The position numbers and the translations under genes were made by a program. Positions 1-64,000 of a stretch of 64,000 nt of DNA are shown piece after piece (the first letter of the stretch is position 1; every line of letters begins with the position of its first letter). The notes beneath the pieces are model-generated. The model searched no databases and was not told the DNA's origin. It saw only the letters and a list, made by a program, of their open reading frames with translations. The DNA comes from Microbacterium keratanolyticum (lineage in GTDB: Bacteria > Actinomycetota > Actinomycetes > Actinomycetales > Microbacteriaceae), in contig NZ_JAFBBQ010000001.1 in assembly GCF_016907255.1 (NCBI RefSeq), positions 2,790,001-2,854,000 on the forward strand. Direction: 5' to 3'.

Positions 1-233
1 ATCGGGAACAGCATGTAGGCGGCAACCGCCCAGATGCTGCCGGCGACCGACAGGTAGAACAGGGTGTAGACCGTGCGGACCGCGGCCTTCATGGCCTTCG
101 GGTCCTTGTCGGTCATCCGCTCGCGATGCGGCGGGAGACCCGGGTTCTGCACGGGATCGCTGACTGCGACGCCCAGCCCGGGGGAGGGCTGGTAGGCCCT
201 GTCAAGAGCCTTCGAGTCGTCGTCGTTTGCCAT
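1..233 (-). CDS. qcrA: Cytochrome bc1 complex Rieske iron-sulfur subunit, N-terminal part (cut by window edge)
   Basis: Rieske subunit of the actinobacterial menaquinol:cytochrome c reductase, which passes electrons from menaquinol to the diheme cytochrome c in the membrane. Only the first 77 residues lie in the window; the Fe-S domain (CTHLG and CxxH ligand loops) is outside, so the call rests on context and the N-terminus. The start ATG at 233 opens with MANDDDSKALDR. A charged cytoplasmic stretch leads to the first hydrophobic segment at about residues 55-76 (YTLFYLSVAGSIWAVAAYML). Actinobacterial QcrA has such a multi-helix N-terminal extension. It follows qcrC and ctaE on the same strand, the usual ctaE-qcrC-qcrA-qcrB order. 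Confidence 0.85.
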   Translation of the reverse strand, partial: MANDDDSKALDRAYQPSPGLGVAVSDPVQNPGLPPHRERMTDKDPKAMKAAVRTVYTLFYLSVAGSIWAVAAYMLFP

Positions 234-268
234 GGTGCTCCTCGTACGTTCCTCTTCGATGTAGTTCG

Positions 269-1069
269 TCAGTTGGACTTCGCGGTGATCCATACGGTCA
301 CGGCGATGAGCGCGCCGATACCGAAGATCCAGATGAACAGACCCTCAGACACAGGTCCGAGTGATCCGAGCGTGAAGCCACCGACCTGCACAGCCTGCTG
401 CTGGAACAGGAGTGCCGAGATGATGTCGCGCTTGTCTTCCGGCGAGAGGTTGGTGTCGCTGAAGACGGGCATGTTCTGCGGTCCGGTCGCCATCGCGGCG
501 TACAGGTGCAGTGCGCTGGTGTTGGCGAGCGATGGAGCCCACTTGCCCTCGGTCAGAGCGCCACCGGCTGCGGCGACGTTGTGGCACATCGCGCAGTTGA
601 TGCGGAACAGCTCCGCACCGTGTGCGATGTCGCCTTCGCCGTCGAGGATGCGCTCCTCCGGGTAGCTGGGACCCGGGGCGATCGTCTGCACGAAGGCCGC
701 GATCGACTCGATCTGCTCTTGGGTGAACTGCGGCTGCTTCTGAGGAGCCTGCGGTCCACTCATCTGCATGGGCATGCGGCCCGTCGACATCTGGAACTCG
801 ACGGCGAGCTCGCCAACGCCGTACAGGCTCGGCCCATCGGGCGTTCCCTGCAGGTCGAGTCCGTGACAGGTGGCGCAGTTGGCCTGGAAGAGCTTCTCGC
901 CTTCTTCTGCCGAGACCTGCGCGGTGACGCTGGTCTGCTCGGTCGTTGCGAACGCCGCGGATGCTCCGGCGTACACACCGCCGGTGATCAGGAGGCCTGC
1001 TCCAATGAGGGCTGCTGCAGCCAGCGGGCTGCGGCGACCGTTGGAGCGGCGCTTCTTCTCTCGTGCCAT
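269..1069 (-). CDS. qcrC: Cytochrome bc1 complex diheme cytochrome c subunit
   Basis: Membrane-anchored diheme cytochrome c of the bc1-aa3 supercomplex. It carries electrons directly from the bc1 complex to cytochrome oxidase, replacing soluble cytochrome c. Two CxxCH heme-binding motifs are visible, CATCH at about residues 65-69 and CAMCH at about 159-163. An N-terminal hydrophobic segment (about 15-40) acts as signal or anchor, and a C-terminal helix lies at about 240-260. I chose the ATG at 1069 (MAREKKRRS) rather than the in-frame GTG at 1087, because a GGAG stretch lies upstream of the ATG and would fall inside the gene with the GTG start. The length of 266 residues is typical. It lies 20 bases after ctaE and is probably co-transcribed. 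Confidence 0.95.
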   Translation of the reverse strand: MAREKKRRSNGRRSPLAAAALIGAGLLITGGVYAGASAAFATTEQTSVTAQVSAEEGEKLFQANCATCHGLDLQGTPDGPSLYGVGELAVEFQMSTGRMPMQMSGPQAPQKQPQFTQEQIESIAAFVQTIAPGPSYPEERILDGEGDIAHGAELFRINCAMCHNVAAAGGALTEGKWAPSLANTSALHLYAAMATGPQNMPVFSDTNLSPEDKRDIISALLFQQQAVQVGGFTLGSLGPVSEGLFIWIFGIGALIAVTVWITAKSN

Positions 1070-1089
1070 CTCGGGGATCAGCTCCACTC

Positions 1090-1719
1090 TTATTTCAGGA
1101 AGTAAATGACGAGGAACAGCACGATCCAGACGACGTCGACGAAGTGCCAGTAGTAGGACACAACGATCGAGGAGGTCGCCTCCTTGTGCGTGAAGTTCTT
1201 CACGGCGTAGGCGCGGCCGATCACCAGAAGGAAGGCGATCAGACCACCGGTCACGTGCAGGGCGTGGAAGCCCGTCGTGATGTAGAACGCCGAAGCGTAG
1301 GAGTTAGCCGAGATCGGCAGGCCTTCAGCAACCAGCTGTGCGTACTCCCAGACCTGGCCGCTCACGAAGATCGCGCCGAGGATGAAGGTGAGCCAGAACC
1401 ACTCGACCATGCCCCAGCCGAGCCAGCCGCGCTTCTTCAGCGTGTAGGGCTGCAGGCGCTCGGCCGCGAAGACACCCATCTGGCACGTGACCGACGAGAG
1501 CACGAGGATGATCGTGTTCACGGTCGCGAAGGGAACGTTGAGGAGCTCCGTGTTCTCGGCCCACATCTCGGGGGAGGTGCTACGAAGCGTGAAGTAGATC
1601 GCAAAAAGTCCTGCGAAGAACATCACTTCGCTGCCGAGCCACACAATGGTGCCGACAGCTACCGGGTTGGGCCGCTTGATGGTACTCGCCACCGGGGCAT
1701 ACGTCGCTGAAGTCGTCAC
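1090..1719 (-). CDS. ctaE: Cytochrome c oxidase (aa3) subunit III
   Basis: Subunit III of the aa3-type terminal oxidase, an integral membrane protein that stabilises the catalytic subunits. About 209 residues with five hydrophobic segments; recognisable stretches include [20 protein letters not shown] and [10 protein letters not shown]. The chosen start is the GTG at 1719 ([13 protein letters not shown]). An in-frame upstream extension to 1758 is open, but the homologous N-terminus begins at MTTS. A CATAAT hexamer lies exactly 6 bases before this GTG, so the message may be leaderless. First gene of ctaE-qcrC-qcrA. A palindrome at 1787-1802 upstream resembles an iron-regulator site. Confidence 0.93.
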
Positions 1720-1786
1720 CTCACCATTATGGCCGATTCGCGAGCGGGATTCTTGCACCTAGGGGGGCCGTTTCGCTGTTTCATGA

Positions 1787-1802
1787 CTTAGGGCAACCTA
1801 AG
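1787..1802. promoter_or_regulatory. Palindrome between ctaE and trpD (possible DtxR/IdeR-like site)
   Basis: Perfect inverted repeat CTTAGG-GCAA-CCTAAG in the divergent ctaE/trpD intergenic region (1720-1921). The TTAGG and CCTAA half-sites resemble the arms of iron-dependent DtxR/IdeR boxes, but the spacing is 4 rather than about 9 bases. A 19-base alignment to the consensus matches only about 12 positions. It sits about 75 bases upstream of the ctaE start. Operator function is inference. Confidence 0.35.
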
Positions 1803-1921
1803 AACTGGCCGAGAATCGCCTGCATGTTCTCTATCTGTGCGCCGTGATCTCGCTGTTTGCCAGGTCGTCATCTTCGACTTCTCCGCGCAGGTGCGATCGC
1901 CGCCGCCGATAGGATCGCACC

Positions 1922-2986
1922 ATGATGGACGCCGTGACCTGGCCTGATGTGCTCTCCACCCTGCTCGCCCGCCGCGACCTCAGCGTGTACGAGTCGACCT
2001 GGGCGATGCGTCAGGTGATGCGCGGGGAGGCGACGCAGGCGCAGTTGGCTGCGTTCCTCATGGGCCTCCGTGCGAAGGGCGAGACGATCGACGAGATCGT
2101 CGGCTTCCGCGACGCCATCCTCGAAGCAGCTGTGCCGCTGCCCGTCTCCTCGGATGTGCTCGACATCGTCGGCACCGGAGGTGACCGCATCGGCACGGTT
2201 AACGTTTCGACAACGGCTGCGATCATCATCGGCGCCACGGGAATCCCGGTCGTCAAGCACGGCAATCGTGCGGCGAGTTCCGCGTCCGGATCCTCGGATG
2301 TTCTGGGCGCGTTGGGGCTGCAGCTTTCTCTCGATCCCGCATCCGTCGCCACGATGCTGGAGCGTGTAGGCATCACCTTCGCGTGGGCTGCGGCATTCCA
2401 CCCCGGATTCAAGCACGCCGGCGCCGTGCGTGCAGAGATGGGTGTCCCCACGGTCTTCAACATGCTCGGTCCCCTCTGCAACCCGGCGCGCGCGGAGGCT
2501 AACGCCGTCGGTGTGGCGCAGCTCGATCGCGTGCCACTGATCACCGGCGTCTTCCGCACTCGCGGGGCGACGGCACTGGTGTTCCGGGGCGACGACGGTC
2601 TCGATGAGCTGACGACGACGGGGCACAGCCGCATCTGGGAGGTCACGCGTGGCGACGTGCACGAGCACGACCTCGACCCTCGAGACCTCGGAATCCCGCT
2701 CGCCGAACTCGCAGACCTGATCGGCGGCTCGCCGGAGCACAACGCGAAGATCCTGCGCCGGACACTGGCGGGCGAATCCGGTCCGGTGCGCGACATCGTG
2801 CTGCTGAATGCCGCCGCGGGCATCGTCGCGTACGAGCTTTCGCATGATGCCGCTCAGGCGCAGCGTCCGATCGTGGAACGGCTCGCAGACGCACTCGCTC
2901 GAGCCGCCGCAGCGGTCGACGACGGTCGGGCATCCGCCAAGCTCGACCAGTGGATATCCATCTCGCAGGAGCTGGCTCAGGCGTAG
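1922..2986 (+). CDS. trpD: Anthranilate phosphoribosyltransferase
   Basis: Transfers phosphoribosyl from PRPP to anthranilate, the second dedicated step of tryptophan synthesis, in the cytoplasm. 354 residues, normal length. Signature elements are the PRPP-binding GTGGD at 84-88 and KHGNRAASS at 112-120, followed by the ASGSSDVLGALG stretch. It stands alone, with no other trp gene in the window, as is common for trpD in Microbacteriaceae. A TAGGAT -10 box (1910-1915) lies 6 bases before the ATG, so the transcript is probably leaderless. A second ATG follows immediately at 1925. Its TAG stop codon is also the first three bases of the -10 box of the next gene. Confidence 0.95.
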   Translation: MMDAVTWPDVLSTLLARRDLSVYESTWAMRQVMRGEATQAQLAAFLMGLRAKGETIDEIVGFRDAILEAAVPLPVSSDVLDIVGTGGDRIGTVNVSTTAAIIIGATGIPVVKHGNRAASSASGSSDVLGALGLQLSLDPASVATMLERVGITFAWAAAFHPGFKHAGAVRAEMGVPTVFNMLGPLCNPARAEANAVGVAQLDRVPLITGVFRTRGATALVFRGDDGLDELTTTGHSRIWEVTRGDVHEHDLDPRDLGIPLAELADLIGGSPEHNAKILRRTLAGESGPVRDIVLLNAAAGIVAYELSHDAAQAQRPIVERLADALARAAAAVDDGRASAKLDQWISISQELAQA

Positions 2987-2995
2987 TGTTCGTCT

Positions 2996-3982
2996 ATGGA
3001 GCCTGCAGACGCGCTGCGTGAGATCGCTCGGCTGCTGGAGCGCGAGCGCGCATCACGCTATCGGGCGAAAGCGTTTCGCACCGCCGCCGACGCGTATGAG
3101 GCGCTGCCCGCGGACGCTCAGCGGGATCTCGTCCGGATCGGCGCCGCGCCAGGTATCGGCGCCTCGACGCTTGCGGTGATCCGCGATGTGCTCGCCGGTG
3201 AGACGCCGTCGTACCTCCGTGATCTGGAAGGCACGGTGGCACCGGTGAAGCGGTCCGCGCTCACGGCGAAGCTGCGGGGTGATCTGCACGCGCATACGGA
3301 CTGGTCGGATGGCACCACGTCGATCCAGGAGATGGCGGATGCTGCCCGGGCGCTCGGCCACGAGTACCTCGCAATCACGGATCACTCACCCCGGCTGCGA
3401 GTCGCGCGTGGTCTCACGGCAGAACGGCTGCGCGCCCAGATGCCGATCGTACGCGCGGCGGGCGGGGATGGGCTGCACATGCTCGCGGGGATCGAAGTCG
3501 ACATCCTGGACGACGGCGCCCTCGACCAGGAGGATTCACTCCTCGGTGAGCTCGACATCGTCGTGGCATCGGCGCATTCGAAGCTGAGAATGCCGGCTGG
3601 ACCCATGACGAAGCGATTCGTCGCGGCGGTCGCCAACCCCCGCGTCAATGTTCTGGGACACGTCACCGGCCAGCTGGTGCAGGGCGAGCGCGGCACGCGT
3701 CCGCGTTCGGAGTTCGACGCGCGAGCGGTCTTCGAAGCATGCGCGGAACACGGTGTCGCCGTGGAGATCAACTCTCGTCCGGAGCGCACCGATCCGCCGG
3801 ACGAGCTCGTGGTGCTGGCGCTGGAGATCGGATGCCTGTTCTCCATCGACTCCGATGCGCATGCCCCCGGCCAGCTGCCATTGCTCGATCACGGCGCCGA
3901 GCGTGCGGAACGCCTCGGAGTGCCTGCCGAGCGCATCGTCACGACATGGGGCCTTGAACGGCTGCGACGCTGGGCCGGGTGA
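2996..3982 (+). CDS. PHP-domain phosphoesterase with N-terminal helix-hairpin-helix region
   Basis: Cytoplasmic metal-dependent phosphoesterase of the PHP superfamily, 328 residues. Residues about 1-90 look like the N-terminal helical/HhH part of bacterial PolX (PGIGASTLAVI at about 52-62). The PHP domain begins at DLHAHTDWSDG (H98, H100) and continues with ITDHS, an IEVDIL Glu, ASAHSK, GHVTG, EINSRPERTDP and DSDAHAP, a full set of PHP metal-ligand motifs. The polymerase part of PolX is missing, so this resembles the two ends of PolX joined. The substrate is unknown; a histidinol-phosphatase-like or DNA-end-processing activity is possible. Start ATG at 2996 with TAGTGT exactly 6 bases upstream (leaderless pattern); the T-A-G is the trpD stop. 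Confidence 0.85.
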   Translation: MEPADALREIARLLERERASRYRAKAFRTAADAYEALPADAQRDLVRIGAAPGIGASTLAVIRDVLAGETPSYLRDLEGTVAPVKRSALTAKLRGDLHAHTDWSDGTTSIQEMADAARALGHEYLAITDHSPRLRVARGLTAERLRAQMPIVRAAGGDGLHMLAGIEVDILDDGALDQEDSLLGELDIVVASAHSKLRMPAGPMTKRFVAAVANPRVNVLGHVTGQLVQGERGTRPRSEFDARAVFEACAEHGVAVEINSRPERTDPPDELVVLALEIGCLFSIDSDAHAPGQLPLLDHGAERAERLGVPAERIVTTWGLERLRRWAG

Positions 3983-3991
3983 TCGCGGGGA

Positions 3992-4933
3992 CTATCGGTT
4001 GTCGAGCTGCGCGAGCGCTGCGATGGCCCGCGTCATGGAACCGCCGAGGTTCTGTGCGGTGGCAAGATGCTCTGCCGCATCCGCTTCCTGGGGGTCGAGG
4101 GGGCGAAGGAGACGCTTCGGATCGGTGAGGGGCAGAGTGCGAGCCACTTCGACGACGGCCGGCGCGACATCGAGATACGCGGATGCGGCGAGGATCTTTC
4201 CCTGAAGACCAGCCGACATCCCTTCGCCTGCCGCCGCTGCGGCGCGGATGCCGTCGAGTGTGCCGTGCGCGGCGAGCAGCGTCGCTGCGGTCTTCTCGCC
4301 GACACCGGCGACGCCGGGAAGGCCGTCGGAGGCATCTCCGCGCAAAGTCGCGAAGTCCGCGTACTGCGACGGCAGCACACCGTACTTTGAGACCACGGTC
4401 TGCTCTGTCACGATCTCGAGGTTGCTCATGCCGCGCGCGGTGTAGATCACGCGCACGCCACGTGCATCGTCGACGAGCTGGAACAGATCGCGATCTCCGG
4501 TGACGACGTCGACGGGAATCGCGGACTGCGCTGTCAGAGTGCCGATCACATCGTCGGCCTCGTGCTCCGCGGCGCCGATGATCGGGATGCCGAGAGCTCC
4601 GAGCGCCTCGCGAATCAGCGGGATCTGCGCCTCCAGGGGGTCGGGGACCTCTTCGACATCGGGGCCCGTGGTCACGACCTCGACGACGCGGTGAGCCTTA
4701 TAGCTCGGGATGAGGTCGACGCGCCATTGCGGGCGCCAGTCGTCATCCCAGCATGCGATGAGGTGCGTCGGCTCATATGTCGTCGTGAGTTTCGCGATCA
4801 TGTCGAGCAGGCCGCGAACAGCGTTGACCGACGTGCCATCGGGCGCCTTGACCTTGTCAGGCACCCCGTAGAACGCCCGGAAATACAGGCTTGCCGTGTC
4901 GAGCAGCATCAGGCGCGGTTCACGTTCGGTCAT
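3992..4933 (-). CDS. 5'-3' exonuclease (DNA polymerase I N-terminal nuclease type)
   Basis: Stand-alone FEN-type 5' nuclease, 313 residues, equivalent to the N-terminal nuclease domain of DNA polymerase I without the polymerase. Acidic active-site motifs are visible: LLDTASLYFRAF near the N-terminus, HEADDVIGTL, GDRDLFQL, and the helix-hairpin-helix GVAGVGEKTA. Such free-standing copies are widespread in actinobacteria beside a full polA and act in flap or RNA-primer removal. The start ATG at 4933 has GAGACT 6 bases upstream, a weak match to the leaderless pattern. It converges with the PHP gene (9-base gap). Confidence 0.9.
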   Translation of the reverse strand: MTEREPRLMLLDTASLYFRAFYGVPDKVKAPDGTSVNAVRGLLDMIAKLTTTYEPTHLIACWDDDWRPQWRVDLIPSYKAHRVVEVVTTGPDVEEVPDPLEAQIPLIREALGALGIPIIGAAEHEADDVIGTLTAQSAIPVDVVTGDRDLFQLVDDARGVRVIYTARGMSNLEIVTEQTVVSKYGVLPSQYADFATLRGDASDGLPGVAGVGEKTAATLLAAHGTLDGIRAAAAAGEGMSAGLQGKILAASAYLDVAPAVVEVARTLPLTDPKRLLRPLDPQEADAAEHLATAQNLGGSMTRAIAALAQLDNR

Positions 4934-4981
4934 GTGCTCAGTCTCTCAGTCCCCGCCGACATTCGGTGAGCGCCCGAGAGG

Positions 4982-5146
4982 TCACGTGTCGTGGTGAACG
5001 AGCTCGTCCTCACGTCCGTCGTCATAGCCACCGAAGGGATAGATGTCGACTTCCGGGCGACGGGCCAGGAACACCGCGCTGGCGATCAGCCCACCCCACA
5101 GCAGGGTGATGGATCCACAGAGCACGGCGATGGCGATCGGTGTCAT
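4982..5146 (-). CDS. Small subunit of methionine/alanine importer, MetS family (54 aa)
   Basis: Tiny membrane protein starting MTPIAIAVLCGSITLLWGGL, with one hydrophobic helix at about residues 5-26 and an acidic tail ending ELVHHDT. The size, helix-first layout and position directly after an NSS-family symporter match MetS, the small subunit needed by the MetP/MetS methionine and alanine importer of Corynebacterium. Its ATG overlaps the stop of the transporter gene in ATGA (5143-5146), so translation is probably coupled. The substrate assignment rests on family knowledge. Confidence 0.85.
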   Translation of the reverse strand: MTPIAIAVLCGSITLLWGGLIASAVFLARRPEVDIYPFGGYDDGREDELVHHDT

Positions 5147-6738
5147 CGCTTCACCTCCGATCGAGGGCGGGACCGTTCAGATGGCTCGTAGGGCGGCCAG
5201 GCGCGGAAATCATCCGGTGATTGACGCCACGGAGTGAGCGTCAGGACGAGCGCGAGGACGATGATGAGGGCGATCGTGCCCCATCCGAAGATCAGGAGAT
5301 ACCACGCAGGCATGCCGCCGTAGCCGTCCGTCACGAGCGTCACGATCTGAGTGATGAGCATGTAGCCGAGCACGATCGGCGCAAGCACCGTCACAAGGGT
5401 CTGCCAGATCGCACCCACGCGGAACGTCGAGACCGCACTCAGGTGCGCGCGAAGCTCGCCGCCCCGACGCAGGACCCACAGCACCAGAACGGTCATGAGC
5501 ACGGCCGACGAGACGATCCCGATGTTGTTCGCCCAGTTGTCGGTGACGTCGAGCGCCAGGAGGCCGGTCGTGGTCGAGAAGATCAGCGTCGACAGGATCG
5601 CGCAGACGATTCCGACGCCGACCGCGGTGCCGCGCACCGAGAAGCCGAACTTCTCCTGAACCGCCGCCGAGACGACCTGCAGAAGGGAGATCAGCGAGGT
5701 GAAGCCGGCGAGGGTGAGGGAACCGAAGAACAGTGCGCCGAAGATCGGGCCGCCCGGCATCTGCGAGACGATCGCGGGGAAGGTGATGAACGAGAGGCCG
5801 ACACCGGTGAGTCCTTCGAGCTCCGAGATCTCCGTTCCCTGTTGGAATGCCATGAAGCCGAGCGTGGCGAAGACGCCGATGCCGGCGAGGAGTTCGAAGG
5901 AGGAGTTGCCAAACGCGACGACGAGGCCGGGAGCGGTGAGGTTCCCGCGACGACGCCGGTAGGAAGAGTACGTCACCATGATGCCGAAGGCGATCGACAG
6001 TGAGAAGAAGATCTGGCTGTAGGCCGCGATCCACACGGCAGGATCCGCCAGGGCGTTCCAATCGGGCGTGAAGAAGGCATTGAGGCCTTCCGCGGCGCCG
6101 TCGAGGAAGAGCGCCCGTACGACCAGGATCAGGAATGCGACGACGAGAAGTGGGAGGAAGACGAGGTTCGCGCGCTCCAAGCCCTTTGCCACACCCGCGC
6201 CGAGCACAGTGATCGCCGCGACCCAGACCAGGAGCAGGGGGATGAGCACTCCGGGGACGAACTCGAGGCTGAACCCGGGGTCGCTCACCTGGAGGTAGTC
6301 CGTCGTAAAGAAGCCCGCGGGGTCGTCGCCCCAGCGCAGGTCGAACGAGAAGACGAAGTAGCTCAGCGCCCACGCGATCACGGCGGTGTAGTACAGCGTG
6401 ATCACGAAGGCGATCGCAACCTGGAACCATCCGAGCGACTCCATGCTCGATCTGCCACGCCGCGCCATGCGCCGGAACGCCTGCGGCGGAGCTCCGCGGA
6501 ACCGATGGCCGATCGCATAGTCGAGGAACAGGATCGGGATGCCTGCCGTTACGAGCGCGATGAGATAGGGGATGAGGAACGCACCGCCGCCGTTCTCGTA
6601 CGCGACGCCGGGAAAACGCCAGATGTTGCCCAAGCCGACCGCGGAGCCGATCGCCGCGAAGATGAAGCCGACCTGTCCGGTCCACGCCTCACGGGGCGGG
6701 GTCGATGTCCCGCCTCTCAGACCTCCGGGATTCGTCAT
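5143..6738 (-). CDS. Sodium-dependent amino-acid symporter, NSS family (MetP-like)
   Basis: Sodium-coupled secondary transporter of the neurotransmitter:sodium symporter family, 531 residues with about 12 hydrophobic segments. The NSS hallmark in helix 1 is present (FIFAAIGSAVGLGNIWRFP), followed by ENGGGAFLIPY in helix 2. The coupled MetS-type small subunit suggests methionine/alanine uptake. Start ATG at 6738 (MTNPGGLRG) behind a strong AAGGAGG. A longer in-frame reading to 6834 has no better start. Upstream on this strand is a TAGCGT -10 inside a CACGCT-GGT-AGCGTG palindrome (plus strand 6767-6781), which may be an operator. Confidence 0.92.
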   Translation of the reverse strand: MTNPGGLRGGTSTPPREAWTGQVGFIFAAIGSAVGLGNIWRFPGVAYENGGGAFLIPYLIALVTAGIPILFLDYAIGHRFRGAPPQAFRRMARRGRSSMESLGWFQVAIAFVITLYYTAVIAWALSYFVFSFDLRWGDDPAGFFTTDYLQVSDPGFSLEFVPGVLIPLLLVWVAAITVLGAGVAKGLERANLVFLPLLVVAFLILVVRALFLDGAAEGLNAFFTPDWNALADPAVWIAAYSQIFFSLSIAFGIMVTYSSYRRRRGNLTAPGLVVAFGNSSFELLAGIGVFATLGFMAFQQGTEISELEGLTGVGLSFITFPAIVSQMPGGPIFGALFFGSLTLAGFTSLISLLQVVSAAVQEKFGFSVRGTAVGVGIVCAILSTLIFSTTTGLLALDVTDNWANNIGIVSSAVLMTVLVLWVLRRGGELRAHLSAVSTFRVGAIWQTLVTVLAPIVLGYMLITQIVTLVTDGYGGMPAWYLLIFGWGTIALIIVLALVLTLTPWRQSPDDFRAWPPYEPSERSRPRSEVKR

Positions 6739-6766
6739 TGAGCCTCCTTGCGCTGGCGTGTGCGGC

Positions 6767-6781
6767 CACGCTACCAGCGTG
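6767..6781 (-). promoter_or_regulatory. Palindrome overlapping the -10 of the NSS transporter
   Basis: On the minus strand CACGCT-GGT-AGCGTG is a perfect 6+6 inverted repeat, and the TAGCGT inside it is a good TANNNT -10 hexamer. Transcription would start near 6761, giving a short leader that contains the AAGGAGG ribosome site. A repressor bound here would block the promoter. No regulator is identifiable. Confidence 0.4.
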
Positions 6782-6989
6782 CAGCCGGGGAGGACAGGGA
6801 CCGGATGAGTGGCGGGATCCGATTCCGCACGCATGGCGTTGCCTCGATCTGATAACCTGAACTGTCACCCGTGGAAGATCTGCTTCCGCATGCGTGGCAC
6901 GCAATCCACAATCACCTCGCTTCATCGCGATCAGGCGCGCAGGCGCCGCGATGCGGCCCGACTATCCATCAACAAGGACAACCCACTAC

Positions 6990-8444
6990 ATGACTACCGC
7001 AACGACCGCCCCGGCCACCAAGCAGGTCGCCATCAACGACATCGGATCTGCTGAGGACTTCCTGGCCGCGGTCGAACTGACTATCAAGTCTTTCAACGAC
7101 GGCGACATCATCGAGGGCACGATCGTCAAGATCGACCGCGACGAGGTTCTGCTCGACGTCGGATTCAAGACCGAGGGTGTCATCCCCTCGCGCGAGCTCT
7201 CCATCAAGCACGACGTCGACCCCAACGAGGTCGTCGCTGTCGGTGACCTGGTCGAGGCCCTCGTTCTCCAGAAGGAGGACAAGGAAGGCCGCCTCATCCT
7301 GTCCAAGAAGCGTGCGCAGTACGAGCGTGCGTGGGGCGATGTGGAGAAGATCAAGGAGAACGACGGAGTCGTCACCGGTCAGGTGATCGAGGTCGTCAAG
7401 GGTGGTCTCATCGTCGACATCGGTCTTCGTGGCTTCCTCCCGGCATCGCTCATCGAGCTGCGCCGTGTCCGCGACCTCACGCCCTACCTGGGCCAGGAGA
7501 TCGAGGCGAAGATCCTCGAGCTCGACAAGAACCGCAACAACGTCGTTCTCAGCCGCCGCGCGCTGCTCGAGCAGACGCAGTCGGAGTCGCGCACCACGTT
7601 CCTCAACAACCTGCACAAGGGTCAGGTTCGCAAGGGTGTCGTGTCGTCGATCGTCAACTTCGGTGCATTCGTCGACCTGGGTGGCGTGGACGGTCTCGTT
7701 CACGTTTCCGAGCTGTCGTGGAAGCACATCGAGCACGCGTCCGAGGTCGTCGAGGTTGGCCAGGAGGTCACCGTCGAGATCCTTGAGGTCGACCTCGACC
7801 GCGAGCGCGTCTCGCTGTCGCTGAAGGCGACCCAGGAGGACCCGTGGCAGGTCTTCGCGCGTACCCACGCCATCGGCCAGGTCACGCCCGGTAAGGTCAC
7901 CAAGCTCGTTCCGTTCGGTGCGTTCGTCCGCGTCGCAGACGGCATCGAGGGCCTCGTGCACATCTCGGAGCTCTCGGCCAAGCACGTCGAGCTCGCAGAG
8001 CAGGTTGTCTCGGTCGGCGAAGAGGTCTTCGTCAAGGTCATCGACATCGACCTCGAGCGTCGTCGCATCTCGCTGTCGCTCAAGCAGGCCAACGAGTCGG
8101 TCGACCCCAACGGCACCGAGTTCGACCCGGCCCTGTACGGCATGCTCGCCGAGTACGACGAGAACGGCGAGTACAAGTACCCCGAGGGCTTCGACGCCGA
8201 GACGGGTGCGTGGAAGGAAGGCTTCGACGCTCAGCGCGAGGCATGGGAGCAGGAGTACGCTGCAGCCCAGGCTCGCTGGGAGGCTCACAAGGCTGCTGTC
8301 GCCAAGGCCGCTGAGGCTGAGGCAGAGGCGGGCGACGACTTCGGTGGTCAGTCCTTCTCGAGCGAGTCGGCTGGCGCCGGCACGCTGGCAGACGACGAGG
8401 CTCTCGCGGCTCTGCGCGAGAAGCTCTCGGGTGGCAACGCCTAA
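6990..8444 (+). CDS. rpsA: 30S ribosomal protein S1
   Basis: RNA-binding ribosomal protein S1, 484 residues with four S1 (OB-fold) repeats at about residues 38-110, 125-190, 210-280 and 295-365, and a low-complexity acidic/alanine-rich tail. The third and fourth repeats carry the conserved VSSIVNFGAFVDL and VTKLVPFGAFVRV cores. Four-repeat S1 is usual in actinobacteria (E. coli has six). Start ATG at 6990 (MTTATTAPATKQ) with AAGGA 11-15 bases upstream. The roughly 150-base leader from a TGATAAC-like -10 near 6850 contains small inverted repeats. Many GAG/GAC/AAG codons fit strong expression. A UUCG-loop terminator follows. Confidence 0.97.
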   Translation: MTTATTAPATKQVAINDIGSAEDFLAAVELTIKSFNDGDIIEGTIVKIDRDEVLLDVGFKTEGVIPSRELSIKHDVDPNEVVAVGDLVEALVLQKEDKEGRLILSKKRAQYERAWGDVEKIKENDGVVTGQVIEVVKGGLIVDIGLRGFLPASLIELRRVRDLTPYLGQEIEAKILELDKNRNNVVLSRRALLEQTQSESRTTFLNNLHKGQVRKGVVSSIVNFGAFVDLGGVDGLVHVSELSWKHIEHASEVVEVGQEVTVEILEVDLDRERVSLSLKATQEDPWQVFARTHAIGQVTPGKVTKLVPFGAFVRVADGIEGLVHISELSAKHVELAEQVVSVGEEVFVKVIDIDLERRRISLSLKQANESVDPNGTEFDPALYGMLAEYDENGEYKYPEGFDAETGAWKEGFDAQREAWEQEYAAAQARWEAHKAAVAKAAEAEAEAGDDFGGQSFSSESAGAGTLADDEALAALREKLSGGNA

Positions 8445-8460
8445 GCAGCTGTTTTAGAAG

Positions 8461-8492
8461 AGCGGGCCATCACCTTCGGGTGGTGGCCCGCT
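8461..8492 (+). terminator. Rho-independent terminator of rpsA
   Basis: Fifteen-base-pair hairpin (one G-T pair) formed by AGCGGGCCATCACC-type arms, closed by a stable TTCG tetraloop at 8475-8478 and followed by a short TTT. It lies 16 bases after the rpsA stop and directly before coaE. Confidence 0.85.
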
Positions 8493-8520
8493 TTCGTGTG
8501 CGGTCTGAAAGGATTGAGGT

Positions 8521-9132
8521 ATGCCTCTCATCGCGCTCACCGGCGGAATCGCATCCGGAAAATCGACGATCGCGCGACGCCTCGGCGAGCTCGGTGCCGT
8601 CATCGTGGATGCGGATCGGATCGTGCGGGAGGTCCAGTCGGCCGGATCACCCGTGCTGGCGCAGATCGCCGAGACGTTCGGGGAAGAGGTCCTGCATGAG
8701 GATGGCTCCCTCGACCGCGTGGCCCTCGGCGCGCGCGTGTTCGGTGACGCGGAGGCGCTGCAGAGTCTGAACCACATCGTCCATCCCGCGGTACGTGCGG
8801 AGTCGCAACGTCAGTTCGATGCTGCCTTTGCGGCGGACCCCCTCGCGGTCGTCGTGTATGACGTGCCGCTCTTGAAGGAAGCGCGGTCGGAGGATCCGTG
8901 GGATCTGATCGTCGTCGCGGATGCGCCGGCGGCATTGCGCGCACGTCGTCTGGTCGATCTCCGCGGCATGACGGCGGATGATGCGCAGGCGCGAATATCG
9001 GCGCAGGTATCCGATGCCGAACGGCGCGAGATTGCGGATGTCGTCATCGACACCTCGGGGGATCTTTCGCAGACCGAGCAGCAGGTGGATGCGTTGTGGG
9101 GACGAATTCACGGGAGAACAGGAGAACTCTGA
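8521..9132 (+). CDS. coaE: Dephospho-CoA kinase
   Basis: ATP-dependent kinase for the last step of coenzyme A synthesis (dephospho-CoA to CoA), cytoplasmic. 203 residues. The P-loop GGIASGKST is at about residues 8-16, and DADRIVREV and YDVPLLKE correspond to conserved CoaE positions. Start ATG at 8521 behind AAAGGA. The rpsA-coaE-uvrB neighbourhood is conserved in actinobacteria, here interrupted by the exported protein at 9330. A strong terminator follows. Confidence 0.95.
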   Translation: MPLIALTGGIASGKSTIARRLGELGAVIVDADRIVREVQSAGSPVLAQIAETFGEEVLHEDGSLDRVALGARVFGDAEALQSLNHIVHPAVRAESQRQFDAAFAADPLAVVVYDVPLLKEARSEDPWDLIVVADAPAALRARRLVDLRGMTADDAQARISAQVSDAERREIADVVIDTSGDLSQTEQQVDALWGRIHGRTGEL

Positions 9133-9134
9133 GG

Positions 9135-9166
9135 TCGCGCCACACCCGTGTGGCGCGATTTGTTTT
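9135..9166 (+). terminator. Rho-independent terminator of coaE
   Basis: Ten-base-pair perfect GC-rich stem (TCGCGCCACA / TGTGGCGCGA) with a CCCG loop, followed by TTTGTTTT. One of the few terminators here with a real T-tract. Confidence 0.93.
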
Positions 9167-9329
9167 GACCCCTGCCGATTTGCTATCCTGGTAGATAGGG
9201 GAGCGCCACAATAGGGGTCGGCGCACATTTACTTCCCGCCCGCATGCCGCGGGCGCGGTCTCATTGGGGAACGTGCTGTCGCGCGCATCGGGCTCATACT
9301 CATGCAGTATCTACCCGAATGGATGCTTG

Positions 9330-9845
9330 ATGGACGTTACTAAGAGTGCCGGTTTGTCGCGCCGTACGATCGTGAAGGGGGCGGCCTGGTCGGTGCCCGT
9401 CATTGCGGCAGCCGTGGCAGTGCCGATGGCAGCGGCGAGCGCGATCCCCGGCAACAACGCCAATTACCACTGGCAGGGGGAGTCGCAGGAGAACTGGTCA
9501 ACGCTCACGAATGACACATGGTCGGCGCAGATCGTGCCGAACTCTCCTGTTTCGGGAGCAGCGATTTCGATCACCGTGGTGTTCAACCAGCCCGTGACCT
9601 TGTCCGCGATCGTGACGAACAACCCCACATGGAGTGGGCCGCAGTTGAACTCGACGGCGACGTCCTTCACGTTCACGCAGCCGACCGGTGGCTGGGGCCA
9701 CAACCTGACGTTCTCGTTCACGTTCCCTCCGGGGGCGGCCGGGTCAACGCTCACGTCGAGCGGGGTCATGTTCATCACGCCGAGCAGTGCCGCGGAGTGG
9801 ACTGCCGAAGCGGCGGTGAACAGCCTGACGCTGGCGGCCCGCTAG
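9330..9845 (+). CDS. Tat-exported protein of unknown function
   Basis: Predicted exported protein of 171 residues. The N-terminus MDVTKSAGLSRRTIVKGAAW is a twin-arginine signal (SRRTIVKG, then SVPVIAAAVAVPMAAASA) with likely cleavage near ASA-IP at about residue 38. The mature part is rich in Ser, Thr, Asn and Trp, with alternating hydrophobic positions (ISITVVFNQPVTLSAIV, SFTFTQPTGGW, LTFSFTFPPG) that suggest a single beta-sandwich domain. It has no cysteines after the signal and no known catalytic motif. I do not recognise the family; a cell-surface role is plausible. The ATG at 9330 fits the signal best, although the frame is open from 9264. It has its own upstream region (9167-9329), whose promoter I could not assign. 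Confidence 0.75.
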   Translation: MDVTKSAGLSRRTIVKGAAWSVPVIAAAVAVPMAAASAIPGNNANYHWQGESQENWSTLTNDTWSAQIVPNSPVSGAAISITVVFNQPVTLSAIVTNNPTWSGPQLNSTATSFTFTQPTGGWGHNLTFSFTFPPGAAGSTLTSSGVMFITPSSAAEWTAEAAVNSLTLAAR

Positions 9846-9887
9846 ATTCGCTGAGTCGCGGAGCACGGATGCGCCCGTGGCGCCCCG

Positions 9888-9910
9888 ATGTCTGTGGCCC
9901 CTCGTAGGCT
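9888..9910 (+). promoter_or_regulatory. RecA-NDp/PafBC-type DNA-damage promoter of uvrB
   Basis: ATGTCTGTGG at 9888-9897, a 7-base spacer, then TAGGCT at 9905-9910, 6 bases before the uvrB ATG. The mycobacterial RecA-NDp consensus is TTGTCRGTGG, a short spacer, then TAN3T; it is activated by PafBC. The same element precedes uvrA and clpX here. Confidence 0.8.
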
Positions 9911-9916
9911 GGATGC

Positions 9917-11989
9917 ATGCAACCCACGCGCAGTGTTCGACCGTTCGAGGTCATCAGTGAGTACGAGCCGGCGGGTGACCAGCCCCAGGCGATCGCCGAG
10001 CTGGCGGCGCGCATCAACGCGGGTGAGACCGATGTCGTGCTCCTCGGTGCGACGGGTACCGGAAAGTCGGCGACGACAGCGTGGCTTGTCGAGCAGGTGC
10101 AGCGTCCCACGCTCGTGCTCGCCCACAATAAGACACTCGCCGCTCAACTGGCGAACGAGTTCCGTGAACTCATGCCCAACAATGCCGTCGAGTACTTCGT
10201 CTCGTACTACGACTACTACCAGCCCGAGGCGTACGTTCCTCAGACCGACACCTTCATCGAGAAGGACTCGTCGATCAACGCCGAGGTCGAGCGTCTTCGC
10301 CATTCCACGACGAACTCGCTTCTGAGTCGCCGCGATGTGGTTGTCGTGTCCACGGTCTCGTGCATCTACGGACTCGGCGCGCCCGAGGAGTACCTGCGCG
10401 CGATGGTCGCGCTTCAAGTGGGGGAGCGGTACGACCGCGATGCGCTGATCCGTCAGTTCATCGCGATGCAGTACAACCGCAACGATGTCGACTTCTCGCG
10501 CGGCAACTTCCGTGTGCGCGGCGACACGATCGAGATCATCCCGGTCTACGAAGAACACGCCATTCGGATCGAACTCTTCGGAGACGAGATCGAGGCGCTG
10601 TACTCGCTGCACCCTCTCACGGGTGACGTCATCGAGCGTCTTGATGCCGTGCCGATCTTCCCTGCGTCGCACTATGTCGCGGGCACGGATGTGATCCAGC
10701 GCTCAATCGGCACGATCGAGCAAGAGCTGGAGGAGCGCCTGGTCGAGTTCGAACGTCAGGGGAAGCTCCTTGAGGCGCAGCGCCTGCGCATGCGAACGAC
10801 GTTCGACTTGGAGATGCTGCAGCAGCTGGGCTTCTGCTCCGGCATCGAGAACTATTCGCGGCATATGGACGGACGCGAAGCGGGAGAGCCGCCGCACACC
10901 CTGCTCGACTTCTTCCCCGACGACTTCCTGTTGGTCATCGACGAATCGCATGTGACCGTGCCGCAGATCGGCGCGATGTACGAGGGGGATGCCTCGCGCA
11001 AGCGCACCCTCGTCGACCACGGCTTCCGCCTCCCGAGCGCCATGGACAACCGTCCGCTGCGGTGGGATGAGTTCAAGAGCAAGATCGGTCAGACGGTCTA
11101 CCTGTCGGCGACACCCGGCAAGTATGAGATGGGCATCGCTGACGGCGTTGTCGAGCAGATCATCCGGCCCACCGGGCTCGTCGATCCGCACATCATCGTC
11201 AAGCCTTCCAAGGGGCAGATCGACGATCTTCTGGAGCAGATCCGTCTTCGTGTCGATCGCGACGAGCGCGTGCTCGTGACGACCCTGACGAAGAAGATGG
11301 CCGAAGAGCTCACCGACTTCCTCGGTGAGCACGGCGTACGCGTGCGGTATCTGCATTCCGACGTCGACACGCTGCGCCGGGTCGAGCTGCTCACCGAGTT
11401 GCGTGCCGGCGTCTACGACGTGCTCGTCGGCATCAACCTGCTTCGTGAAGGACTCGACCTGCCCGAGGTCTCCCTGGTCGCGATTCTCGACGCCGACAAG
11501 GAGGGTTTCCTGCGCTCAGGAACGTCGCTCATTCAGACCATCGGGCGTGCCGCGCGAAACGTCTCGGGCGAAGTGCACATGTATGCAGACAAGATGACCG
11601 ACTCGATGGCGAAGGCGATCGAAGAGACAGAGCGTCGCCGCGAGAAGCAGATCGCGTACAACACCGAGCACGGCATCGATCCGCAGCCCCTGCGCAAGCG
11701 AATCGCAGACATCACAGAAGTTCTGGCGCGCGAGAGCGCGGATACCGCCGACATGCTCGCAAAGAAGGGGCGCGCCAGCGGCAAGGGCAAGTCACCCACA
11801 CCGAACCTTCGTCGCAGCGGGATCGCCGCAGAGGGTGCGGCGCAGCTGGAGGCCACGATCGCGGATCTCTCTCAGCAGATGCTCTCGGCTGCGGGCGAGC
11901 TCAAGTTCGAGCTGGCGGCCCGGCTGCGCGACGAGGTGCAGGATCTGAAGAAGGAGCTTCGTGCCATGGAGAAGGCAGGGCACGCCTGA
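9917..11989 (+). CDS. uvrB: Excinuclease ABC subunit B
   Basis: DNA-damage-verifying helicase-like subunit of UvrABC nucleotide excision repair; it is loaded by UvrA and recruits UvrC. 690 residues. The Walker A is [14 protein letters not shown], and the beta-hairpin region [20 protein letters not shown] is present. The DESH Walker B, SATPG, and GRAARNVSG motif VI follow. A C-terminal UVR domain (about 650-685) ends the protein. The ATG at 9917 lies 6 bases after a TAGGCT -10, so it is probably leaderless, and the promoter upstream is of the PafBC type. Confidence 0.98.
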
Positions 11990-11999
11990 GCAGAGATCG

Positions 12000-12242
12000 T
12001 TAGCTGGGGCAGTGCATGAGGGGCTTCGGCCCCGATCGGTCGATCGTGTGCTCGGTCATCGGATGTCCGCAGAGCGGGCAGGCGCGCTGTGCGCGCTCGG
12101 ATGCCGACGGAGGCGGCGTGGCCTCGTACGGGCCGACCGAGGCGGGGCCCGCCCAGCGGATGAGAGTGCGATTGAGCCAGTTGTACAGTCCACCGGCCTC
12201 ACGGATGCGGTCACGAAGAGGAACGTGCGAGGAATCGCTCAT
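12000..12242 (-). CDS. Small zinc-ribbon-like protein
   Basis: Eighty-residue protein of unknown function. The C-terminal part carries CPLCGHPM and, about 17 residues later, MHCPS, a likely C-x2-C...(H)C zinc ribbon; the N-terminal half is a short basic helix (LRDRIREAGGLYNWLNRTLIRW). Start ATG at 12242 with TACACT 7 bases upstream on its strand, so it is probably leaderless. It is divergent from the OhrR-like regulator and shares its intergenic region (12243-12306) with the palindromic site at 12267-12280. Co-regulation is inference. Confidence 0.75.
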   Translation of the reverse strand: MSDSSHVPLRDRIREAGGLYNWLNRTLIRWAGPASVGPYEATPPPSASERAQRACPLCGHPMTEHTIDRSGPKPLMHCPS

Positions 12243-12266
12243 GGTTGAAAGTGTACGCTCATTTTC

Positions 12267-12280
12267 ATTAGTCCACTAAT
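12267..12280. promoter_or_regulatory. Putative operator of the OhrR-like regulator
   Basis: Perfect palindrome ATTAGT-CC-ACTAAT centred between the divergent zinc-ribbon gene and the MarR/OhrR-like gene. It is AT-rich against a GC-rich background and ends 15 bases before the TATGAT -10 of the regulator. Its size and symmetry suit a MarR-family dimer. Confidence 0.65.
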
Positions 12281-12306
12281 CATTAGCGTGCGTCTATGAT
12301 GGACGT

Positions 12307-12753
12307 ATGACGAACGCGACCACAGACGACCTGCTCAAGCTGGAGAACCAACTGTGTTTCGCGCTTGTCACTGCCGCGCGGAATGTGGTCTCCATCTACC
12401 GCCCGATCCTTGAGCCACTGGGACTCACGCATCCGCAGTACCTCGTGATGCTCGCGCTCTGGGAGCGTTCGCCTCGTTCGTTGACCGATCTGGCGAACGA
12501 CCTGGCCCTCGATCCGGCGACGGCCTCACCCCTCGTCAAACGTCTCGAGGCCGACGGCCGCGTGGTGCGTCAGCGCAGCGGTGAAGACGAGCGACGGCTC
12601 GACATCGCCCTCACCGAAGACGGCCGCGCACTACGGGCGCAGGCGACACATGTGCCGGGCAAGGTGATGGCTGCGGTGCAGATGAATCTGGAAGAGATCG
12701 GTGCGTTGCGGGACGGGATTTCACAGTTCGTGGGGCGCACCACCGAGCGGTAG
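12307..12753 (+). CDS. MarR-family regulator, OhrR-like redox sensor
   Basis: Winged-helix repressor of 148 residues. The N-terminus LENQLCFALVTAARNV matches OhrR proteins, whose reactive cysteine in the same LCFAL motif senses organic hydroperoxides; here it is Cys17. The wing helix region LTDLANDLALDPATASPLVKRLEADGRV is canonical MarR. OhrR normally represses ohr (peroxide reductase), but no ohr gene lies in the window. The nearest possible target is the divergent zinc-ribbon gene or its own gene. A TATGAT -10 lies 6 bases before the ATG (leaderless pattern). Sensor function is by family; targets are inferred. Confidence 0.88.
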   Translation: MTNATTDDLLKLENQLCFALVTAARNVVSIYRPILEPLGLTHPQYLVMLALWERSPRSLTDLANDLALDPATASPLVKRLEADGRVVRQRSGEDERRLDIALTEDGRALRAQATHVPGKVMAAVQMNLEEIGALRDGISQFVGRTTER

Positions 12754-12776
12754 CCGCTTTTGTTAGGGTGACGATC

Positions 12777-13508
12777 ATGCAGAGTCGCCGGAGCCCATCA
12801 ACGGTGGCCTGGTCGACTTCCCTCATCGCAGGTGTCGTCATCGTCGCGCTCTTCGCGATCCTCACGCTGCTGACACGTGTGCAGGGCGTTCCGGTCTTCA
12901 CACCACCAGACTTCGTGCTCCCTGAGGGAGTCTCCCCGTTCCCGGAGTCCACCGAAGGGCCGGCAGAGGTCGTCGAGCCACCACGGCGAGAGGATGCGCC
13001 GTTCCTCACGGTCCTGATCAACATCCTCATGGCGGGGGCGATCGCGGCGGTGCTCGTCGCGACCGCGTTCCTGATCCGCTGGCTTTTGCGTGTGATCCGT
13101 GATGCCTGGAACGAGCGACGCCTTCGGCTTCAGGGGGCCGCAGGCGTCGGTGTGGACGTCGTCGCCGAGCCGGTCGCCGAGGCTGCGATAGACGCGCCGG
13201 TCATGAGGCGAGGCATCAGTGGCGCCCTCGCCTCGTTCAACGAGGAGGCGGTGGCGAGCGATGCGATCGTCGCGGCGTGGGTGGGTCTGGAAGAGACAGC
13301 GCGCGATGCCGGTATCGTGCGGGGAAGGTCCGAGACGCCTGCGGAGTTCACGTTGCGCCTCATCATCCGCACCGAGGCTATTCGCGAGCCGGCCGAAGCA
13401 CTGCTTCGTGCGTATGAGAAGGTCCGCTTCGGAGGCGGAGTGGCCACGGAAGCGGACCGGCATGCTGCTCGTGCCGCGCTGCACGCCATCGAGGAAGGAT
13501 GGAAGTGA
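12777..13508 (+). CDS. DUF4129-type membrane protein
   Basis: Membrane protein of 243 residues: one N-terminal helix (about 15-36), a Pro/Glu-rich outer loop, a second helix (about 80-103), then a soluble C-terminal domain ending RAALHAIEEGWK. The C-terminal half, with ETPAEFTLRL and ALLRAYEKVRFGGG, fits the DUF4129 domain found beside MoxR and DUF58 genes. Chosen start is the ATG at 12777, 7 bases after a TAGGGT -10 box. An in-frame GTG at 12768 would lie inside that promoter. First gene of a five-gene operon whose members overlap by 1-4 bases. Confidence 0.82.
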   Translation: MQSRRSPSTVAWSTSLIAGVVIVALFAILTLLTRVQGVPVFTPPDFVLPEGVSPFPESTEGPAEVVEPPRREDAPFLTVLINILMAGAIAAVLVATAFLIRWLLRVIRDAWNERRLRLQGAAGVGVDVVAEPVAEAAIDAPVMRRGISGALASFNEEAVASDAIVAAWVGLEETARDAGIVRGRSETPAEFTLRLIIRTEAIREPAEALLRAYEKVRFGGGVATEADRHAARAALHAIEEGWK

Positions 13509-14065
13509 TGGCTCCGGGTCCTCGCGCATTCTGGGCGTCCGTCGGCCTTCCACTGTTCGTCGCCATCTTCGTCACGATCGCACTCGTGCTCACCGGTGTG
13601 GAGCTGCCCTTCGCTCTTGCCTGGGCGGTGCTTCTCTCGACCATCGTCATCGCACGCCGCGCATCTTCGCCCGCAAGCGAACCCGGCTGGCCGCCAGCGC
13701 ATAAGCAGGTCGTCGTCGTGCGCGGATCGGAAGTCTCGCGTCTCGCGTGGTCGTTCGCCGGTCGCAACGGTGTCGCGGGCCCCACAATCGTCCGACGTGT
13801 CCGAAATCTGCTGCGTCGTCGCCTCGCGCACCGCGGGATCGACGTGGATGATCCCGCGCAGTTCGCGCAGGCGGACGCGATTCTCGGAGACGGCGTTCGT
13901 GCGGGGCTGTTCCACCACCAGATCATGCGCGCCGACATCGAGCGAGCACTCGATGCGATCGAGCGGCTGCCACGGACGACACAGTCAGCGGAGCCATCGC
14001 TGCCCGCGCATCCGAATGCTGATGCGTCCACCACACCCGATCACCCAGCGAAGGAAGACCGATGA
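13508..14065 (+). CDS. Membrane protein of the MoxR operon, unknown function
   Basis: 185 residues with two adjacent N-terminal hydrophobic segments (about 8-28 and 31-48) and a soluble C-terminal region (VRRVRNLLRRRLAHRGIDVDD, then a Ser/Pro/Ala-rich tail). It overlaps the preceding stop as TGATG. An alternative in-frame ATG at 13499 adds three residues. Unknown proteins of this size often lie between DUF4129 and MoxR genes in actinobacteria. It probably belongs to the same envelope-associated system. Confidence 0.75.
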   Translation: MAPGPRAFWASVGLPLFVAIFVTIALVLTGVELPFALAWAVLLSTIVIARRASSPASEPGWPPAHKQVVVVRGSEVSRLAWSFAGRNGVAGPTIVRRVRNLLRRRLAHRGIDVDDPAQFAQADAILGDGVRAGLFHHQIMRADIERALDAIERLPRTTQSAEPSLPAHPNADASTTPDHPAKEDR

Positions 14066-15039
14066 CATTCACCGACATCTCGCAGGTCGCCGCGACCGGA
14101 CAGCAGATCCTTGATCGCGTGCGCACGGTCGTGGTGGGCATGGACGACACCCTTGAGATCGCGCTCGGAGCGATTCTCGCGGGCGGTCATGTGCTCTTCG
14201 AAGACGTCCCGGGGCTCGGAAAGACGCTCGCCGCGCGCAGCATGGCCGCAGCGCTCGGCCTCGACTTCCGCCGCCTGCAGTGCACGCCGGACATGCTTCC
14301 GGGCGACGTGACGGGGTCGTTCGTGTACGCACCGGATTCCGGTTCTTTTGTCTTCCGGGAAGGGCCGATCTTCACCGGCCTCCTGCTCGCCGACGAGATC
14401 AACCGCACCACACCGAAGACCCAGTCCGCGATGCTCGAGGCGATGGCGGAGGGACAGGTGACTGTCGAGGGAACGCGCTTCCCGCTGCCGGTGCCGTTCC
14501 ACGTGATCGCGACGTCGAACCCCATCGAGTACGAAGGCACGTACGCGCTTCCCGAAGCTCAGCTCGATCGCTTCATGGTGCGTCTCTCCCCGGGATACCC
14601 GAGCGAACAGGGCGAGGTCGACATCCTGGTCGGCCGGGTGCAGCGGCAGGCGGAGATTGCGACTGTCGAACCGGTCATCGACGCCGCGACCGTGCGTGAG
14701 ATGCAGCTCGCGGTCGAGCGCATTCACGTGGACGCGGATCTGGCGCGCTACTGCGTCGAGCTCGTGCGCGCGACCCGTGGTGCGCCGAACGTTGAGGTGG
14801 GCGCCTCGCCGCGCGGCTCGCTCGCACTCATGCTGCTCGGCCGCGCGCTGGCTGCGCTCGATGGCCGGGACTACGTCCGTCCCGATGACATCAAGCGCGT
14901 CGCGGTCCCCGTTCTCGCGCATCGTCTCACATTGACACCGCAGGCCTGGGCGCAGGGTGCGTCGCCAGCGGATGTCGTGCGCCGGGTCGTGGCCGAAGTG
15001 CCGGTGCCGCCGACCGTGGCCGTCACTGCCGAGAGATGA
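14062..15039 (+). CDS. MoxR-family AAA+ ATPase
   Basis: Cytoplasmic AAA+ chaperone-like ATPase of the MoxR family, 325 residues. The Walker A is EDVPGLGKTLAAR at about residues 48-60, the Walker B is LLADEINRTTPKTQ, sensor 1 is VIATSNPIEYEGTYALPEAQ, and the arginine finger region is QLDRFMVRLSPGYP. MoxR ATPases work with DUF58 proteins that carry a degenerate von Willebrand A-type fold, here the next gene. Start overlaps the previous stop in ATGA, and its own stop overlaps the next start in ATGA. Confidence 0.95.
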   Translation: MTFTDISQVAATGQQILDRVRTVVVGMDDTLEIALGAILAGGHVLFEDVPGLGKTLAARSMAAALGLDFRRLQCTPDMLPGDVTGSFVYAPDSGSFVFREGPIFTGLLLADEINRTTPKTQSAMLEAMAEGQVTVEGTRFPLPVPFHVIATSNPIEYEGTYALPEAQLDRFMVRLSPGYPSEQGEVDILVGRVQRQAEIATVEPVIDAATVREMQLAVERIHVDADLARYCVELVRATRGAPNVEVGASPRGSLALMLLGRALAALDGRDYVRPDDIKRVAVPVLAHRLTLTPQAWAQGASPADVVRRVVAEVPVPPTVAVTAER

Positions 15040-16331
15040 GCGTCCATGACGCGCGGTTGACGTGGCACCGCACACTTTCCGCGACTCTCGGAGCCGGTGT
15101 CGCAGCGGTGATCGCCGGACTTGGCATGATGTGGGGGCAGCCGGCAGTCGTGATCGTCGCGATGCCGATTGCGCTGTTGAGCCTTCGGGCGTTCACCCGA
15201 CCCGTCACGGACGCCGCACTCACGCTGACCGTCGACACCGGCCCGCAGAAGGCCGAAGCGACGGACACGGGGACGCATGCATCGCGCGTCGAAAGCACGA
15301 TCGGAGTGGAGAGCGATGCAGAGCTTGTCCAGCTCTCCATCGCGCAGTCCGGGCGGCGGCCGCATCAGATCCTGGTGCGCGGCGACGGCGGCGTTGTACG
15401 GACACGCGCGCGGCTGCTGCATTCGGGGCCGGACACGATGCACGCGATCGTGGCGCGCGCTGTCACTGATGGTGGACAACGGGTCACCAGTGCCAGCGCT
15501 GAGGTCAGCGAGCCCTGGAATGCGTCCCCGCCGACGCGTCGCCTGGGAGTCCTGCCTCTCTCTCCGCATCTGAGAGGGATGCATGGCGCGCATGAGGGTC
15601 GTCGCCCCGGGCAAGGTGGCGATTTCCGAGACATCCACCCGTTCGCCCCCGGAGACGAGCTGCGTCGGGTGGATTGGCGCGCCACAGCCCGTCTCGCACG
15701 TCGCCCGGGTGACATGTTCGTACGGCGTTCGAACACGCTGAGCGACGCATCGATCGTCATCATCATCGACACGGCCGATGACCTCGGTCGTGTCGTCGCC
15801 AGCTGGGGCAAGGGTCTGCCAGAGCGCAGCGGAGTGACCTCGCTCGATTTCGCCCGTGAGGCTGCTCGATCGGTCGCCACGGCGGCGATCGAGAACGGAG
15901 ACCGCGTGGCGCTGCATGAGCTCGTCATGGGTGGGCGGTCCGTGCGCAGCGGTGGCGGGACGCGCCACCTCGCCCGTCTCGTGTCGACGATCTCTGCGAT
16001 CGGCGTGCACGGTGAAGACACATCGTTCCGGCGCACTCCGCCGGTGCCGCCTGGCTCGGTCATCTACGTTATGTCGACGTTCTTCGAAGGAGCCGCCGCC
16101 CAGATCGCGCTGACCTGGCGTGCGAGCGGTCACCGTGTCGTCGCTGTGGACACACTGCCGCAGCGAGACGACGCACGACTTACTCCAGAGCAGCGAGCGG
16201 GCATGCGCACGGTTCTGGCGGAACGCGATGATGTGTTTCACGATTTGCGGCACACCGGTGTCGATGTGGTGGTCTGGGATGTGGAGACAAACGTCCTGCA
16301 GGCACAGTTCGCCCAACTGGGGCGGATGTGA
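15036..16331 (+). CDS. DUF58-domain membrane protein
   Basis: 431 residues. Two N-terminal transmembrane segments (about 13-33 and 36-50) anchor it, followed by a beta-rich region and the DUF58 signature GGDFRDIHPFAPGDELRRVDW at about 190-210. DUF58 proteins are VWA-like adaptors for MoxR ATPases, thought to act on envelope or metal-containing protein maturation. A later stretch, SIVIIIDTADD, takes the place of the VWA metal site. Start ATG at 15036 overlaps moxR in ATGA. Confidence 0.88.
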   Translation: MSVHDARLTWHRTLSATLGAGVAAVIAGLGMMWGQPAVVIVAMPIALLSLRAFTRPVTDAALTLTVDTGPQKAEATDTGTHASRVESTIGVESDAELVQLSIAQSGRRPHQILVRGDGGVVRTRARLLHSGPDTMHAIVARAVTDGGQRVTSASAEVSEPWNASPPTRRLGVLPLSPHLRGMHGAHEGRRPGQGGDFRDIHPFAPGDELRRVDWRATARLARRPGDMFVRRSNTLSDASIVIIIDTADDLGRVVASWGKGLPERSGVTSLDFAREAARSVATAAIENGDRVALHELVMGGRSVRSGGGTRHLARLVSTISAIGVHGEDTSFRRTPPVPPGSVIYVMSTFFEGAAAQIALTWRASGHRVVAVDTLPQRDDARLTPEQRAGMRTVLAERDDVFHDLRHTGVDVVVWDVETNVLQAQFAQLGRM

Positions 16332-16873
16332 TGATGCGACGCTCCCACTCTCTGCACCCCGGTCCGGCGATCCCCATGATCGTCGTGCGCGCAGCTCTTC
16401 TCGCTGTCATGGTGGGAGGTCTTGTCGTGCTGGTCGCTCCACCGATCTGGTTCTGGATCGGCGTCGTCGCAGCCGTCGCAGCCGTGCTCGACCCGCGTAC
16501 GTGCATGGCGTGGGGCGTGATCGTGATCACCGCATTGGGGCTGATGCTCGGTGCTACCGAGGCCTGGCGGACGGCGCTGGCGCTCGTCGTCGTCACAGCG
16601 ATACATCAGCTGGGAACGCTCACGCAGCTGTTGCCCCTCACCGCGAGCGTGCAGGTCGGCGCCTTTGTTCCGATCCTGAGGTCCTTCTTGATTGTTCAGG
16701 CTGTCGCCCAGCCACTTGCCCTCGTGCTGTTGCTGGGCTGGACGGAGCAGAGTCCGGATGGATCAGCGTGGGCGGCGCCGGCGGCTGCTGCATTGCTGCT
16801 TCTCGTCGTCGCAGGGTTCGCTGTTCTGAGCCGTCGTCCCGCGGGGGAGCGTCCGGGCAGAACGGAGAGTTGA
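16331..16873 (+). CDS. Integral membrane protein, last gene of the MoxR operon
   Basis: 180 residues dominated by hydrophobic helices at about 17-38, 40-55, 60-78, 84-100, 112-138 and 148-166, with a short basic N-terminus (MMMRRSHS or MMRRSHS) and a charged tail. No recognised domain. The start overlaps the DUF58 stop in TGATG; the next codon is also ATG. It occupies the position where transglutaminase-like membrane genes lie in related operons but has no such catalytic domain. Confidence 0.72.
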   Translation: MMRRSHSLHPGPAIPMIVVRAALLAVMVGGLVVLVAPPIWFWIGVVAAVAAVLDPRTCMAWGVIVITALGLMLGATEAWRTALALVVVTAIHQLGTLTQLLPLTASVQVGAFVPILRSFLIVQAVAQPLALVLLLGWTEQSPDGSAWAAPAAAALLLLVVAGFAVLSRRPAGERPGRTES

Positions 16874-16888
16874 GGGCTCCCAGCCGCA

Positions 16889-16911
16889 ATGTCTGTGGCT
16901 CCTCTTAGACT
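16889..16911 (+). promoter_or_regulatory. RecA-NDp/PafBC-type DNA-damage promoter of uvrA
   Basis: ATGTCTGTGG at 16889-16898, 7-base spacer, TAGACT at 16906-16911, 6 bases before the uvrA GTG. It is nearly identical to the uvrB element across 23 bases although the surrounding genes differ, so the two sites are conserved for function. It should drive uvrA and the overlapping uvrC. Confidence 0.8.
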
Positions 16912-16917
16912 TGTCGG

Positions 16918-19806
16918 GTGCCAGTCGTACCAGTCGTCAGTCCCGGAAAACTCAGCGTTCGCGGTGCCCGCGTACACAACCTCAAGAGCGTCGATCTCGA
17001 CATCCCCCGCGATTCGCTTGTCGTGTTCACCGGGCTTTCGGGCTCTGGAAAGTCGAGTCTCGCGTTCGACACGATCTTCGCCGAGGGGCAGCGACGCTAT
17101 GTGGAGTCGTTGAGCGCCTATGCGCGGCAGTTCCTGGGCCAGGTTGACCGGCCAGACGTCGACTTCATCGAGGGCCTGAGTCCTGCGGTGTCGATCGACC
17201 AGAAGTCGACCAACCGAAACCCGCGCTCGACGGTCGGCACGATCACCGAGATCTACGACTACATGCGTCTGCTCTGGGCTCGCATCGGCGTGCCGCACTG
17301 CCCGGAGTGCGGTGAGAAGATCCAGCGTCAGACGGTGCAGCAGATCGCTGATCAGCTCATGGAACTGCCCGAGCGCACGCGCTACCAGATCGTTGCGCCG
17401 GTCGTCTCGCAGAAGAAGGGCGAGTTCGTCGACCTCTTCCGTGAGCTCGCTGCGAAGGGATACGCGCGCGCGATCGTCGACGGAGAAATGGTGCAGCTCG
17501 CAGAGCCACCGACGCTCAAGAAGAGCTACAAGCACGACATCGCCGTCGTTGTCGACCGTCTGGTCGCCGCAGGCGACATCCTCGGCCGTGTGACGGATTC
17601 GGTTGAGACGGCGCTCGGGCTGGCCGGCGGCATCATGCAGGTGAACTTCGTGGACGAAGAGGGGGATGACGCCTGGCAGTCTTTCTCCGAGAAGCTGGCC
17701 TGCCCGAACGGACACGCGATCACGCTGACGGAAATCGAACCGCGCACGTTCTCCTTCAACGCACCGTTCGGGGCCTGCCCGGCGTGCTCGGGGCTTGGTA
17801 CGCGGATGTCCGTCGATGTTGACCTGATGCTCGGCGACGAAGAGCTCTCGATCCGTGAGGGCGTCATCCTGCCGTGGACGACGCAGGGCAAGGGGCTGTT
17901 CCAGTACTACGAGCGTCTCTTGGAGGGGCTCTCTCGAGACCTCGACTTCTCGCTCGACACGCCCTGGAACCAGCTCTCCGAAGATGTCCAGGAGGCGGTG
18001 CTGCGCGGCGAGAACTACAAGGTCACGGTCAAGTGGAAGAACCGCTACGGTCGCGAGATGCGGTACGCCTCGGGGTTCGAAGGTGTTGTGCCTTACATCG
18101 AGCGTCAGTACCTCCAGGCCGAGAGTGACACGCAGCGCGGACGGTGGGGTGAGTATCTGCGTGAGGTCCCCTGCCCAGTGTGCAACGGTGACCGCCTCAA
18201 GCCGGATGTCCTCGCCGTGCTTGTGCACGGACACTCGATCGCGGAGGTCTCGCACCTGAGTCTCGCGGATGCCCGTGAGTTCATGGAGAAGCTGCACCTC
18301 ACTGACCGCGAGGCGAAGATCGCCGCCCAGGTGCTGCGCGAGATCCGCCTCCGCCTCGACTTCCTTCTCCAAGTCGGTCTCGCATACCTCAACCTCAGCC
18401 GGTCGGCAGGGTCGCTCTCGGGCGGCGAGGCGCAGCGCATCCGTCTGGCCACCCAGATCGGTTCGGGACTCACGGGCGTTCTCTACGTCTTGGACGAGCC
18501 ATCGATCGGGTTGCACCAGCGGGACAATCGACGTCTGATCGACACGCTCCTGAAGCTTCGCGACCTCGGCAACACGCTCATCGTCGTCGAACATGACGAA
18601 GAGACGATCGAGGCGGCGGACTGGGTCGTCGACATCGGCCCTGGCGCGGGCGTGGGCGGCGGCGTCGTCGTCCACTCAGGTCCCTACGAGGCACTCCTGG
18701 CCGATGAAGATTCTGTGACCGGAGACTATCTCTCCGGTCGCCGGTCGATTCCCACGCCGAAGAAGCGTCGCAAGCTCGACAAGAAGCGCATGCTGTCGGT
18801 TGTCGGGGCACGCGAGAACAACCTCAAGAATGTGACGGCCGACTTCCCGCTGGGCGTTCTGACGGCGGTGACCGGTGTGAGTGGCTCCGGCAAGTCGTCC
18901 CTGGTCAACGACATCCTGTATCAGGTGCTCGCCGCGCGACTCAACGGCGCCCGCACCGTGCCGGGCAAGCACACGCGCGTCACCGGCCTGGACAACCTCG
19001 ACAAGGTGATCCACGTCGATCAGGCGCCGATCGGTCGCACGCCCCGCTCGAATCCCGCGACCTACACGGGTGTCTTCGACCGTATTCGCACACTGTTCAG
19101 CGAGACGCCCGAGGCGAAGGTGCGCGGTTACCAGCCGGGCCGGTTCAGCTTCAACGTCAAGGGCGGGCGATGCGATGCCTGCTCGGGTGACGGCACGATC
19201 AAGATCGAGATGAACTTCCTCCCGGATGTCTACGTCGACTGCGAGGTGTGCCACGGCAAGCGCTACAACCGCGACACCCTGGCCGTGCACTACAAGGGCA
19301 AGAACATCGCCGAGGTTCTTGAGATGCCGATCGAAGAGGCGGCCGAGTTCTTCGAGCCGATTCAGGCGATCCACCGCTACATGAAGACGCTCGTCGATGT
19401 CGGTCTCGGTTACGTTCGTCTCGGTCAGTCGGCGACAACGCTCTCCGGCGGTGAGGCGCAGCGTGTCAAGCTGGCGACAGAGCTTCAGCGTCGCAGCAAC
19501 GGACGCAGCATCTACGTACTGGATGAGCCCACGACGGGTCTGCATTTCGAGGACGTGCGCAAGCTGCTCGAAGTGCTCGACAGCCTTGTCGACAAGGGAA
19601 ACACTGTCATCGTGATCGAGCACAACCTCGACGTCATCAAGTCCGCGGACTGGGTCATCGACCTCGGCCCCGAGGGAGGATCGGGCGGCGGCGAGATCCT
19701 GGCTGTCGGCACGCCGGAGAAGATCGCCGAGGTGGAAGAGAGCCACACGGGGCGCTTCCTGGCGGAGATCCTCGGTGAGGGGCGCGCTGCGCGCAAGGCG
19801 AGTTGA
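16918..19806 (+). CDS. uvrA: Excinuclease ABC subunit A
   Basis: Damage-recognition ATPase of UvrABC, 962 residues, an ABC-type dimer with two nucleotide-binding halves. The first Walker A is [15 protein letters not shown] and the second is [14 protein letters not shown]. Signature motifs are [12 protein letters not shown] and [12 protein letters not shown]. Zinc-binding cysteines occur in [15 protein letters not shown] and [17 protein letters not shown]. Start is GTG at 16918 ([14 protein letters not shown]), preceded at 6 bases by TAGACT, so it is probably leaderless. The stop overlaps uvrC as TGATG. Confidence 0.98.
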
Positions 19807-21722
19807 TGGCCGAACAGCTGTCATACAAGCCGCGGCAGGGAGAGATCCCGACCGACCCCGGGGTCTATCGTTTCCGCGATCCTCATGGGCGTGTGCTCTA
19901 CGTCGGCAAGGCGAAGAACCTGCGACAGCGGCTGTCGAACTACTTCGCTCCGCTGCACACGCTGCACGAGCGCACGCGGCGGATGGTCACGACGGCGAGT
20001 TCGGTGGAGTGGACGGTCGTTCCGACCGACGTCGACTCTCTGCAGCTCGAGTACATGTGGATCAAGGAGTTCGATCCACCGTTCAACGTCCGCTACAAAG
20101 ACGACAAGTCCTACCCGTTCATGGCGGTCACTCTCGCCGATGAGGCGCCGCGAGTACTCGTGACGCGCAATCGCCGTATACCCGGCGCGAAGTACTTCGG
20201 TCCCTATCCGAAGGTCTGGGCGGTGCACGAGACCATCGACCTGATGGTCAAGGCCTTCCCGATCCGCACATGCAGCGACGCCAGCTACAAGCGGGCGATG
20301 CAGTCGGGTCGACCGTGCTTTCCCGGGCAGATCGGCAAGTGCGGTGGTCCGTGCTCGATGACGGTCACGATCGCCGAGCATCGGGCGATGGTCGATGATT
20401 TCGTCGCCTTCATGGAGGGTGGTGACGAGCGCTTCACCCGCGAGCTGACACGGCGGATGCAAGAAGCCTCCATCGCCATGGATTACGAGAGCGCTGCGCG
20501 GTATCGCGACAAGCTGGCGGCGATCGAGGCGGTGCTCGGCAAGAGCGCGCTCGTCCTCGACGATCACGAGGACGCCGACCTCTTCGGCGTCGCGGAGGAT
20601 GAACTCTCGGCCGCGGTGCAGCATTTCGTGATTCGCGGCGGCCGCGTCCGCGGAGTGCGCGCAACAGCTATCGACAAGGAGATCGACATCACCGGAGGCG
20701 AGCTCATCGATCAGATGCTGCAGCGCGCATACGGCGATGCGAAGGGCCCAGATGTGCCTCGCCGAGTCGTCGTCCCGGCGTTGCCCGACGACCACGCCGA
20801 GCTGGAGGCGTGGCTGCGAGAGCGCCGTGGCGCCAAAGTCGAGATCGTGGTCGCGCAGCGCGGGCAGCGCGCGGAGCTCATGCGCACGGCGACGCTCAAC
20901 GCCCAGCAGGCGCTGATCCGGCACAAGACGCGACGGACGAGCGACTACTCCGCCCGCACGCAGGCACTGAACGACCTGCAGGAGGCACTGGGGCTCGATG
21001 AGGCACCTCTTCGGATCGAGTGCTTCGACATCTCGCACCTCGGCGGCACGAACGTCGTCGCATCGATGGTCGTCTTCGAAGACGGCCTGCCACGTAAAGA
21101 CCAGTACCGATCGTTCGGAATCGCAGAGACGACGGACGACACCGACTCGATGTATCAGGTGCTTCGTCGGCGCCTCGCGTACCTCGATGATCCGAACGGC
21201 TCAGACGCGCGTGCGGATGCGGCGGTCGTGCCGGACTCATCGACGGCGGAAGCATCTGAGCAGATGCCCTCCCGCAAGCGCCCTCGATTCGCCTATCCGC
21301 CGCAACTGCTGCTCGTCGACGGCGGAAAGCCGCAGGTGGAGGCGGCGGCGCGGGCGCTCCGTGACGCAGGACACCCGGAGATCGGACTCTGCGGCATCGC
21401 CAAACGGCTGGAGGAGATCTGGTTGCCGGGGGAGGAGTACCCCGTGATTCTGCCGCGCACGAGTGAGGCGCTCTATCTCGTCCAAAGACTTCGTGATGAA
21501 GCCCACAGATTCGCGATCACGCATCAACGCAAGAAGCGCAAACGTGACATCACGACCGTTCTCGCCGAAGTTCCGGGGCTCGGAGCGACGCGCATCAAGG
21601 TGCTCCTTCGCCACTTCGGGTCTGTGACGGCATTGCGCGCAGCGACGAGCGAGCAGATACGCGAGGTGCCGGGTATCGGGCCGGCACTCGCGGAGAGCAT
21701 CCGCGTGCATCTCGCGCGATGA
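19806..21722 (+). CDS. uvrC: Excinuclease ABC subunit C
   Basis: Dual-incision nuclease of nucleotide excision repair, 638 residues. It has an N-terminal GIY-YIG nuclease ([20 protein letters not shown]), a cysteine-bearing stretch [13 protein letters not shown], a UVR domain near 205-235, and an RNase H-like second nuclease with [12 protein letters not shown] and LLVDGGKPQ. It ends with tandem helix-hairpin-helix ([25 protein letters not shown]). The ATG overlaps the uvrA stop by one base and is probably translated by reinitiation. A Ser/Glu-rich linker at about 465-500 separates two parts of the nuclease domain. Confidence 0.97.
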
Positions 21723-21794
21723 CCGTGTGGGTGTGCGTACTCGCTCCGTGAACCTCGAATTCTCGGTACGCTGGACGAAAGCGAGGGAGAGATC

Positions 21795-22667
21795 ATGAGT
21801 GTCGACGACCAGGGCGAGTTTCTGATCGTCACGGGCATGTCGGGCGCGGGGCGTTCGACGGCGGCCAACGCGTTGGAAGACCTGGGATGGTATGTCGTCG
21901 ACAACCTCCCGCCGCAGATGCTGCGGCCTCTGCTCGATCTGGCCAATCTCGGTGGCGCTGCTCTTCCAAAGGTCGCTGCGGTCGTCGACGTGCGCGGCCG
22001 CAACCTCTTCGATGATTTCCCTGAGGTGACTCGCGCGCTGCGGGACCACGGTTCGGTCCGTGTCTTGTTCCTGGACGCCTCAGACGATGTGCTCGTGCGC
22101 CGATTCGAGTCGGTCCGCAGGCCGCACCCCCTTCAGGGCGACGGGACGCTGCTCGACGGCATCCGCCTCGAACGGACACGCGTCGCGCCGATTCGCGAGG
22201 CCGCCGACATCATCATCGATACCTCCACCTTCAACATCCATCGTCTCGTGACCGACGTGTCCGCTCTCTTCGCCGAAGAGGGTGCCGCACGTCACCGCCT
22301 GACCATCATGAGTTTCGGATTCAAGTACGGAATGCCCTCCGACGCCGATCTGGTGGCGGACATGCGTTTCCTGCCGAATCCGTTCTGGATCGAGGAGCTT
22401 CGCAACCATGACGGTCAAGACCGTGAGGTGAGCGAATACGTGCTCTCGCGCGACGGTGCGCAAGAGTTCCTCGATGCGTACGAAAAGGCGCTCGTGCCCG
22501 TGCTCGAGGGCTACCAGCGGGAGAACAAGAGTCACTCGACTGTTGCGATCGGCTGCACAGGCGGAAAGCACCGCTCTGTGGCGATGGCGATCGAGCTCTC
22601 CCGCCGTCTGGCCGCCGTCCCCGGTGTGTCCATCAGTGTGCGGCACCGCGACCTCGGGCGTGAATGA
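21795..22667 (+). CDS. rapZ: RNase adapter / nucleotide-binding protein RapZ (YvcJ family)
   Basis: P-loop NTP-binding protein, 290 residues, Walker [15 protein letters not shown] near the N-terminus and the C-terminal signature [13 protein letters not shown] typical of the YvcJ/RapZ family. In gammaproteobacteria RapZ controls glmS sRNA decay; the role in actinobacteria is unclear. Start ATG at 21795 behind GGGAGAG. It lies between uvrC and whiA as in other actinobacteria, but the yvcK gene that usually separates rapZ and whiA is absent. Confidence 0.93.
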
Positions 22668-22733
22668 GGTCTGAGAGCCGACTAGGCTAGTCCCTTGTGT
22701 CGCGATCCGGCACAGGGAGCGAAAAGGAGTCTC

Positions 22734-23711
22734 GTGGCACTCACCACCGACGTCAAGGCAGAACTCGTCAGCATCCGGAATGCGCCTCCGACAGTGCGCG
22801 TCGCGGAGGTGACGGCGGTCCTCCGGTTCGCCGGCGGACTGCACTCGATTGCCAACCGCGTTGCTGTCGAAGCTGAGGTGGATGCGGAGCTGCTGGCTCG
22901 CCGCGTCGCTCGTGATCTCGCGGAGATCTTCGGTGTTCGTCCCGAGATCGCCCAGGTGCAGGGGGCGTCCGGCCACGAGAGTGCCCGCTACGCGGTCCGT
23001 GTCATCGCGGCTGGCGAGACCCTGGCTCGCCAGACCGGGCTGCTCGACCAGCGTCGCCGTCCGGTCCGTGGACTTCCGAACCGTCTCACGACCGGCTCCC
23101 GCGAAGAGCTCGCCGGTCTGTGGCGCGGTGCCTTCCTCGCCGCGGGTTCGCTCAGCGAGCCCGGCCGTTCGGCCATGCTCGAGGTCGCCTGCCCGACGTC
23201 AGAGGCCGCGATGGCCCTCGTCGGGGCGGCGCATCGCATCGGCATCTCGGCAAAGGCCCGCGAGGTGCGGGGGATGCCCCGCGTCGTCGTGCGCGAGGGC
23301 GAATCGATCCGCGCCCTGCTGAGCCTCATGGGCGCGGAGAAGACCGCAGCAGCCTGGGAAGAGATGCGTCAGCGCCGTGAGGTGCGCGCTGGTGTCAACC
23401 GTCTGGTGAACTTCGACGACGCGAACCTGCGTCGTTCTGCGCAGGCCGCTGTCGCCGCCTGCGCGCGCGTCGAGCGCGCGCTCGAGATCCTCGGTGAGGA
23501 TGTGCCCGATCACCTGCGGATGGCGGGGGAGCTTCGCCTCTCGCACCGTGACGCGAGCCTGGACGAGCTGGGGCACCATGCAGATCCGCCGCTGACGAAG
23601 GACGCCGTGGCGGGTCGCATCCGACGTCTCCTCGCGATGGCTGACAAGCGTGCGCAGGCCGATGGCATTCCGGGAACCGAGTCGGCGGTGCCCGCAGGCC
23701 TCGACAACTGA
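22734..23711 (+). CDS. whiA: DNA-binding regulator WhiA
   Basis: WhiA, a DNA-binding protein combining a degenerate LAGLIDADG homing-endonuclease fold with a C-terminal helix-turn-helix, 325 residues. In Streptomyces it drives sporulation septation with WhiB; in non-sporulating Gram-positives it affects division and metabolism. Start is GTG at 22734 ([11 protein letters not shown]) behind AAAAGGAG; the frame is open further upstream to 22695 but without a start of comparable quality. The HTH region near residues 275-310 ends in [19 protein letters not shown]. It is followed by its own 151-base gap and sodA. Confidence 0.95.
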
Positions 23712-23862
23712 GCGCGTCGCTCACCGTCTCCACGGAACGGGAAGGAACCCGGCCACGACGGCGTTGCCCTCAGTAGGATGAACGATGTCCGGCCTCCTGC
23801 CGCATTCGGCGGCGCGAGGACCCTGTAAGCGCCGCGGCGCGGCGCGGATTGGATGAACCGAA

Positions 23863-24489
23863 ATGGCGATTTACACGCTCCCCGACCTTCCCTACGACTA
23901 CTCGGCCCTCGAGCCGCACATCAGCGGCAAGATCATGGAGCTGCACCACTCGAAGCACCACGCCGCGTATGTCGCCGGCGCGAACACCGCGCTGGAGTCG
24001 CTGGCCGAGGCACGTGAGACGGGGAACCTCGCGAACGTCAACAAGCTCGAGAAGGACCTCGCGTTCAACCTCGGCGGCCACGTGAACCACTCGATCTTCT
24101 GGACCAACCTCTCGCCGAACGGTGGCGGCGAGCCCGAGGGTGAGCTGAAGGCAGCCATCGACGAGTTCTTCGGATCGTTCGAGAAGTTCCAGGCGCACTT
24201 CACAGCTGCGGCTATGGGCATCCAGGGCTCGGGCTGGGCGGTGCTCAGCTGGGACGTCATCGGTGAGCGCCTCATCATCCAGCAGATGTTCGACCAGCAC
24301 GCGAACACCGCGATGGGCACGGTGCCGCTGTTCCAGCTCGACATGTGGGAGCACGCCTTCTACCTCGACTACCTCAACGTGAAGGCCGACTACGTCAAGG
24401 CCGCTTGGAATCTCGCCAACTGGGAGAACGTCGCCGAGCGCTTCGTAACGGCGCGCGAGAAGACCTCGGGCCTGCTGGTACTGTCGTAA
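23863..24489 (+). CDS. sodA: Superoxide dismutase, Mn/Fe type
   Basis: Cytoplasmic superoxide dismutase of the Mn/Fe family, 208 residues. Metal ligands sit in MELHHSKHH (first His about 28), [10 protein letters not shown] (second His), and [11 protein letters not shown] (Asp and His). The [12 protein letters not shown] stretch holds the metal-tuning Gln/Gly region; I cannot decide Mn or Fe from sequence alone. ATG at 23863 has only a weak ribosome site (GGATGAACCGAA). A TAGGAT -10 at about 23774-23779 implies a leader of about 80 bases. It lies between whiA and gap. Confidence 0.96.
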
Positions 24490-25602
<1,113 letters not shown>

Positions 25603-25609
25603 TCCGCAT

Positions 25610-26824
25610 ATGAGTCTGCGCACCCTCGAATCTCTGGGTTCGCTCGATGGCAAGCGCGTCATCGTTCGTTGTGACCTGAACGTTCCCCTGCGGGACGGCG
25701 TCATCACGGACGATGGCCGCGTGCGCGCATCGCTGCCGACCCTCAACGCCCTGATCAACCAGGGCGCCCGCGTCATCATCTGCTCGCACCTCGGACGGCC
25801 GGATGGCGCGCCTGACCCGCAGTACAGCCTCGAGCCGGTCGCTCAGCGACTCTCGGAGCTGCTCGGCAAGCCGGTCGCGTTCGCTCGCGACACGGTGGGC
25901 GAGTCCGCACAGGAGGCCGTGGCCTCGCTCGAAGACGGCGATGTCGTCGTGATCGAGAACCTGCGGTTCAACGCGGGGGAGACCTCGAAGGATGCGCAGG
26001 CTCGTGCGGAGTTCGCGACGCAGCTCGCATCGCTCGGCGATGCGCTGGTGTCCGATGGCTTCGGTGTCGTTCACCGCAAGCAGGCCAGTGTCTACGAGCT
26101 CGCGCAGCAGGTGCCGTCCGCTGCGGGACTGCTGATCGCGACCGAACTCGACGTGCTGGATCGTCTGACCGAGAACCCCGAACGCCCCTACACGGTCGTC
26201 CTCGGTGGTTCCAAGGTCAGCGACAAGCTCGGTGTGATCTCGCACCTGCTCCCGCGCGTCGACCGCATCCTCGTGGGCGGCGGCATGCTGTTCACGTTCC
26301 TCGCGGCCGAAGGTCACGCTGTGGCATCGAGCCTGCTCGAAAAGGATCAGCTCGACACGGTTCGCGGCTACCTGGCTGAGGCGGCGGAGCGCGGTGTCGA
26401 GATCGTCCTGCCGACGGATGTCGTCGTCGCGGCGTCGTTCGCTGCGGATGCTGCGCACGAGACCGTCGCAGCTGACGCGATCGAGAGCACGGCATTCGGC
26501 GCATCCGGTATCGGCCTCGACATCGGCCCGGAGACGGCTGCCCGCTTCGCGGAGGCGATCCGCGGATCGCGCACCGTCTTCTGGAACGGCCCGATGGGCG
26601 TGTTCGAGTTCCCGGCGTTCGCCGCCGGAACCAAAGCCGTCGCACAGGCGCTGACCGAGGTCGACGGCCTCGGCGTCGTCGGCGGTGGCGACTCTGCTGC
26701 GGCCGTGCGTCAGCTCGGTTTCAGCGATGACCAGTTCGGTCACATCTCGACGGGCGGAGGCGCAAGCCTTGAGTTCCTCGAGGGCAAGAAACTCCCCGGC
26801 CTGGAGGTGCTCGGATGGGCGTAA
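25610..26824 (+). CDS. pgk: Phosphoglycerate kinase
   Basis: Transfers phosphate from 1,3-bisphosphoglycerate to ADP. 404 residues, usual length. The N-terminal signature [14 protein letters not shown], the substrate-binding SHLGRPDG, and the C-terminal nucleotide loop GGGDSAAAV plus [15 protein letters not shown] are all present. Start ATG at 25610. Its end overlaps the tpiA start by 10 bases (26815-26824), so the two are translated in different frames across the junction. Confidence 0.98.
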
Positions 26825-27606
26825 CCGCTCGTACCCCGCTGATTGCGGGCAACTGGAAGATGAACCTGGACCACCTGCAGGCGGTCGCGTTCGTGCAGAA
26901 GCTGCACTGGACGCTCAAGGATGCCAAGCACGAAGACGGCACCGTCGAGGTTGCGGTCTTCCCGCCGTTCACCGACCTGCGCAGCGTGCAGACGCTCATC
27001 GACGCCGACAAGATCCCGTTCGCACTCGGTGCGCAGGACCTGTCTGCTCACGACTCGGGTGCCTACACGGGCGAGATCTCGGGTGCGTTCCTTGCCAAGC
27101 TCGACGCAAAGTACGTCATCATCGGCCACTCCGAGCGTCGCGAATACCACGCCGAGGGCGACGATGTCGTTGCGGCGAAGGTCAAGGCCGCGCTCAAGCA
27201 CGGACTCGTGCCGGTGATCTGCGTCGGCGAGACGGCAGAGGATCTCGAGAAGTTCGGTGCGAGCGCGGTTCCGGCCGGTCAGCTCAAGGCCGCTCTCGAG
27301 GGTGTTCCGGCGTCTGCGGAGATCGTCGTCGCCTACGAGCCGGTCTGGGCCATCGGCTCCGGCCAGGCGGCAACGCCGGCGCAGGCACAGGAAGTGTGTG
27401 CTGCACTGCGCAGCGTTCTTTCCACAGTTCTCGATGCGGATGCCGCAGCACGCACCCGCGTGCTCTACGGTGGCTCGGTGAAGGCTTCGAACATCGCGTC
27501 CTTCATGCGGGAGCCCGACGTCGACGGTGCGCTCGTCGGAGGCGCAAGCCTGCTGGCCGATGAGTTCAGCTCGATCATTCGGTTCCAGAAGCACGTCGGT
27601 GTGTGA
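26815..27606 (+). CDS. tpiA: Triosephosphate isomerase
   Basis: Interconverts dihydroxyacetone phosphate and glyceraldehyde-3-phosphate, 263 residues. Key residues are seen in GNWKMN (Lys), IIGHSERR (catalytic His), VAYEPVWAIGSG (catalytic Glu), and the phosphate loop YGGSVK / GGASL. Start ATG at 26815 lies inside the 3' end of pgk (10-base overlap). It ends the glycolytic operon; secG has its own promoter after it. Confidence 0.98.
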   Translation: MGVTARTPLIAGNWKMNLDHLQAVAFVQKLHWTLKDAKHEDGTVEVAVFPPFTDLRSVQTLIDADKIPFALGAQDLSAHDSGAYTGEISGAFLAKLDAKYVIIGHSERREYHAEGDDVVAAKVKAALKHGLVPVICVGETAEDLEKFGASAVPAGQLKAALEGVPASAEIVVAYEPVWAIGSGQAATPAQAQEVCAALRSVLSTVLDADAAARTRVLYGGSVKASNIASFMREPDVDGALVGGASLLADEFSSIIRFQKHVGV

Positions 27607-27680
27607 CGCGGGTTCGCTGACACCCTCGACGTATACTTGACCGTTATGCGGACAGCCCCGTCCGCCTGAAAGGCCATTTC

Positions 27681-27929
27681 GTGCAGATTCTTCAGTTTGT
27701 CCTGCAGGTGCTGCTGGGCATCACCAGCGTTCTGCTGACCCTTTTGATCCTTCTTCACAAGGGTCGCGGTGGCGGTCTCTCCGACATGTTCGGTGGTGGC
27801 ATGTCCTCGGCAGCCGGCTCGTCCGGTCTCGCTGAGCGCAACCTCAACCGCTTCACGATCATCCTCGCCCTCGTCTGGTTCATCGCCATCGTCGCACTGG
27901 GCCTGATCACGAAGTTCGAGGTCATCTGA
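27681..27929 (+). CDS. secG: Preprotein translocase subunit SecG
   Basis: Small membrane subunit of the Sec translocon, 82 residues with two hydrophobic helices (about 2-24 and 55-76). They flank the conserved cytoplasmic loop LLHKGRGGGLSDMFGGGM. Start is GTG at 27681 (MQILQFVLQ). A TATACT -10 near 27632-27637 gives a separate promoter. The last base of its TGA is the first base of the rbpA ATG. Confidence 0.96.
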   Translation: MQILQFVLQVLLGITSVLLTLLILLHKGRGGGLSDMFGGGMSSAAGSSGLAERNLNRFTIILALVWFIAIVALGLITKFEVI

Positions 27930-28285
27930 TGGCTACCGGAGGAAACGCTATTCGCGGTACCCGTGTGGGTTCTGGTCCCATGGGCGAGCAGGATCACGGC
28001 TACCACGCAGACCGCATCGCGGTGTCGTATTGGGACGGCCTCGGCAACGAGACCGTTCGCTACTTCGCCGCGGGCCTCCCGGAGGAGGAGATCCCCGAGG
28101 TCATCGATCACCCCCAGACCGGCCTGCCGGCAGGGCGTGACAAGGAGAACCCGCCGGAGATCGCGAAGGCCGAGCCGTACAAGACGCACCTCGCCTACGT
28201 GAAGGAACGTCGCACCGACGATGAGGCTGTACAGCTGCTCGAAGACGCGCTGACGCAGCTGCGTGAGCGTCGCGGACAGATCTGA
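27929..28285 (+). CDS. rbpA: RNA polymerase-binding protein RbpA
   Basis: Actinobacteria-specific transcription factor that binds sigma factor and RNA polymerase and stabilises open promoter complexes. 118 residues. The N-terminal MATGGNAIRGTRVGSGPMGE and C-terminal sigma-interaction helix region (PYKTHLAYVKERRTDDEA, then LTQLRERRGQI) match the family. It overlaps secG by one base (TGATG). A strong bidirectional hairpin follows at 28331-28363. Confidence 0.95.
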   Translation: MATGGNAIRGTRVGSGPMGEQDHGYHADRIAVSYWDGLGNETVRYFAAGLPEEEIPEVIDHPQTGLPAGRDKENPPEIAKAEPYKTHLAYVKERRTDDEAVQLLEDALTQLRERRGQI

Positions 28286-28330
28286 TCTGAACGACCACGC
28301 GAAGAAGACGCGGCAGCGACCGCTCTCGTG

Positions 28331-28363
28331 AGAACTGCCCCTGGCTCTGCCAGGGGCAGTTCT
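28331..28363. terminator. Terminator between rbpA and the convergent membrane-protein gene
   Basis: Perfect 14-base-pair stem (AGAACTGCCCCTGG at 28331-28344 with its complement at 28350-28363) and a 5-base loop, followed by CGTTT. Being between converging genes, it can serve both strands. Confidence 0.88.
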
Positions 28364-28401
28364 CGTTTCAGCGGTGTGTGGGAGTGCGCTGATTCTGCGC
28401 G

Positions 28402-29622
28402 TCAGCGGCAGGATGCGGCGGCGTCGATCATGCTCTGCTCCGGGTATCCGTAGAGTGAGGCGCCGTTGCCTTCAGCGGTGTGACCCATGCTCAGCGCCCA
28501 GGCCGTCGCCCAGGCCTCGTTCGCGGCCTGATCCTCCCAGTCGAACTTCTCCCAGCATTTCGCGGCGATCGCGTGCCCCACCTCATGGGTGACCAGGGCG
28601 CGCATCACATCGCTGGGCCACATCTCGGCCACAGAGTTGGAGAGCGTGATGGTGGAGAAGCCACCCGAAGCGGAGTTCCAGGTCGCGGTTCCTCCCGCGC
28701 TCCCGTTGTCGCCATGTCCGTTCACGATGTCCGCCCAGTCGAAGTCGAGCAGCACACCCCCGGCGATGGAGCGGGCGTAGTCCTCGATCTCGAGGCGCAC
28801 GTCATAGAGATCGCCTGACTTCTCGTCGAGTTCTTGAGCCGCCGATACGCGAACAGCTTCGACCGCCTGTTCGAGGTGCTGATAGATGTCGCCGGAGAGC
28901 TCGTCGAAGTCTGAACCCGCTGCTGCCGCGTCGACACCTGCTTCCCGCAGAGCGATGACGTCGGCTGTGCGCGCCCAGCGGTTCTCGGTCTCAATTGCGG
29001 GAACGGCGCCGGCAGCACCGACCAGGGCGGCGCTGCCCGCTGTCGTGAGCGTGTCGAGCGCGACGTCCAGGTCATCCGCGAGTGATTCGAGGTCGGCGTC
29101 GGCTTCGCGAGCCGCAGCGGTGTCTTCTCGCAGCGCGGCCGCGGCGGGGATGAGCGACCAGAACCACGCGGGCTTGCTCGGCGAGGCCGCCGCATCACTC
29201 GTGATCTTCGCGTCTGCTTCCGCTGCCGCGTCTTCCGCGCTCTTCAGCGCCACCTCGAGTTCTCCGCGCGCCTGGGCGGGAAGAAGCGCATCCGTCCCGA
29301 CGCTCAGGATCGTGCGTCCGGCGGCTGCCGTACCCTGCGTCTGCAGCACGAGCGCAGCGGACTCCTCGCGGGTGCGCTCCCAATCGCCGGAAGCGTCCTC
29401 CCACTTCGCGCGCGCATCGTCGTAGGCGAGATGAGAGGCGAGCTGCACACCCGCGCCGACGCACAGCATCAGCACGGCGACCGCAGGATAGATCCACCGT
29501 CTCTGGCTTCGTGCCCGCACGGCGAGGGGAGTTGTGGCGTCGGCCGCTCCACCGTGAAACTGCGGAGGAAGCTCATGACGGCCGGACGTCGGGGGCCCAG
29601 GGTGGACGATCGGCTCTGTCAT
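28402..29622 (-). CDS. Membrane-anchored protein with gluzincin-like zinc site
   Basis: 406-residue protein of unrecognised family. The first 42 residues are cytoplasmic, with His and Pro; one transmembrane helix lies at about 43-64. A long Ala/Asp/Glu-rich helical stretch, probably coiled (about 68-290), follows outside. The C-terminal domain carries HEVGH at 346-350 and, 18 residues later, NEAWA with Glu369, the HEXXH-18x-NEXXA spacing of clan MA gluzincin peptidases. Two cysteines, about Cys356 and Cys405, could form a disulfide near the site. So it may be a cell-surface metallopeptidase, but no family is recognised and proteolysis is not shown. Start ATG at 29622. Confidence 0.7.
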   Translation of the reverse strand: MTEPIVHPGPPTSGRHELPPQFHGGAADATTPLAVRARSQRRWIYPAVAVLMLCVGAGVQLASHLAYDDARAKWEDASGDWERTREESAALVLQTQGTAAAGRTILSVGTDALLPAQARGELEVALKSAEDAAAEADAKITSDAAASPSKPAWFWSLIPAAAALREDTAAAREADADLESLADDLDVALDTLTTAGSAALVGAAGAVPAIETENRWARTADVIALREAGVDAAAAGSDFDELSGDIYQHLEQAVEAVRVSAAQELDEKSGDLYDVRLEIEDYARSIAGGVLLDFDWADIVNGHGDNGSAGGTATWNSASGGFSTITLSNSVAEMWPSDVMRALVTHEVGHAIAAKCWEKFDWEDQAANEAWATAWALSMGHTAEGNGASLYGYPEQSMIDAAASCR

Positions 29623-29684
29623 ATGCAGACTCCTGTCGCTCGGGCGTGAGGCGACTCTATCGCGGTCGTCGTGCGTGAAATGCA

Positions 29685-29712
29685 GAACGCCCCGCCGAGT
29701 GGCGGGGCGTTC
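29685..29712 (-). terminator. Terminator of tRNA-Gly
   Basis: Perfect 12-base-pair stem GAACGCCCCGCC / GGCGGGGCGTTC with a 4-base loop, immediately downstream of the minus-strand tRNA-Gly. It is followed on that strand by CTGCATTT. Confidence 0.8.
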
Positions 29713-29720
29713 AGGATCGG

Positions 29721-29791
29721 AGGGGCTGACGAGAATCGAACTCGCATCATCTGTTTGGAAGACAGAGGCTTTACCACTAAGCTACAGCCCC
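29721..29791 (-). tRNA. tRNA-Gly (anticodon TCC)
   Basis: 71-nt tRNA on the minus strand. The acceptor stem GGGGCTG pairs with CAGCCCC, with discriminator T. The D-arm is GCTTAGTGGTAAAGC, the anticodon stem-loop TCTGT-CTTCCAA-ACAGA gives TCC, and the T-arm contains GTTCGATTC. CCA is not encoded. It reads GGA/GGG glycine codons. Confidence 0.96.
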
Positions 29792-29946
29792 GTTTCCGGG
29801 GCTCAATCGCACCGGTCGTGGATATTCAATTGTTGATTCTGCGGAACCCGACCTTCCGGAAGGGGACTCATTGATCATAGCGGACGTTGGGGGGTGCTCT
29901 TGTCCGTTAGACTCGTCGAGGCCGTTCCCGCGTGCGCGGGTTCATC

Positions 29947-30020
29947 CGGGGCGTAGCTCAGCTTGGTAGAGCGCCCGCTTTGGGAGCGGGAGGTCGCAGG
30001 TTCAAATCCTGTCGCCCCGA
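29947..30020 (+). tRNA. tRNA-Pro (anticodon TGG)
   Basis: 74-nt tRNA. The acceptor stem CGGGGCG pairs with CGCCCCG, discriminator A. The D-arm is GCTCAGCTTGGTAGAGC, the anticodon loop TTTGGGA gives TGG, and the T-arm contains GTTCAAATC. CCA is not encoded. A TAGACT -10 at about 29908-29913 can serve as promoter. The trigger factor gene starts 69 bases later, so read-through into tig is possible. Confidence 0.97.
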
Positions 30021-30089
30021 CGTCGTATACGTGACACCTCTCGACCGCGCCGCTGAAGTGCGCGGGTCATTCACAAGGAGAACATCAGC

Positions 30090-31532
30090 ATGGCGAACAG
30101 CACCGTTGAGACGCTGACCCCGACTCGGGTCAAGCTGAACATCACGGTCACCCCGGAAGACCTCAAGCCCGGCATTGCGCACGCTTACGAGCACATCGCT
30201 CAGGACGTGCAGATCCCCGGCTTCCGCAAGGGCAAGGTTCCGGCGCCGATCATCGACCAGCGCGTCGGCCGCGGTGCGGTCATCGAGCACGCCGTCAACG
30301 AGGGTCTGGACCGCTTCTTCCAGGAGGCCGTCGCGGAGCACAAGATCCGCATCGTCGGTCGCCCGTCGGCAGACATCACCCAGTGGCCGAACGAGAAGGA
30401 CTTCTCCGGCGACCTGCTCGTCGAGATCGAGGTTGACGTCCGTCCCGAGATCACGCTGCCCAGCTACGACGACATCACGCTCACGGTCGACGCCGTCGAG
30501 ACGGATGAGGCCGCGATCGAGGAGGAGCTCAACAACCTCCGTGCGCGCTTCGGCACCCTGATTCCGGTCGACCGTCCCGCAGCCAAGGGCGACTTCGTCG
30601 AGCTCGACCTCGTCGCGACGATCGATGGCGCTGAGATCGACCGCGCCGAGGGCGTGTCCTACGAGGTCGGCTCGGGCGAGCTGCTCGAGGGCATCGACGA
30701 CGCAATCGAGTCGCTGACGGCTGGCGAAGACACCACGTTCCGTTCGAAGCTCGTGGGCGGCGACCACGCCGGCTCCGAGGCGGAGGTCTCCGTGACGGTC
30801 AAGGCTGTCAAGGAGCGCGAGCTTCCCGAGGCTGACGACGACTTCGCCCAGATCGCGAGCGAGTTCGACACGATCGCCGAGCTCCGCGAGAGCCTGAGCG
30901 AGCGTGTCTCGCAGCAGGGCGTGTTCGCGCAGGGCTCTGCCGCGCGCGACCAGCTCATCGAGGCGCTCCTCGCCAAGGTCGAGATCCCTGTCCCGCCGAA
31001 GCTGATCGAAGACGAGGTGCACAACCACCTCGACGGTGAGGGTCGCCTTGAGGACGACGAGCACCGCGCCGAGGTCACCGAGGCGAGCGAGAAGCAGTTC
31101 CGCACGCAGGTGCTGTTCGACGCGATCGCCGAGGACGCGAACGTCCAGGTGTCGCAGGACGAGCTGACGCAGTACCTGATCCAGTCGGCTGCGCAGTACG
31201 GAATGGCTCCGCAGGAGTTCGTCGAGGCGCTGCAGTCTGCAGGTCAGCTTCCTGTTCTCGTCGGCGAGGTTGCGCGCAACAAGGCCATCGCGATTGCGCT
31301 CGGCAAGGTGAAGGTCGTGGACTCGAACGGCAAGGCTGTCGACCTCAGCGGTTTCATCGCCGTCGACGAGGACGAGACCGAAGACGCTGCTGCGGAGGAG
31401 AAGCCCGCGAAGAAGGCCCCTGCGAAGAAGGCTCCGGCGAAGAAGGCTGCCGCGGACGACGCAGAAGCCAAGCCCGCCAAGAAGCCGGCTGCAAAGAAGG
31501 CTCCGGCCAAGAAGGCTGACGCCGCCGAGTAA
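30090..31532 (+). CDS. tig: Trigger factor, peptidyl-prolyl isomerase chaperone
   Basis: Ribosome-associated chaperone, 480 residues. The ribosome-binding signature [10 protein letters not shown] lies near residues 46-55, the FKBP-like domain at about 155-250, and the helical chaperone arms follow to about 430. The C-terminal 50 residues are an unusual lysine/alanine/proline tail with repeated PAKKA units, similar to histone-H1-like tails. Some actinobacterial Tig proteins have acidic or basic tails, but this repeat array is striking. Start ATG at 30090 behind AAGGAG. Position before clpP1-clpP2 is conserved. Confidence 0.96.
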
Positions 31533-31547
31533 TTCGGTCGGTGTGGA

Positions 31548-31577
31548 GAAGGGCGGATGCTGCGGCATCCGCCCTTC
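31548..31577 (+). terminator. Terminator after tig
   Basis: Perfect 13-base-pair stem GAAGGGCGGATGC / GCATCCGCCCTTC with a TGCG loop, 16 bases after the tig stop. It lacks a clear T-tract. The next gene starts 24 bases later. Confidence 0.75.
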
Positions 31578-31600
31578 GTCGTCTCAGAGAGGATGAGCGG

Positions 31601-32083
31601 ATGAGCTGGCACGAGCGGGTGGATGCCGTCTGGGCGGACGAGGCGCTGGACGATATGGCGCGTGTGCGCGCGATCGATGCGCTGGCTGCGGAGCGGGCGC
31701 CCGGGGATGCGCAGGCCCTGTTCGAGCAGGCCGGCGCGCGCGACTCGGCGGGTCTGGAGGAGGACGCAGAGCCGCTCTATCGCGCCGCCCTGCGCGGTGG
31801 GCTCGAGGAAGGTCTCCGTTCGCAAGCCGTGATCCAGCTCGCGAGCACGCTGCGCAACCTCGGACGCCTTGAAGAGAGTCTGACTCTCTTGGCCGAGGAG
31901 CGCCGTCGCGGCGGGGAGCTGCAGGATGCCGCATCCGCCTTCTATGCGCTCGCGCTCGTCTCCGCCGGGCGGGCACAAGAGGCGGCGAGCGTCGCACTCG
32001 CTGCGCTCGCGCCCCACCTGCCTCGGTACACGCGCTCAGTCACCGCCTACGCGGCTGAGCTCGCGTCTGACGCCACAGACTGA
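31601..32083 (+). CDS. TPR-like helical protein
   Basis: 160-residue soluble protein of repeated helical pairs: ERAPGDAQALFEQAGARDSAG, AEPLYRAALRGGLEEGLRSQA, and QLASTLRNLGRLEESLTLL look like tetratricopeptide repeats. Such short TPR proteins in actinobacteria have no established role; they act as protein-interaction scaffolds. Start ATG at 31601 (MSWHERVDAVW) behind GAGAGGA. The frame is open upstream to 31541 but that part overlaps the tig terminator. It converges with the HAD gene (3-base gap). Confidence 0.8.
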   Translation: MSWHERVDAVWADEALDDMARVRAIDALAAERAPGDAQALFEQAGARDSAGLEEDAEPLYRAALRGGLEEGLRSQAVIQLASTLRNLGRLEESLTLLAEERRRGGELQDAASAFYALALVSAGRAQEAASVALAALAPHLPRYTRSVTAYAAELASDATD

Positions 32084-32086
32084 GGA

Positions 32087-32986
32087 TCACCGCACGTCGT
32101 CGTCGCTGATCGCGGTGCCCTGCACCATCTCGACCCAGCGGGTGAGGAATGCTGCCCCGGCCTCATCGTGGATGAGTTCACCGGCGGTGAGGACGGGATA
32201 GGGCGTCTCCGGAACGCCATCGGCGGGGCGCACGTCGACGTGCGCGACGTCATACCCCTGTTCGTGGAGCCAATCAGCCATGGCGTAGTCCGTGCGAGAG
32301 TCGCCGACGGTGCGCCAGCGGATCGGCAGCGGCCCCTGGGGGAGGAGGAGCTCGATCGCCCGGAGTGCGCCGAGGTCTTTCCCCAGGCGAATGGACTCGA
32401 TGTCGGTGGAGATGATGGTCGAGTCGATCCGGTAGTCGATCGTGGCCGCGGATGCGGGCGCTTCGCGGCCGTCGTGCTCGACGCCCAGATCGTGGCGAGC
32501 CATCTCCGTGAAGGCTGCGGCGTCGAAGTCGCGCTGATGGTGCTTGTAGTCCGCGTTGTCGACATACGTGTGCTGCTCGACCGAGACCATTGCCCGCTTC
32601 GTGTGGTCGAAGAACATGTGCGAGGAGAAGCGCTCCGAGACCAGACGCTCGATGGACTCTCCGTAGGGCGCAGGCACGGCGAGTTCGGGGGAGACGTGGA
32701 TCTCGCCCACTCCGCGAGGCGTGATCTCGAACCAGACCGCTCCCTTCTCGCACACGGCGAACACGCGCGCGTGCTCGGGAAGACCTGCCGCGAGCAGCGG
32801 CTCGACGACCTCGTCACGGATGAACGCGTCCGAACGCCCGGTGTTGAAGACGATCGGCACGCCCGCGTGCGCGAGGGTGACGAGATCCTGCACGATCGAG
32901 TCGATCGCGATCGAACGGCTGACCGGGCTGGCGATGGGGCCATCGACGTCAAGGAGCAGGCCGAGCGGTGGTGCGGAGACAGACAT
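32087..32986 (-). CDS. HAD-superfamily hydrolase
   Basis: Phosphatase-like protein of the haloacid dehalogenase superfamily, 299 residues. HAD motif I is [14 protein letters not shown], motif II is VFNTGRSD, and motif IV is [11 protein letters not shown]. The central cap domain is of the Cof/trehalose-phosphatase size class, but the substrate is unknown. Start ATG at 32986 lies 6 bases after a TACCGT -10 on its strand, so it is probably leaderless. It is divergent from clpP1. Confidence 0.85.
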
Positions 32987-33068
32987 ACCTCGACGGTACC
33001 GGGCTTCCGTGCGGCCGCAGACCGCATGGCGTCATACGGTCTCCGGCTACGGGGAGAGACGCGCGATA

Positions 33069-33115
33069 TGCCGACGGCGAACACGCGCGGTGCACCGCGT
33101 CGGCGCCGGTAGATT
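33069..33115 (+). promoter_or_regulatory. Promoter region of clpP1-clpP2 with ClgR-like site and palindrome
   Basis: TAGATT at 33110-33115 is a likely -10. Just upstream is a perfect 14-base palindrome, CGCGGTGCACCGCG (33086-33099). Further up, TGC-N5-GCGAAC (33069-33082) differs by one base from the complement of the GTTCGC-N5-GCG box bound by ClgR, the activator of clp genes in actinobacteria. Assignment of the regulator is inference. Confidence 0.45.
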
Positions 33116-33146
33116 CGAATCACCGAACACGGAAACAGGAGCTGAC

Positions 33147-33743
<597 letters not shown>

Positions 33744-33765
33744 GAACCGGAGCGAGAGGACTCTC

Positions 33766-34416
33766 ATGCACACCCCCACCTTCCGCTCAGCCGGCAACCT
33801 GCCGTCCAGCCGATACGTTCTTCCGCAGTTCGAAGAGCGCACCGCCTATGGCTTCAAGCGCCAGGACCCGTACAACAAGCTGTTCGAAGACCGTGTGATC
33901 TTCCTCGGCGTGCAGGTCGACGACGCCTCAGCCGACGATGTGATGGCTCAGCTCCTGGTTCTGGAGAGCCAGGATTCCGAGCGCGACATCACGATGTACA
34001 TCAACTCGCCGGGTGGCTCGTTCACGGCGATGACCGCGATCTACGACACCATGCAGTACGTGGCGCCGCAGATCCAGACGGTCGTTCTCGGTCAGGCGGC
34101 GTCGGCGGCATCCGTGCTGCTCGCCGCCGGAGCGCCGGGCAAGCGCCTCGCCCTGCCCAACGCACGTGTGCTCATGCACCAGCCGGCGATGGGTGAAGCA
34201 GGCCACGGTCAGGCATCCGACATCGAGATCCAGGCCGCGGAGATCCTCCGCATGCGCACCTGGCTCGAAGAGACGATGGCCCGCCACACGGGCAAGTCCG
34301 TCGAGCAGGTCAACCGCGACATCGATCGCGACAAGATCCTCTCGGCGGCGGAGGCCCTGGAGTACGGCATCGTCGACCAGGTGCTGACCAGCCGCAAGCG
34401 CACGCCGCTCTCCTGA
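33766..34416 (+). CDS. clpP2: ATP-dependent Clp protease proteolytic subunit 2
   Basis: Second ClpP subunit, 216 residues, with a longer N-terminus ([20 protein letters not shown]) that is probably processed. The serine lies in [14 protein letters not shown], the His in VLMHQPAMG, and the Asp in NRDIDRDK. Start ATG at 33766 behind GAGAGGA. The usual next gene, clpX, lies about 10.5 kb downstream instead of adjacent. Confidence 0.97.
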
Positions 34417-34425
34417 GCGCAGCGC

Positions 34426-34464
34426 AAAAGGGGGTGACTCGGATGATCCGGGTCACCCCCTTTT
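34426..34464 (+). terminator. Terminator of clpP1-clpP2
   Basis: Thirteen-base-pair perfect stem AAAAGGGGGTGAC (34426-34438) / GTCACCCCCTTTT (34452-34464) whose right arm ends in the T-tract. Confidence 0.92.
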
Positions 34465-34511
34465 CGCGTCGCAATCCGGTCTGAGCGAATGTGCAGCGCC
34501 CCCGCCGTTCG

Positions 34512-34525
34512 TGCTCATATGAGCA
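34512..34525. promoter_or_regulatory. Putative DeoR operator
   Basis: Perfect 14-base palindrome TGCTCATATGAGCA, 28 bases upstream of the TATGGT -10 (34554-34559) of deoR. Palindromes of the TGA..CATATG..TCA kind are common for SorC/DeoR sugar-sensing regulators, so this is the likely site for the regulator encoded next. Confidence 0.65.
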
Positions 34526-34565
34526 ATGCGGTGCGCGTACGCAGGTACGGGCGTATGGTCGAGGC

Positions 34566-35513
34566 ATGACGATCACTCTCGACGACGAGCTGCTCGCCGT
34601 GCGTGTCGCGGAGCTCTACTACGACGACAACAAGACACAGGACGAGATCGGCGGCCTGCTGCGCATCTCGCGCTGGAAGGTCGGTCGTCTGCTGGCTCAG
34701 GCGCGCGAGGCGGGGATCGTTCGGATCGAGATCGTGCACCCGCGTGCTCGCAGGCTCGGCGTCGAGCGAGAGCTCCGCCAGCGATTCGGGCTCGCGGACG
34801 CGGTCGTCGTCCCCTCTTCGGGGGAAGGCGAGGATTCGCTGGAGCGCGTCGCACAGGCTGCGGCGGACCTGCTGGCCGCGCTCCGACCCGTGCCTCGCAC
34901 GCTCGCGGTCAGCTGGGGACGCACGCTCACCGCGACCGCAGAGCGGCTGCCCGAGCGATGGGCGCACGGCGTCACGGTCGTACAGATGAATGGCGGCGTC
35001 AGTGTGAATCGCCGTCCCGGCGGGGCGGCCTCCCTCGCGGCGACGATCGCCCAGCGTGGCAACGGTCAGGTCGCGCTGCTGCCCAGCCCCGCGATCCTGG
35101 AGCGTCTGGAGACCAAGCAGGCGATCGAAAGCGATCGCACGGTGGCGGGAGTCCTTGAGCAGGCCGCATCCGCGGACGCCTTCCTCTTCACGGCGGGTGC
35201 GTGCGACCGTCATTCTGCGCATGTCGAGAACGGCTACCTGAGTGTCGACGACATCCTCGAACTCGCCCAGCGCGGTGCGGTCGGCGACGTTCTCGGCCGC
35301 TACATCGACGCGGACGGCCATATCGTCGCTCCTGAGCTGGATGCGCGCACGGTCGGCCTGGGGCTCGACCGCCTGCGTTCCGCGGAGACCGCCATTTTCG
35401 TGACGTCCGGTCACGGCAAATACGACATCGCCCGCACCGTCGTGACGACGGGGCTGTGCAGCGTACTCGTGACCGACGAAGAAACCGCTCGAGCACTCTT
35501 GGAGGAGAAGTGA
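34566..35513 (+). CDS. deoR: SorC/DeoR-type transcriptional regulator of deoxyribonucleoside use
   Basis: Regulator of the SorC family (the group that includes Bacillus DeoR), 315 residues. The N-terminal HTH (about 14-45) reads LYYDDNKTQDEIGGLLRISR, then VGRLLAQAREAGIVRI. The C-terminal sugar-phosphate-binding domain follows (SWGRTL, MNGGVSV, FTAGACD). Known DeoR proteins of this type respond to deoxyribose-5-phosphate. It overlaps deoC in GTGA (35510-35513), giving strong functional linkage. Start ATG at 34566, 6 bases after TATGGT (leaderless pattern); the frame is open from 34491. Confidence 0.88.
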   Translation: MTITLDDELLAVRVAELYYDDNKTQDEIGGLLRISRWKVGRLLAQAREAGIVRIEIVHPRARRLGVERELRQRFGLADAVVVPSSGEGEDSLERVAQAAADLLAALRPVPRTLAVSWGRTLTATAERLPERWAHGVTVVQMNGGVSVNRRPGGAASLAATIAQRGNGQVALLPSPAILERLETKQAIESDRTVAGVLEQAASADAFLFTAGACDRHSAHVENGYLSVDDILELAQRGAVGDVLGRYIDADGHIVAPELDARTVGLGLDRLRSAETAIFVTSGHGKYDIARTVVTTGLCSVLVTDEETARALLEEK

Positions 35514-36511
35514 CGACAAGTGAACTCACCCGCCGGACGGCGGAAGACATGTTGGGTGGTGAACCCGACAACGCGACACTCCGGCGCTTCCTGCATGGGC
35601 TGCCTGGCGTCGATGCCGTGGGGCTCGAGCAGCGCTCTGCGGCGCTCGGCACCCGTTCGATCAAGACGACGTCCAAGGCGTGGGCGCTCGACACGATCGT
35701 CCGGCTCATCGACCTGACGACGCTGGAGGGTGCGGATACACCGGGGAAGGTGCGATCGCTCGTCGCGAAGGCGATGAACCCGGATGCCGCGGATCCGACG
35801 ACCCCGTTGGTCGCCGCTGTCTGCGTCTACGGCGACATGGTGCCCTACGCGGTCGAGGCGCTCGGCGCACGGCACGGCGACCCGGATCACGGTGGCGTCT
35901 CCGTCGCCGCCGTGGCGACGGCGTTCCCGAGCGGTCGCTCATCGATGGCCATCAAGCTCGCGGACACCCGTGAGGCCGTCGCTGCCGGCGCGGATGAGAT
36001 CGACATGGTCATCGACCGCGGCGCGTTCCTCTCGGGGAACTACGCACTCGTCTTCGAGCAGATCGTGCGTGTCAAAGAAGCATGCCGCCGTGAGGACGGC
36101 AGCTACGCCTCGCTCAAGGTGATCCTGGAGACGGGGGAACTGAACACCTACGACAACATCAAGCGGGCGTCATGGCTCGCCATCCTGGCGGGCGGCGACT
36201 TCATCAAGACGTCCACCGGCAAGGTCGCCCCTGCGGCCACTCTGCCCGTGACGCTGCTCATGCTGGAGGTCGTGCGCGACTGGTACCGCCTGACCGGCGA
36301 GAAGATCGGTGTGAAGCCCGCCGGTGGCATCCGCACGTCCAAGGACGCGATCAAGTATCTCGTTCTCGTTGCCGAGACCGTGGGGGAGGACTGGCTGCAG
36401 CCGCACCTCTTCCGCTTCGGCGCTTCCAGTCTTCTGAATGACGTTCTCCTGCAGCGCCAGAAGCTTCGTACCGGCCACTACTCCGGCCCCGACTACGTGA
36501 CCATCGACTAG
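35510..36511 (+). CDS. deoC: Deoxyribose-phosphate aldolase
   Basis: Cleaves 2-deoxyribose-5-phosphate to acetaldehyde and glyceraldehyde-3-phosphate. 333 residues, the longer actinobacterial form with about 80 extra N-terminal residues compared with short DeoC. The Schiff-base lysine is in DFIKTSTGKVAPAAT, and the second lysine in VKPAGGIRTSKDA. Also conserved are VCVYGDMV, AVATAFPSG and DEIDMVIDRG. Start GTG at 35510 overlaps deoR by 4 bases. The product acetaldehyde is likely handled by the dehydrogenase encoded next. Confidence 0.96.
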   Translation: MTTSELTRRTAEDMLGGEPDNATLRRFLHGLPGVDAVGLEQRSAALGTRSIKTTSKAWALDTIVRLIDLTTLEGADTPGKVRSLVAKAMNPDAADPTTPLVAAVCVYGDMVPYAVEALGARHGDPDHGGVSVAAVATAFPSGRSSMAIKLADTREAVAAGADEIDMVIDRGAFLSGNYALVFEQIVRVKEACRREDGSYASLKVILETGELNTYDNIKRASWLAILAGGDFIKTSTGKVAPAATLPVTLLMLEVVRDWYRLTGEKIGVKPAGGIRTSKDAIKYLVLVAETVGEDWLQPHLFRFGASSLLNDVLLQRQKLRTGHYSGPDYVTID

Positions 36512-36515
36512 GAGC

Positions 36516-37958
36516 ATGATGAGTTTCCTGGAATACGCACCCGCGCCCGAGGCGCGATCGATCCTCTCGCTGCGCGACAGCTACGGACTCTTCCTTGACG
36601 GAGAGTTCGTCGAGGGACGGGGAGAGCCGTTCACGACGATCTCCCCGGCGGATGAGTCGCACATCGCAACGATCGCGCACGCCTCCGAAGAAGACATCGA
36701 CGCTGCGGTCGCCGCAGCGCGCCGCGCCCACACCAAGGTGTGGTCGAAAATGTCCGGTCGTGATCGCGGGAAGTACCTCTTCCGCATCGCGCGGCTCGTG
36801 CAGGAGCGCGCCCGTGAGCTCGCTGTCGCCGAGAGCCTCGACAACGGCAAGCCCATCAAGGAAGCCCGCGACGTCGATGTTCCGCTCGTCGCATCCTGGT
36901 TCTTCTACTACGCAGGCTGGGCCGACAAGCTCGACTACGCCGGCCTCGGCGCCGACCCCCGCTCGTTGGGCGTTGCGGGGCAGATCATCCCGTGGAACTT
37001 CCCGCTGCTGATGCTGGCGTGGAAGGTCGCCCCCGCTCTCGCGGCGGGCAACACGGTCGTCCTGAAACCGGCGGAGACCACGCCGCTCACCGCGCTCCTG
37101 TTCGCGGAGATCCTGCAGCAGGCGGATCTTCCCGCTGGAGTCGTCAACATCGTGACCGGGGCAGGTGCCACGGGAGCGGCGCTCGTGCGGCATCCGGATG
37201 TCGACAAGATCGCCTTCACCGGATCCACCGGCGTCGGGCGTGAGATCGCACGCACGGTCGCAGGTTCCGGAAAGAGCGTGACGCTGGAGCTGGGCGGCAA
37301 GGCTGCCAACATCGTGTTCGATGACGCCCCGATCGACCAGGCGGTCGAAGGGATCGTCAACGGCATCTTCTTCAACCAGGGGCACGTCTGCTGCGCAGGG
37401 AGCCGTCTGCTTGTGCAGGAGTCCATCCACGACGAGGTCGTCGACCGCCTCAAGACTCGTCTGTCGACTCTGCGCCTGGGCGATCCCCTCGACAAGAACA
37501 CCGACATCGGTGCGATCAACTCCGCCGAGCAGCTGGCTCGAATCAAGGAGCTCAGCCAGATCGGCGAGGACGAGGGCGCCCAACGCTGGACCGCGGAGTG
37601 CGCGATCCCGGAGAAGGGCTTCTGGTTCGCCCCGACGATCTTCACCGGCGTCGAGGCATCCCACCGCATCGCCCGCGACGAGGTCTTCGGACCCGTCCTC
37701 TCGGTGCTGACCTTCCGCACTCCCGCCGAGGCGATCGCTAAGGCCAACAACACTCCGTACGGTCTGTCGGCGGGCATCTGGTCGGAGAAGGGCTCGCGGA
37801 TCCTCGCGGTCGCCGATCGACTCCGCGCGGGCGTCGTCTGGGCCAACACCTTCAATCGTTTCGACCCGTCGAGCCCGTTCGGCGGATACAAGGAGTCTGG
37901 CTACGGCCGCGAAGGCGGACGCCACGGACTCCAGGCATACCTCAAGGGGGCAAAGTGA
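36516..37958 (+). CDS. Aldehyde dehydrogenase (NAD(P)+), probably for acetaldehyde
   Basis: Full-length aldehyde dehydrogenase, 480 residues. Asn161 in PWNFP, Lys184 in KPAETTP, Glu258 in LELGGK and the nucleophile Cys292 in GHVCCAG are all present, with GSTGVG for the coenzyme. Placed 4 bases after deoC, it likely oxidises the acetaldehyde made by DeoC to acetate; that substrate is inferred. A second ATG at 36519 is an alternative start. Its stop overlaps the next gene in GTGA. The next gene encodes a half-length relative. Confidence 0.93.
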   Translation: MMSFLEYAPAPEARSILSLRDSYGLFLDGEFVEGRGEPFTTISPADESHIATIAHASEEDIDAAVAAARRAHTKVWSKMSGRDRGKYLFRIARLVQERARELAVAESLDNGKPIKEARDVDVPLVASWFFYYAGWADKLDYAGLGADPRSLGVAGQIIPWNFPLLMLAWKVAPALAAGNTVVLKPAETTPLTALLFAEILQQADLPAGVVNIVTGAGATGAALVRHPDVDKIAFTGSTGVGREIARTVAGSGKSVTLELGGKAANIVFDDAPIDQAVEGIVNGIFFNQGHVCCAGSRLLVQESIHDEVVDRLKTRLSTLRLGDPLDKNTDIGAINSAEQLARIKELSQIGEDEGAQRWTAECAIPEKGFWFAPTIFTGVEASHRIARDEVFGPVLSVLTFRTPAEAIAKANNTPYGLSAGIWSEKGSRILAVADRLRAGVVWANTFNRFDPSSPFGGYKESGYGREGGRHGLQAYLKGAK

Positions 37959-38806
37959 GCGCGCGACTGACTGTTCCGAAGACGTACAAGCTCGCCATCG
38001 GCGGGGCCTTCCCGCGGAGTGAGTCCGGGCGCACCTACGAGGTGCGCTCTGCGAAGGGGGCGTTCCTCGCCAATGCGGCCAAGGCGTCGCGAAAGGACGC
38101 GCGCGATGCGGTCGTCGCTGCCCGCGCCGCTGTCAAAGGCTGGTCCGGGGCGACGGCGTACAACCGCGGCCAGGTGCTCTACCGGGTTGCGGAGGTGCTC
38201 GAAGGGCGCCGTGCGCAGTTCGTCGACGAGATCGTCCTGCAGCAGGGTGTGAACGCTGCCGCGGCGGGCGCGCAGGTCGACGAGGCAATCGACCTCTGGG
38301 TCTGGTACGCCGGTTGGTGCGACAAGTATGCACAGGTCGCCGGAAACGCGAACCCTGTCTCGGGTCCGTACTTCAACATCTCGGTTCCGGAGCCGACGGG
38401 CGTTGTTGCGACGATCGCCCCGCAGGACTCCGCTCTGCTCGGCCTGGTGGCGACCGTCGCGCCTGCGCTTGTGGCGGGTAACACGGTGGTCGTGATCGCG
38501 AGCGAGCAGTATCCGCTCTCGGCGATCAGTCTTGCGGAGGTGCTCGCGACGAGCGATGTGCCCGGCGGTGTTGTGAACGTGCTGACGGGCTCGCCCGCGG
38601 AGATCGCTCCGTGGCTGGCATCGCACGCCGACGTCAACGCGCTCGATCTCACCGGTGCGGGCGCGCTGGAGTGGATCGACCTGCAGATCGCGGCAGCGGA
38701 TACCCTCAAGCGCGTCATCACGCCGGGGGAGCCGACCGCATCACCGCAGCGGATCGCGGCGTTCACCGAGGTGAAGACCGTGTGGCATCCGAAGAGCATG
38801 GTCTGA
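37955..38806 (+). CDS. Half-length aldehyde dehydrogenase-like protein lacking the catalytic half
   Basis: 283-residue protein aligned with the N-terminal (coenzyme-domain) part of aldehyde dehydrogenases. The PWNFP motif is replaced by IAPQDSALL, the KPAE lysine by VIASEQ, and the GSTGVG loop by LTGAGAL. The sequence stops before the LELGGK glutamate and the catalytic cysteine. It therefore cannot be an aldehyde dehydrogenase by itself. The ORF is intact, well-coded and translationally coupled (GTGA overlap) to the full-length enzyme, so it is not an obvious pseudogene. A structural or regulatory partner of the full enzyme is my inference. Confidence 0.85.
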   Translation: MSARLTVPKTYKLAIGGAFPRSESGRTYEVRSAKGAFLANAAKASRKDARDAVVAARAAVKGWSGATAYNRGQVLYRVAEVLEGRRAQFVDEIVLQQGVNAAAAGAQVDEAIDLWVWYAGWCDKYAQVAGNANPVSGPYFNISVPEPTGVVATIAPQDSALLGLVATVAPALVAGNTVVVIASEQYPLSAISLAEVLATSDVPGGVVNVLTGSPAEIAPWLASHADVNALDLTGAGALEWIDLQIAAADTLKRVITPGEPTASPQRIAAFTEVKTVWHPKSMV

Positions 38807-38820
38807 GTCAGCGGATGAAT

Positions 38821-38857
38821 GAGGCCGGCGCCGGGAGAAATCCCCGGCGCCGGTCTC
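38821..38857. terminator. Bidirectional terminator between the ALDH pair and GntR
   Basis: Fifteen-base-pair GC-rich stem (one G-T pair), arms 38821-38835 and 38843-38857, with a 7-base loop AGAAATC and ATTGTT after it. It lies between converging genes. Confidence 0.88.
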
Positions 38858-38880
38858 ATTGTTGTCCTGCCGTGTGCGGA

Positions 38881-39615
38881 TCAGGCCTCGTCCGGCGCCG
38901 AGGATGTTGCGAACAGGTCGAGCGGCACGACGGACAGATCGACGACGTGCTTGGCGAGGTAGACGAACTTGCCCGGAGCCTGGGCCGTGAAGGTCACGGT
39001 GACGAGGGTCCGTGCCTCTTTCCGGGGTGAGCCGATGCGACGCGTGTCGGTGATGTACGGGGCCAGGCGCAGAGAGGTCAGTGCGGCTTTCGCCTGATAC
39101 TGCGCGCCGAGCTGCGCGAACAGGGTGGCCTCATCCGAGGCGTCGACGGGCTCGTGCCCGGCCTCGATGAACTCCAGTGCGCTGGCGACGATCCTGTCGC
39201 CGATCAGCAGCTCACTCTCCCACGTGACGATGTCGTCCCCGCGCTGGATCTCGAGGAGCCGGGAGTTCCACTCGGTTGCGGGGGAAGGTGTGCGGGCGAC
39301 GCGACGGACGACGACAGGGGAGTGGGTGCGCGCCATCGCCTCGAGTGAGACGACCGTCCCGAGGCGTGCCGGTGCCATTCCCGCGATGTGCCGGCGCCGT
39401 CCGGGACCGCGCTCGATCACCCCATCCTCTTCCAGAAGAGCGAGCGCCTGCCGGACGGTGGTCCGGCTGACACCGAGCTGTCGGGTGAGCTCTTCCTCGG
39501 TGGGGAGGGCGGCATGGGGGTCTCGGGACGTCGAGAGGGCGTCGAACAGGCTGTCGTAGACCTGGACGGCGAGCGGGCGGCGGTCACGGACCGGCGGAAG
39601 CTTCATGAGGGTCAT
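38881..39615 (-). CDS. GntR-family regulator, HutC (UTRA) type
   Basis: 244-residue repressor-like protein. The N-terminal GntR winged helix (about 15-75) reads LPTEEELTRQLGVSRTTVRQ, then LALLEEDGVIERGPGRR. The C-terminal UTRA domain (about 90-235) normally binds a small ligand; ligands for this class include sugars, amino acids and nucleoside-like molecules. Start ATG at 39615 with a GGAG 12 bases upstream; an internal ATG at 39606 is possible. Divergent from the PfkB-SLOG-ABC genes, it is likely their regulator and autoregulated through the site at 39641-39685. Confidence 0.88.
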   Translation of the reverse strand: MTLMKLPPVRDRRPLAVQVYDSLFDALSTSRDPHAALPTEEELTRQLGVSRTTVRQALALLEEDGVIERGPGRRRHIAGMAPARLGTVVSLEAMARTHSPVVVRRVARTPSPATEWNSRLLEIQRGDDIVTWESELLIGDRIVASALEFIEAGHEPVDASDEATLFAQLGAQYQAKAALTSLRLAPYITDTRRIGSPRKEARTLVTVTFTAQAPGKFVYLAKHVVDLSVVPLDLFATSSAPDEA

Positions 39616-39640
39616 TCTGGCAAAGGTCTCCGGTCGGCTT

Positions 39641-39685
39641 CAATCTGTAGTATGTTGTCGAGCATTAGACATTGTAGTCAGATTG
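39641..39685. promoter_or_regulatory. Inverted repeat in the GntR / PfkB divergent promoter
   Basis: CAATCTG (39641-39647) and CAGATTG (39679-39685) form the outer arms of an imperfect dyad in an AT-rich stretch between the divergent genes. Inner TTGTC (39655-39659) and GACAT (39668-39672) half-sites are roughly symmetric. A minus-strand TACAAT at 39671-39676 is a candidate -10 for the regulator. Likely operator of the GntR protein; unproven. Confidence 0.5.
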
Positions 39686-39703
39686 TTTAGCGGGAGAGAT
39701 TTC

Positions 39704-40696
39704 GTGCACTCGGAGACCAGAGTCAACGTCGTCGGCGGTTTCACCATCGACGCGATCATCCGTGCCGATGGCACCTGGACGACAGGCCAGCTCGGTGGAA
39801 ACGCGCTGTGGGCGTCCGCGGGGATGCGGCTGCGCACCGGGGCACACCCGGTGGCGCATTCGGTGATCGGTGTGGACTATCCGGCATCCGCACTCGACGC
39901 CGTACGTGCGCAGGGGATCGACATCCACGGCGTCCGCCGGGGTGGAGGGCGCACAGCGCGGATCACCTTCGCCTACCGTCCGGACGGCACCCGCTCGCAG
40001 CCCGCTCCCGCGGATGCCGTCGGCCGACTTCCGCTCCACGTGCAGCCGGAGTTCGCCGACACGACGCGGGAGCCGGCGATCACCCTCGCCTCGCTGCCGG
40101 AGGGGGCGGATCTTCTCAGCGCCGCCGTAGAAGGCGGAGCGTGGCACCTCGGGCTGCTTCCTCCCGCACGTTTCGCGGAACTGACCTCCGCGCTCCGTGG
40201 CGCCGGGGTCGGATACCTCCAGGCGGATTGCCCGGCGCGCTCCGAACTGCTGCGCGATGGTGATGCCGTGCTGCGCTCGCACCTGAGTGAGCTCGATGCC
40301 TTCCTTCCGAGCACATCCGACACCGACGTCTTCGCTCCCGGTGTCGCGCATGCGGAGCTGGTCTCTCGCTTCCACGAGTACGGCGCACCGATCGTCGTGA
40401 TGAAGCGCGGCGAAGAGGGAGCACTGGTCTCGGATGCGACCACCGGCGAGCGCTGGTCTGTGCCGGCGTATCCGGTCGGCGAGCACCTGGATGCCACCGG
40501 CGCCGGTGACGTCTTCTGCGGCGTCTTTGCCGCCGCGCGCGCTGCCGGTGCGACGGTGATCGACGCTGCGGTGGAGGCATCCGTCTATGGCTCCTATGCG
40601 CTCAACGCTCCCAGCCCCCTGGCGCTTATCGCCCAGCCTCTCGACGACATCGACGAGCGCATCCACCACATTCGAAACGGAGTGACCCCGCTATGA
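39704..40696 (+). CDS. PfkB-family carbohydrate/nucleoside kinase
   Basis: ATP-dependent kinase of the ribokinase/PfkB family, 330 residues. The N-terminal motif GQLGGNALWASAG (Gly31-Gly32) and the C-terminal DATGAGDVFCG with catalytic Asp269 are intact. The family phosphorylates sugars and nucleosides (ribose, adenosine, pseudouridine and others), and I cannot name the substrate. Start GTG at 39704 (MHSETRVNVVGG) behind CGGGAGAG; the frame extends upstream into the operator. It is followed after 0-4 bases by the SLOG protein gene, so the two act together. Confidence 0.88.
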   Translation: MHSETRVNVVGGFTIDAIIRADGTWTTGQLGGNALWASAGMRLRTGAHPVAHSVIGVDYPASALDAVRAQGIDIHGVRRGGGRTARITFAYRPDGTRSQPAPADAVGRLPLHVQPEFADTTREPAITLASLPEGADLLSAAVEGGAWHLGLLPPARFAELTSALRGAGVGYLQADCPARSELLRDGDAVLRSHLSELDAFLPSTSDTDVFAPGVAHAELVSRFHEYGAPIVVMKRGEEGALVSDATTGERWSVPAYPVGEHLDATGAGDVFCGVFAAARAAGATVIDAAVEASVYGSYALNAPSPLALIAQPLDDIDERIHHIRNGVTPL

Positions 40697-41271
40697 GAAA
40701 GACCACGATCGGCGTCATCGGCAACGCCGCGCGCCCCGGCGTCGAGCTGCCCGCAACGCTGCTCGGCGCGGCCCGTGAGGTGGGTGCGCACATCGCCCGA
40801 TCGGGTGCCGTCCTCGTCACCGGAGGAACCGGCGGGGTCATGGAGGCCTCTGCTGAGGGAGCGAAGTCCGTCGACGGTCTGACGATCGGCTTCTTGCCGC
40901 AGGCGGACTTCTCGCATGCCAACGACTTCACAGACATCGCGTTCCCGACCGGAATGGGCACGATGCGCAACATTCTCACAGCCCGCTGCTGTGATGCCCT
41001 CATCATGGTCGGCGGCGGTATCGGCACGCTCAACGAGCTGACGATCGCCTATGACGTGGGCACGCCCGTCATCGTGCTGCGTGGCACGGGCGGGTGGGCC
41101 GATCGCATCGCATCCTCGCTCGTCGACGGGCGCTGGCTCGATGAGCGACGCGTCTCCGAGCTGGAGTTCGCCGATTCCCCCGCGGATGCCGTCCGCGACG
41201 CCCTCGCCGCTGTGCACCGTCCACGCCGTGCCGGCGCGCTCCAGGCGCACACCGGTCATGCCGGTGCCTGA
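40693..41271 (+). CDS. SLOG/LOG-fold protein, possible nucleotide N-glycosidase-like
   Basis: 192 residues in a Rossmann-like SLOG/LOG fold: VTGGTGGVMEA at about 42-52, GTMRNILTA at about 89-97, and GGGIGTLNEL at 107-116. The last resembles the PGGxGTxxE phosphate/ribose motif of LOG phosphoribohydrolases, which release free bases from nucleoside 5'-monophosphates. The first Pro of the motif is Gly and the Arg/Lys region differs, so it falls nearer the DprA-related hypothetical LOG families. A role in cleaving or carrying a phosphorylated nucleoside is inference. ATG at 40693 overlaps the kinase stop in ATGA. Confidence 0.75.
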   Translation: MRKTTIGVIGNAARPGVELPATLLGAAREVGAHIARSGAVLVTGGTGGVMEASAEGAKSVDGLTIGFLPQADFSHANDFTDIAFPTGMGTMRNILTARCCDALIMVGGGIGTLNELTIAYDVGTPVIVLRGTGGWADRIASSLVDGRWLDERRVSELEFADSPADAVRDALAAVHRPRRAGALQAHTGHAGA

Positions 41272-41322
41272 ACCCACACTTTCCATCCACCCGAACACCC
41301 GTACCCACTCCGGAGGAGAACA

Positions 41323-42372
41323 ATGAAGTCCATCCGCACGCGCGCCGTCCTCGCAGCCATCGCTGCCGCCGCGCTCGTCACCACACTCACCTCGTGCGCC
41401 CCCGCGGCGGACAGCGCTGCGGAAGGCGCCGACTTCGGCGGCCTCGCTCTTCAGCTGTCCTTCGTGAAGAACTCGCAGAACAGCGGCGAGTACATCGCCG
41501 ACAGCGAGGGCTTCTACCTCGACGAGGGCTTCACGAGCGTCGACCTCATCGCCGGCCCGACCGCGGTCGAGGCATCCGTCGCATCGAACAAGGCCGACGT
41601 CGGCTTCTCGACCGCGCTGACCGCCGCGAACGTCATCGCGACCGAGGGCATGCCCGTGAAGATCGTCGGCGCGGTCTACCAGCGCAACGCCTTCACGATC
41701 CTGTCGCTCGACGGCGACGGTGCGATCCGCACGCCGAAGGATCTGGAAGGTGCTCGCATCGGCATCACCGCCGGTACCGCGAAGACGATCGTCGAGGCGC
41801 TGGCCAAGGCCAACGACATCGATCCGGCATCGGTCACATTCGTCCCGGCCGAGGGCAACCCCGCGTTGCTGACGAACGGCGAGGTCGACGGATACTTCGG
41901 CCTCGACACGAACGAGCGCATCGTGCTCGAACAGCAGGGACATAAGATCGTGTCGCTTCCGCTCGCCGAGAACGGCCTGCCCTTTGCAGGCACGAGCTTC
42001 ATCGTGACCGATGACGCACTCAAGAACGATCGGGAGCGCGTCAAGGCCTTCCTGCGCGCGGAGATCCGCGGGTGGACGGCGGCGATCGCCGACCCGCAGA
42101 AGGGCGTCGACCTCGCGCTGAAGACCTACGGATCCGACCTGGGCCTGGACGCGAAGAAGGAAGCAGCGCAGGGCGCGATGCAGATCGACTACGTCTACCC
42201 TGCGACGTCTGCGGAGACGGGTCTGTTCTATCTCACGGAAGAGGCCATCGCGCAGAACATCGCATCGATCGAGTTCGCCGGCGTCAAGATCGCCGCGGCC
42301 GACCTGTTCGACATGAGCCTGCTCGACGAGATCTACGCCGAGAACCCCGAGTTGCGGGAGGTCGGCAAGTGA
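41323..42372 (+). CDS. ABC transporter substrate-binding lipoprotein, NMT1/THI5 (NitT/TauT) type
   Basis: Secreted lipoprotein of 349 residues. The lipobox TLTSC places lipid-modified Cys25 after a classic signal. The mature protein has the NMT1/THI5-type periplasmic fold ([20 protein letters not shown] near the start, [41 protein letters not shown]). This family binds pyrimidine precursors, riboflavin precursors, sulfonates, nitrate and similar small solutes. The ligand cannot be read from sequence. Start ATG at 41323 behind GGAGGAG. Its stop overlaps the ATPase GTG start in GTGA. Confidence 0.88.
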
Positions 42373-43202
42373 CCGCGAGCGCACTTCACGAGCGCGGTGA
42401 CGCGGTGTCATCCGCGGATCAGGGATTCGTGCTGGACGGTCTGACGAAGACGTTCGGGCGAGGAAAGGGCACCGTCACGGCGTTGTCGGACGTCTCGCTC
42501 TCCACCCAGAAGGGCGAGCTGCTCGCCCTTCTGGGGCCCTCGGGCTGCGGGAAGTCGACGATCCTGCGCATCCTCGCCGGGCTGGATGAGCCTTCTGCGG
42601 GCAGCGTCACGGTGCACGGCGAGGACCCCGCCCGCATTCGTGCGCAGCACCAGATGGGGATCGCCTTCCAGGACTCGGCGCTGCTGCCGTGGCGCAGCGT
42701 CTACGCGAATGTGCGCCTGCCGCTGGAGATCTCCGGGGTGGATGTCGCGCGCGACGAACTGCTGGATCTGATCGGACTGGTCGGACTCAAGGGCTTCGAG
42801 AACGCCCGACCCGCACACCTCTCCGGAGGGATGCGCCAGCGCGTCTCGATTGCGCGCGCTCTCGCGGTGCGTCCGTCCGTGCTGCTGCTGGATGAGCCCT
42901 TCGGCGCTCTCGATGACATGACCCGTCAGCGGATGAACCTGGAGCTGCAGCGGATCCTTGCGGCGAAGCCCGCCACGACCCTGCTCGTGACCCATGGCAT
43001 CACCGAGGCGATCTTCCTCGCAGATCGGGTGGCCGTCATGAGTGCTCGTCCTGGGCGCGTCAAGACGATCCTCGACATCGACCTGCCGCGGCCGCGGACG
43101 CCGGAGCTCATGCGCTCGCCTGAGTTCCATGCGCTCGTCGACGAGGCGACCGAGCTGCTGTTCGAGGAATCCAACGCGCTTCCTGCCGAGGCGCGACGAT
43201 GA
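42369..43202 (+). CDS. ABC transporter ATP-binding protein, NitT/TauT type
   Basis: Transport ATPase of 277 residues. Walker A is GPSGCGKST, the Q-loop lies in [11 protein letters not shown], the signature is LSGGMRQR, Walker B is [13 protein letters not shown], and the H-loop is LVTHGITE. These match the SsuB/TauB/ThiZ type. Start GTG at 42369 overlaps the binding-protein stop in GTGA, and its stop overlaps the permease ATG in ATGA. It supplies energy for the fused permease that follows. Confidence 0.94.
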
Positions 43203-44824
43203 GTGCCACGGTCGCGATCGCCGTCGGCGCGAATCCGCGGCGACGGCGCATCGATCCGCGGCTGTTCGGCGTGCTCGGATCGCTCGGGATCATCGCGCTG
43301 TGGTGGCTTCTGGCCGCGGGGCCGCTCGCGGCCGCGGGCACGGTTCCCACCCCGCCCGCGGTGGTTGCGCAGTTCGCCGCCGACGGCTTCGCCTTCTACT
43401 GGGCGAACGCCTCGGTGACGATGCTCGAGGCGGTCCAGGGCTATGCCATGGGTGTCGGTCTCGGCCTGGTGGCCGCATCGCTCGCTCTCATGATCCCGGC
43501 GACCGAGCGCTTCGTCGTGCAGCTCGCCGTCATCACGTACTGCGTCCCTATCGTGGCCATCGGCCCCATCGTCTACCTGCTGGTGGGTGCTCCGCGCGGT
43601 GGCGGGCCCTCCGGAACGGCCATCGTGCTCGCCGCGATCGCGGTGTTCTTCACCACGGTCGTCAATGCGATGCTTGGGTTCCGGGCGGCGGACAAGCGCG
43701 CGCTCGACCTGGTGACGGCCTACGGCGGCGGCGCCGCGACGCGACTGCGCAAGGTGCAGCTCTTCAGTGCGCTGCCGTCGATCTTCAGCGCTCTGAAGAT
43801 CGCGGCTCCCGGCGCACTTCTCGGTGCGATCCTCGGCGAGTACGTGGGCGGAGTGGACCGCGGGCTCGGTGCCGCGATGGTCAACGCGCAGCAGAACATG
43901 GACGTCGAGCGGACGTGGGCGGTCGCGATCGTCGCCGCGGCGATCGCGGGCGGATCGTTTGCACTGATCGGGCTCCTGGAGTGGTTCGCGCGTCGCATCG
44001 GACTGGTCGCCGAGGCGACGACGGCCGGCTTCGCGAGTGAGGATGCCCTGCAGGGTCGCGGGGGCTGGCGCTCGGTGCTGGCGACCGTCGGCACGGTCGC
44101 GGTGCTCGTACTGCTCTGGGATCTCGCGCTGAGGATCTTCCACGTCTCTCCGTTCGTCGGCAAGGGGCCGCTCGACGTGTGGGCGTTCTTCACAACAGCC
44201 GAGGGCGCGGCGGCCAACAGATCGCAGATCCTCGCCGACACGGTCGTGACTCTCGGCCATGCGGGCATCGGTTTCACGGCTGGTCTGGGAGCGGCGATCG
44301 TCATGGCGATGCTGTTCGTGCTCGTGCCTCCGCTCGAGTTCGCGATCATGCCGTTGGCGATGATGATGCGCTCGGTGCCGCTGGTCGCGCTCGCGCCCAT
44401 CGTGATCCTGATCTTCGGACGGGACATCATGACCCTCTCCGTGATCGGTGGACTCGTGGTCTTCTTCCCGGCGCTCGTGAACGTGACCATGGGGCTGCGC
44501 AGCACTCCGGCGCAGATGACCGACCTCATCAGCGTGTACGGCGGGCGCACGCCGACGGTGCTGCGGATGGTGCGGGTTCCGGCGGCGCTTCCCGCCCTGT
44601 TCTCATCGATCAGGATCGCCATTCCGGGAGCGATCGGCGGCGCGCTGCTCGCAGAGTGGCTCGCCACCGGAAACGGACTGGGGTACGGCATCGTCTCGGC
44701 AATCGGACGGTCTGACAACACCTTCGTCTGGGCCTGTGTCGTCGCGATCACGCTCTCGTCGCTGCTCCTGTACGGCGTGGCGTCGATCATCGAGCGCGTC
44801 GTGCGGCGCCACTGGGGCGGATGA
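43199..44824 (+). CDS. ABC transporter permease, two membrane domains fused
   Basis: 541 residues containing two successive BPD-type permease domains (about 1-275 and 285-541), each with five to six helices and its own EAA-like coupling loop. These loops are [20 protein letters not shown] in the first and [20 protein letters not shown] in the second. Most NitT/TauT transporters encode one permease that dimerises, so a fused pseudo-dimer is unusual and suggests asymmetric halves. The short linker lies around 270-290. Start overlaps the ATPase stop by 4 bases. A terminator follows at 44835. Confidence 0.9.
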
Positions 44825-44834
44825 CCGCGGAGCG

Positions 44835-44871
44835 TGCGACCCCGACTGGATGTCTTGCAGTCGGGGTCGCA
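44835..44871 (+). terminator. Terminator of the PfkB-SLOG-ABC operon
   Basis: Perfect 14-base-pair stem TGCGACCCCGACTG (44835-44848) / complement (44858-44871) with a 9-base loop, 10 bases after the permease stop. No T-tract. It separates the operon from the clpX promoter. Confidence 0.85.
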
Positions 44872-44884
44872 TCAATGCGGCCCA

Positions 44885-44907
44885 GTGTCGGTGGGAGCGG
44901 TTAGGCT
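44885..44907 (+). promoter_or_regulatory. RecA-NDp/PafBC-type promoter of clpX
   Basis: GTGTCGGTGG at 44885-44894, 7-base spacer, TAGGCT at 44902-44907. It matches TTGTCRGTGG at 9 of 10 positions, closer than the uvrB and uvrA sites. Unlike those genes, clpX has a leader of about 30 bases with AAGGAGG before its ATG. Confidence 0.75.
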
Positions 44908-44943
44908 CGATTGACGATCTCTCGTTCCCCAAGGAGGACGCGC

Positions 44944-46212
44944 ATGGCCCGTATCGGTGAAAGCGCTGATCTGTTCAAATGCTCTTTCTGCGGCAAGAGC
45001 CAGAAGCAGGTGCAGCAGCTCATCGCTGGCCCCGGGGTGTACATCTGCGACGAGTGCGTCGAACTCTGCAACGAGATCATCGAAGAGCGTATGGCGGAGT
45101 CGGCGGGCGGAGCGGTCGCCGAATTCGACCTCCCGAAGCCGCGCGAGATCTTCTCCTTCCTGGAGGAGTACGTCGTGGGCCAAGACCCGGCGAAGCGCGC
45201 ACTCGCCGTCGCCGTGTACAACCACTACAAGCGCATCCGCGCGCACGGCACCTTGCAGCCCGCCGAGCAGAAGGCCGACGAGGTCGAGATCGCCAAGAGC
45301 AACATCCTGCTCATCGGCCCGACCGGCTGCGGCAAGACCTATCTCGCCCAGACGCTGGCGAAGCGACTGAACGTGCCGTTCGCGGTGGCCGACGCCACGG
45401 CGCTGACCGAGGCCGGCTACGTCGGTGAAGACGTCGAGAACATCCTTCTCAAGCTCATCCAGGCTGCTGACTACGACGTCAAGCGTGCGGAGATGGGGAT
45501 CATCTACATCGACGAGGTCGACAAGATCGCTCGCAAGGCCGAGAACCCCTCGATCACGCGTGACGTCTCCGGCGAGGGAGTGCAGCAGGCTCTGCTCAAG
45601 ATCCTCGAGGGCACCGTGGCATCCGTGCCGCCGCAGGGCGGGCGCAAGCACCCGCACCAGGAGTTCCTGCAGATCGACACCACGAACGTGTTGTTCATCG
45701 TGGCAGGCGCTTTCGCCGGCCTGGAGGACATCGTCTCGTCCCGTGTCGGCAAGCACGGGATCGGCTTCGGTGCACCGTTGCACGACAAGGGCAAAGACCT
45801 CGACCTCTACAGTGAGGTCCTTCCGGAAGACCTGCACAAGTTCGGTCTCATCCCGGAGTTCATCGGCCGCCTCCCGGTCATCGCCTCGGTGTCACCGCTC
45901 GACCAGGACGCCCTGATCGACATCCTCACCGGTCCGCGCAACGCGCTGGTCAAGCAGTACCAGCGGATGTTCGAGATCGACGGAGTCCAGCTGGAGTTCG
46001 AAGATGAGGCGCTGCGCTCGATCGCCGACCTCGCCGTCGAACGCAAGACAGGAGCCCGTGGGCTTCGCGCGATCCTCGAAGACGTGCTCGGCCCCATCAT
46101 GTTCGAGATCCCCTCGACAGAGGACGTCGCCAAGGTCATCGTGACCCGCGCTGCGGTCGACGAGGGCGCCCCGCCCACGCTCGTGATGGAGCGCAAGCGC
46201 AAGAGCGCGTGA
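44944..46212 (+). CDS. clpX: ATP-dependent Clp protease ATP-binding subunit ClpX
   Basis: AAA+ unfoldase that feeds substrates to ClpP1P2. 422 residues. The N-terminal zinc domain has Cys13, Cys16 (CSFCGKS) and Cys35, Cys38 (CDECVELC). The Walker A is [15 protein letters not shown], Walker B is [11 protein letters not shown], and the pore loop region is [10 protein letters not shown]. An IGF-type loop (HGIGFGAPL) contacts ClpP. Start ATG at 44944 ([13 protein letters not shown]) behind AAGGAGG. Although usually adjacent to clpP2, here it has its own promoter, with a DNA-damage-type element. Confidence 0.98.
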
Positions 46213-46230
46213 GCGCGGCGGAGCGAGAGG

Positions 46231-46731
46231 TCAGGACGCGATCGGCAGGATGAGGTCGGTGCGCAGCTCTTCAGCGGGAACGCTTGGGTCTGAGACGTAG
46301 ACCTCGATCGATATCCCTCGGATGCTGAGTCCCTGACCGAGCGTCTCCTCGACCAGGCGCATCCACCCGGCGCCGAGCCCGTCGTACGAACCCATGACCG
46401 TGGTCGCCGTCGCGGGTCCTGTCGGAAGTGCGGATCCGAGAATCGTGACGCCCGCATCTGTCGTGAGGGGGTGCTCGGGTGCACGCTCGACAGGAAAGCC
46501 GAGTTCGAGGTCGAACAGCTCCATCGGGTTGCCGTAGTACACGGCGACGGCGGGGCCCACCGGAGTGAGAGTCCCGTCGGCGAATAGCGCACCGAGCGCC
46601 GCGTATCCCGTGTCGAAGGCATCACGCAGGTCGTCGATGCGAATCTGCTCATGGCGGATCACCGCCAGGGTGACGTCACCGACGTCGATGCGGTCGACGG
46701 CGGCAAACGGGGCGTCAGGAAAGACGGTCAT
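46231..46731 (-). CDS. GyrI-like small-molecule-binding domain protein
   Basis: 166-residue protein resembling the GyrI-like/AraC effector-binding (SHV) fold: DVTLAVIRHEQIRIDDLRDAF, a central YYGNP, then GPATATTVMGSYDGLGAGW and a terminal EVYVSDPSVPAEELRTDLILPI. Such single-domain proteins bind small hydrophobic or cationic molecules; some hydrolyse them. No DNA-binding domain is present. Start ATG at 46731 with an AGGAG 8 bases upstream; TACACT further up may be its -10. It converges with clpX. Confidence 0.82.
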   Translation of the reverse strand: MTVFPDAPFAAVDRIDVGDVTLAVIRHEQIRIDDLRDAFDTGYAALGALFADGTLTPVGPAVAVYYGNPMELFDLELGFPVERAPEHPLTTDAGVTILGSALPTGPATATTVMGSYDGLGAGWMRLVEETLGQGLSIRGISIEVYVSDPSVPAEELRTDLILPIAS

Positions 46732-46811
46732 GGCAGGGGCTCCTTCACGGTCCGGCGGCGATAGCCCCAGTGTAGAACCGCGAGGTCCCTGCGATTCGGA
46801 GAACTCTGCGA

Positions 46812-48863
46812 TCAGTCGGCGAGCCCTCGACGCTTCAGCAGCGGAGCGATGTCGGCGTCACGGCCGCGGAAGTCGCGGTAGGCCTCGAGGGGATCCTTCG
46901 ACCCGCCGACGCCGAGCAGGCGCTGCCGGAACCGGTCTCCGTTGTCACGGGTGAGTCCGCCGTTCTCCCGGAACCACTCGACGGTGTCGGCATCCAGAAC
47001 CTCGCTCCAGATGTACGAGTAGTACCCCGCGCTGTAGCCTCCGGAGAACACATGCGCGAAGTAGGCCGAGGAGTAGCGGGTCGGCACGGCGGGATTGTCC
47101 AGACCGATGTCGGCGAGAGCGGCCGCCTCGAACGCGCCGACATCGTCGACATCCGCATCCGCTGTGCCGAGCCGGTGCCAGGCCTGGTCGATCCAGGCGG
47201 CGGCGAGGTACTCGCTCGTGGCGTGGCCCTGGTTGAACGTCTCTGTGGCGCGCAGGCGCTGGACGATGTCGGCGGGGAGAGGCTCGTCGGTGTCGATGTG
47301 ACGGGCGTACGCGGTCAGCACCTCGGGCCAGAGGATCCACATCTCGTTCACCTGGCTGGGGAACTCGACGAAATCACGGAACACGTTGGTGCCCGCGAAG
47401 TGCGGGTAGGTGACGGTCGCGAAGAGCCCATGCAGGGCATGGCCGAACTCGTGGAAGAGAGTGGTGACCTCGTCGAGGGTCAGCAGCGTCGCCTCGCCGT
47501 CACCGGGTCGCGGCACGTTGAGGTTGTTCACGACGACGGGCTTCGTGCCCCGCAGCGTCGACTGGCTGACGATCGGATTCATCCACGCGCCCCCGCGCTT
47601 GGAATCGCGCGTGTAAAGGTCGAGGATGTACAGGCCGAGAGGGCTTCCGTCTTCATTGAAGACCTCGAAGGTGCGGGCCTCGGGGTGGTAGCTCGGAAGA
47701 TCAGGGCGTTCTTCGAAGCTCACGCCGTAGAGCAGCGTTGCCGCGCGGAAGACGCCGTCCTGCAGGACGCGCTCGGCCTCGAACCAGGGTCTCAGCGCAG
47801 CCGTGTCGATGTCGTAGCGCGCGGTGCGCACCTTCTCCGTGTAGAAGGCCCAGTCGTGAGCCTCGAGTGCGAAGGGAACCGCTTCCGTGTCGTCGATGAT
47901 CTCCTGCAGTGCAGCCTGCTCAGCGCGGGCGTTGCGGGCGGCGGGCGCGGCCAAATGGCGCAGCATCCGCTCGACAGCCTCCGGGGTGCCCGCGGTCTCG
48001 TCGGCGGTGATCGCCGCGGCGTGCGAGGGGTAGCCGAGCAGTTGCGCACGCTCGGCGCGCAAGGAGACGATCTCGCGGAGGGTTGCCCGGTTGTCGTGCA
48101 CGTTCCCGCGCGAGCCTCGGGCGCGGGAGGCTTCCATGAGGCGTCGACGCGTCTCGCGAACGGTGAGGGATGCGAGAGCGGGATGCCCCGTGAACAGAGG
48201 CAGCGTCAGCAGGTAGCCTTCTGCACCGCGGTCGGCGGCGGCGCGGCGGGCAGCGGAGAGCTCTCCCGCAGAAAGCCCCTCGAGTGCGGACGCTTCCGGG
48301 AAGAGCACAGCGAGTTCATTGGTGTCGGCGAGCAGATTCTTCTCGAAGGTCGCACTGAGAGTGGAGAGTCGCTGATTGAGCGCGGTGAGCCGCTCTTTGG
48401 CCTCATCGTCGAGGGAGGCACCAGCAAGGGTCATCTCACGATGGTGGCGTTCGAGGAGATAGCGTGCCTCAGGGTCGAGCGCGAGCTCGTCGATGCGCTC
48501 GTGCAACGTCGATACCCGCCAGTACAGGGCAGAGTCGAGCAGGATCGCATCCTGATGGGCGGCCATCAACGGTGCGAGTGCCTCGTCGATCGCCTGGATC
48601 TCGGGCGTCGCGTCGGCCGAACTCACGGTGTAAAAGGCATGCGCAACGCGATCAAGAGTCTCACCACTGCGTTCCAGCGCGACGATCGTGTTGTCGAACG
48701 TCGGCATCGAGCGCACACGCGTGATGTTCTGAACCTCTGCGAGGTGCTCGGTGAACGCTGCTTCGAAAGCCGGGAGGTAGTGTTCCGGGCTGATCGACGC
48801 GTAGTCGGGGAGCGCGTAGGGGAGTGCCGAAGGCGAGAGCAACGGGTTGGGCGCTTCAGTCAT
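46812..48863 (-). CDS. M3-family zinc metallopeptidase (peptidyl-dipeptidase / oligopeptidase type)
   Basis: 683-residue cytoplasmic oligopeptidase of the M3 family (Dcp/OpdA-like). The zinc site HEFGHALHG is at about 471-479 with the third ligand Glu in EFPSQVNE near residue 500. The C-terminal RYSSAYFAHVFSGGYSAGYY region provides the conserved tyrosine and His of the substrate site. Start ATG at 48863 (MTEAPNPLLSPSALPYAL) 6 bases after TAGGCT on its strand, so probably leaderless. It is divergent from the ArsR-type gene, whose operator lies in the shared region. Confidence 0.95.
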   Translation of the reverse strand: MTEAPNPLLSPSALPYALPDYASISPEHYLPAFEAAFTEHLAEVQNITRVRSMPTFDNTIVALERSGETLDRVAHAFYTVSSADATPEIQAIDEALAPLMAAHQDAILLDSALYWRVSTLHERIDELALDPEARYLLERHHREMTLAGASLDDEAKERLTALNQRLSTLSATFEKNLLADTNELAVLFPEASALEGLSAGELSAARRAAADRGAEGYLLTLPLFTGHPALASLTVRETRRRLMEASRARGSRGNVHDNRATLREIVSLRAERAQLLGYPSHAAAITADETAGTPEAVERMLRHLAAPAARNARAEQAALQEIIDDTEAVPFALEAHDWAFYTEKVRTARYDIDTAALRPWFEAERVLQDGVFRAATLLYGVSFEERPDLPSYHPEARTFEVFNEDGSPLGLYILDLYTRDSKRGGAWMNPIVSQSTLRGTKPVVVNNLNVPRPGDGEATLLTLDEVTTLFHEFGHALHGLFATVTYPHFAGTNVFRDFVEFPSQVNEMWILWPEVLTAYARHIDTDEPLPADIVQRLRATETFNQGHATSEYLAAAWIDQAWHRLGTADADVDDVGAFEAAALADIGLDNPAVPTRYSSAYFAHVFSGGYSAGYYSYIWSEVLDADTVEWFRENGGLTRDNGDRFRQRLLGVGGSKDPLEAYRDFRGRDADIAPLLKRRGLAD

Positions 48864-48894
48864 GTCCTGAGCCTACGCGCCCAGTTCGCAAGAA

Positions 48895-48940
48895 TGCAAA
48901 GAAAGGCTTGCAAAGAGTTCTTTGCAGAGATATCTTTGCG
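48895..48940. promoter_or_regulatory. Symmetric four-half-site operator in front of the ArsR-type gene
   Basis: TGCAAAG at 48895-48901 and 48909-48915, CTTTGCA at 48920-48926 and CTTTGC at 48934-48939. The inner pair is a perfect palindrome with a 4-base centre. The outer pair shares exactly the same dyad axis at 48917.5. The right outer half-site overlaps the TATCTT -10 (48931-48936), so binding would shut off the regulator gene. The M3 promoter (48870-48875) lies about 20 bases from the left end. Confidence 0.8.
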
Positions 48941-48942
48941 CT

Positions 48943-49590
48943 ATGACGAAGGAAGAGAAGCCCCAGGTCGCCGCTCCTCGCACGCTCGACCCCGGTGCGC
49001 TCAAGGCGCTCGCGCACCCGCTCCGTGTGCGCATCTTCGACGTTCTCAGCACGGCTGGCCCACAGACCGCGAGCTCCCTGGCGGCCATCGTCGGCGAGAC
49101 ATCCGGAGCCACCAGCTACCACCTGCGGGCGCTGGCCGCTCATGATCTCATCCGTGAGGTCCCGGGCCGGGGGACAGGCCGGGAGCGTTGGTGGGAGCGT
49201 CCGAAGGTGCGCATCGACTTCGCGGGCCCGAGCGACTCCATGTCGCCGGGAACGAAGGCCGCCGCACAGATCGTCACCGCCGAGTTCCTCCGTCTCCGCC
49301 ATGAGGCGCTGTTGGCGTACATGCGTCGTTCGGAGTCGGACGAATCGGATGAATCCGACGCGTGGCGAGATGCGCACCTCATCATGACCGCCGGCATCAT
49401 GATGACGGCCGCGCAGACACAGGAACTGCAGAAGGAGCTGACGGCGGTCGTGGAGAAGGCGATCGAGCGCTACCGAGGGCAGGAAGGCCCCGACGTTCGC
49501 CACGTCACCGTGCGTGCCGACGTCTTCGACCTTCCCGTTCCGCACACCCGCGAGCGCACCGCCCGCGCACAAGAGACGGAGGAATCATGA
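48943..49590 (+). CDS. ArsR-type winged-helix transcriptional regulator
   Basis: 215-residue regulator. The winged helix (about 15-90) reads LKALAHPLRVRIFDVLSTAGP, then TASSLAAIVGETSGATSYHLRALAAHDLI and a charged wing (PGRGTGRERWW), typical of ArsR/YcjW-like HTH_20 regulators. A long helical C-terminal part carries an acidic stretch (SESDESDESD). No metal-binding cysteines are present. Start ATG at 48943, 6 bases after the TATCTT -10 (leaderless pattern). The frame reads upstream to 48922 only through the operator. It overlaps the next small gene in ATGA. Confidence 0.88.
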   Translation: MTKEEKPQVAAPRTLDPGALKALAHPLRVRIFDVLSTAGPQTASSLAAIVGETSGATSYHLRALAAHDLIREVPGRGTGRERWWERPKVRIDFAGPSDSMSPGTKAAAQIVTAEFLRLRHEALLAYMRRSESDESDESDAWRDAHLIMTAGIMMTAAQTQELQKELTAVVEKAIERYRGQEGPDVRHVTVRADVFDLPVPHTRERTARAQETEES

Positions 49591-49805
49591 CCAGCGCGAC
49601 GATTCATCTGGTCGCACCCACCTCGGCTGAGCGCGCACTCCTGCGCCTCGCTGCACGGGTGACCGCGCGCGTCGAGCAGCGCGTTGCACGACGCGCAGAG
49701 CGCCGGGAGCTCGCACTCGACCGGCTGCGCGAGCGGCAGAGCCGGCGCCCGGAACCTATCCGCTACGAGAGGGTGCTGCAGGACCTCGGCTCGCGCATGC
49801 TGTGA
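49587..49805 (+). CDS. Small basic protein coupled to the ArsR-type regulator
   Basis: 72-residue arginine-rich helical protein (RLAARVTARVEQRVARRAERRELALDRLRERQSRR stretch seen at residues about 20-54) ending in LQDLGSRML. No known domain. Its ATG at 49587 overlaps the regulator stop by 4 bases, so the two are made together. Unknown function; it may bind nucleic acid or the regulator. The acidic tail of the regulator and this basic partner could interact, which is speculation. Confidence 0.7.
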   Translation: MTSATIHLVAPTSAERALLRLAARVTARVEQRVARRAERRELALDRLRERQSRRPEPIRYERVLQDLGSRML

Positions 49806-49815
49806 GTGAGTCGCG

Positions 49816-50037
49816 TCAGTCCTCGAACGGCCGCGCGACGACCTCGTCGTCGGCGCCCAGGAAGACCTCCCAGCCGCCATCCCACTCGGCGATCGGCCGG
49901 CCTTCCAGCCAGGTGAGGGTCCATGATCCCGTGAGCGGGTCTGCGGATGCCTCGACCTGGCTGATCGCGGGTCGCAGGGCGGCGGGGACGGATGCCGGAG
50001 CATCCGTCCCCGCCGCCCAGCGAGTGCCGAGCTGCAT
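49816..50037 (-). CDS. Small protein coupled to valS
   Basis: 73-residue protein of unknown function: MQLGTRWAAGTDAPASVPAA, then a central WTLTWLEGRPIAEWDGGWEVF with many Trp, and ending EVVARPFED. Its ATG (50037) overlaps the valS TGA as TGATG, so it is read by reinitiation. The 5' part of the gene (plus strand 49981-50014) contains a perfect 15-base inverted repeat with a CGGA loop, encoding GTDAPASVPA. Real protein versus attenuating hairpin cannot be settled here; codon use favours coding. Confidence 0.65.
   Translation of the reverse strand: MQLGTRWAAGTDAPASVPAALRPAISQVEASADPLTGSWTLTWLEGRPIAEWDGGWEVFLGADDEVVARPFED
49981..50014. repeat. Perfect 15-bp inverted repeat inside the valS-coupled small gene
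   Basis: GGCGGGGACGGATGC (49981-49995), loop CGGA, then GCATCCGTCCCCGCC (50000-50014). It lies 23 bases downstream of the valS stop on the minus strand, where a transcription terminator would be expected, but within an open reading frame. No T-tract follows. Confidence 0.75.
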
Positions 50038-52631
50038 CAGCTCTGCTCCGCGGGGGCGAGTTCGATCTCGACGACCGCGAACTCGTCGGCCTCGATGATC
50101 TCGAGCTCGGCGATACGACCGACGGCACGCAGGTCGTTGGCCGCGGCGCGCAGCGCCTCGATCTTGGCAGCGGGCGCCGCAATCACGGCACGAGCGACCG
50201 GCGTCTTCTGTGAGGCCTTCGCCTCGGTCTTCGCGCGGCGGATGCCGATCAGCGCTTCACTCGCGACGGCGAGCACCGCGGAGTCGCCGTCGAATCCGAG
50301 CGGCGTGGGCCATGTGGCGGTGTGGATCGAGCCCTGCTCGAACCACGACCAGGCCTCTTCGGTCGCGAACGACACGACGGGGGCGAGCAGACGCAGCAGC
50401 GTCGACAGTGCCGTGCGCAGTGCGAGTGCGGCCGACGCCTGGCCGACATCGGTCTGGTCGTAGGCGCGCTCCTTGACGAGCTCGAGATAGTCGTCGCAGA
50501 ACGTCCAGAAGAACGCTTCGGTGACTTCCAGTGCCTTCGCCTGGTCGTAGTTCTCGAACGCCGTCGTCGCCTCGCGAACCACGCCGTCGAGCGCGGTGAG
50601 CATGGACGCGTCGATGGCGTGGGTGATCTGCGCACCCTCCGGAACCGGGAACGAGAGCACGAACTTCGCCGCGTTCAGGATCTTGATCGCCAGACGGCGT
50701 CCGATCTTCACCTGGGTCGGGTTCTGGGGGTCGAAGGCTGCGTCCATGCCGAGGCGGCTGGAGGCTGCCCAGTAGCGCACGGCGTCAGAGCCGTGTGCGT
50801 CGAGGATGTCCGCCGGGGTGACGACGTTGCCCTTCGACTTCGACATCTTCTTGCGGTCGGGGTCGACGATGAAGCCGGAGATCGCGGCATCCGTCCACGG
50901 TGCACGGTTGTCCTCGAGCACAGAGCGCAACATGGTCGAGAACAGCCAGGTGCGGATGATGTCCTGACCCTGCGGGCGCACGTCGAACGGAGCCGTGAGG
51001 TTCCAGAGCTCCTCGTCGCGCTTCCATCCACCGGCGAGCTGCGGCGTCAGCGATGACGTCGCCCAGGTGTCGAGGATGTCGCGCTCGGCGTCGAAGCCGC
51101 CGGCCACGCCGCGCTGGTCTTCGGTGTAGCCCGCGGGCACGTCGATCGTCGGATCGATCGGCAGCGCGGCAGCATCCGGGGTCAGAACCCGGTCGTAGTC
51201 GCGTTCGCCGTTCTCGTCCAATGCGTACCACAGGGGGATCGGAACGCCGAAGAAGCGCTGACGCGACACGAGCCAGTCGCCGGTGAGGCCGCCGACCCAG
51301 TTCTCGTAGCGTACGCGCATGAAGTCGGGGTGCCAGGTCATCTCTCGGCCGTGCTGGACGAGCGTCTCGCGCAGCTGCTCGTCACGGGCGCTGTTGCGGA
51401 TGTACCACTGGCGCGTCGAGACGATCTCGAGCGGGCGGTCGCCCTTCTCGAAGAACTTCACGGCGTGGTTGAACGGCTTGCCGACGGCTGTCATGTCGCC
51501 GGTCTCCTGCAGCTTCTCGACGATCGCCTTGCGTGCGCTGAACACGGTCTTGCCGGCGAGCTCTGCCGCGTACCAGTCGGTCGCCTCGACGCTCGTGATG
51601 ATCGATGGAGCGTCGGGAAGGAAGCGCCCGTCCAGGCCGATCGTGGTCATATTCGGCAGATCGGCGCCCTCGGTCGTGCGCAGCTCGCGCCACCAGATGA
51701 TGTCGGTCACGTCACCGAAGGTGCAGACCATGGCAGCGCCCGTGCCCTTGTCGGGCTGCGCGAGGTGGTGGCCGTGGATCTCGATCTCGGCGCCGAAGAA
51801 CGGCGTGCGCACCTTCGTGCCGATCAGGTGCTTGTGCGGTCCTTCCGGGTGCGTCACGATCGCGATGCACGCGGGAAGCAGCTCTGGGCGCGTCGTCTCG
51901 ATCGCGATCGAGCCGGAGCCGTCGGCGAAGGGGAACTCGATCGTGTGGAAGGCGGCCTGCTGGTCACGGTCTTCGAGCTCGGCCTGTGCGATCGCGGAGC
52001 GGAAGTCGATGTCCCACAGGGTTGGCGCGAGCGACTGGTAGGCCTCGCCGCGCTCGATATTGCGGATGAAGGCGAGCTGGCTCTGACGGATCGTGTCGTC
52101 CGAGATCGTTCGGTACGTCTGGGTCCAGTCCACGCTCAGGCCGAGCTGGCGGAACAGCGCCTCGAACTGCTTCTCGTCTTCGATCGTGAGGCGCTCGCAG
52201 AGCTCGATGAAGTTGCGGCGGCTGATCGGCAGCTGATCAGCGGCGCGGCTCGACTTGTTGTCGCCACCTTCGAACGGGGGCGTGAAGTCGGCCTCGTAGG
52301 GGAGGGAGGGATCGCAGCGCACCCCGTAGTAGTTCTGCACCCGACGCTCGGTGGGCAGGCCGTTGTCGTCCCAGCCCATCGGGTAGAACACCGTCTTACC
52401 GCGCATGCGCTCGAAGCGCGCCTTGACGTCGGTGTGCGTGTAGGAGAACACGTGCCCGATGTGCAGGCTGCCGGATGCCGTGGGCGGCGGGGTGTCGATG
52501 GAGAAGACACCGGCGCGGCCGGCTTCAGCGGCGCGGATGCGGTCGAACAGGTAGGTGCCCTGCTCCGACCACTGGTCGTTCCACTTCGCTTCGAGACCTT
52601 CGAGTGCGGGCTTGTCGGGAATCACTGACAT
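50037..52631 (-). CDS. valS: Valyl-tRNA synthetase
   Basis: Class I synthetase charging tRNA-Val, 864 residues. The HIGH motif is SLHIGHVFSY, the KMSKS motif is RKKMSKSKGNVV, and the connective-peptide editing domain and WDDNGLPTERRVQ are present. Start ATG at 52631 (MSVIPDKPALEGLEAKW) behind AAGGAGA; the frame extends to 52661 but without a ribosome site. No T-box leader is visible in front, in contrast with ileS. The stop overlaps the start of the small coupled gene. Confidence 0.97.
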   Translation of the reverse strand: MSVIPDKPALEGLEAKWNDQWSEQGTYLFDRIRAAEAGRAGVFSIDTPPPTASGSLHIGHVFSYTHTDVKARFERMRGKTVFYPMGWDDNGLPTERRVQNYYGVRCDPSLPYEADFTPPFEGGDNKSSRAADQLPISRRNFIELCERLTIEDEKQFEALFRQLGLSVDWTQTYRTISDDTIRQSQLAFIRNIERGEAYQSLAPTLWDIDFRSAIAQAELEDRDQQAAFHTIEFPFADGSGSIAIETTRPELLPACIAIVTHPEGPHKHLIGTKVRTPFFGAEIEIHGHHLAQPDKGTGAAMVCTFGDVTDIIWWRELRTTEGADLPNMTTIGLDGRFLPDAPSIITSVEATDWYAAELAGKTVFSARKAIVEKLQETGDMTAVGKPFNHAVKFFEKGDRPLEIVSTRQWYIRNSARDEQLRETLVQHGREMTWHPDFMRVRYENWVGGLTGDWLVSRQRFFGVPIPLWYALDENGERDYDRVLTPDAAALPIDPTIDVPAGYTEDQRGVAGGFDAERDILDTWATSSLTPQLAGGWKRDEELWNLTAPFDVRPQGQDIIRTWLFSTMLRSVLEDNRAPWTDAAISGFIVDPDRKKMSKSKGNVVTPADILDAHGSDAVRYWAASSRLGMDAAFDPQNPTQVKIGRRLAIKILNAAKFVLSFPVPEGAQITHAIDASMLTALDGVVREATTAFENYDQAKALEVTEAFFWTFCDDYLELVKERAYDQTDVGQASAALALRTALSTLLRLLAPVVSFATEEAWSWFEQGSIHTATWPTPLGFDGDSAVLAVASEALIGIRRAKTEAKASQKTPVARAVIAAPAAKIEALRAAANDLRAVGRIAELEIIEADEFAVVEIELAPAEQS

Positions 52632-52843
52632 GGAGGTCTCCTTGCGCGATGTGTGCGGCACTGTGTGAGCGTGCCTGAGTGTGGGTTTCGCGCCAGTCTA
52701 CCCGTGGTGCGCCGGGCGCGGGCGAGAGGCGGCCGGCGGCCGCGTCGACGTGGCCTTACCGGGGGAGAATCGCGATAGATCGACTCGATCCAAGAATTCG
52801 ACATAGGATTGTGGCAACCCATCCGATCTTCCCGAGGATCCCC

Positions 52844-54457
52844 ATGCCCACTCCGCGTGCTCGTCGTCTTCTCCCGTTCGCTGCCCTGGCAGCATCCGCC
52901 GCGCTCCTCCTGAGCGCCTGCGCGTCTCCCGGGGGCTCTGCGGACGGCGGTGGTGAAGTGGTCTGGGGCGTCGACGGCAGCCTCCTCTCGCTCGGTCACC
53001 TCGACCCGCAGACGAGCCAGCTCGACATCTCGGCGACCGTGCAGCGCTCGATCCTCGATTCGCTCATCTTCCAGAAGGCAGATGGCTCTTTCGTGCCGTG
53101 GCTCGCCACCGACTGGACGATCTCCGACGACAGCACCGAGTACACCTTCACTCTGCGTGAAGACGTCACGTTCCACGACGGCGAGCCCTTCAATGCCGAG
53201 GCCGTCAAGGCGAACTTCGATCGCATCGTCGATCCGGCGACCGATTCCGCACAGGCCGCGAGCATGCTGGGCGGTGAGTTCTACGCCGGAACGGATGTCG
53301 TCGACGACCACACGGTCCGTGTGCGGTTCACCCAGCCGTATGCGCCGTTCCTGCATGCCGCCAGCACCGCTCAGCTCGGCTTCTTCTCACCGGCTGTGCT
53401 GGACGAGTCGGTTGACACACTCAAGGCAGGCGGACCGGATGTGTCGGTGGGCACCGGGCCTTTCGTGCTCACCGACTACACGCCGGATCAGGAGATCGTC
53501 TACACGCGCAACGACGACTACACCTGGGCGCCGGAAGGCCTCGAGGCGCCGGCGTTCGAGACGCTTCGGGTGCAGATCCTTCCGGAGGCATCCGTCCGTG
53601 CGGGTGTGATCAACTCCGGTGAAGCCGACCTGGTGAGTGAGGTGCCGCCGAACCTGGTGTCGACGATCAACGAGGGCGTCACCGTCGAATCCATCGAGTA
53701 CCCGGGCCTCCCGTACTCGCTCTACCTGAACGAGAAGTACGGCGTGTTCGCCGACCAGAAGGTGCGCCAGGCCTTCTCTCGCGCCATCGACATCGATGCG
53801 GCCGTCGAGGAGATCTATTTCGGTGAGTTCCCGCGTGCGTGGAGCATCCTGGGGCCGACGACTCCCGGCTACGACGCGAGCCTCGAAGGCTCCTGGCCGT
53901 TCGATGAGAAGGTCGCGAACCAGCTGCTGGATGAGGCGGGATGGACGACCCGCGACGCGGACGGCATCCGCACCAAGGACGGTGTGCGTCTTTCCGCCCG
54001 ATGGATCGCGTGGACGCCGATCCCCGACGATCGCGCCGCTCTCGCGAATGCGATCCAGTCCGATCTCGCCAAGGTCGGGTTCGAGCTCGTGCGTGAGGCT
54101 CTCGAGCCCGGTGCGTACAACGAGCAGTACGGGCCCAAGACGTTCGATCTGACCGATTGGGGCTTCTCCGGCGTCGATGCCGACCTGCTGCGCAGCCACC
54201 TGCACACCGACGGCTTCCAGAACGCATCGCAGGTGAACGACCCCGCGCTCGACGCGCTGCTGGAGCAGGGCATGTCGACGAGCGATGCGGAGGCCCGGGC
54301 GAAGATCACAACCGAACTGCAGCAGTGGAACGCCGAGCACGTCGCGATCGTGCCGCTGTATGTGCCCTCGAGCATCACCGCGATCGGGGAGCGCCTCCAG
54401 GGCGTCACCTTCGATCTGTACGGGCGACCGCTGTTTTTCGGAGCATCCGTCAAGTAG
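52844..54457 (+). CDS. Peptide/nickel-type ABC transporter substrate-binding lipoprotein (family 5)
   Basis: Extracellular solute-binding lipoprotein, 537 residues, lipobox LLLSAC with Cys26. The family 5 (DppA/OppA) fold is recognised by FTLREDVTFHDGEPFNAEAVKANFDRI and VRQAFSRAIDID. Substrates of the family are oligopeptides, nickel complexes or glycosides; not determined here. Start ATG at 52844 (MPTPRARRLLPF); a TAGGAT -10 at 52804-52809 precedes it. It begins a four-gene operon with two permeases and a fused ATPase. Confidence 0.92.
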   Translation: MPTPRARRLLPFAALAASAALLLSACASPGGSADGGGEVVWGVDGSLLSLGHLDPQTSQLDISATVQRSILDSLIFQKADGSFVPWLATDWTISDDSTEYTFTLREDVTFHDGEPFNAEAVKANFDRIVDPATDSAQAASMLGGEFYAGTDVVDDHTVRVRFTQPYAPFLHAASTAQLGFFSPAVLDESVDTLKAGGPDVSVGTGPFVLTDYTPDQEIVYTRNDDYTWAPEGLEAPAFETLRVQILPEASVRAGVINSGEADLVSEVPPNLVSTINEGVTVESIEYPGLPYSLYLNEKYGVFADQKVRQAFSRAIDIDAAVEEIYFGEFPRAWSILGPTTPGYDASLEGSWPFDEKVANQLLDEAGWTTRDADGIRTKDGVRLSARWIAWTPIPDDRAALANAIQSDLAKVGFELVREALEPGAYNEQYGPKTFDLTDWGFSGVDADLLRSHLHTDGFQNASQVNDPALDALLEQGMSTSDAEARAKITTELQQWNAEHVAIVPLYVPSSITAIGERLQGVTFDLYGRPLFFGASVK

Positions 54458-54464
54458 TCACGTG

Positions 54465-54501
54465 GGCTCTGCCCTCTCGCGCTGAGCGGGAGGGCAGAGC
54501 C
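54465..54501 (+). terminator. Hairpin between binding-protein and permease genes (attenuator-like)
   Basis: Twelve-base-pair perfect stem GGCTCTGCCCTC (54465-54476) / GAGGGCAGAGCC (54490-54501) in the 73-base gap. Without a T-tract it may stabilise the upstream binding-protein message or partly terminate. A TACGAT -10-like hexamer starts 2 bases after it. Confidence 0.65.
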
Positions 54502-54530
54502 GCTACGATGCCCCCGAGAGGTGCGGTGTG

Positions 54531-55454
54531 ATGATCAGAAGGCTCGGCGGGATCGTCGTGTCCGTCGTCGTCGTGCTCTGGGGGGCAGCGACCCTCGCCT
54601 TCTTCGCGCTGCGCGTCATCCCGGGGGATCCCGTCGACGTGATGCTCGGTCCGCTCTCTCAGGTGAGCGCGCAAGGACGCGAAGCCCTCCGCGCAGAGCT
54701 CGGTCTCGACCAGCCGGTGCTCGTGCAGTACGTGACCTATCTGGGGCAGCTGCTGCGCGGGGATCTCGGTGAGTCATATCAGCTGCGGATGCCGGTCGCA
54801 GAGGTTCTCGGCCGCCAGCTCGGTGCGACGCTGCAGCTCACCGCACTCGCGCTGCTGATCGCGGTCGTGCTGGCCCTCGCGGTCGCGATGTTCGCCAGGG
54901 GACGCACCTCCCGGGGGATCGTGGCGACGGTCGAACTCGTCGTGCTGTCGTCGCCCGTGTTCTGGATCGGCCTCGTGCTTCTGAGCGTGTTCGCGTTCGG
55001 GCTGGGATGGTTCCCCGTGTCAGGGTCGCGCAATCCCGCGACCCTGGTTCTGCCCGCCGTGACGCTCGCGCTGCCCGTCGCCGCGCTTCTCGGCCAGGTG
55101 CTCCGCGACGGCATCGAGAGCGCGGAACGTGCACCCTTCGCCCTGACGGTGCGCGCACGCGGAGCGAGCCATGCCCGCCTCACAGCGCGGCACACGCTGC
55201 GCCACGGTGCCGCCGGTGCCCTCACTTTGACCGCCTACCTCGTGGGCTCGCTGCTCGGCGGCGCGGTGCTGGTCGAGACCGTGTTCGCGCGTCCCGGCAT
55301 CGGTCGTGTCGCTCTCGCGGCGATCACGAACCGTGATCTGCCCGTCGTCAGCGGCGTCATCCTGCTGAGCGCCGCAGCCTTCGTCCTCATCAACATCATG
55401 GTCGATCTGCTGCATCCGGTGATCGATCCGCGCCTGCGGGAGCGCACCCGATGA
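54531..55454 (+). CDS. ABC transporter permease, DppB type
   Basis: Membrane permease of 307 residues with six helices. The N-terminal FFALRVIPGDPVDVMLGP is the hallmark of the DppB/OppB half, and the EAA-like loop is ALTVRARGASHARLTARHTL. Start ATG at 54531 (MIRRLGGIVV) with GAGAGG upstream; a GTG one codon earlier is possible. It overlaps the second permease by ATGA. Confidence 0.94.
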   Translation: MIRRLGGIVVSVVVVLWGAATLAFFALRVIPGDPVDVMLGPLSQVSAQGREALRAELGLDQPVLVQYVTYLGQLLRGDLGESYQLRMPVAEVLGRQLGATLQLTALALLIAVVLALAVAMFARGRTSRGIVATVELVVLSSPVFWIGLVLLSVFAFGLGWFPVSGSRNPATLVLPAVTLALPVAALLGQVLRDGIESAERAPFALTVRARGASHARLTARHTLRHGAAGALTLTAYLVGSLLGGAVLVETVFARPGIGRVALAAITNRDLPVVSGVILLSAAAFVLINIMVDLLHPVIDPRLRERTR

Positions 55455-56263
55455 GCGTCCGGCAGAAAGTGCTCGTGTTCGCGGCGCTGCTTGTGCTCTC
55501 GGTCACCGCATTCGCCGCGCTGTTTCCGCAGGTCATCGCAACGCACGACCCGCTGCAGACGGACGTCCGGGCCGCACTGCAGGCCCCGAGCGCGGAACAC
55601 CTCTTCGGCACCGATCAGAGCGGACGCGACGTGTTCTCGCGGGTGGTGTACGGCGCGGGTCGTTCGGTCGGCATCGGTCTGCTGGCGACGGGACTCGCGC
55701 TGATCGTGGGTCTGCTTCTGGGCTCGCTGTCGGGGATTGCTCCCAAGATCGTGGATGCCACGGCGATGCGTCTCACCGACATCCTGCTGGCGTTTCCGGA
55801 GTTCCTGATCGCCCTCATTGTCGTCGCGGTCCTCGGTCCCGGCCCACAGAACGTCGCGATCGCCGTCACCCTCGCTGCCGTGCCGGTGTACGTGAGGCTT
55901 GCCCGCGTGCAGACTCGCACGCTTGTGCTGGCCGAGCACGTCGAAGCGGCTCGCATCCTCGGGGTGGCGCCCCTCCAGGCATTCGTGCGCCACGTGCTCC
56001 CGGGCGTGCTGGGATCGCTGAGCGTCCTGGCGACGATCGGCATCGGTTCGAGCATCCTCGCCGCCGCGGGGCTCAGCTTCCTCGGGCTTGGCCCCGCCGA
56101 ACCGGATCCCGAGTGGGGACTCATGCTCGCCGGCGGCCGCAACGTGCTCGCCCAGGCCTGGTGGATCTCCGTCTTCCCCGGAGCGGCGATCACGCTCACC
56201 GTCGTGAGCGCGACCGTCCTCGGGCGCATCGCGCGAGCCCGCGCAGAAGGGCGCACCGCATGA
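55451..56263 (+). CDS. ABC transporter permease, DppC type
   Basis: Second membrane subunit, 270 residues, six helices. LFGTDQSGRDVFSRVVYGAG is the conserved DppC/OppC N-terminal motif and EAARILGVAPLQAFVRHVLP is the ATPase-coupling loop. The start overlaps the stop of the first permease (ATGA), and its stop overlaps the ATPase ATG. Confidence 0.95.
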   Translation: MSVRQKVLVFAALLVLSVTAFAALFPQVIATHDPLQTDVRAALQAPSAEHLFGTDQSGRDVFSRVVYGAGRSVGIGLLATGLALIVGLLLGSLSGIAPKIVDATAMRLTDILLAFPEFLIALIVVAVLGPGPQNVAIAVTLAAVPVYVRLARVQTRTLVLAEHVEAARILGVAPLQAFVRHVLPGVLGSLSVLATIGIGSSILAAAGLSFLGLGPAEPDPEWGLMLAGGRNVLAQAWWISVFPGAAITLTVVSATVLGRIARARAEGRTA

Positions 56264-57747
56264 GCGTGCACGTACGCGATCTGCGGATCGCCATCGACGG
56301 CCGCGTCCTCGTCGACGGGGTCAGCTTCGACGTCGAGCCCGGTGAGTGTCTCGCCATCGTCGGCGAATCCGGCGCGGGCAAGTCCTTGACGGCGGCCGCG
56401 CTTCTCGGCCTCGCGCCGCGCGGGAGCGCCGTGCAGGCAGAAGAGCTGAGCGTCGACGGCACGGATGCTCGGGGCTTCCGCGAGCGCGAGTGGCGGGCCA
56501 TGCGCGGCGACCGCATCGCCCTCGTCTCGCAGGATGCGCTCGTGTCATTGGATCCGCTGCGGGCGATCGGCGCGGAGGTCGCGGAGCCGCTTGAGATCCA
56601 CACGCAGCTGAGCCGGGAGGCGAGGAAGAAGCGGGTGCAGGAGGTTCTCGCCGCGGTCGCGATGCCGGACCCGGAACGTCGTGCGACGCAGCATCCGCAT
56701 GAGCTGTCCGGCGGGCTGCGCCAGCGCGCGCTCATCGCTTCCGCCATCGCTGCGGAGCCGCGCATCCTGATCGCGGATGAGCCGACGACCGCGCTCGACG
56801 CCACCGTCCAGGCACGTGTGCTGTCGCTTCTGCGCACCATCGCCGATGACGGCATGGCGGTCGTCTTCATCAGCCATGACCTCGCTGCGGTCCGTCGCGT
56901 CGCCGATCGAGTGCTGGTGATGAGAGAGGGACGCGTCATCGAGCAGGGGACGGTGGCGCAGATTCTGACCGCGCCGACTGACGAGTACACGCGCGCTCTG
57001 GTGGCGGCGTCCCGGCATCGTCCGCTGTCGGCACCGTCGGGGGAACGCGTGATGCTCGCAACGGCGGAGGGGCTCACTCGGCGATTCGGTGCGATGACCG
57101 CCGTCGATGGCGCCTCCTTCACGCTGTCGCGCGGCGGCACTCTCGGCATCGTGGGTGAGTCGGGTTCGGGCAAGACGACGCTCGCGCGGATGCTGGTCGG
57201 CGTCGATCGTCCCGACGCCGGGGCGCTGAGCTGGGATCAGCCGGTGCGGGTGCAGCTCGTGCACCAGAACCCGCTCGGTGCGTTCGACCCCCGCTGGACG
57301 ATCGAGCGGTCACTCGGCGAAGCGCTGGCTGCGGGAGGCGTGTCCCGCGGCGCACGGTCGGCGCGCACGGCAGAGCTTTTGCAGGAGGTCGGACTGGATC
57401 CCGCGCTCGGCCACCGCCGTCCGCATCAGCTCTCCGGCGGACAGCGTCAGCGTGCGGCGATCGCGCGTGCCCTGGCCGCAAGCCCGACGGTTCTCGTGCT
57501 GGATGAACCGGTCTCGGCCCTGGACGCGACGGTGCGTGAACGCGTGCTGGAGCTCCTTCGGCGGCTGCAGGAGGAGCGCGCGCTCACGATGGTGTTCGTA
57601 TCGCATGACCTCGATGTGGTTGCCGCGATTGCGGAGGACGTCCTCGTCATGCAGGACGGACGCATCGTCGAGCAGGGGCCGACGGCATCGATCTTCGCTG
57701 CACCGCAGCATCCGTTCACGCGGGAGCTGCTGGCGGCCGGCCGCTGA
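56260..57747 (+). CDS. ABC transporter ATPase with two nucleotide-binding domains (DppD-DppF fusion)
   Basis: 495 residues carrying both transport ATPase domains. In the first, Walker A is GESGAGKS, signature LSGGLRQR and Walker B ILIADEPTTALD. In the second, Walker A is GESGSGKTT, signature LSGGQRQR and Walker B VLVLDEPVSALD. Fused DppDF proteins are common in actinobacteria. The second domain is short at its start and lacks some of the usual C-terminal iron-sulfur or Opp tail. Start ATG at 56260 overlaps the permease stop. Confidence 0.95.
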   Translation: MSVHVRDLRIAIDGRVLVDGVSFDVEPGECLAIVGESGAGKSLTAAALLGLAPRGSAVQAEELSVDGTDARGFREREWRAMRGDRIALVSQDALVSLDPLRAIGAEVAEPLEIHTQLSREARKKRVQEVLAAVAMPDPERRATQHPHELSGGLRQRALIASAIAAEPRILIADEPTTALDATVQARVLSLLRTIADDGMAVVFISHDLAAVRRVADRVLVMREGRVIEQGTVAQILTAPTDEYTRALVAASRHRPLSAPSGERVMLATAEGLTRRFGAMTAVDGASFTLSRGGTLGIVGESGSGKTTLARMLVGVDRPDAGALSWDQPVRVQLVHQNPLGAFDPRWTIERSLGEALAAGGVSRGARSARTAELLQEVGLDPALGHRRPHQLSGGQRQRAAIARALAASPTVLVLDEPVSALDATVRERVLELLRRLQEERALTMVFVSHDLDVVAAIAEDVLVMQDGRIVEQGPTASIFAAPQHPFTRELLAAGR

Positions 57748-57750
57748 GCT

Positions 57751-58401
57751 TCAGGGCAGGACCTGGATGCCGGCGGTGCGCGCGAAGGCCGTGGCGAGGC
57801 GCTCGACCTGCAGCACACTCATCGTCGTTCCGCGCAGGCTGTTCGTGTCGAGGTAGGCCGCGGCATCGAGGCCTCGAAGGTCAAGGTCGCTCGCGCGCAT
57901 CCCACCCGTGTCGACTTCGTCGGCGTCGCTACGCTCGAATGCCAGGCGTGCGATCTCCGCCTGCGGCATGTCGAGCGCGCGCACACGACAGTCTTCGATC
58001 AGCACGTCATGCAGACGGGCGCCGCCGAAGGTCAGGTACTCCACACGCAGATCGCGCAGGGTGAGCTCGCTGACGCGCGTGCCGCTCAGGTCGAGTGTGC
58101 CGATGCGCCCGCCGCTGATGCGCACACGGCGAAGGTTCGCGTTGCGCAGCACGAGAGTCGTGGCACGGACATCCGTTGCGTCGACATCGACGAGGGTCGC
58201 ACCGGTGAGGTCGATCGAGTCGGCATCTGCCGAGAACGCGCACTGGTCGAGGTCGGCGTAGGCCAGATCGACGTCGCCCGTGAGGCTCAGCTGCGCAGCG
58301 GTGAGCTGGGCTCGTCGTGCAGGCTGGGCGGGGGTGAGGGTCGCGGGAAGATCCGGGGCGGACACACGAGGGGCGGTCGGGGAGTCGTTCTTGCGAGCCA
58401 T
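57751..58401 (-). CDS. Pentapeptide-repeat-like protein
   Basis: 216-residue soluble protein. Repeating five-residue units of the A(D/N)LXX type run from about residue 50 to 175 (YADLD, IDLTGATL, NANLRRV, LDLSGTRV, LTLRDLRV, FGGARL), predicting a right-handed beta-helix. Some such proteins mimic DNA and protect gyrase, but most have no known role. Start ATG at 58401 (MARKNDSPTAPR) 6 bases after TACGCT on its strand, so probably leaderless. It converges with the ATPase gene 3 bases away and is divergent from the ileS T-box. Confidence 0.8.
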   Translation of the reverse strand: MARKNDSPTAPRVSAPDLPATLTPAQPARRAQLTAAQLSLTGDVDLAYADLDQCAFSADADSIDLTGATLVDVDATDVRATTLVLRNANLRRVRISGGRIGTLDLSGTRVSELTLRDLRVEYLTFGGARLHDVLIEDCRVRALDMPQAEIARLAFERSDADEVDTGGMRASDLDLRGLDAAAYLDTNSLRGTTMSVLQVERLATAFARTAGIQVLP

Positions 58402-58471
58402 GCGTCGAGCGTACGGGTGGCTGCGGACATCGCCCCGCGCGATCAGGCCATCGCCCTGCAGAGGATCTGCG

Positions 58472-58477
58472 TACAAT
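58472..58477 (+). promoter_or_regulatory. -10 box of the T-box-ileS transcript
   Basis: TACAAT at 58472-58477, which puts the transcript start near 58484, just before the T-box stem I. No good -35 is visible at the usual distance. Confidence 0.6.
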
Positions 58478-58483
58478 AGCCGG

Positions 58484-58640
58484 ACCAGCTTTGATCCGGC
58501 CATCACCGGGGAGCTCTCGGAAGAACGGTCGCACGACTCAGTAGAACCGAGCGGGGCAGGCCCGTCATCGCCGCAGTGAGAGTGGCACCGGATGCGACGT
58601 ATCCGATGCACGCGAGGTGGTACCGCGGTCCGTCGTCGAA
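58484..58640 (+). ncRNA. T-box riboswitch (isoleucine) with ultra-short stem I
   Basis: Leader RNA that senses uncharged tRNA-Ile. A short stem I CCGG-CCATCA-CCGG (58496-58509) presents the ATC isoleucine specifier at 58502-58504, followed by a stem II region with CTCGGAAGAACGG. The T-box sequence GAGGTGGTACCGCGG is at 58614-58628. Its TGGT bulge complements a tRNA 3' end ACCA, and it is flanked by CGCG arms that form the antisequestrator. No T-tract terminator follows, so control is probably translational, as known for actinobacterial ileS T-boxes. Confidence 0.9.
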
Positions 58641-58694
58641 GTTCGGCACAGGGTCGTCCTCGCAGAGATCGCCACACGACAACTGCGAGACACG

Positions 58695-61600
58695 ATGACC
58701 TACCCGCGTTCCTCCGCCTTCGGCCCCGCCGCCGACGTCGCCCCGAGCCCGCGCTTCCCGAAGATCGAGCGCGAGGTGCTCGACTTCTGGCAGGCCGACG
58801 ACACCTTCCGCGCGTCGATCGCGCAGCGCGAGGGCGCACCGGAGTGGGTCTTCTACGACGGCCCGCCGTTCGCCAATGGGCTGCCCCACTACGGGCACCT
58901 GCTCACGGGCTACGCGAAGGATGTCTTCCCGCGATTCCAGACGATGACGGGCCACAAGGTCGATCGTGTGTTCGGCTGGGACACGCACGGTCTTCCCGCC
59001 GAACTCGAGGCGATGAAGCAGCTCGGCATCACCGAGAAGAGCGAGATCGAAGAGATGGGGATCGACGTCTTCAACGCGAAGGCGAAGGACTCCGTGCTCG
59101 CGTACACGCACGAGTGGCAGGACTACGTCACCCGTCAGGCGCGCTGGGTCGACTTCGATCGCGGCTACAAGACGCTCGATCTCGGGTACATGGAGAGCGT
59201 GCTCTGGGCTTTCAAGACGCTCTACGACAAGGGGCTCGCCTACGAGGGGCACCGTGTCCTGCCGTACTGCTGGCGCGATGAGACACCGCTGTCCGCGCAC
59301 GAGCTGCGCATGGATGACGACGTCTACCAGATGCGTCAGGACCCGTCGGTCACCGTCACCTTCCCGCTCACGGGTGCGAAGGCCGAGTCGCTCGGACTGA
59401 CGAACGTGCGCGCACTCGCCTGGACGACGACGCCATGGACGCTCCCCACCAACCTCGCCCTCGCCGTCGGTCCCTCGATCGAATACGTCGTCGTGCCCGC
59501 CGGACCGAACGGCGCGGCCGATGTGCACGCCGCGGCCGGGTCGGATGACGCTGTCGTCGAAGCATCCGCGCATGAGTACCTGCTCGCACGCGAACTGCTC
59601 GGCGGCTATGCCAAGGATCTCGGCTACGAGAGCGCAGACGACGCCGCGGCGGCGATCACAGCGACCCACCTCGGTTCGGCGCTGGCGGATGTCACCTACG
59701 ACCGTCTCTTCGACTACTACGCGGATGCCGAGACGTGGGGCACCGAGAACGCCTGGCGCATCCTCGTCGATGACTACGTCACGACCAGCGACGGCACCGG
59801 CATCGTGCACCAGGCCCCGGCCTACGGTGAAGACGACCAGCGTCTCGCGAACGCGGCCGGCATCCCGACGATCATCTCGCTCGACGACGGCGGGCGCTTC
59901 CTCCCGCAGGTGACGGACGTCGCCGGTGAGCTGTGGATGGACGGCAACACGCCGCTTGTCCGCCTGCTGCGCGCAGACGGCCGCCTCGTCCGGCTGCAGA
60001 GCTACGAGCACTCGTACCCGCACTGCTGGCGCTGCCGCAACCCCCTGATCTATAAGGCCGTGTCGAGCTGGTTCATCCGCGTCACCGACATCAAGGACGA
60101 CCTGCTCGCGAACAACGAGCAGATCACCTGGGTGCCCGAGAACGTCAAGCACGGACAGTTCGGCAAGTGGCTTGAGGGCGCCCGTGACTGGTCCATCAGC
60201 CGCAACCGGTACTGGGGCTCGCCCATCCCGATCTGGAAGAGCGACGACCCCGAGTACCCGCGCGTCGACGCCTACGGCTCGCTGGAGGAGCTCGAGCGTG
60301 ATTTCGGCACGCTGCCGCGCAACCCCGAGGGCGAGATCGATCTGCACCGCCCGTACATCGACGACCTGACGCGCCCCAACCCCGACGACCCCACCGGCAA
60401 GAGCACGATGCGCCGCATCGAAGACGTCTTCGACGTGTGGTTCGACTCGGGGTCGATGCCGTACGCACAGGTGCACTACCCGTTCGAGAACCAGGAGTGG
60501 TTCGACTCGCACTCGCCGGCCGACTTCATCGTCGAGTACATCGGGCAGACCCGCGGCTGGTTCTACGTCATGCACGTGCTCTCGACCGCGCTCTTCGATC
60601 GCCCGGCGTTCACGGGTGTGAGCTGCCACGGCATCGTGCTGGGCAACGACGGGTACAAGATGTCGAAGTCGCTGCGCAACTATCCGGATGTCTCGGAGGT
60701 CTTCGACCGAGACGGGTCGGATGCGATGCGCTGGTTCCTCATGTCGAGCTCCGTGCTGCGCGGCGGCAACCTCTCGGTCACCGAGGAGGGCATCCGCGCC
60801 GGCGTCCGTGAGTTCCTGCTGCCGCTGTGGAGCTCGTGGTACTTCTTCTCGACCTACGCGAACGCCGCCGGCGGCGCGGGTGGCGAGGGCTACGAGGCAT
60901 CCTGGCGCACGGATTCGACCGACGTGCTCGACCGCTACATCCTGTCCCGTCTCGGTGACCTCGTGCGCGAGGTCCACGCCGATCTCACGGGTCTCGACTC
61001 GACCACGGCGTCTGCGCGTCTGCGTGACTTCGTCGAGGTGCTCACGAACTGGTACATCCGACGTTCGCGCGACCGCTTCTGGGTGGGCGTGAACGACGAT
61101 CCGAAGAGCCGCGAGGCCTTCGACACTCTCTACACGGTGCTGGAGACGCTGACCCGTGTCGCGGCTCCGCTTGTCCCGCTCATCAGCGAGCGCGTCTGGC
61201 AGGGTCTCACCGGTGGACGCAGCGTGCATCTGCAGGACTGGCCGGACGCTGCGCAGTTCCCGGATGCCGCGGATATCGCCGACGCGATGGACGCTGTGCG
61301 CGAGCTGTCGAGCGTGGGCAACGCCCTGCGCAAGAAGGAGGGGCTGCGCGTTCGTCTGCCGCTCGCACGCTTCACGGTCGTCTCGGCGCAGGCCGATGCT
61401 CTCGCGCAGTTCGAGGACATCCTCCGCGAGGAACTCAACGTGAAGAGCGTCGAGCTCGTCGTCCTGGGTGAGAGCACGGCCGCCGAGTACGGCATCAGCC
61501 ACCGTCTGAGCGTGAACGCCCGTGCCGCAGGACCGCGTCTGGGCAAGAACGTCCAGCACGTGATCAAGGCCGCAAAGGCAGGTCTGTGGACCGAAGAGGG

Positions 61601-62075
61601 CGGCGTCGTCACGGCCGACGGCATCGCGCTGGAGCCGCACGAGTACGAGCTCGCGCTCGAGACCTCGGGACGTCCCGAGGGCGAGGCTCTGGCCGTCGTG
61701 CCGAGCGGTGGCTTCGTGCTGCTCGACACGACCACGACGCCGGAGCTGGAAGCCGAAGGTCTTGCGCGCGATGCGATTCGCATCGTGCAGGAGGCCCGCA
61801 AGAACGCCGGCCTCGAGGTCAGCGACCGCATCGTGCTCGCTCTGAACGCGGATGCTGCCGAGGCCGCTGCCCTCCAGCAGCACGCCGATCTCATCGCCGC
61901 CGAGACGCTCGCGGTGGGCTTCGCCGTGCAGGTGACCGAGAACACCGATGCGCTGGTCGATGAGGTCAGGAATCCCGGAGACGGCGTGTTCTGCTCCGGT
62001 GCCCGCGCGCTCGGGGTGGGTAAGGCGGCTCTCATCGTCACGATCGACACGAACGCCGTGGAGGTTGCCTCATGA
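58695..62075 (+). CDS. ileS: Isoleucyl-tRNA synthetase, type 2 (eukaryotic-like)
   Basis: Class I synthetase charging tRNA-Ile, 1126 residues. The HIGH motif reads [12 protein letters not shown] and the KMSKS motif [12 protein letters not shown]; with its length this marks the IleS2 form, generally less sensitive to mupirocin. An editing domain (about 185-400) with [14 protein letters not shown] and a zinc-like region CWRCRNP are present. Start ATG at 58695 ([11 protein letters not shown]); the frame is open from 58617 but overlaps the T-box. I saw no clear ribosome site, consistent with regulated access. Its stop overlaps the folC start (ATGA). Confidence 0.96.
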
Positions 62076-63424
62076 GCGATCAGGATCGCGCCGACGCCGT
62101 CTACGAGACGCTGCTGAGCCGCGCGGGGGAGCGCTGGGTACAGCCCCGCAAGGAGCGCACCGCTCGGCTGCTCGAACTGCTGGGCGACCCGCAGAGCACC
62201 TACCGCGTCGTGCACATCACCGGCACGAACGGCAAAACCTCGACGGCGCGCATGATCGAGAGCCTGTTGCGCGCGCACGGGCTGCGCACCGGGTTGTTCA
62301 CGAGCCCCCACCTGGAGCGCTTCACTGAGCGGATCATGATCGACGGCGAGCCGATCCAGGACGCCGCGGTCGCCGACGCCTGGGAAGACATCGAGCCGTT
62401 CGTCGGGCTCGTCGACGCCGAGCTGGCGGCGGCCGGTGAAGAGCCCCTGACGTTCTTCGAGCTGCTGACCGCACTGGCGTTCGCCGCTGCTGCGGATGCT
62501 CCGGTCGACGTCCTCGTTCTCGAGGTCGGGATGGGCGGCGCCTGGGATTCCACCAACACCGCCGATGGCGATGTCGCGGTCTTCGCGCCGATCGACATCG
62601 ATCACGCCGACCGCCTCGGTGACACGATCGCGAAGATCGCCGAGGTGAAGGCCGGGATCATCAAGGACGGCGCCGCGGTCGTCTCCGCGCGACAGACCCC
62701 GGAGGCGGAGGCGGTGCTGCGGCGGGTGGCGGCCGAGCGCGGCGCATCCATCGCCTTCGAAGGCCAGGACTTCGCGCTGCGTGAACAGCGTCTGGCGGTC
62801 GGCGGGCAGCAGATCAGCCTGCAGGGTCTCGCAGGGGAGTATGCCGAGGAGTACCTGCCGCTGTACGGTGCGCACCAGGGCTTCAACGCGACGCTGGCGA
62901 TCGCCGCGGTCGAATCGCTCATCGGAGGTGCGACCAAGCCGATCGCGGCCGACATCGTCGCCGACGGCCTGCAGGGAACCACGTCGCCGGGGCGTCTCCA
63001 GCTCCTCGGCATCGCACCGACAGTGATCGTCGATGCGGCGCACAATCCGCACGGCGCACGTGCCCTGGCGGAGGCGCTTCGCGACAACTTCGACTTCGAC
63101 GAGTGGGGCATCGTTCTCGGTGTGCTCGCCGACAAGGACGCAGAAGGCATCGTGGCGGCGCTCGCACCCGCCGCGACGCACATCTTCGCGACCGCGCCCG
63201 ACTCCGATCGGGCGAATGACGCCGACGCCATCGCTGACCTCGTCGAGGCCGCCGGTCAACGCGTGACGGTGCACCCGTCGCTCCAGGATGCGGCCGATGC
63301 CGCCCGGGAGTGGGCCGCCTCGGCTGATCGACGCGCCGTGGTGATCGCCGGGTCTGTCGTCCTCGCAGGGCAGGCTATCGCACTGGCCGAGTCTGAGGAC
63401 TGGAAGAGCGGATGGCGCGCATGA
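62072..63424 (+). CDS. folC: Folylpolyglutamate synthase / dihydrofolate synthase
   Basis: Adds glutamate to dihydropteroate and to folates, 450 residues. The ATP-binding loop [15 protein letters not shown] is at about 49-63, the conserved [13 protein letters not shown] at about 150-162, and [12 protein letters not shown] in the C-terminal domain. Start ATG at 62072 overlaps the ileS stop. The stop overlaps the DUF4233 start in ATGA. The ileS-folC-DUF4233-ndk order is conserved in actinobacteria. Confidence 0.96.
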
Positions 63425-63813
63425 GTGAAGCATCGGCGACTCCGCGCCGCCGCGCGCCCCGTGGCCTGGCGGCGAAGCTCGGCGCCGTCGTCCTCGGGTT
63501 CGAGGCCGTCGTCGTCGGACTCGGCGGGCTGACCGTCTTCGGCCTTCGCGCCCTGCCTGCCGGGATCGAACCCTGGTGGGCGATCGTCGGCGGTGGCGTC
63601 ATCGCCATCGCCATGATCATCACGGCCGGCCGCGTGCACACCCGCGGCGGTGTCATCGCCGGATGGACGCTCCAGGTGATCGTCGCCCTCGGCGGATTCC
63701 TCGTTCCCGCGGTCGCCTTCATCGCCGTCGTCTTCGGCGGAATGTGGGCCTATGCGATGATCGCCGGCGGACGCACCGACCGCGAAGCGGCACGTGCCCA
63801 GGCCGACAGCTGA
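63421..63813 (+). CDS. DUF4233 membrane protein
   Basis: 130-residue integral membrane protein of the DUF4233 family, found next to folC in actinobacteria. A basic N-terminus (RRRAPRGLAAK) leads to four hydrophobic segments at about 19-40, 48-66, 74-90 and 92-115. Function unknown. Start ATG at 63421 overlaps folC by 4 bases; an earlier in-frame codon at 63412 lies inside folC and is less likely. Confidence 0.88.
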   Translation: MSEASATPRRRAPRGLAAKLGAVVLGFEAVVVGLGGLTVFGLRALPAGIEPWWAIVGGGVIAIAMIITAGRVHTRGGVIAGWTLQVIVALGGFLVPAVAFIAVVFGGMWAYAMIAGGRTDREAARAQADS

Positions 63814-63851
63814 ACCGACACCTTTCGAATTCGACACAGAGAGTGAATGCA

Positions 63852-64000
63852 ATGACTACTGAAGAGACGCTGATCCTGGTCAAGCCCGACGGTGTGGCCC
63901 GCGGCCTCACCGGCGCGATTCTCGCGCGCATCGAGGCGAAGGGATACTCGCTCGTCGACATCCGCCTCGTCGAGCCCGACCGTGCGCTGCTGGAGCAGCA
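63852..64000 (+). CDS. ndk: Nucleoside diphosphate kinase (start only, cut by window edge)
   Basis: First 49 residues of the enzyme that exchanges phosphate between nucleoside di- and triphosphates. MTTEETLILVKPDGVARGLT contains the conserved VKPDGV loop, and ARIEAKGYSLVDIRLV follows. The catalytic His lies outside the window. Start ATG at 63852 with a GAGAG 8-12 bases upstream, 38 bases after the DUF4233 gene. Confidence 0.95.
   Translation, partial: MTTEETLILVKPDGVARGLTGAILARIEAKGYSLVDIRLVEPDRALLEQ

What the first reader, a model, noticed from the sequence alone, without database searches (positions are those of the whole stretch)
39704..44824. Uncharacterised module: GntR regulator, PfkB kinase, SLOG-fold protein and NitT-type ABC importer
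Five tightly overlapping genes (kinase, SLOG protein, binding lipoprotein, ATPase, fused permease) lie divergent from a HutC-type regulator. A PfkB kinase phosphorylates sugars or nucleosides, and LOG-fold enzymes cleave nucleoside monophosphates to base and ribose-5-phosphate. NMT1/THI5-type binding proteins often carry pyrimidine-like compounds. Together they suggest import, phosphorylation and cleavage of a nucleoside-like compound, analogous to pseudouridine use by PsuK/PsuG but with unrelated cleavage chemistry. I do not know a described pathway of this make-up.
Basis: inference. Interest (0 to 1): 0.75.

Follow-up and report, generated by a model that had tools for sequence, protein, structure and literature searches.

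The report
Putative nucleoside kinase–SLOG cassette
A six-gene cassette in a Microbacterium-like bacterium probably imports a nucleoside-like compound, phosphorylates it and splits it into base and sugar phosphate; its kinase and predicted splitting enzyme recur side by side in two bacterial phyla, often beside nucleoside or purine genes, which points to a nucleoside-degradation route I could not find described.

The parts
38881..39615 (-). GntR-family regulator, divergent
   Evidence: PF00392 52.4 bits; a GntR gene of this type (tblastn E<=1e-12) near the pair in 14 of 21 loci
39655..39671 (.). putative operator TTGTCGAGCATTAGACA, near-palindromic, in the divergent promoter region
   Evidence: read; similar stretches in L012, L013, L014 (by eye). 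The stricter pattern scan hit L013 and L014 but not the window or L012, and hit 1-13% of shuffles, so this is weak
39704..40696 (+). PfkB-family kinase, predicted nucleoside 5'-kinase
40693..41271 (+). SLOG protein, TIGR00725/LDcluster4, predicted nucleotide N-glycoside hydrolase
   Evidence: TIGR00725 144 bits, cut-off 106.9; PF18306 139 bits; R92, N93, G108, G109, G111, N114, E115 invariant in 41 of 41
41323..42372 (+). substrate-binding lipoprotein, NMT1/THI5-like
   Evidence: PF09084 136.9 bits; sequence matches to a solute-binding protein and to THI5/THI13 among solved structures
42369..43202 (+). ABC importer ATPase, NitT/TauT type
   Evidence: PF00005; best NCBIfam ntrCD 203.7 bits, under its cut-off of 291.8
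43199..44824 (+). ABC importer permease, two fused permease domains
   Evidence: PF00528, 2 stretches
44835..44871 (.). 14-bp perfect inverted repeat after the permease, likely terminator; right end of the inserted cassette
   Evidence: read; the sequence upstream of clpX resumes right after it and resembles that of relatives with the empty site

Best explanation
A self-contained catabolic or salvage cassette for a nucleoside-like compound, most likely a modified purine nucleoside. The NitT-type ABC importer brings it in (inferred). The PfkB kinase phosphorylates the 5'-hydroxyl (inferred from fold and context). The SLOG protein hydrolyses the N-glycosidic bond of the resulting nucleotide, giving base and ribose 5-phosphate by LOG-like Arg/Glu catalysis but with a different base pocket (inferred). 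The GntR protein represses the operon until the inducer arrives (inferred). In the BMP/Rieske branch the freed base is probably then demethylated or hydroxylated and deaminated; the window strain has no such Rieske gene, so it would use mainly the sugar phosphate or pass the base to general salvage. Shown: gene content, kinase-SLOG linkage, partner genes, cassette boundaries, retained catalytic residues. Not shown: any activity, any substrate.
For: Kinase-SLOG adjacency in 21 of 21 loci, found by kinase patterns or the kinase profile only, so not circular; in the reverse direction a SLOG-profile search of 398 Microbacteriaceae gave 4 matches, all 4 with the kinase next door (all 4 loci are already among the 21). 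Four more distant SLOG proteins (128-139 bits with the same profile, against 298-326) had no match to the kinase profile in ~1.5 kb flanks. Partners: PnrA-like BMP ABC in 11 of 21, Rieske 10, nucleoside hydrolase 5, adenosine-deaminase family 3, UriT-like MFS 2 (by tblastn from representatives annotated). Kinase fold nearest a nucleoside kinase. Arg-Glu spacing of 23 as in CgLOG Arg99/Glu122 (PMC4979012 passages). Empty site in 11 Microbacterium genomes.
Against: The same Arg/Glu pair at the same spacing is in Moco carriers and TM1055, so it does not prove hydrolysis. The motif proline of LOGs is a glycine here, and G89, N93 and N114 stand at three adenine-contact positions. 5 of 21 loci carry a nucleoside hydrolase beside the kinase, which would make a second cleavage route partly redundant. 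The window genome lacks VanA_C-type Rieske genes, and L030 has no recognised importer or nucleoside gene by the pair. Ribokinase scores only 2.3 Z units below the nucleoside kinase.
Confidence: 0.6

Rival explanations
1. The kinase acts on a free sugar (ribose or a modified ribose) released by a nucleoside hydrolase, and the SLOG protein is a nucleotide-binding sensor or does another step.
Against: 16 of 21 loci show no relative of that hydrolase in the stretch held (tblastn; other glycosidases were not searched for systematically); L018 carries a separate ribokinase-like kinase after the pair (249 bits, cut-off 299.65); a sensor need not be linked to the kinase in every locus.
Confidence: 0.17
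2. The SLOG protein is a molybdenum-cofactor (pterin) carrier or binding protein, and the module handles a pterin-like or cofactor-derived compound.
Against: A Mo-enzyme gene was seen in 1 of 21 loci only, though not every gene was scanned; the constant pairing with a PfkB kinase and nucleoside-type importers is not explained.
Confidence: 0.1
3. The module serves cytokinin ribosides specifically: kinase makes the riboside phosphate and a LOG-like enzyme releases the cytokinin.
For: LOG chemistry; Rieske enzymes nearest N-demethylases and adenosine-deaminase family proteins as partners.
Against: Residues that contact adenine in CgLOG (Met96, Lys100, Glu121) are G89, N93 and N114 here in 41 of 41 sequences (mapped through the alignments); Celeribacter, Pseudooceanicola and Actibacterium, which I recall as marine genera, carry it too.
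Confidence: 0.08

Closest known systems
Pseudouridine kinase PsuK and pseudouridine-5'-phosphate glycosidase PsuG
   Same: PfkB-fold kinase followed by cleavage of the 5'-phosphorylated nucleoside to base and ribose 5-phosphate (logic, recalled)
   Different: cleaving enzyme is SLOG, not PsuG; kinase is far from the PsuK model in sequence (18 bits, cut-off 540); context is purine-type
LONELY GUY (LOG) cytokinin riboside 5'-monophosphate phosphoribohydrolases
   Same: fold, Arg/Glu pair with 23-residue spacing, phosphate-binding GG-x-GT
   Different: no motif proline; base-contact residues differ; below the LOG model's cut-off (44.8 of 300)
TIGR00725 / SLOG LDcluster4, with TM1055 and Moco carriers
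   Same: member by sequence (144 bits, cut-off 106.9) and closest folds
   Different: I recall no fixed kinase partner for those and know of no test of hydrolase activity; four distant members looked at had no such kinase beside them
Adenosine kinase plus LOG in plants
   Same: kinase and phosphoribohydrolase both act on ribosides (recalled; start of abstract of PMC12369479 seen)
   Different: separate plant genes of other subfamilies, used for hormone metabolism (recalled)

Membership tests
TIGR00725 / LDcluster4 SLOG family | score above curated cut-off | tested here: met
   TIGR00725 144 of 106.9 bits; PF18306 139 of 26.3 bits
LOG phosphoribohydrolase | motif PGGxGTxxE | tested here: not met
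   GGGxGTLNE; Gly (39) or Asn (2) in place of Pro in 41 sequences; motif from passages of PMC6864091 and PMC4979012
LOG phosphoribohydrolase | catalytic Arg and Glu | tested here: met
   R92 and E115 in 41 of 41, spacing 23; also present in Moco carriers
LOG phosphoribohydrolase | hydrolysis of nucleoside 5'-monophosphate | not testable with these tools
   needs enzyme assay
PfkB/ribokinase superfamily | PfkB profile above cut-off and GAGD motif | tested here: met
   54.5 of 25.8 bits; G266, G268, D269 invariant in 30 of 30
Pseudouridine kinase/glycosidase pathway | PsuK-family kinase | tested here: not met
   NF007355 18 of 540 bits
Pseudouridine kinase/glycosidase pathway | PsuG-family glycosidase in the cassette | tested here: not met
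   the five other proteins of the cassette matched other Pfam families
Moco carrier protein | molybdenum cofactor binding | not testable with these tools
   closest folds are TM1055 and Moco carriers, but binding needs an experiment
NitT/TauT ABC importer | NMT1-type binding protein, ATPase and BPD_transp_1 permease together | tested here: met

The most novel reading that the evidence does not exclude
An undescribed catabolic pathway for N-alkylated (for example methylated) purine ribonucleosides from RNA turnover: dedicated import, 5'-phosphorylation, hydrolysis by a TIGR00725 protein (a catalytic role for the Moco-carrier-like branch of SLOG), then Rieske oxygenase demethylation and deamination of the base; the window carries its minimal form with a swapped importer.
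Probability: 0.3. Interest if true: 0.78.

Novelty: new variant of a known kind. Interest (0 to 1): 0.6.

Why it matters
Modified nucleosides are released whenever RNA is degraded, yet few bacterial routes for their breakdown are known to me. A kinase-SLOG pair that stays together in every locus counted while its transporters are exchanged gives a compact two-enzyme target for substrate screening, would give the TIGR00725 family an enzymatic role, and would add a second, unrelated 'phosphorylate, then cut' solution beside PsuK/PsuG.

Tried and rejected
DeoC and the two aldehyde dehydrogenases upstream (35510-38806) were considered as part of the module, because L012 and L029 have them too. A search of 59 Microbacterium genomes with the second dehydrogenase matched 28, the window's own included. 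Of the 27 others, 11 have clpX 57-178 bases downstream on the same strand and one more (L060) 740 bases downstream; 14 show no clpX in the ~1.5 kb flank, and one (L081) only a 34-residue match on the other strand. None of the 27 showed the GntR or kinase gene in the flank. DeoC and the dehydrogenases are therefore older neighbours.

Plasmid spread: no match for two kinases (window, L020) in 72,556 plasmid records at E<=1e-20. Literature: ten paper searches listed no paper that describes this kinase-SLOG pair or pathway, judged from titles and abstract starts; passages only were read of PMC12709175, PMC6864091 and PMC4979012. Most subscription papers and all preprints are outside that library.

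Operator: the pattern scan hit L013, L014, L020, L024, L026, L028 and L047, but not the window, L012, L019, L022, L023, L025 or L027 (14 loci scanned); shuffles hit in 1-13%. The window site is by eye only.

Trees: kinase and SLOG give the same three groups except for L030, which goes with the nucleoside-hydrolase group in the kinase tree and with the NitT/MFS group in the SLOG tree; placements inside the BMP group also differ, and L029 is on a long branch.

Rows dropped: L031 and L032 (33% and 32% over 95 residues, no SLOG gene in the stretch) were not counted as relatives; with them adjacency is 21 of 23. L028 (broken kinase) was left out of the trees (20 loci) but counted for adjacency. Gene calls are crude; some starts are too long. 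Partner counts come from tblastn at E<=1e-12 with one or two representatives per family, so distant relatives can be missed; only the representatives were scanned against Pfam or NCBIfam. The kinase homologue search scored only the 7998 candidates sharing most words.

Full report
What is there. The window lies in a 3.07 Mb single-contig genome; genomes of its genus include contigs that match named Microbacterium records by length and sequence, so I call it Microbacterium-like. The cassette consists of a divergent GntR regulator (38881-39615) and five co-directional genes: PfkB kinase (39704-40696), SLOG protein (40693-41271), NMT1-type lipoprotein (41323-42372), ABC ATPase (42369-43202) and fused permease (43199-44824). 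Three junctions overlap by 4 bases; the SLOG-lipoprotein gap is 51 bases.

A discrete cassette. A search of 59 genomes of the genus with the upstream aldehyde dehydrogenase matched 28 including the window's own. In 11 of the other 27 the gene is followed by clpX within 57-178 bases, in a twelfth (L060) within 740 bases, with no GntR or kinase gene in the flank; the rest show no clpX in the ~1.5 kb flank, or a fragment. The sequence upstream of clpX resumes at about 44872 in the window and resembles that of the relatives. The six genes are therefore a ~6 kb block with clear ends. L012 (Microbacterium sp. MYb66) has the same block in the same place, but its kinase is only 67% identical and its SLOG 79%, against 87-89% for the flanking aldolase and dehydrogenases. 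The kinase is rare: 5 of 295 genomes of the genus and 3 of 199 of the family, the window's own included. A SLOG search of 396 genomes of the phylum gave 5 matches at E<=1e-30, of which one, the window's own, is strong.

The pair is the unit. A scan of species genomes with patterns taken from the kinase alone gave 21 loci, 19 of them true relatives. The reverse search, a SLOG profile against 398 Microbacteriaceae, gave four matches, each beside the kinase; these four are among the 21. Four weaker SLOG proteins from elsewhere in the phylum had no match to the kinase profile in their ~1.5 kb flanks. Trees of kinase and SLOG show the same three groups, except for L030: one with NitT or MFS importers, one with nucleoside hydrolase, one with BMP importer and Rieske oxygenase, the last mixing Actinomycetota with Alphaproteobacteria, which suggests horizontal transfer.

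Partners point to the substrate class. By tblastn from annotated representatives (annotation), BMP-type ABC genes stand by the pair in 11 of 21 loci, and one more (L018) has a single such permease at its contig end; a GntR gene of this type in 14; a Rieske oxygenase in 10; an aldo/keto reductase in 10; a nucleoside hydrolase in 5; an adenosine-deaminase family gene in 3; a UriT-like MFS in 2; the NMT1-type importer in 2 (window and L012), with a more distant NitT-type ATPase and permease about 7 kb away in L015 and L016. L030 shows none of these partners except a weak ATPase match. The Rieske protein of L020 is closest in sequence to SxtDIOX, SxtT and the methylxanthine N-demethylases NdmA and NdmB among solved structures; its binding protein matches Pfam's PnrA-like Bmp family and, among solved structures, BmpA first, with TmpC also listed. 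The MFS of L013 scores 421.8 bits to the uridine transporter UriT, below its cut-off of 600; the deaminase of L026 is above the adenosine deaminase cut-off (233.2 of 216.55); the amidohydrolase of L026 is nearest 5'-deoxyadenosine deaminase (413.1 of 522). Importers of different families exchanged around one constant pair, two of them resembling nucleoside importers, argue for a nucleoside-like substrate; oxygenase and deaminases argue for a purine with a substituent. Against a simple picture: the nearest curated model of the BMP protein is a putative vitamin B6 transporter protein (93.1 of 400 bits), and the nearest models of the nucleoside hydrolase are pyrimidine-preferring (RihA and UriH, 169 bits each, below cut-offs). 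The window genome has no VanA_C Rieske gene but two nucleoside hydrolase genes elsewhere, each beside a PfkB gene.

Verdict. Activity and substrate are inferred, not shown. A kinase that phosphorylates a free sugar after a nucleoside hydrolase is the main rival, strongest in the five loci that have such a hydrolase.

Noticed in passing
window 34491-38806: SorC-like regulator (Sugar-bind domain), DeoC aldolase and two aldehyde dehydrogenase genes lie between two clpP genes and the inserted cassette; the second aldehyde dehydrogenase is only 283 residues long. It was found in 28 of 59 genomes of the genus (own included), with clpX next in 11 others.
   Followed up: partly
L015:11584-15156 and L016:11585-15157: Amidase with AtzH-like domain, flavin monooxygenase-like protein and ureidoglycolate-lyase-like protein beside the hydrolase-kinase-SLOG genes (scanned in L016): possibly a ring-opening route for the freed base.
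   Followed up: no
L024:5171-7953, L026:5207-7971 and L047:3602-6336, plus downstream genes: NtaA/DmoA-type FMN monooxygenase, purine-type amidohydrolase and extra Rieske genes cluster with the pair in three actinobacterial loci.
   Followed up: partly
L028:10050-15526: Kinase, ATPase and permease genes are broken into pieces in this metagenome-assembled Breoghania contig: decay or sequencing error.
   Followed up: no
L017:7756-8940: Lipoprotein-like secreted protein with no Pfam or NCBIfam match, next to the hydrolase-kinase-SLOG genes; its orthologues in L015 and L016 stand beside a NitT-type ATPase gene.
   Followed up: partly
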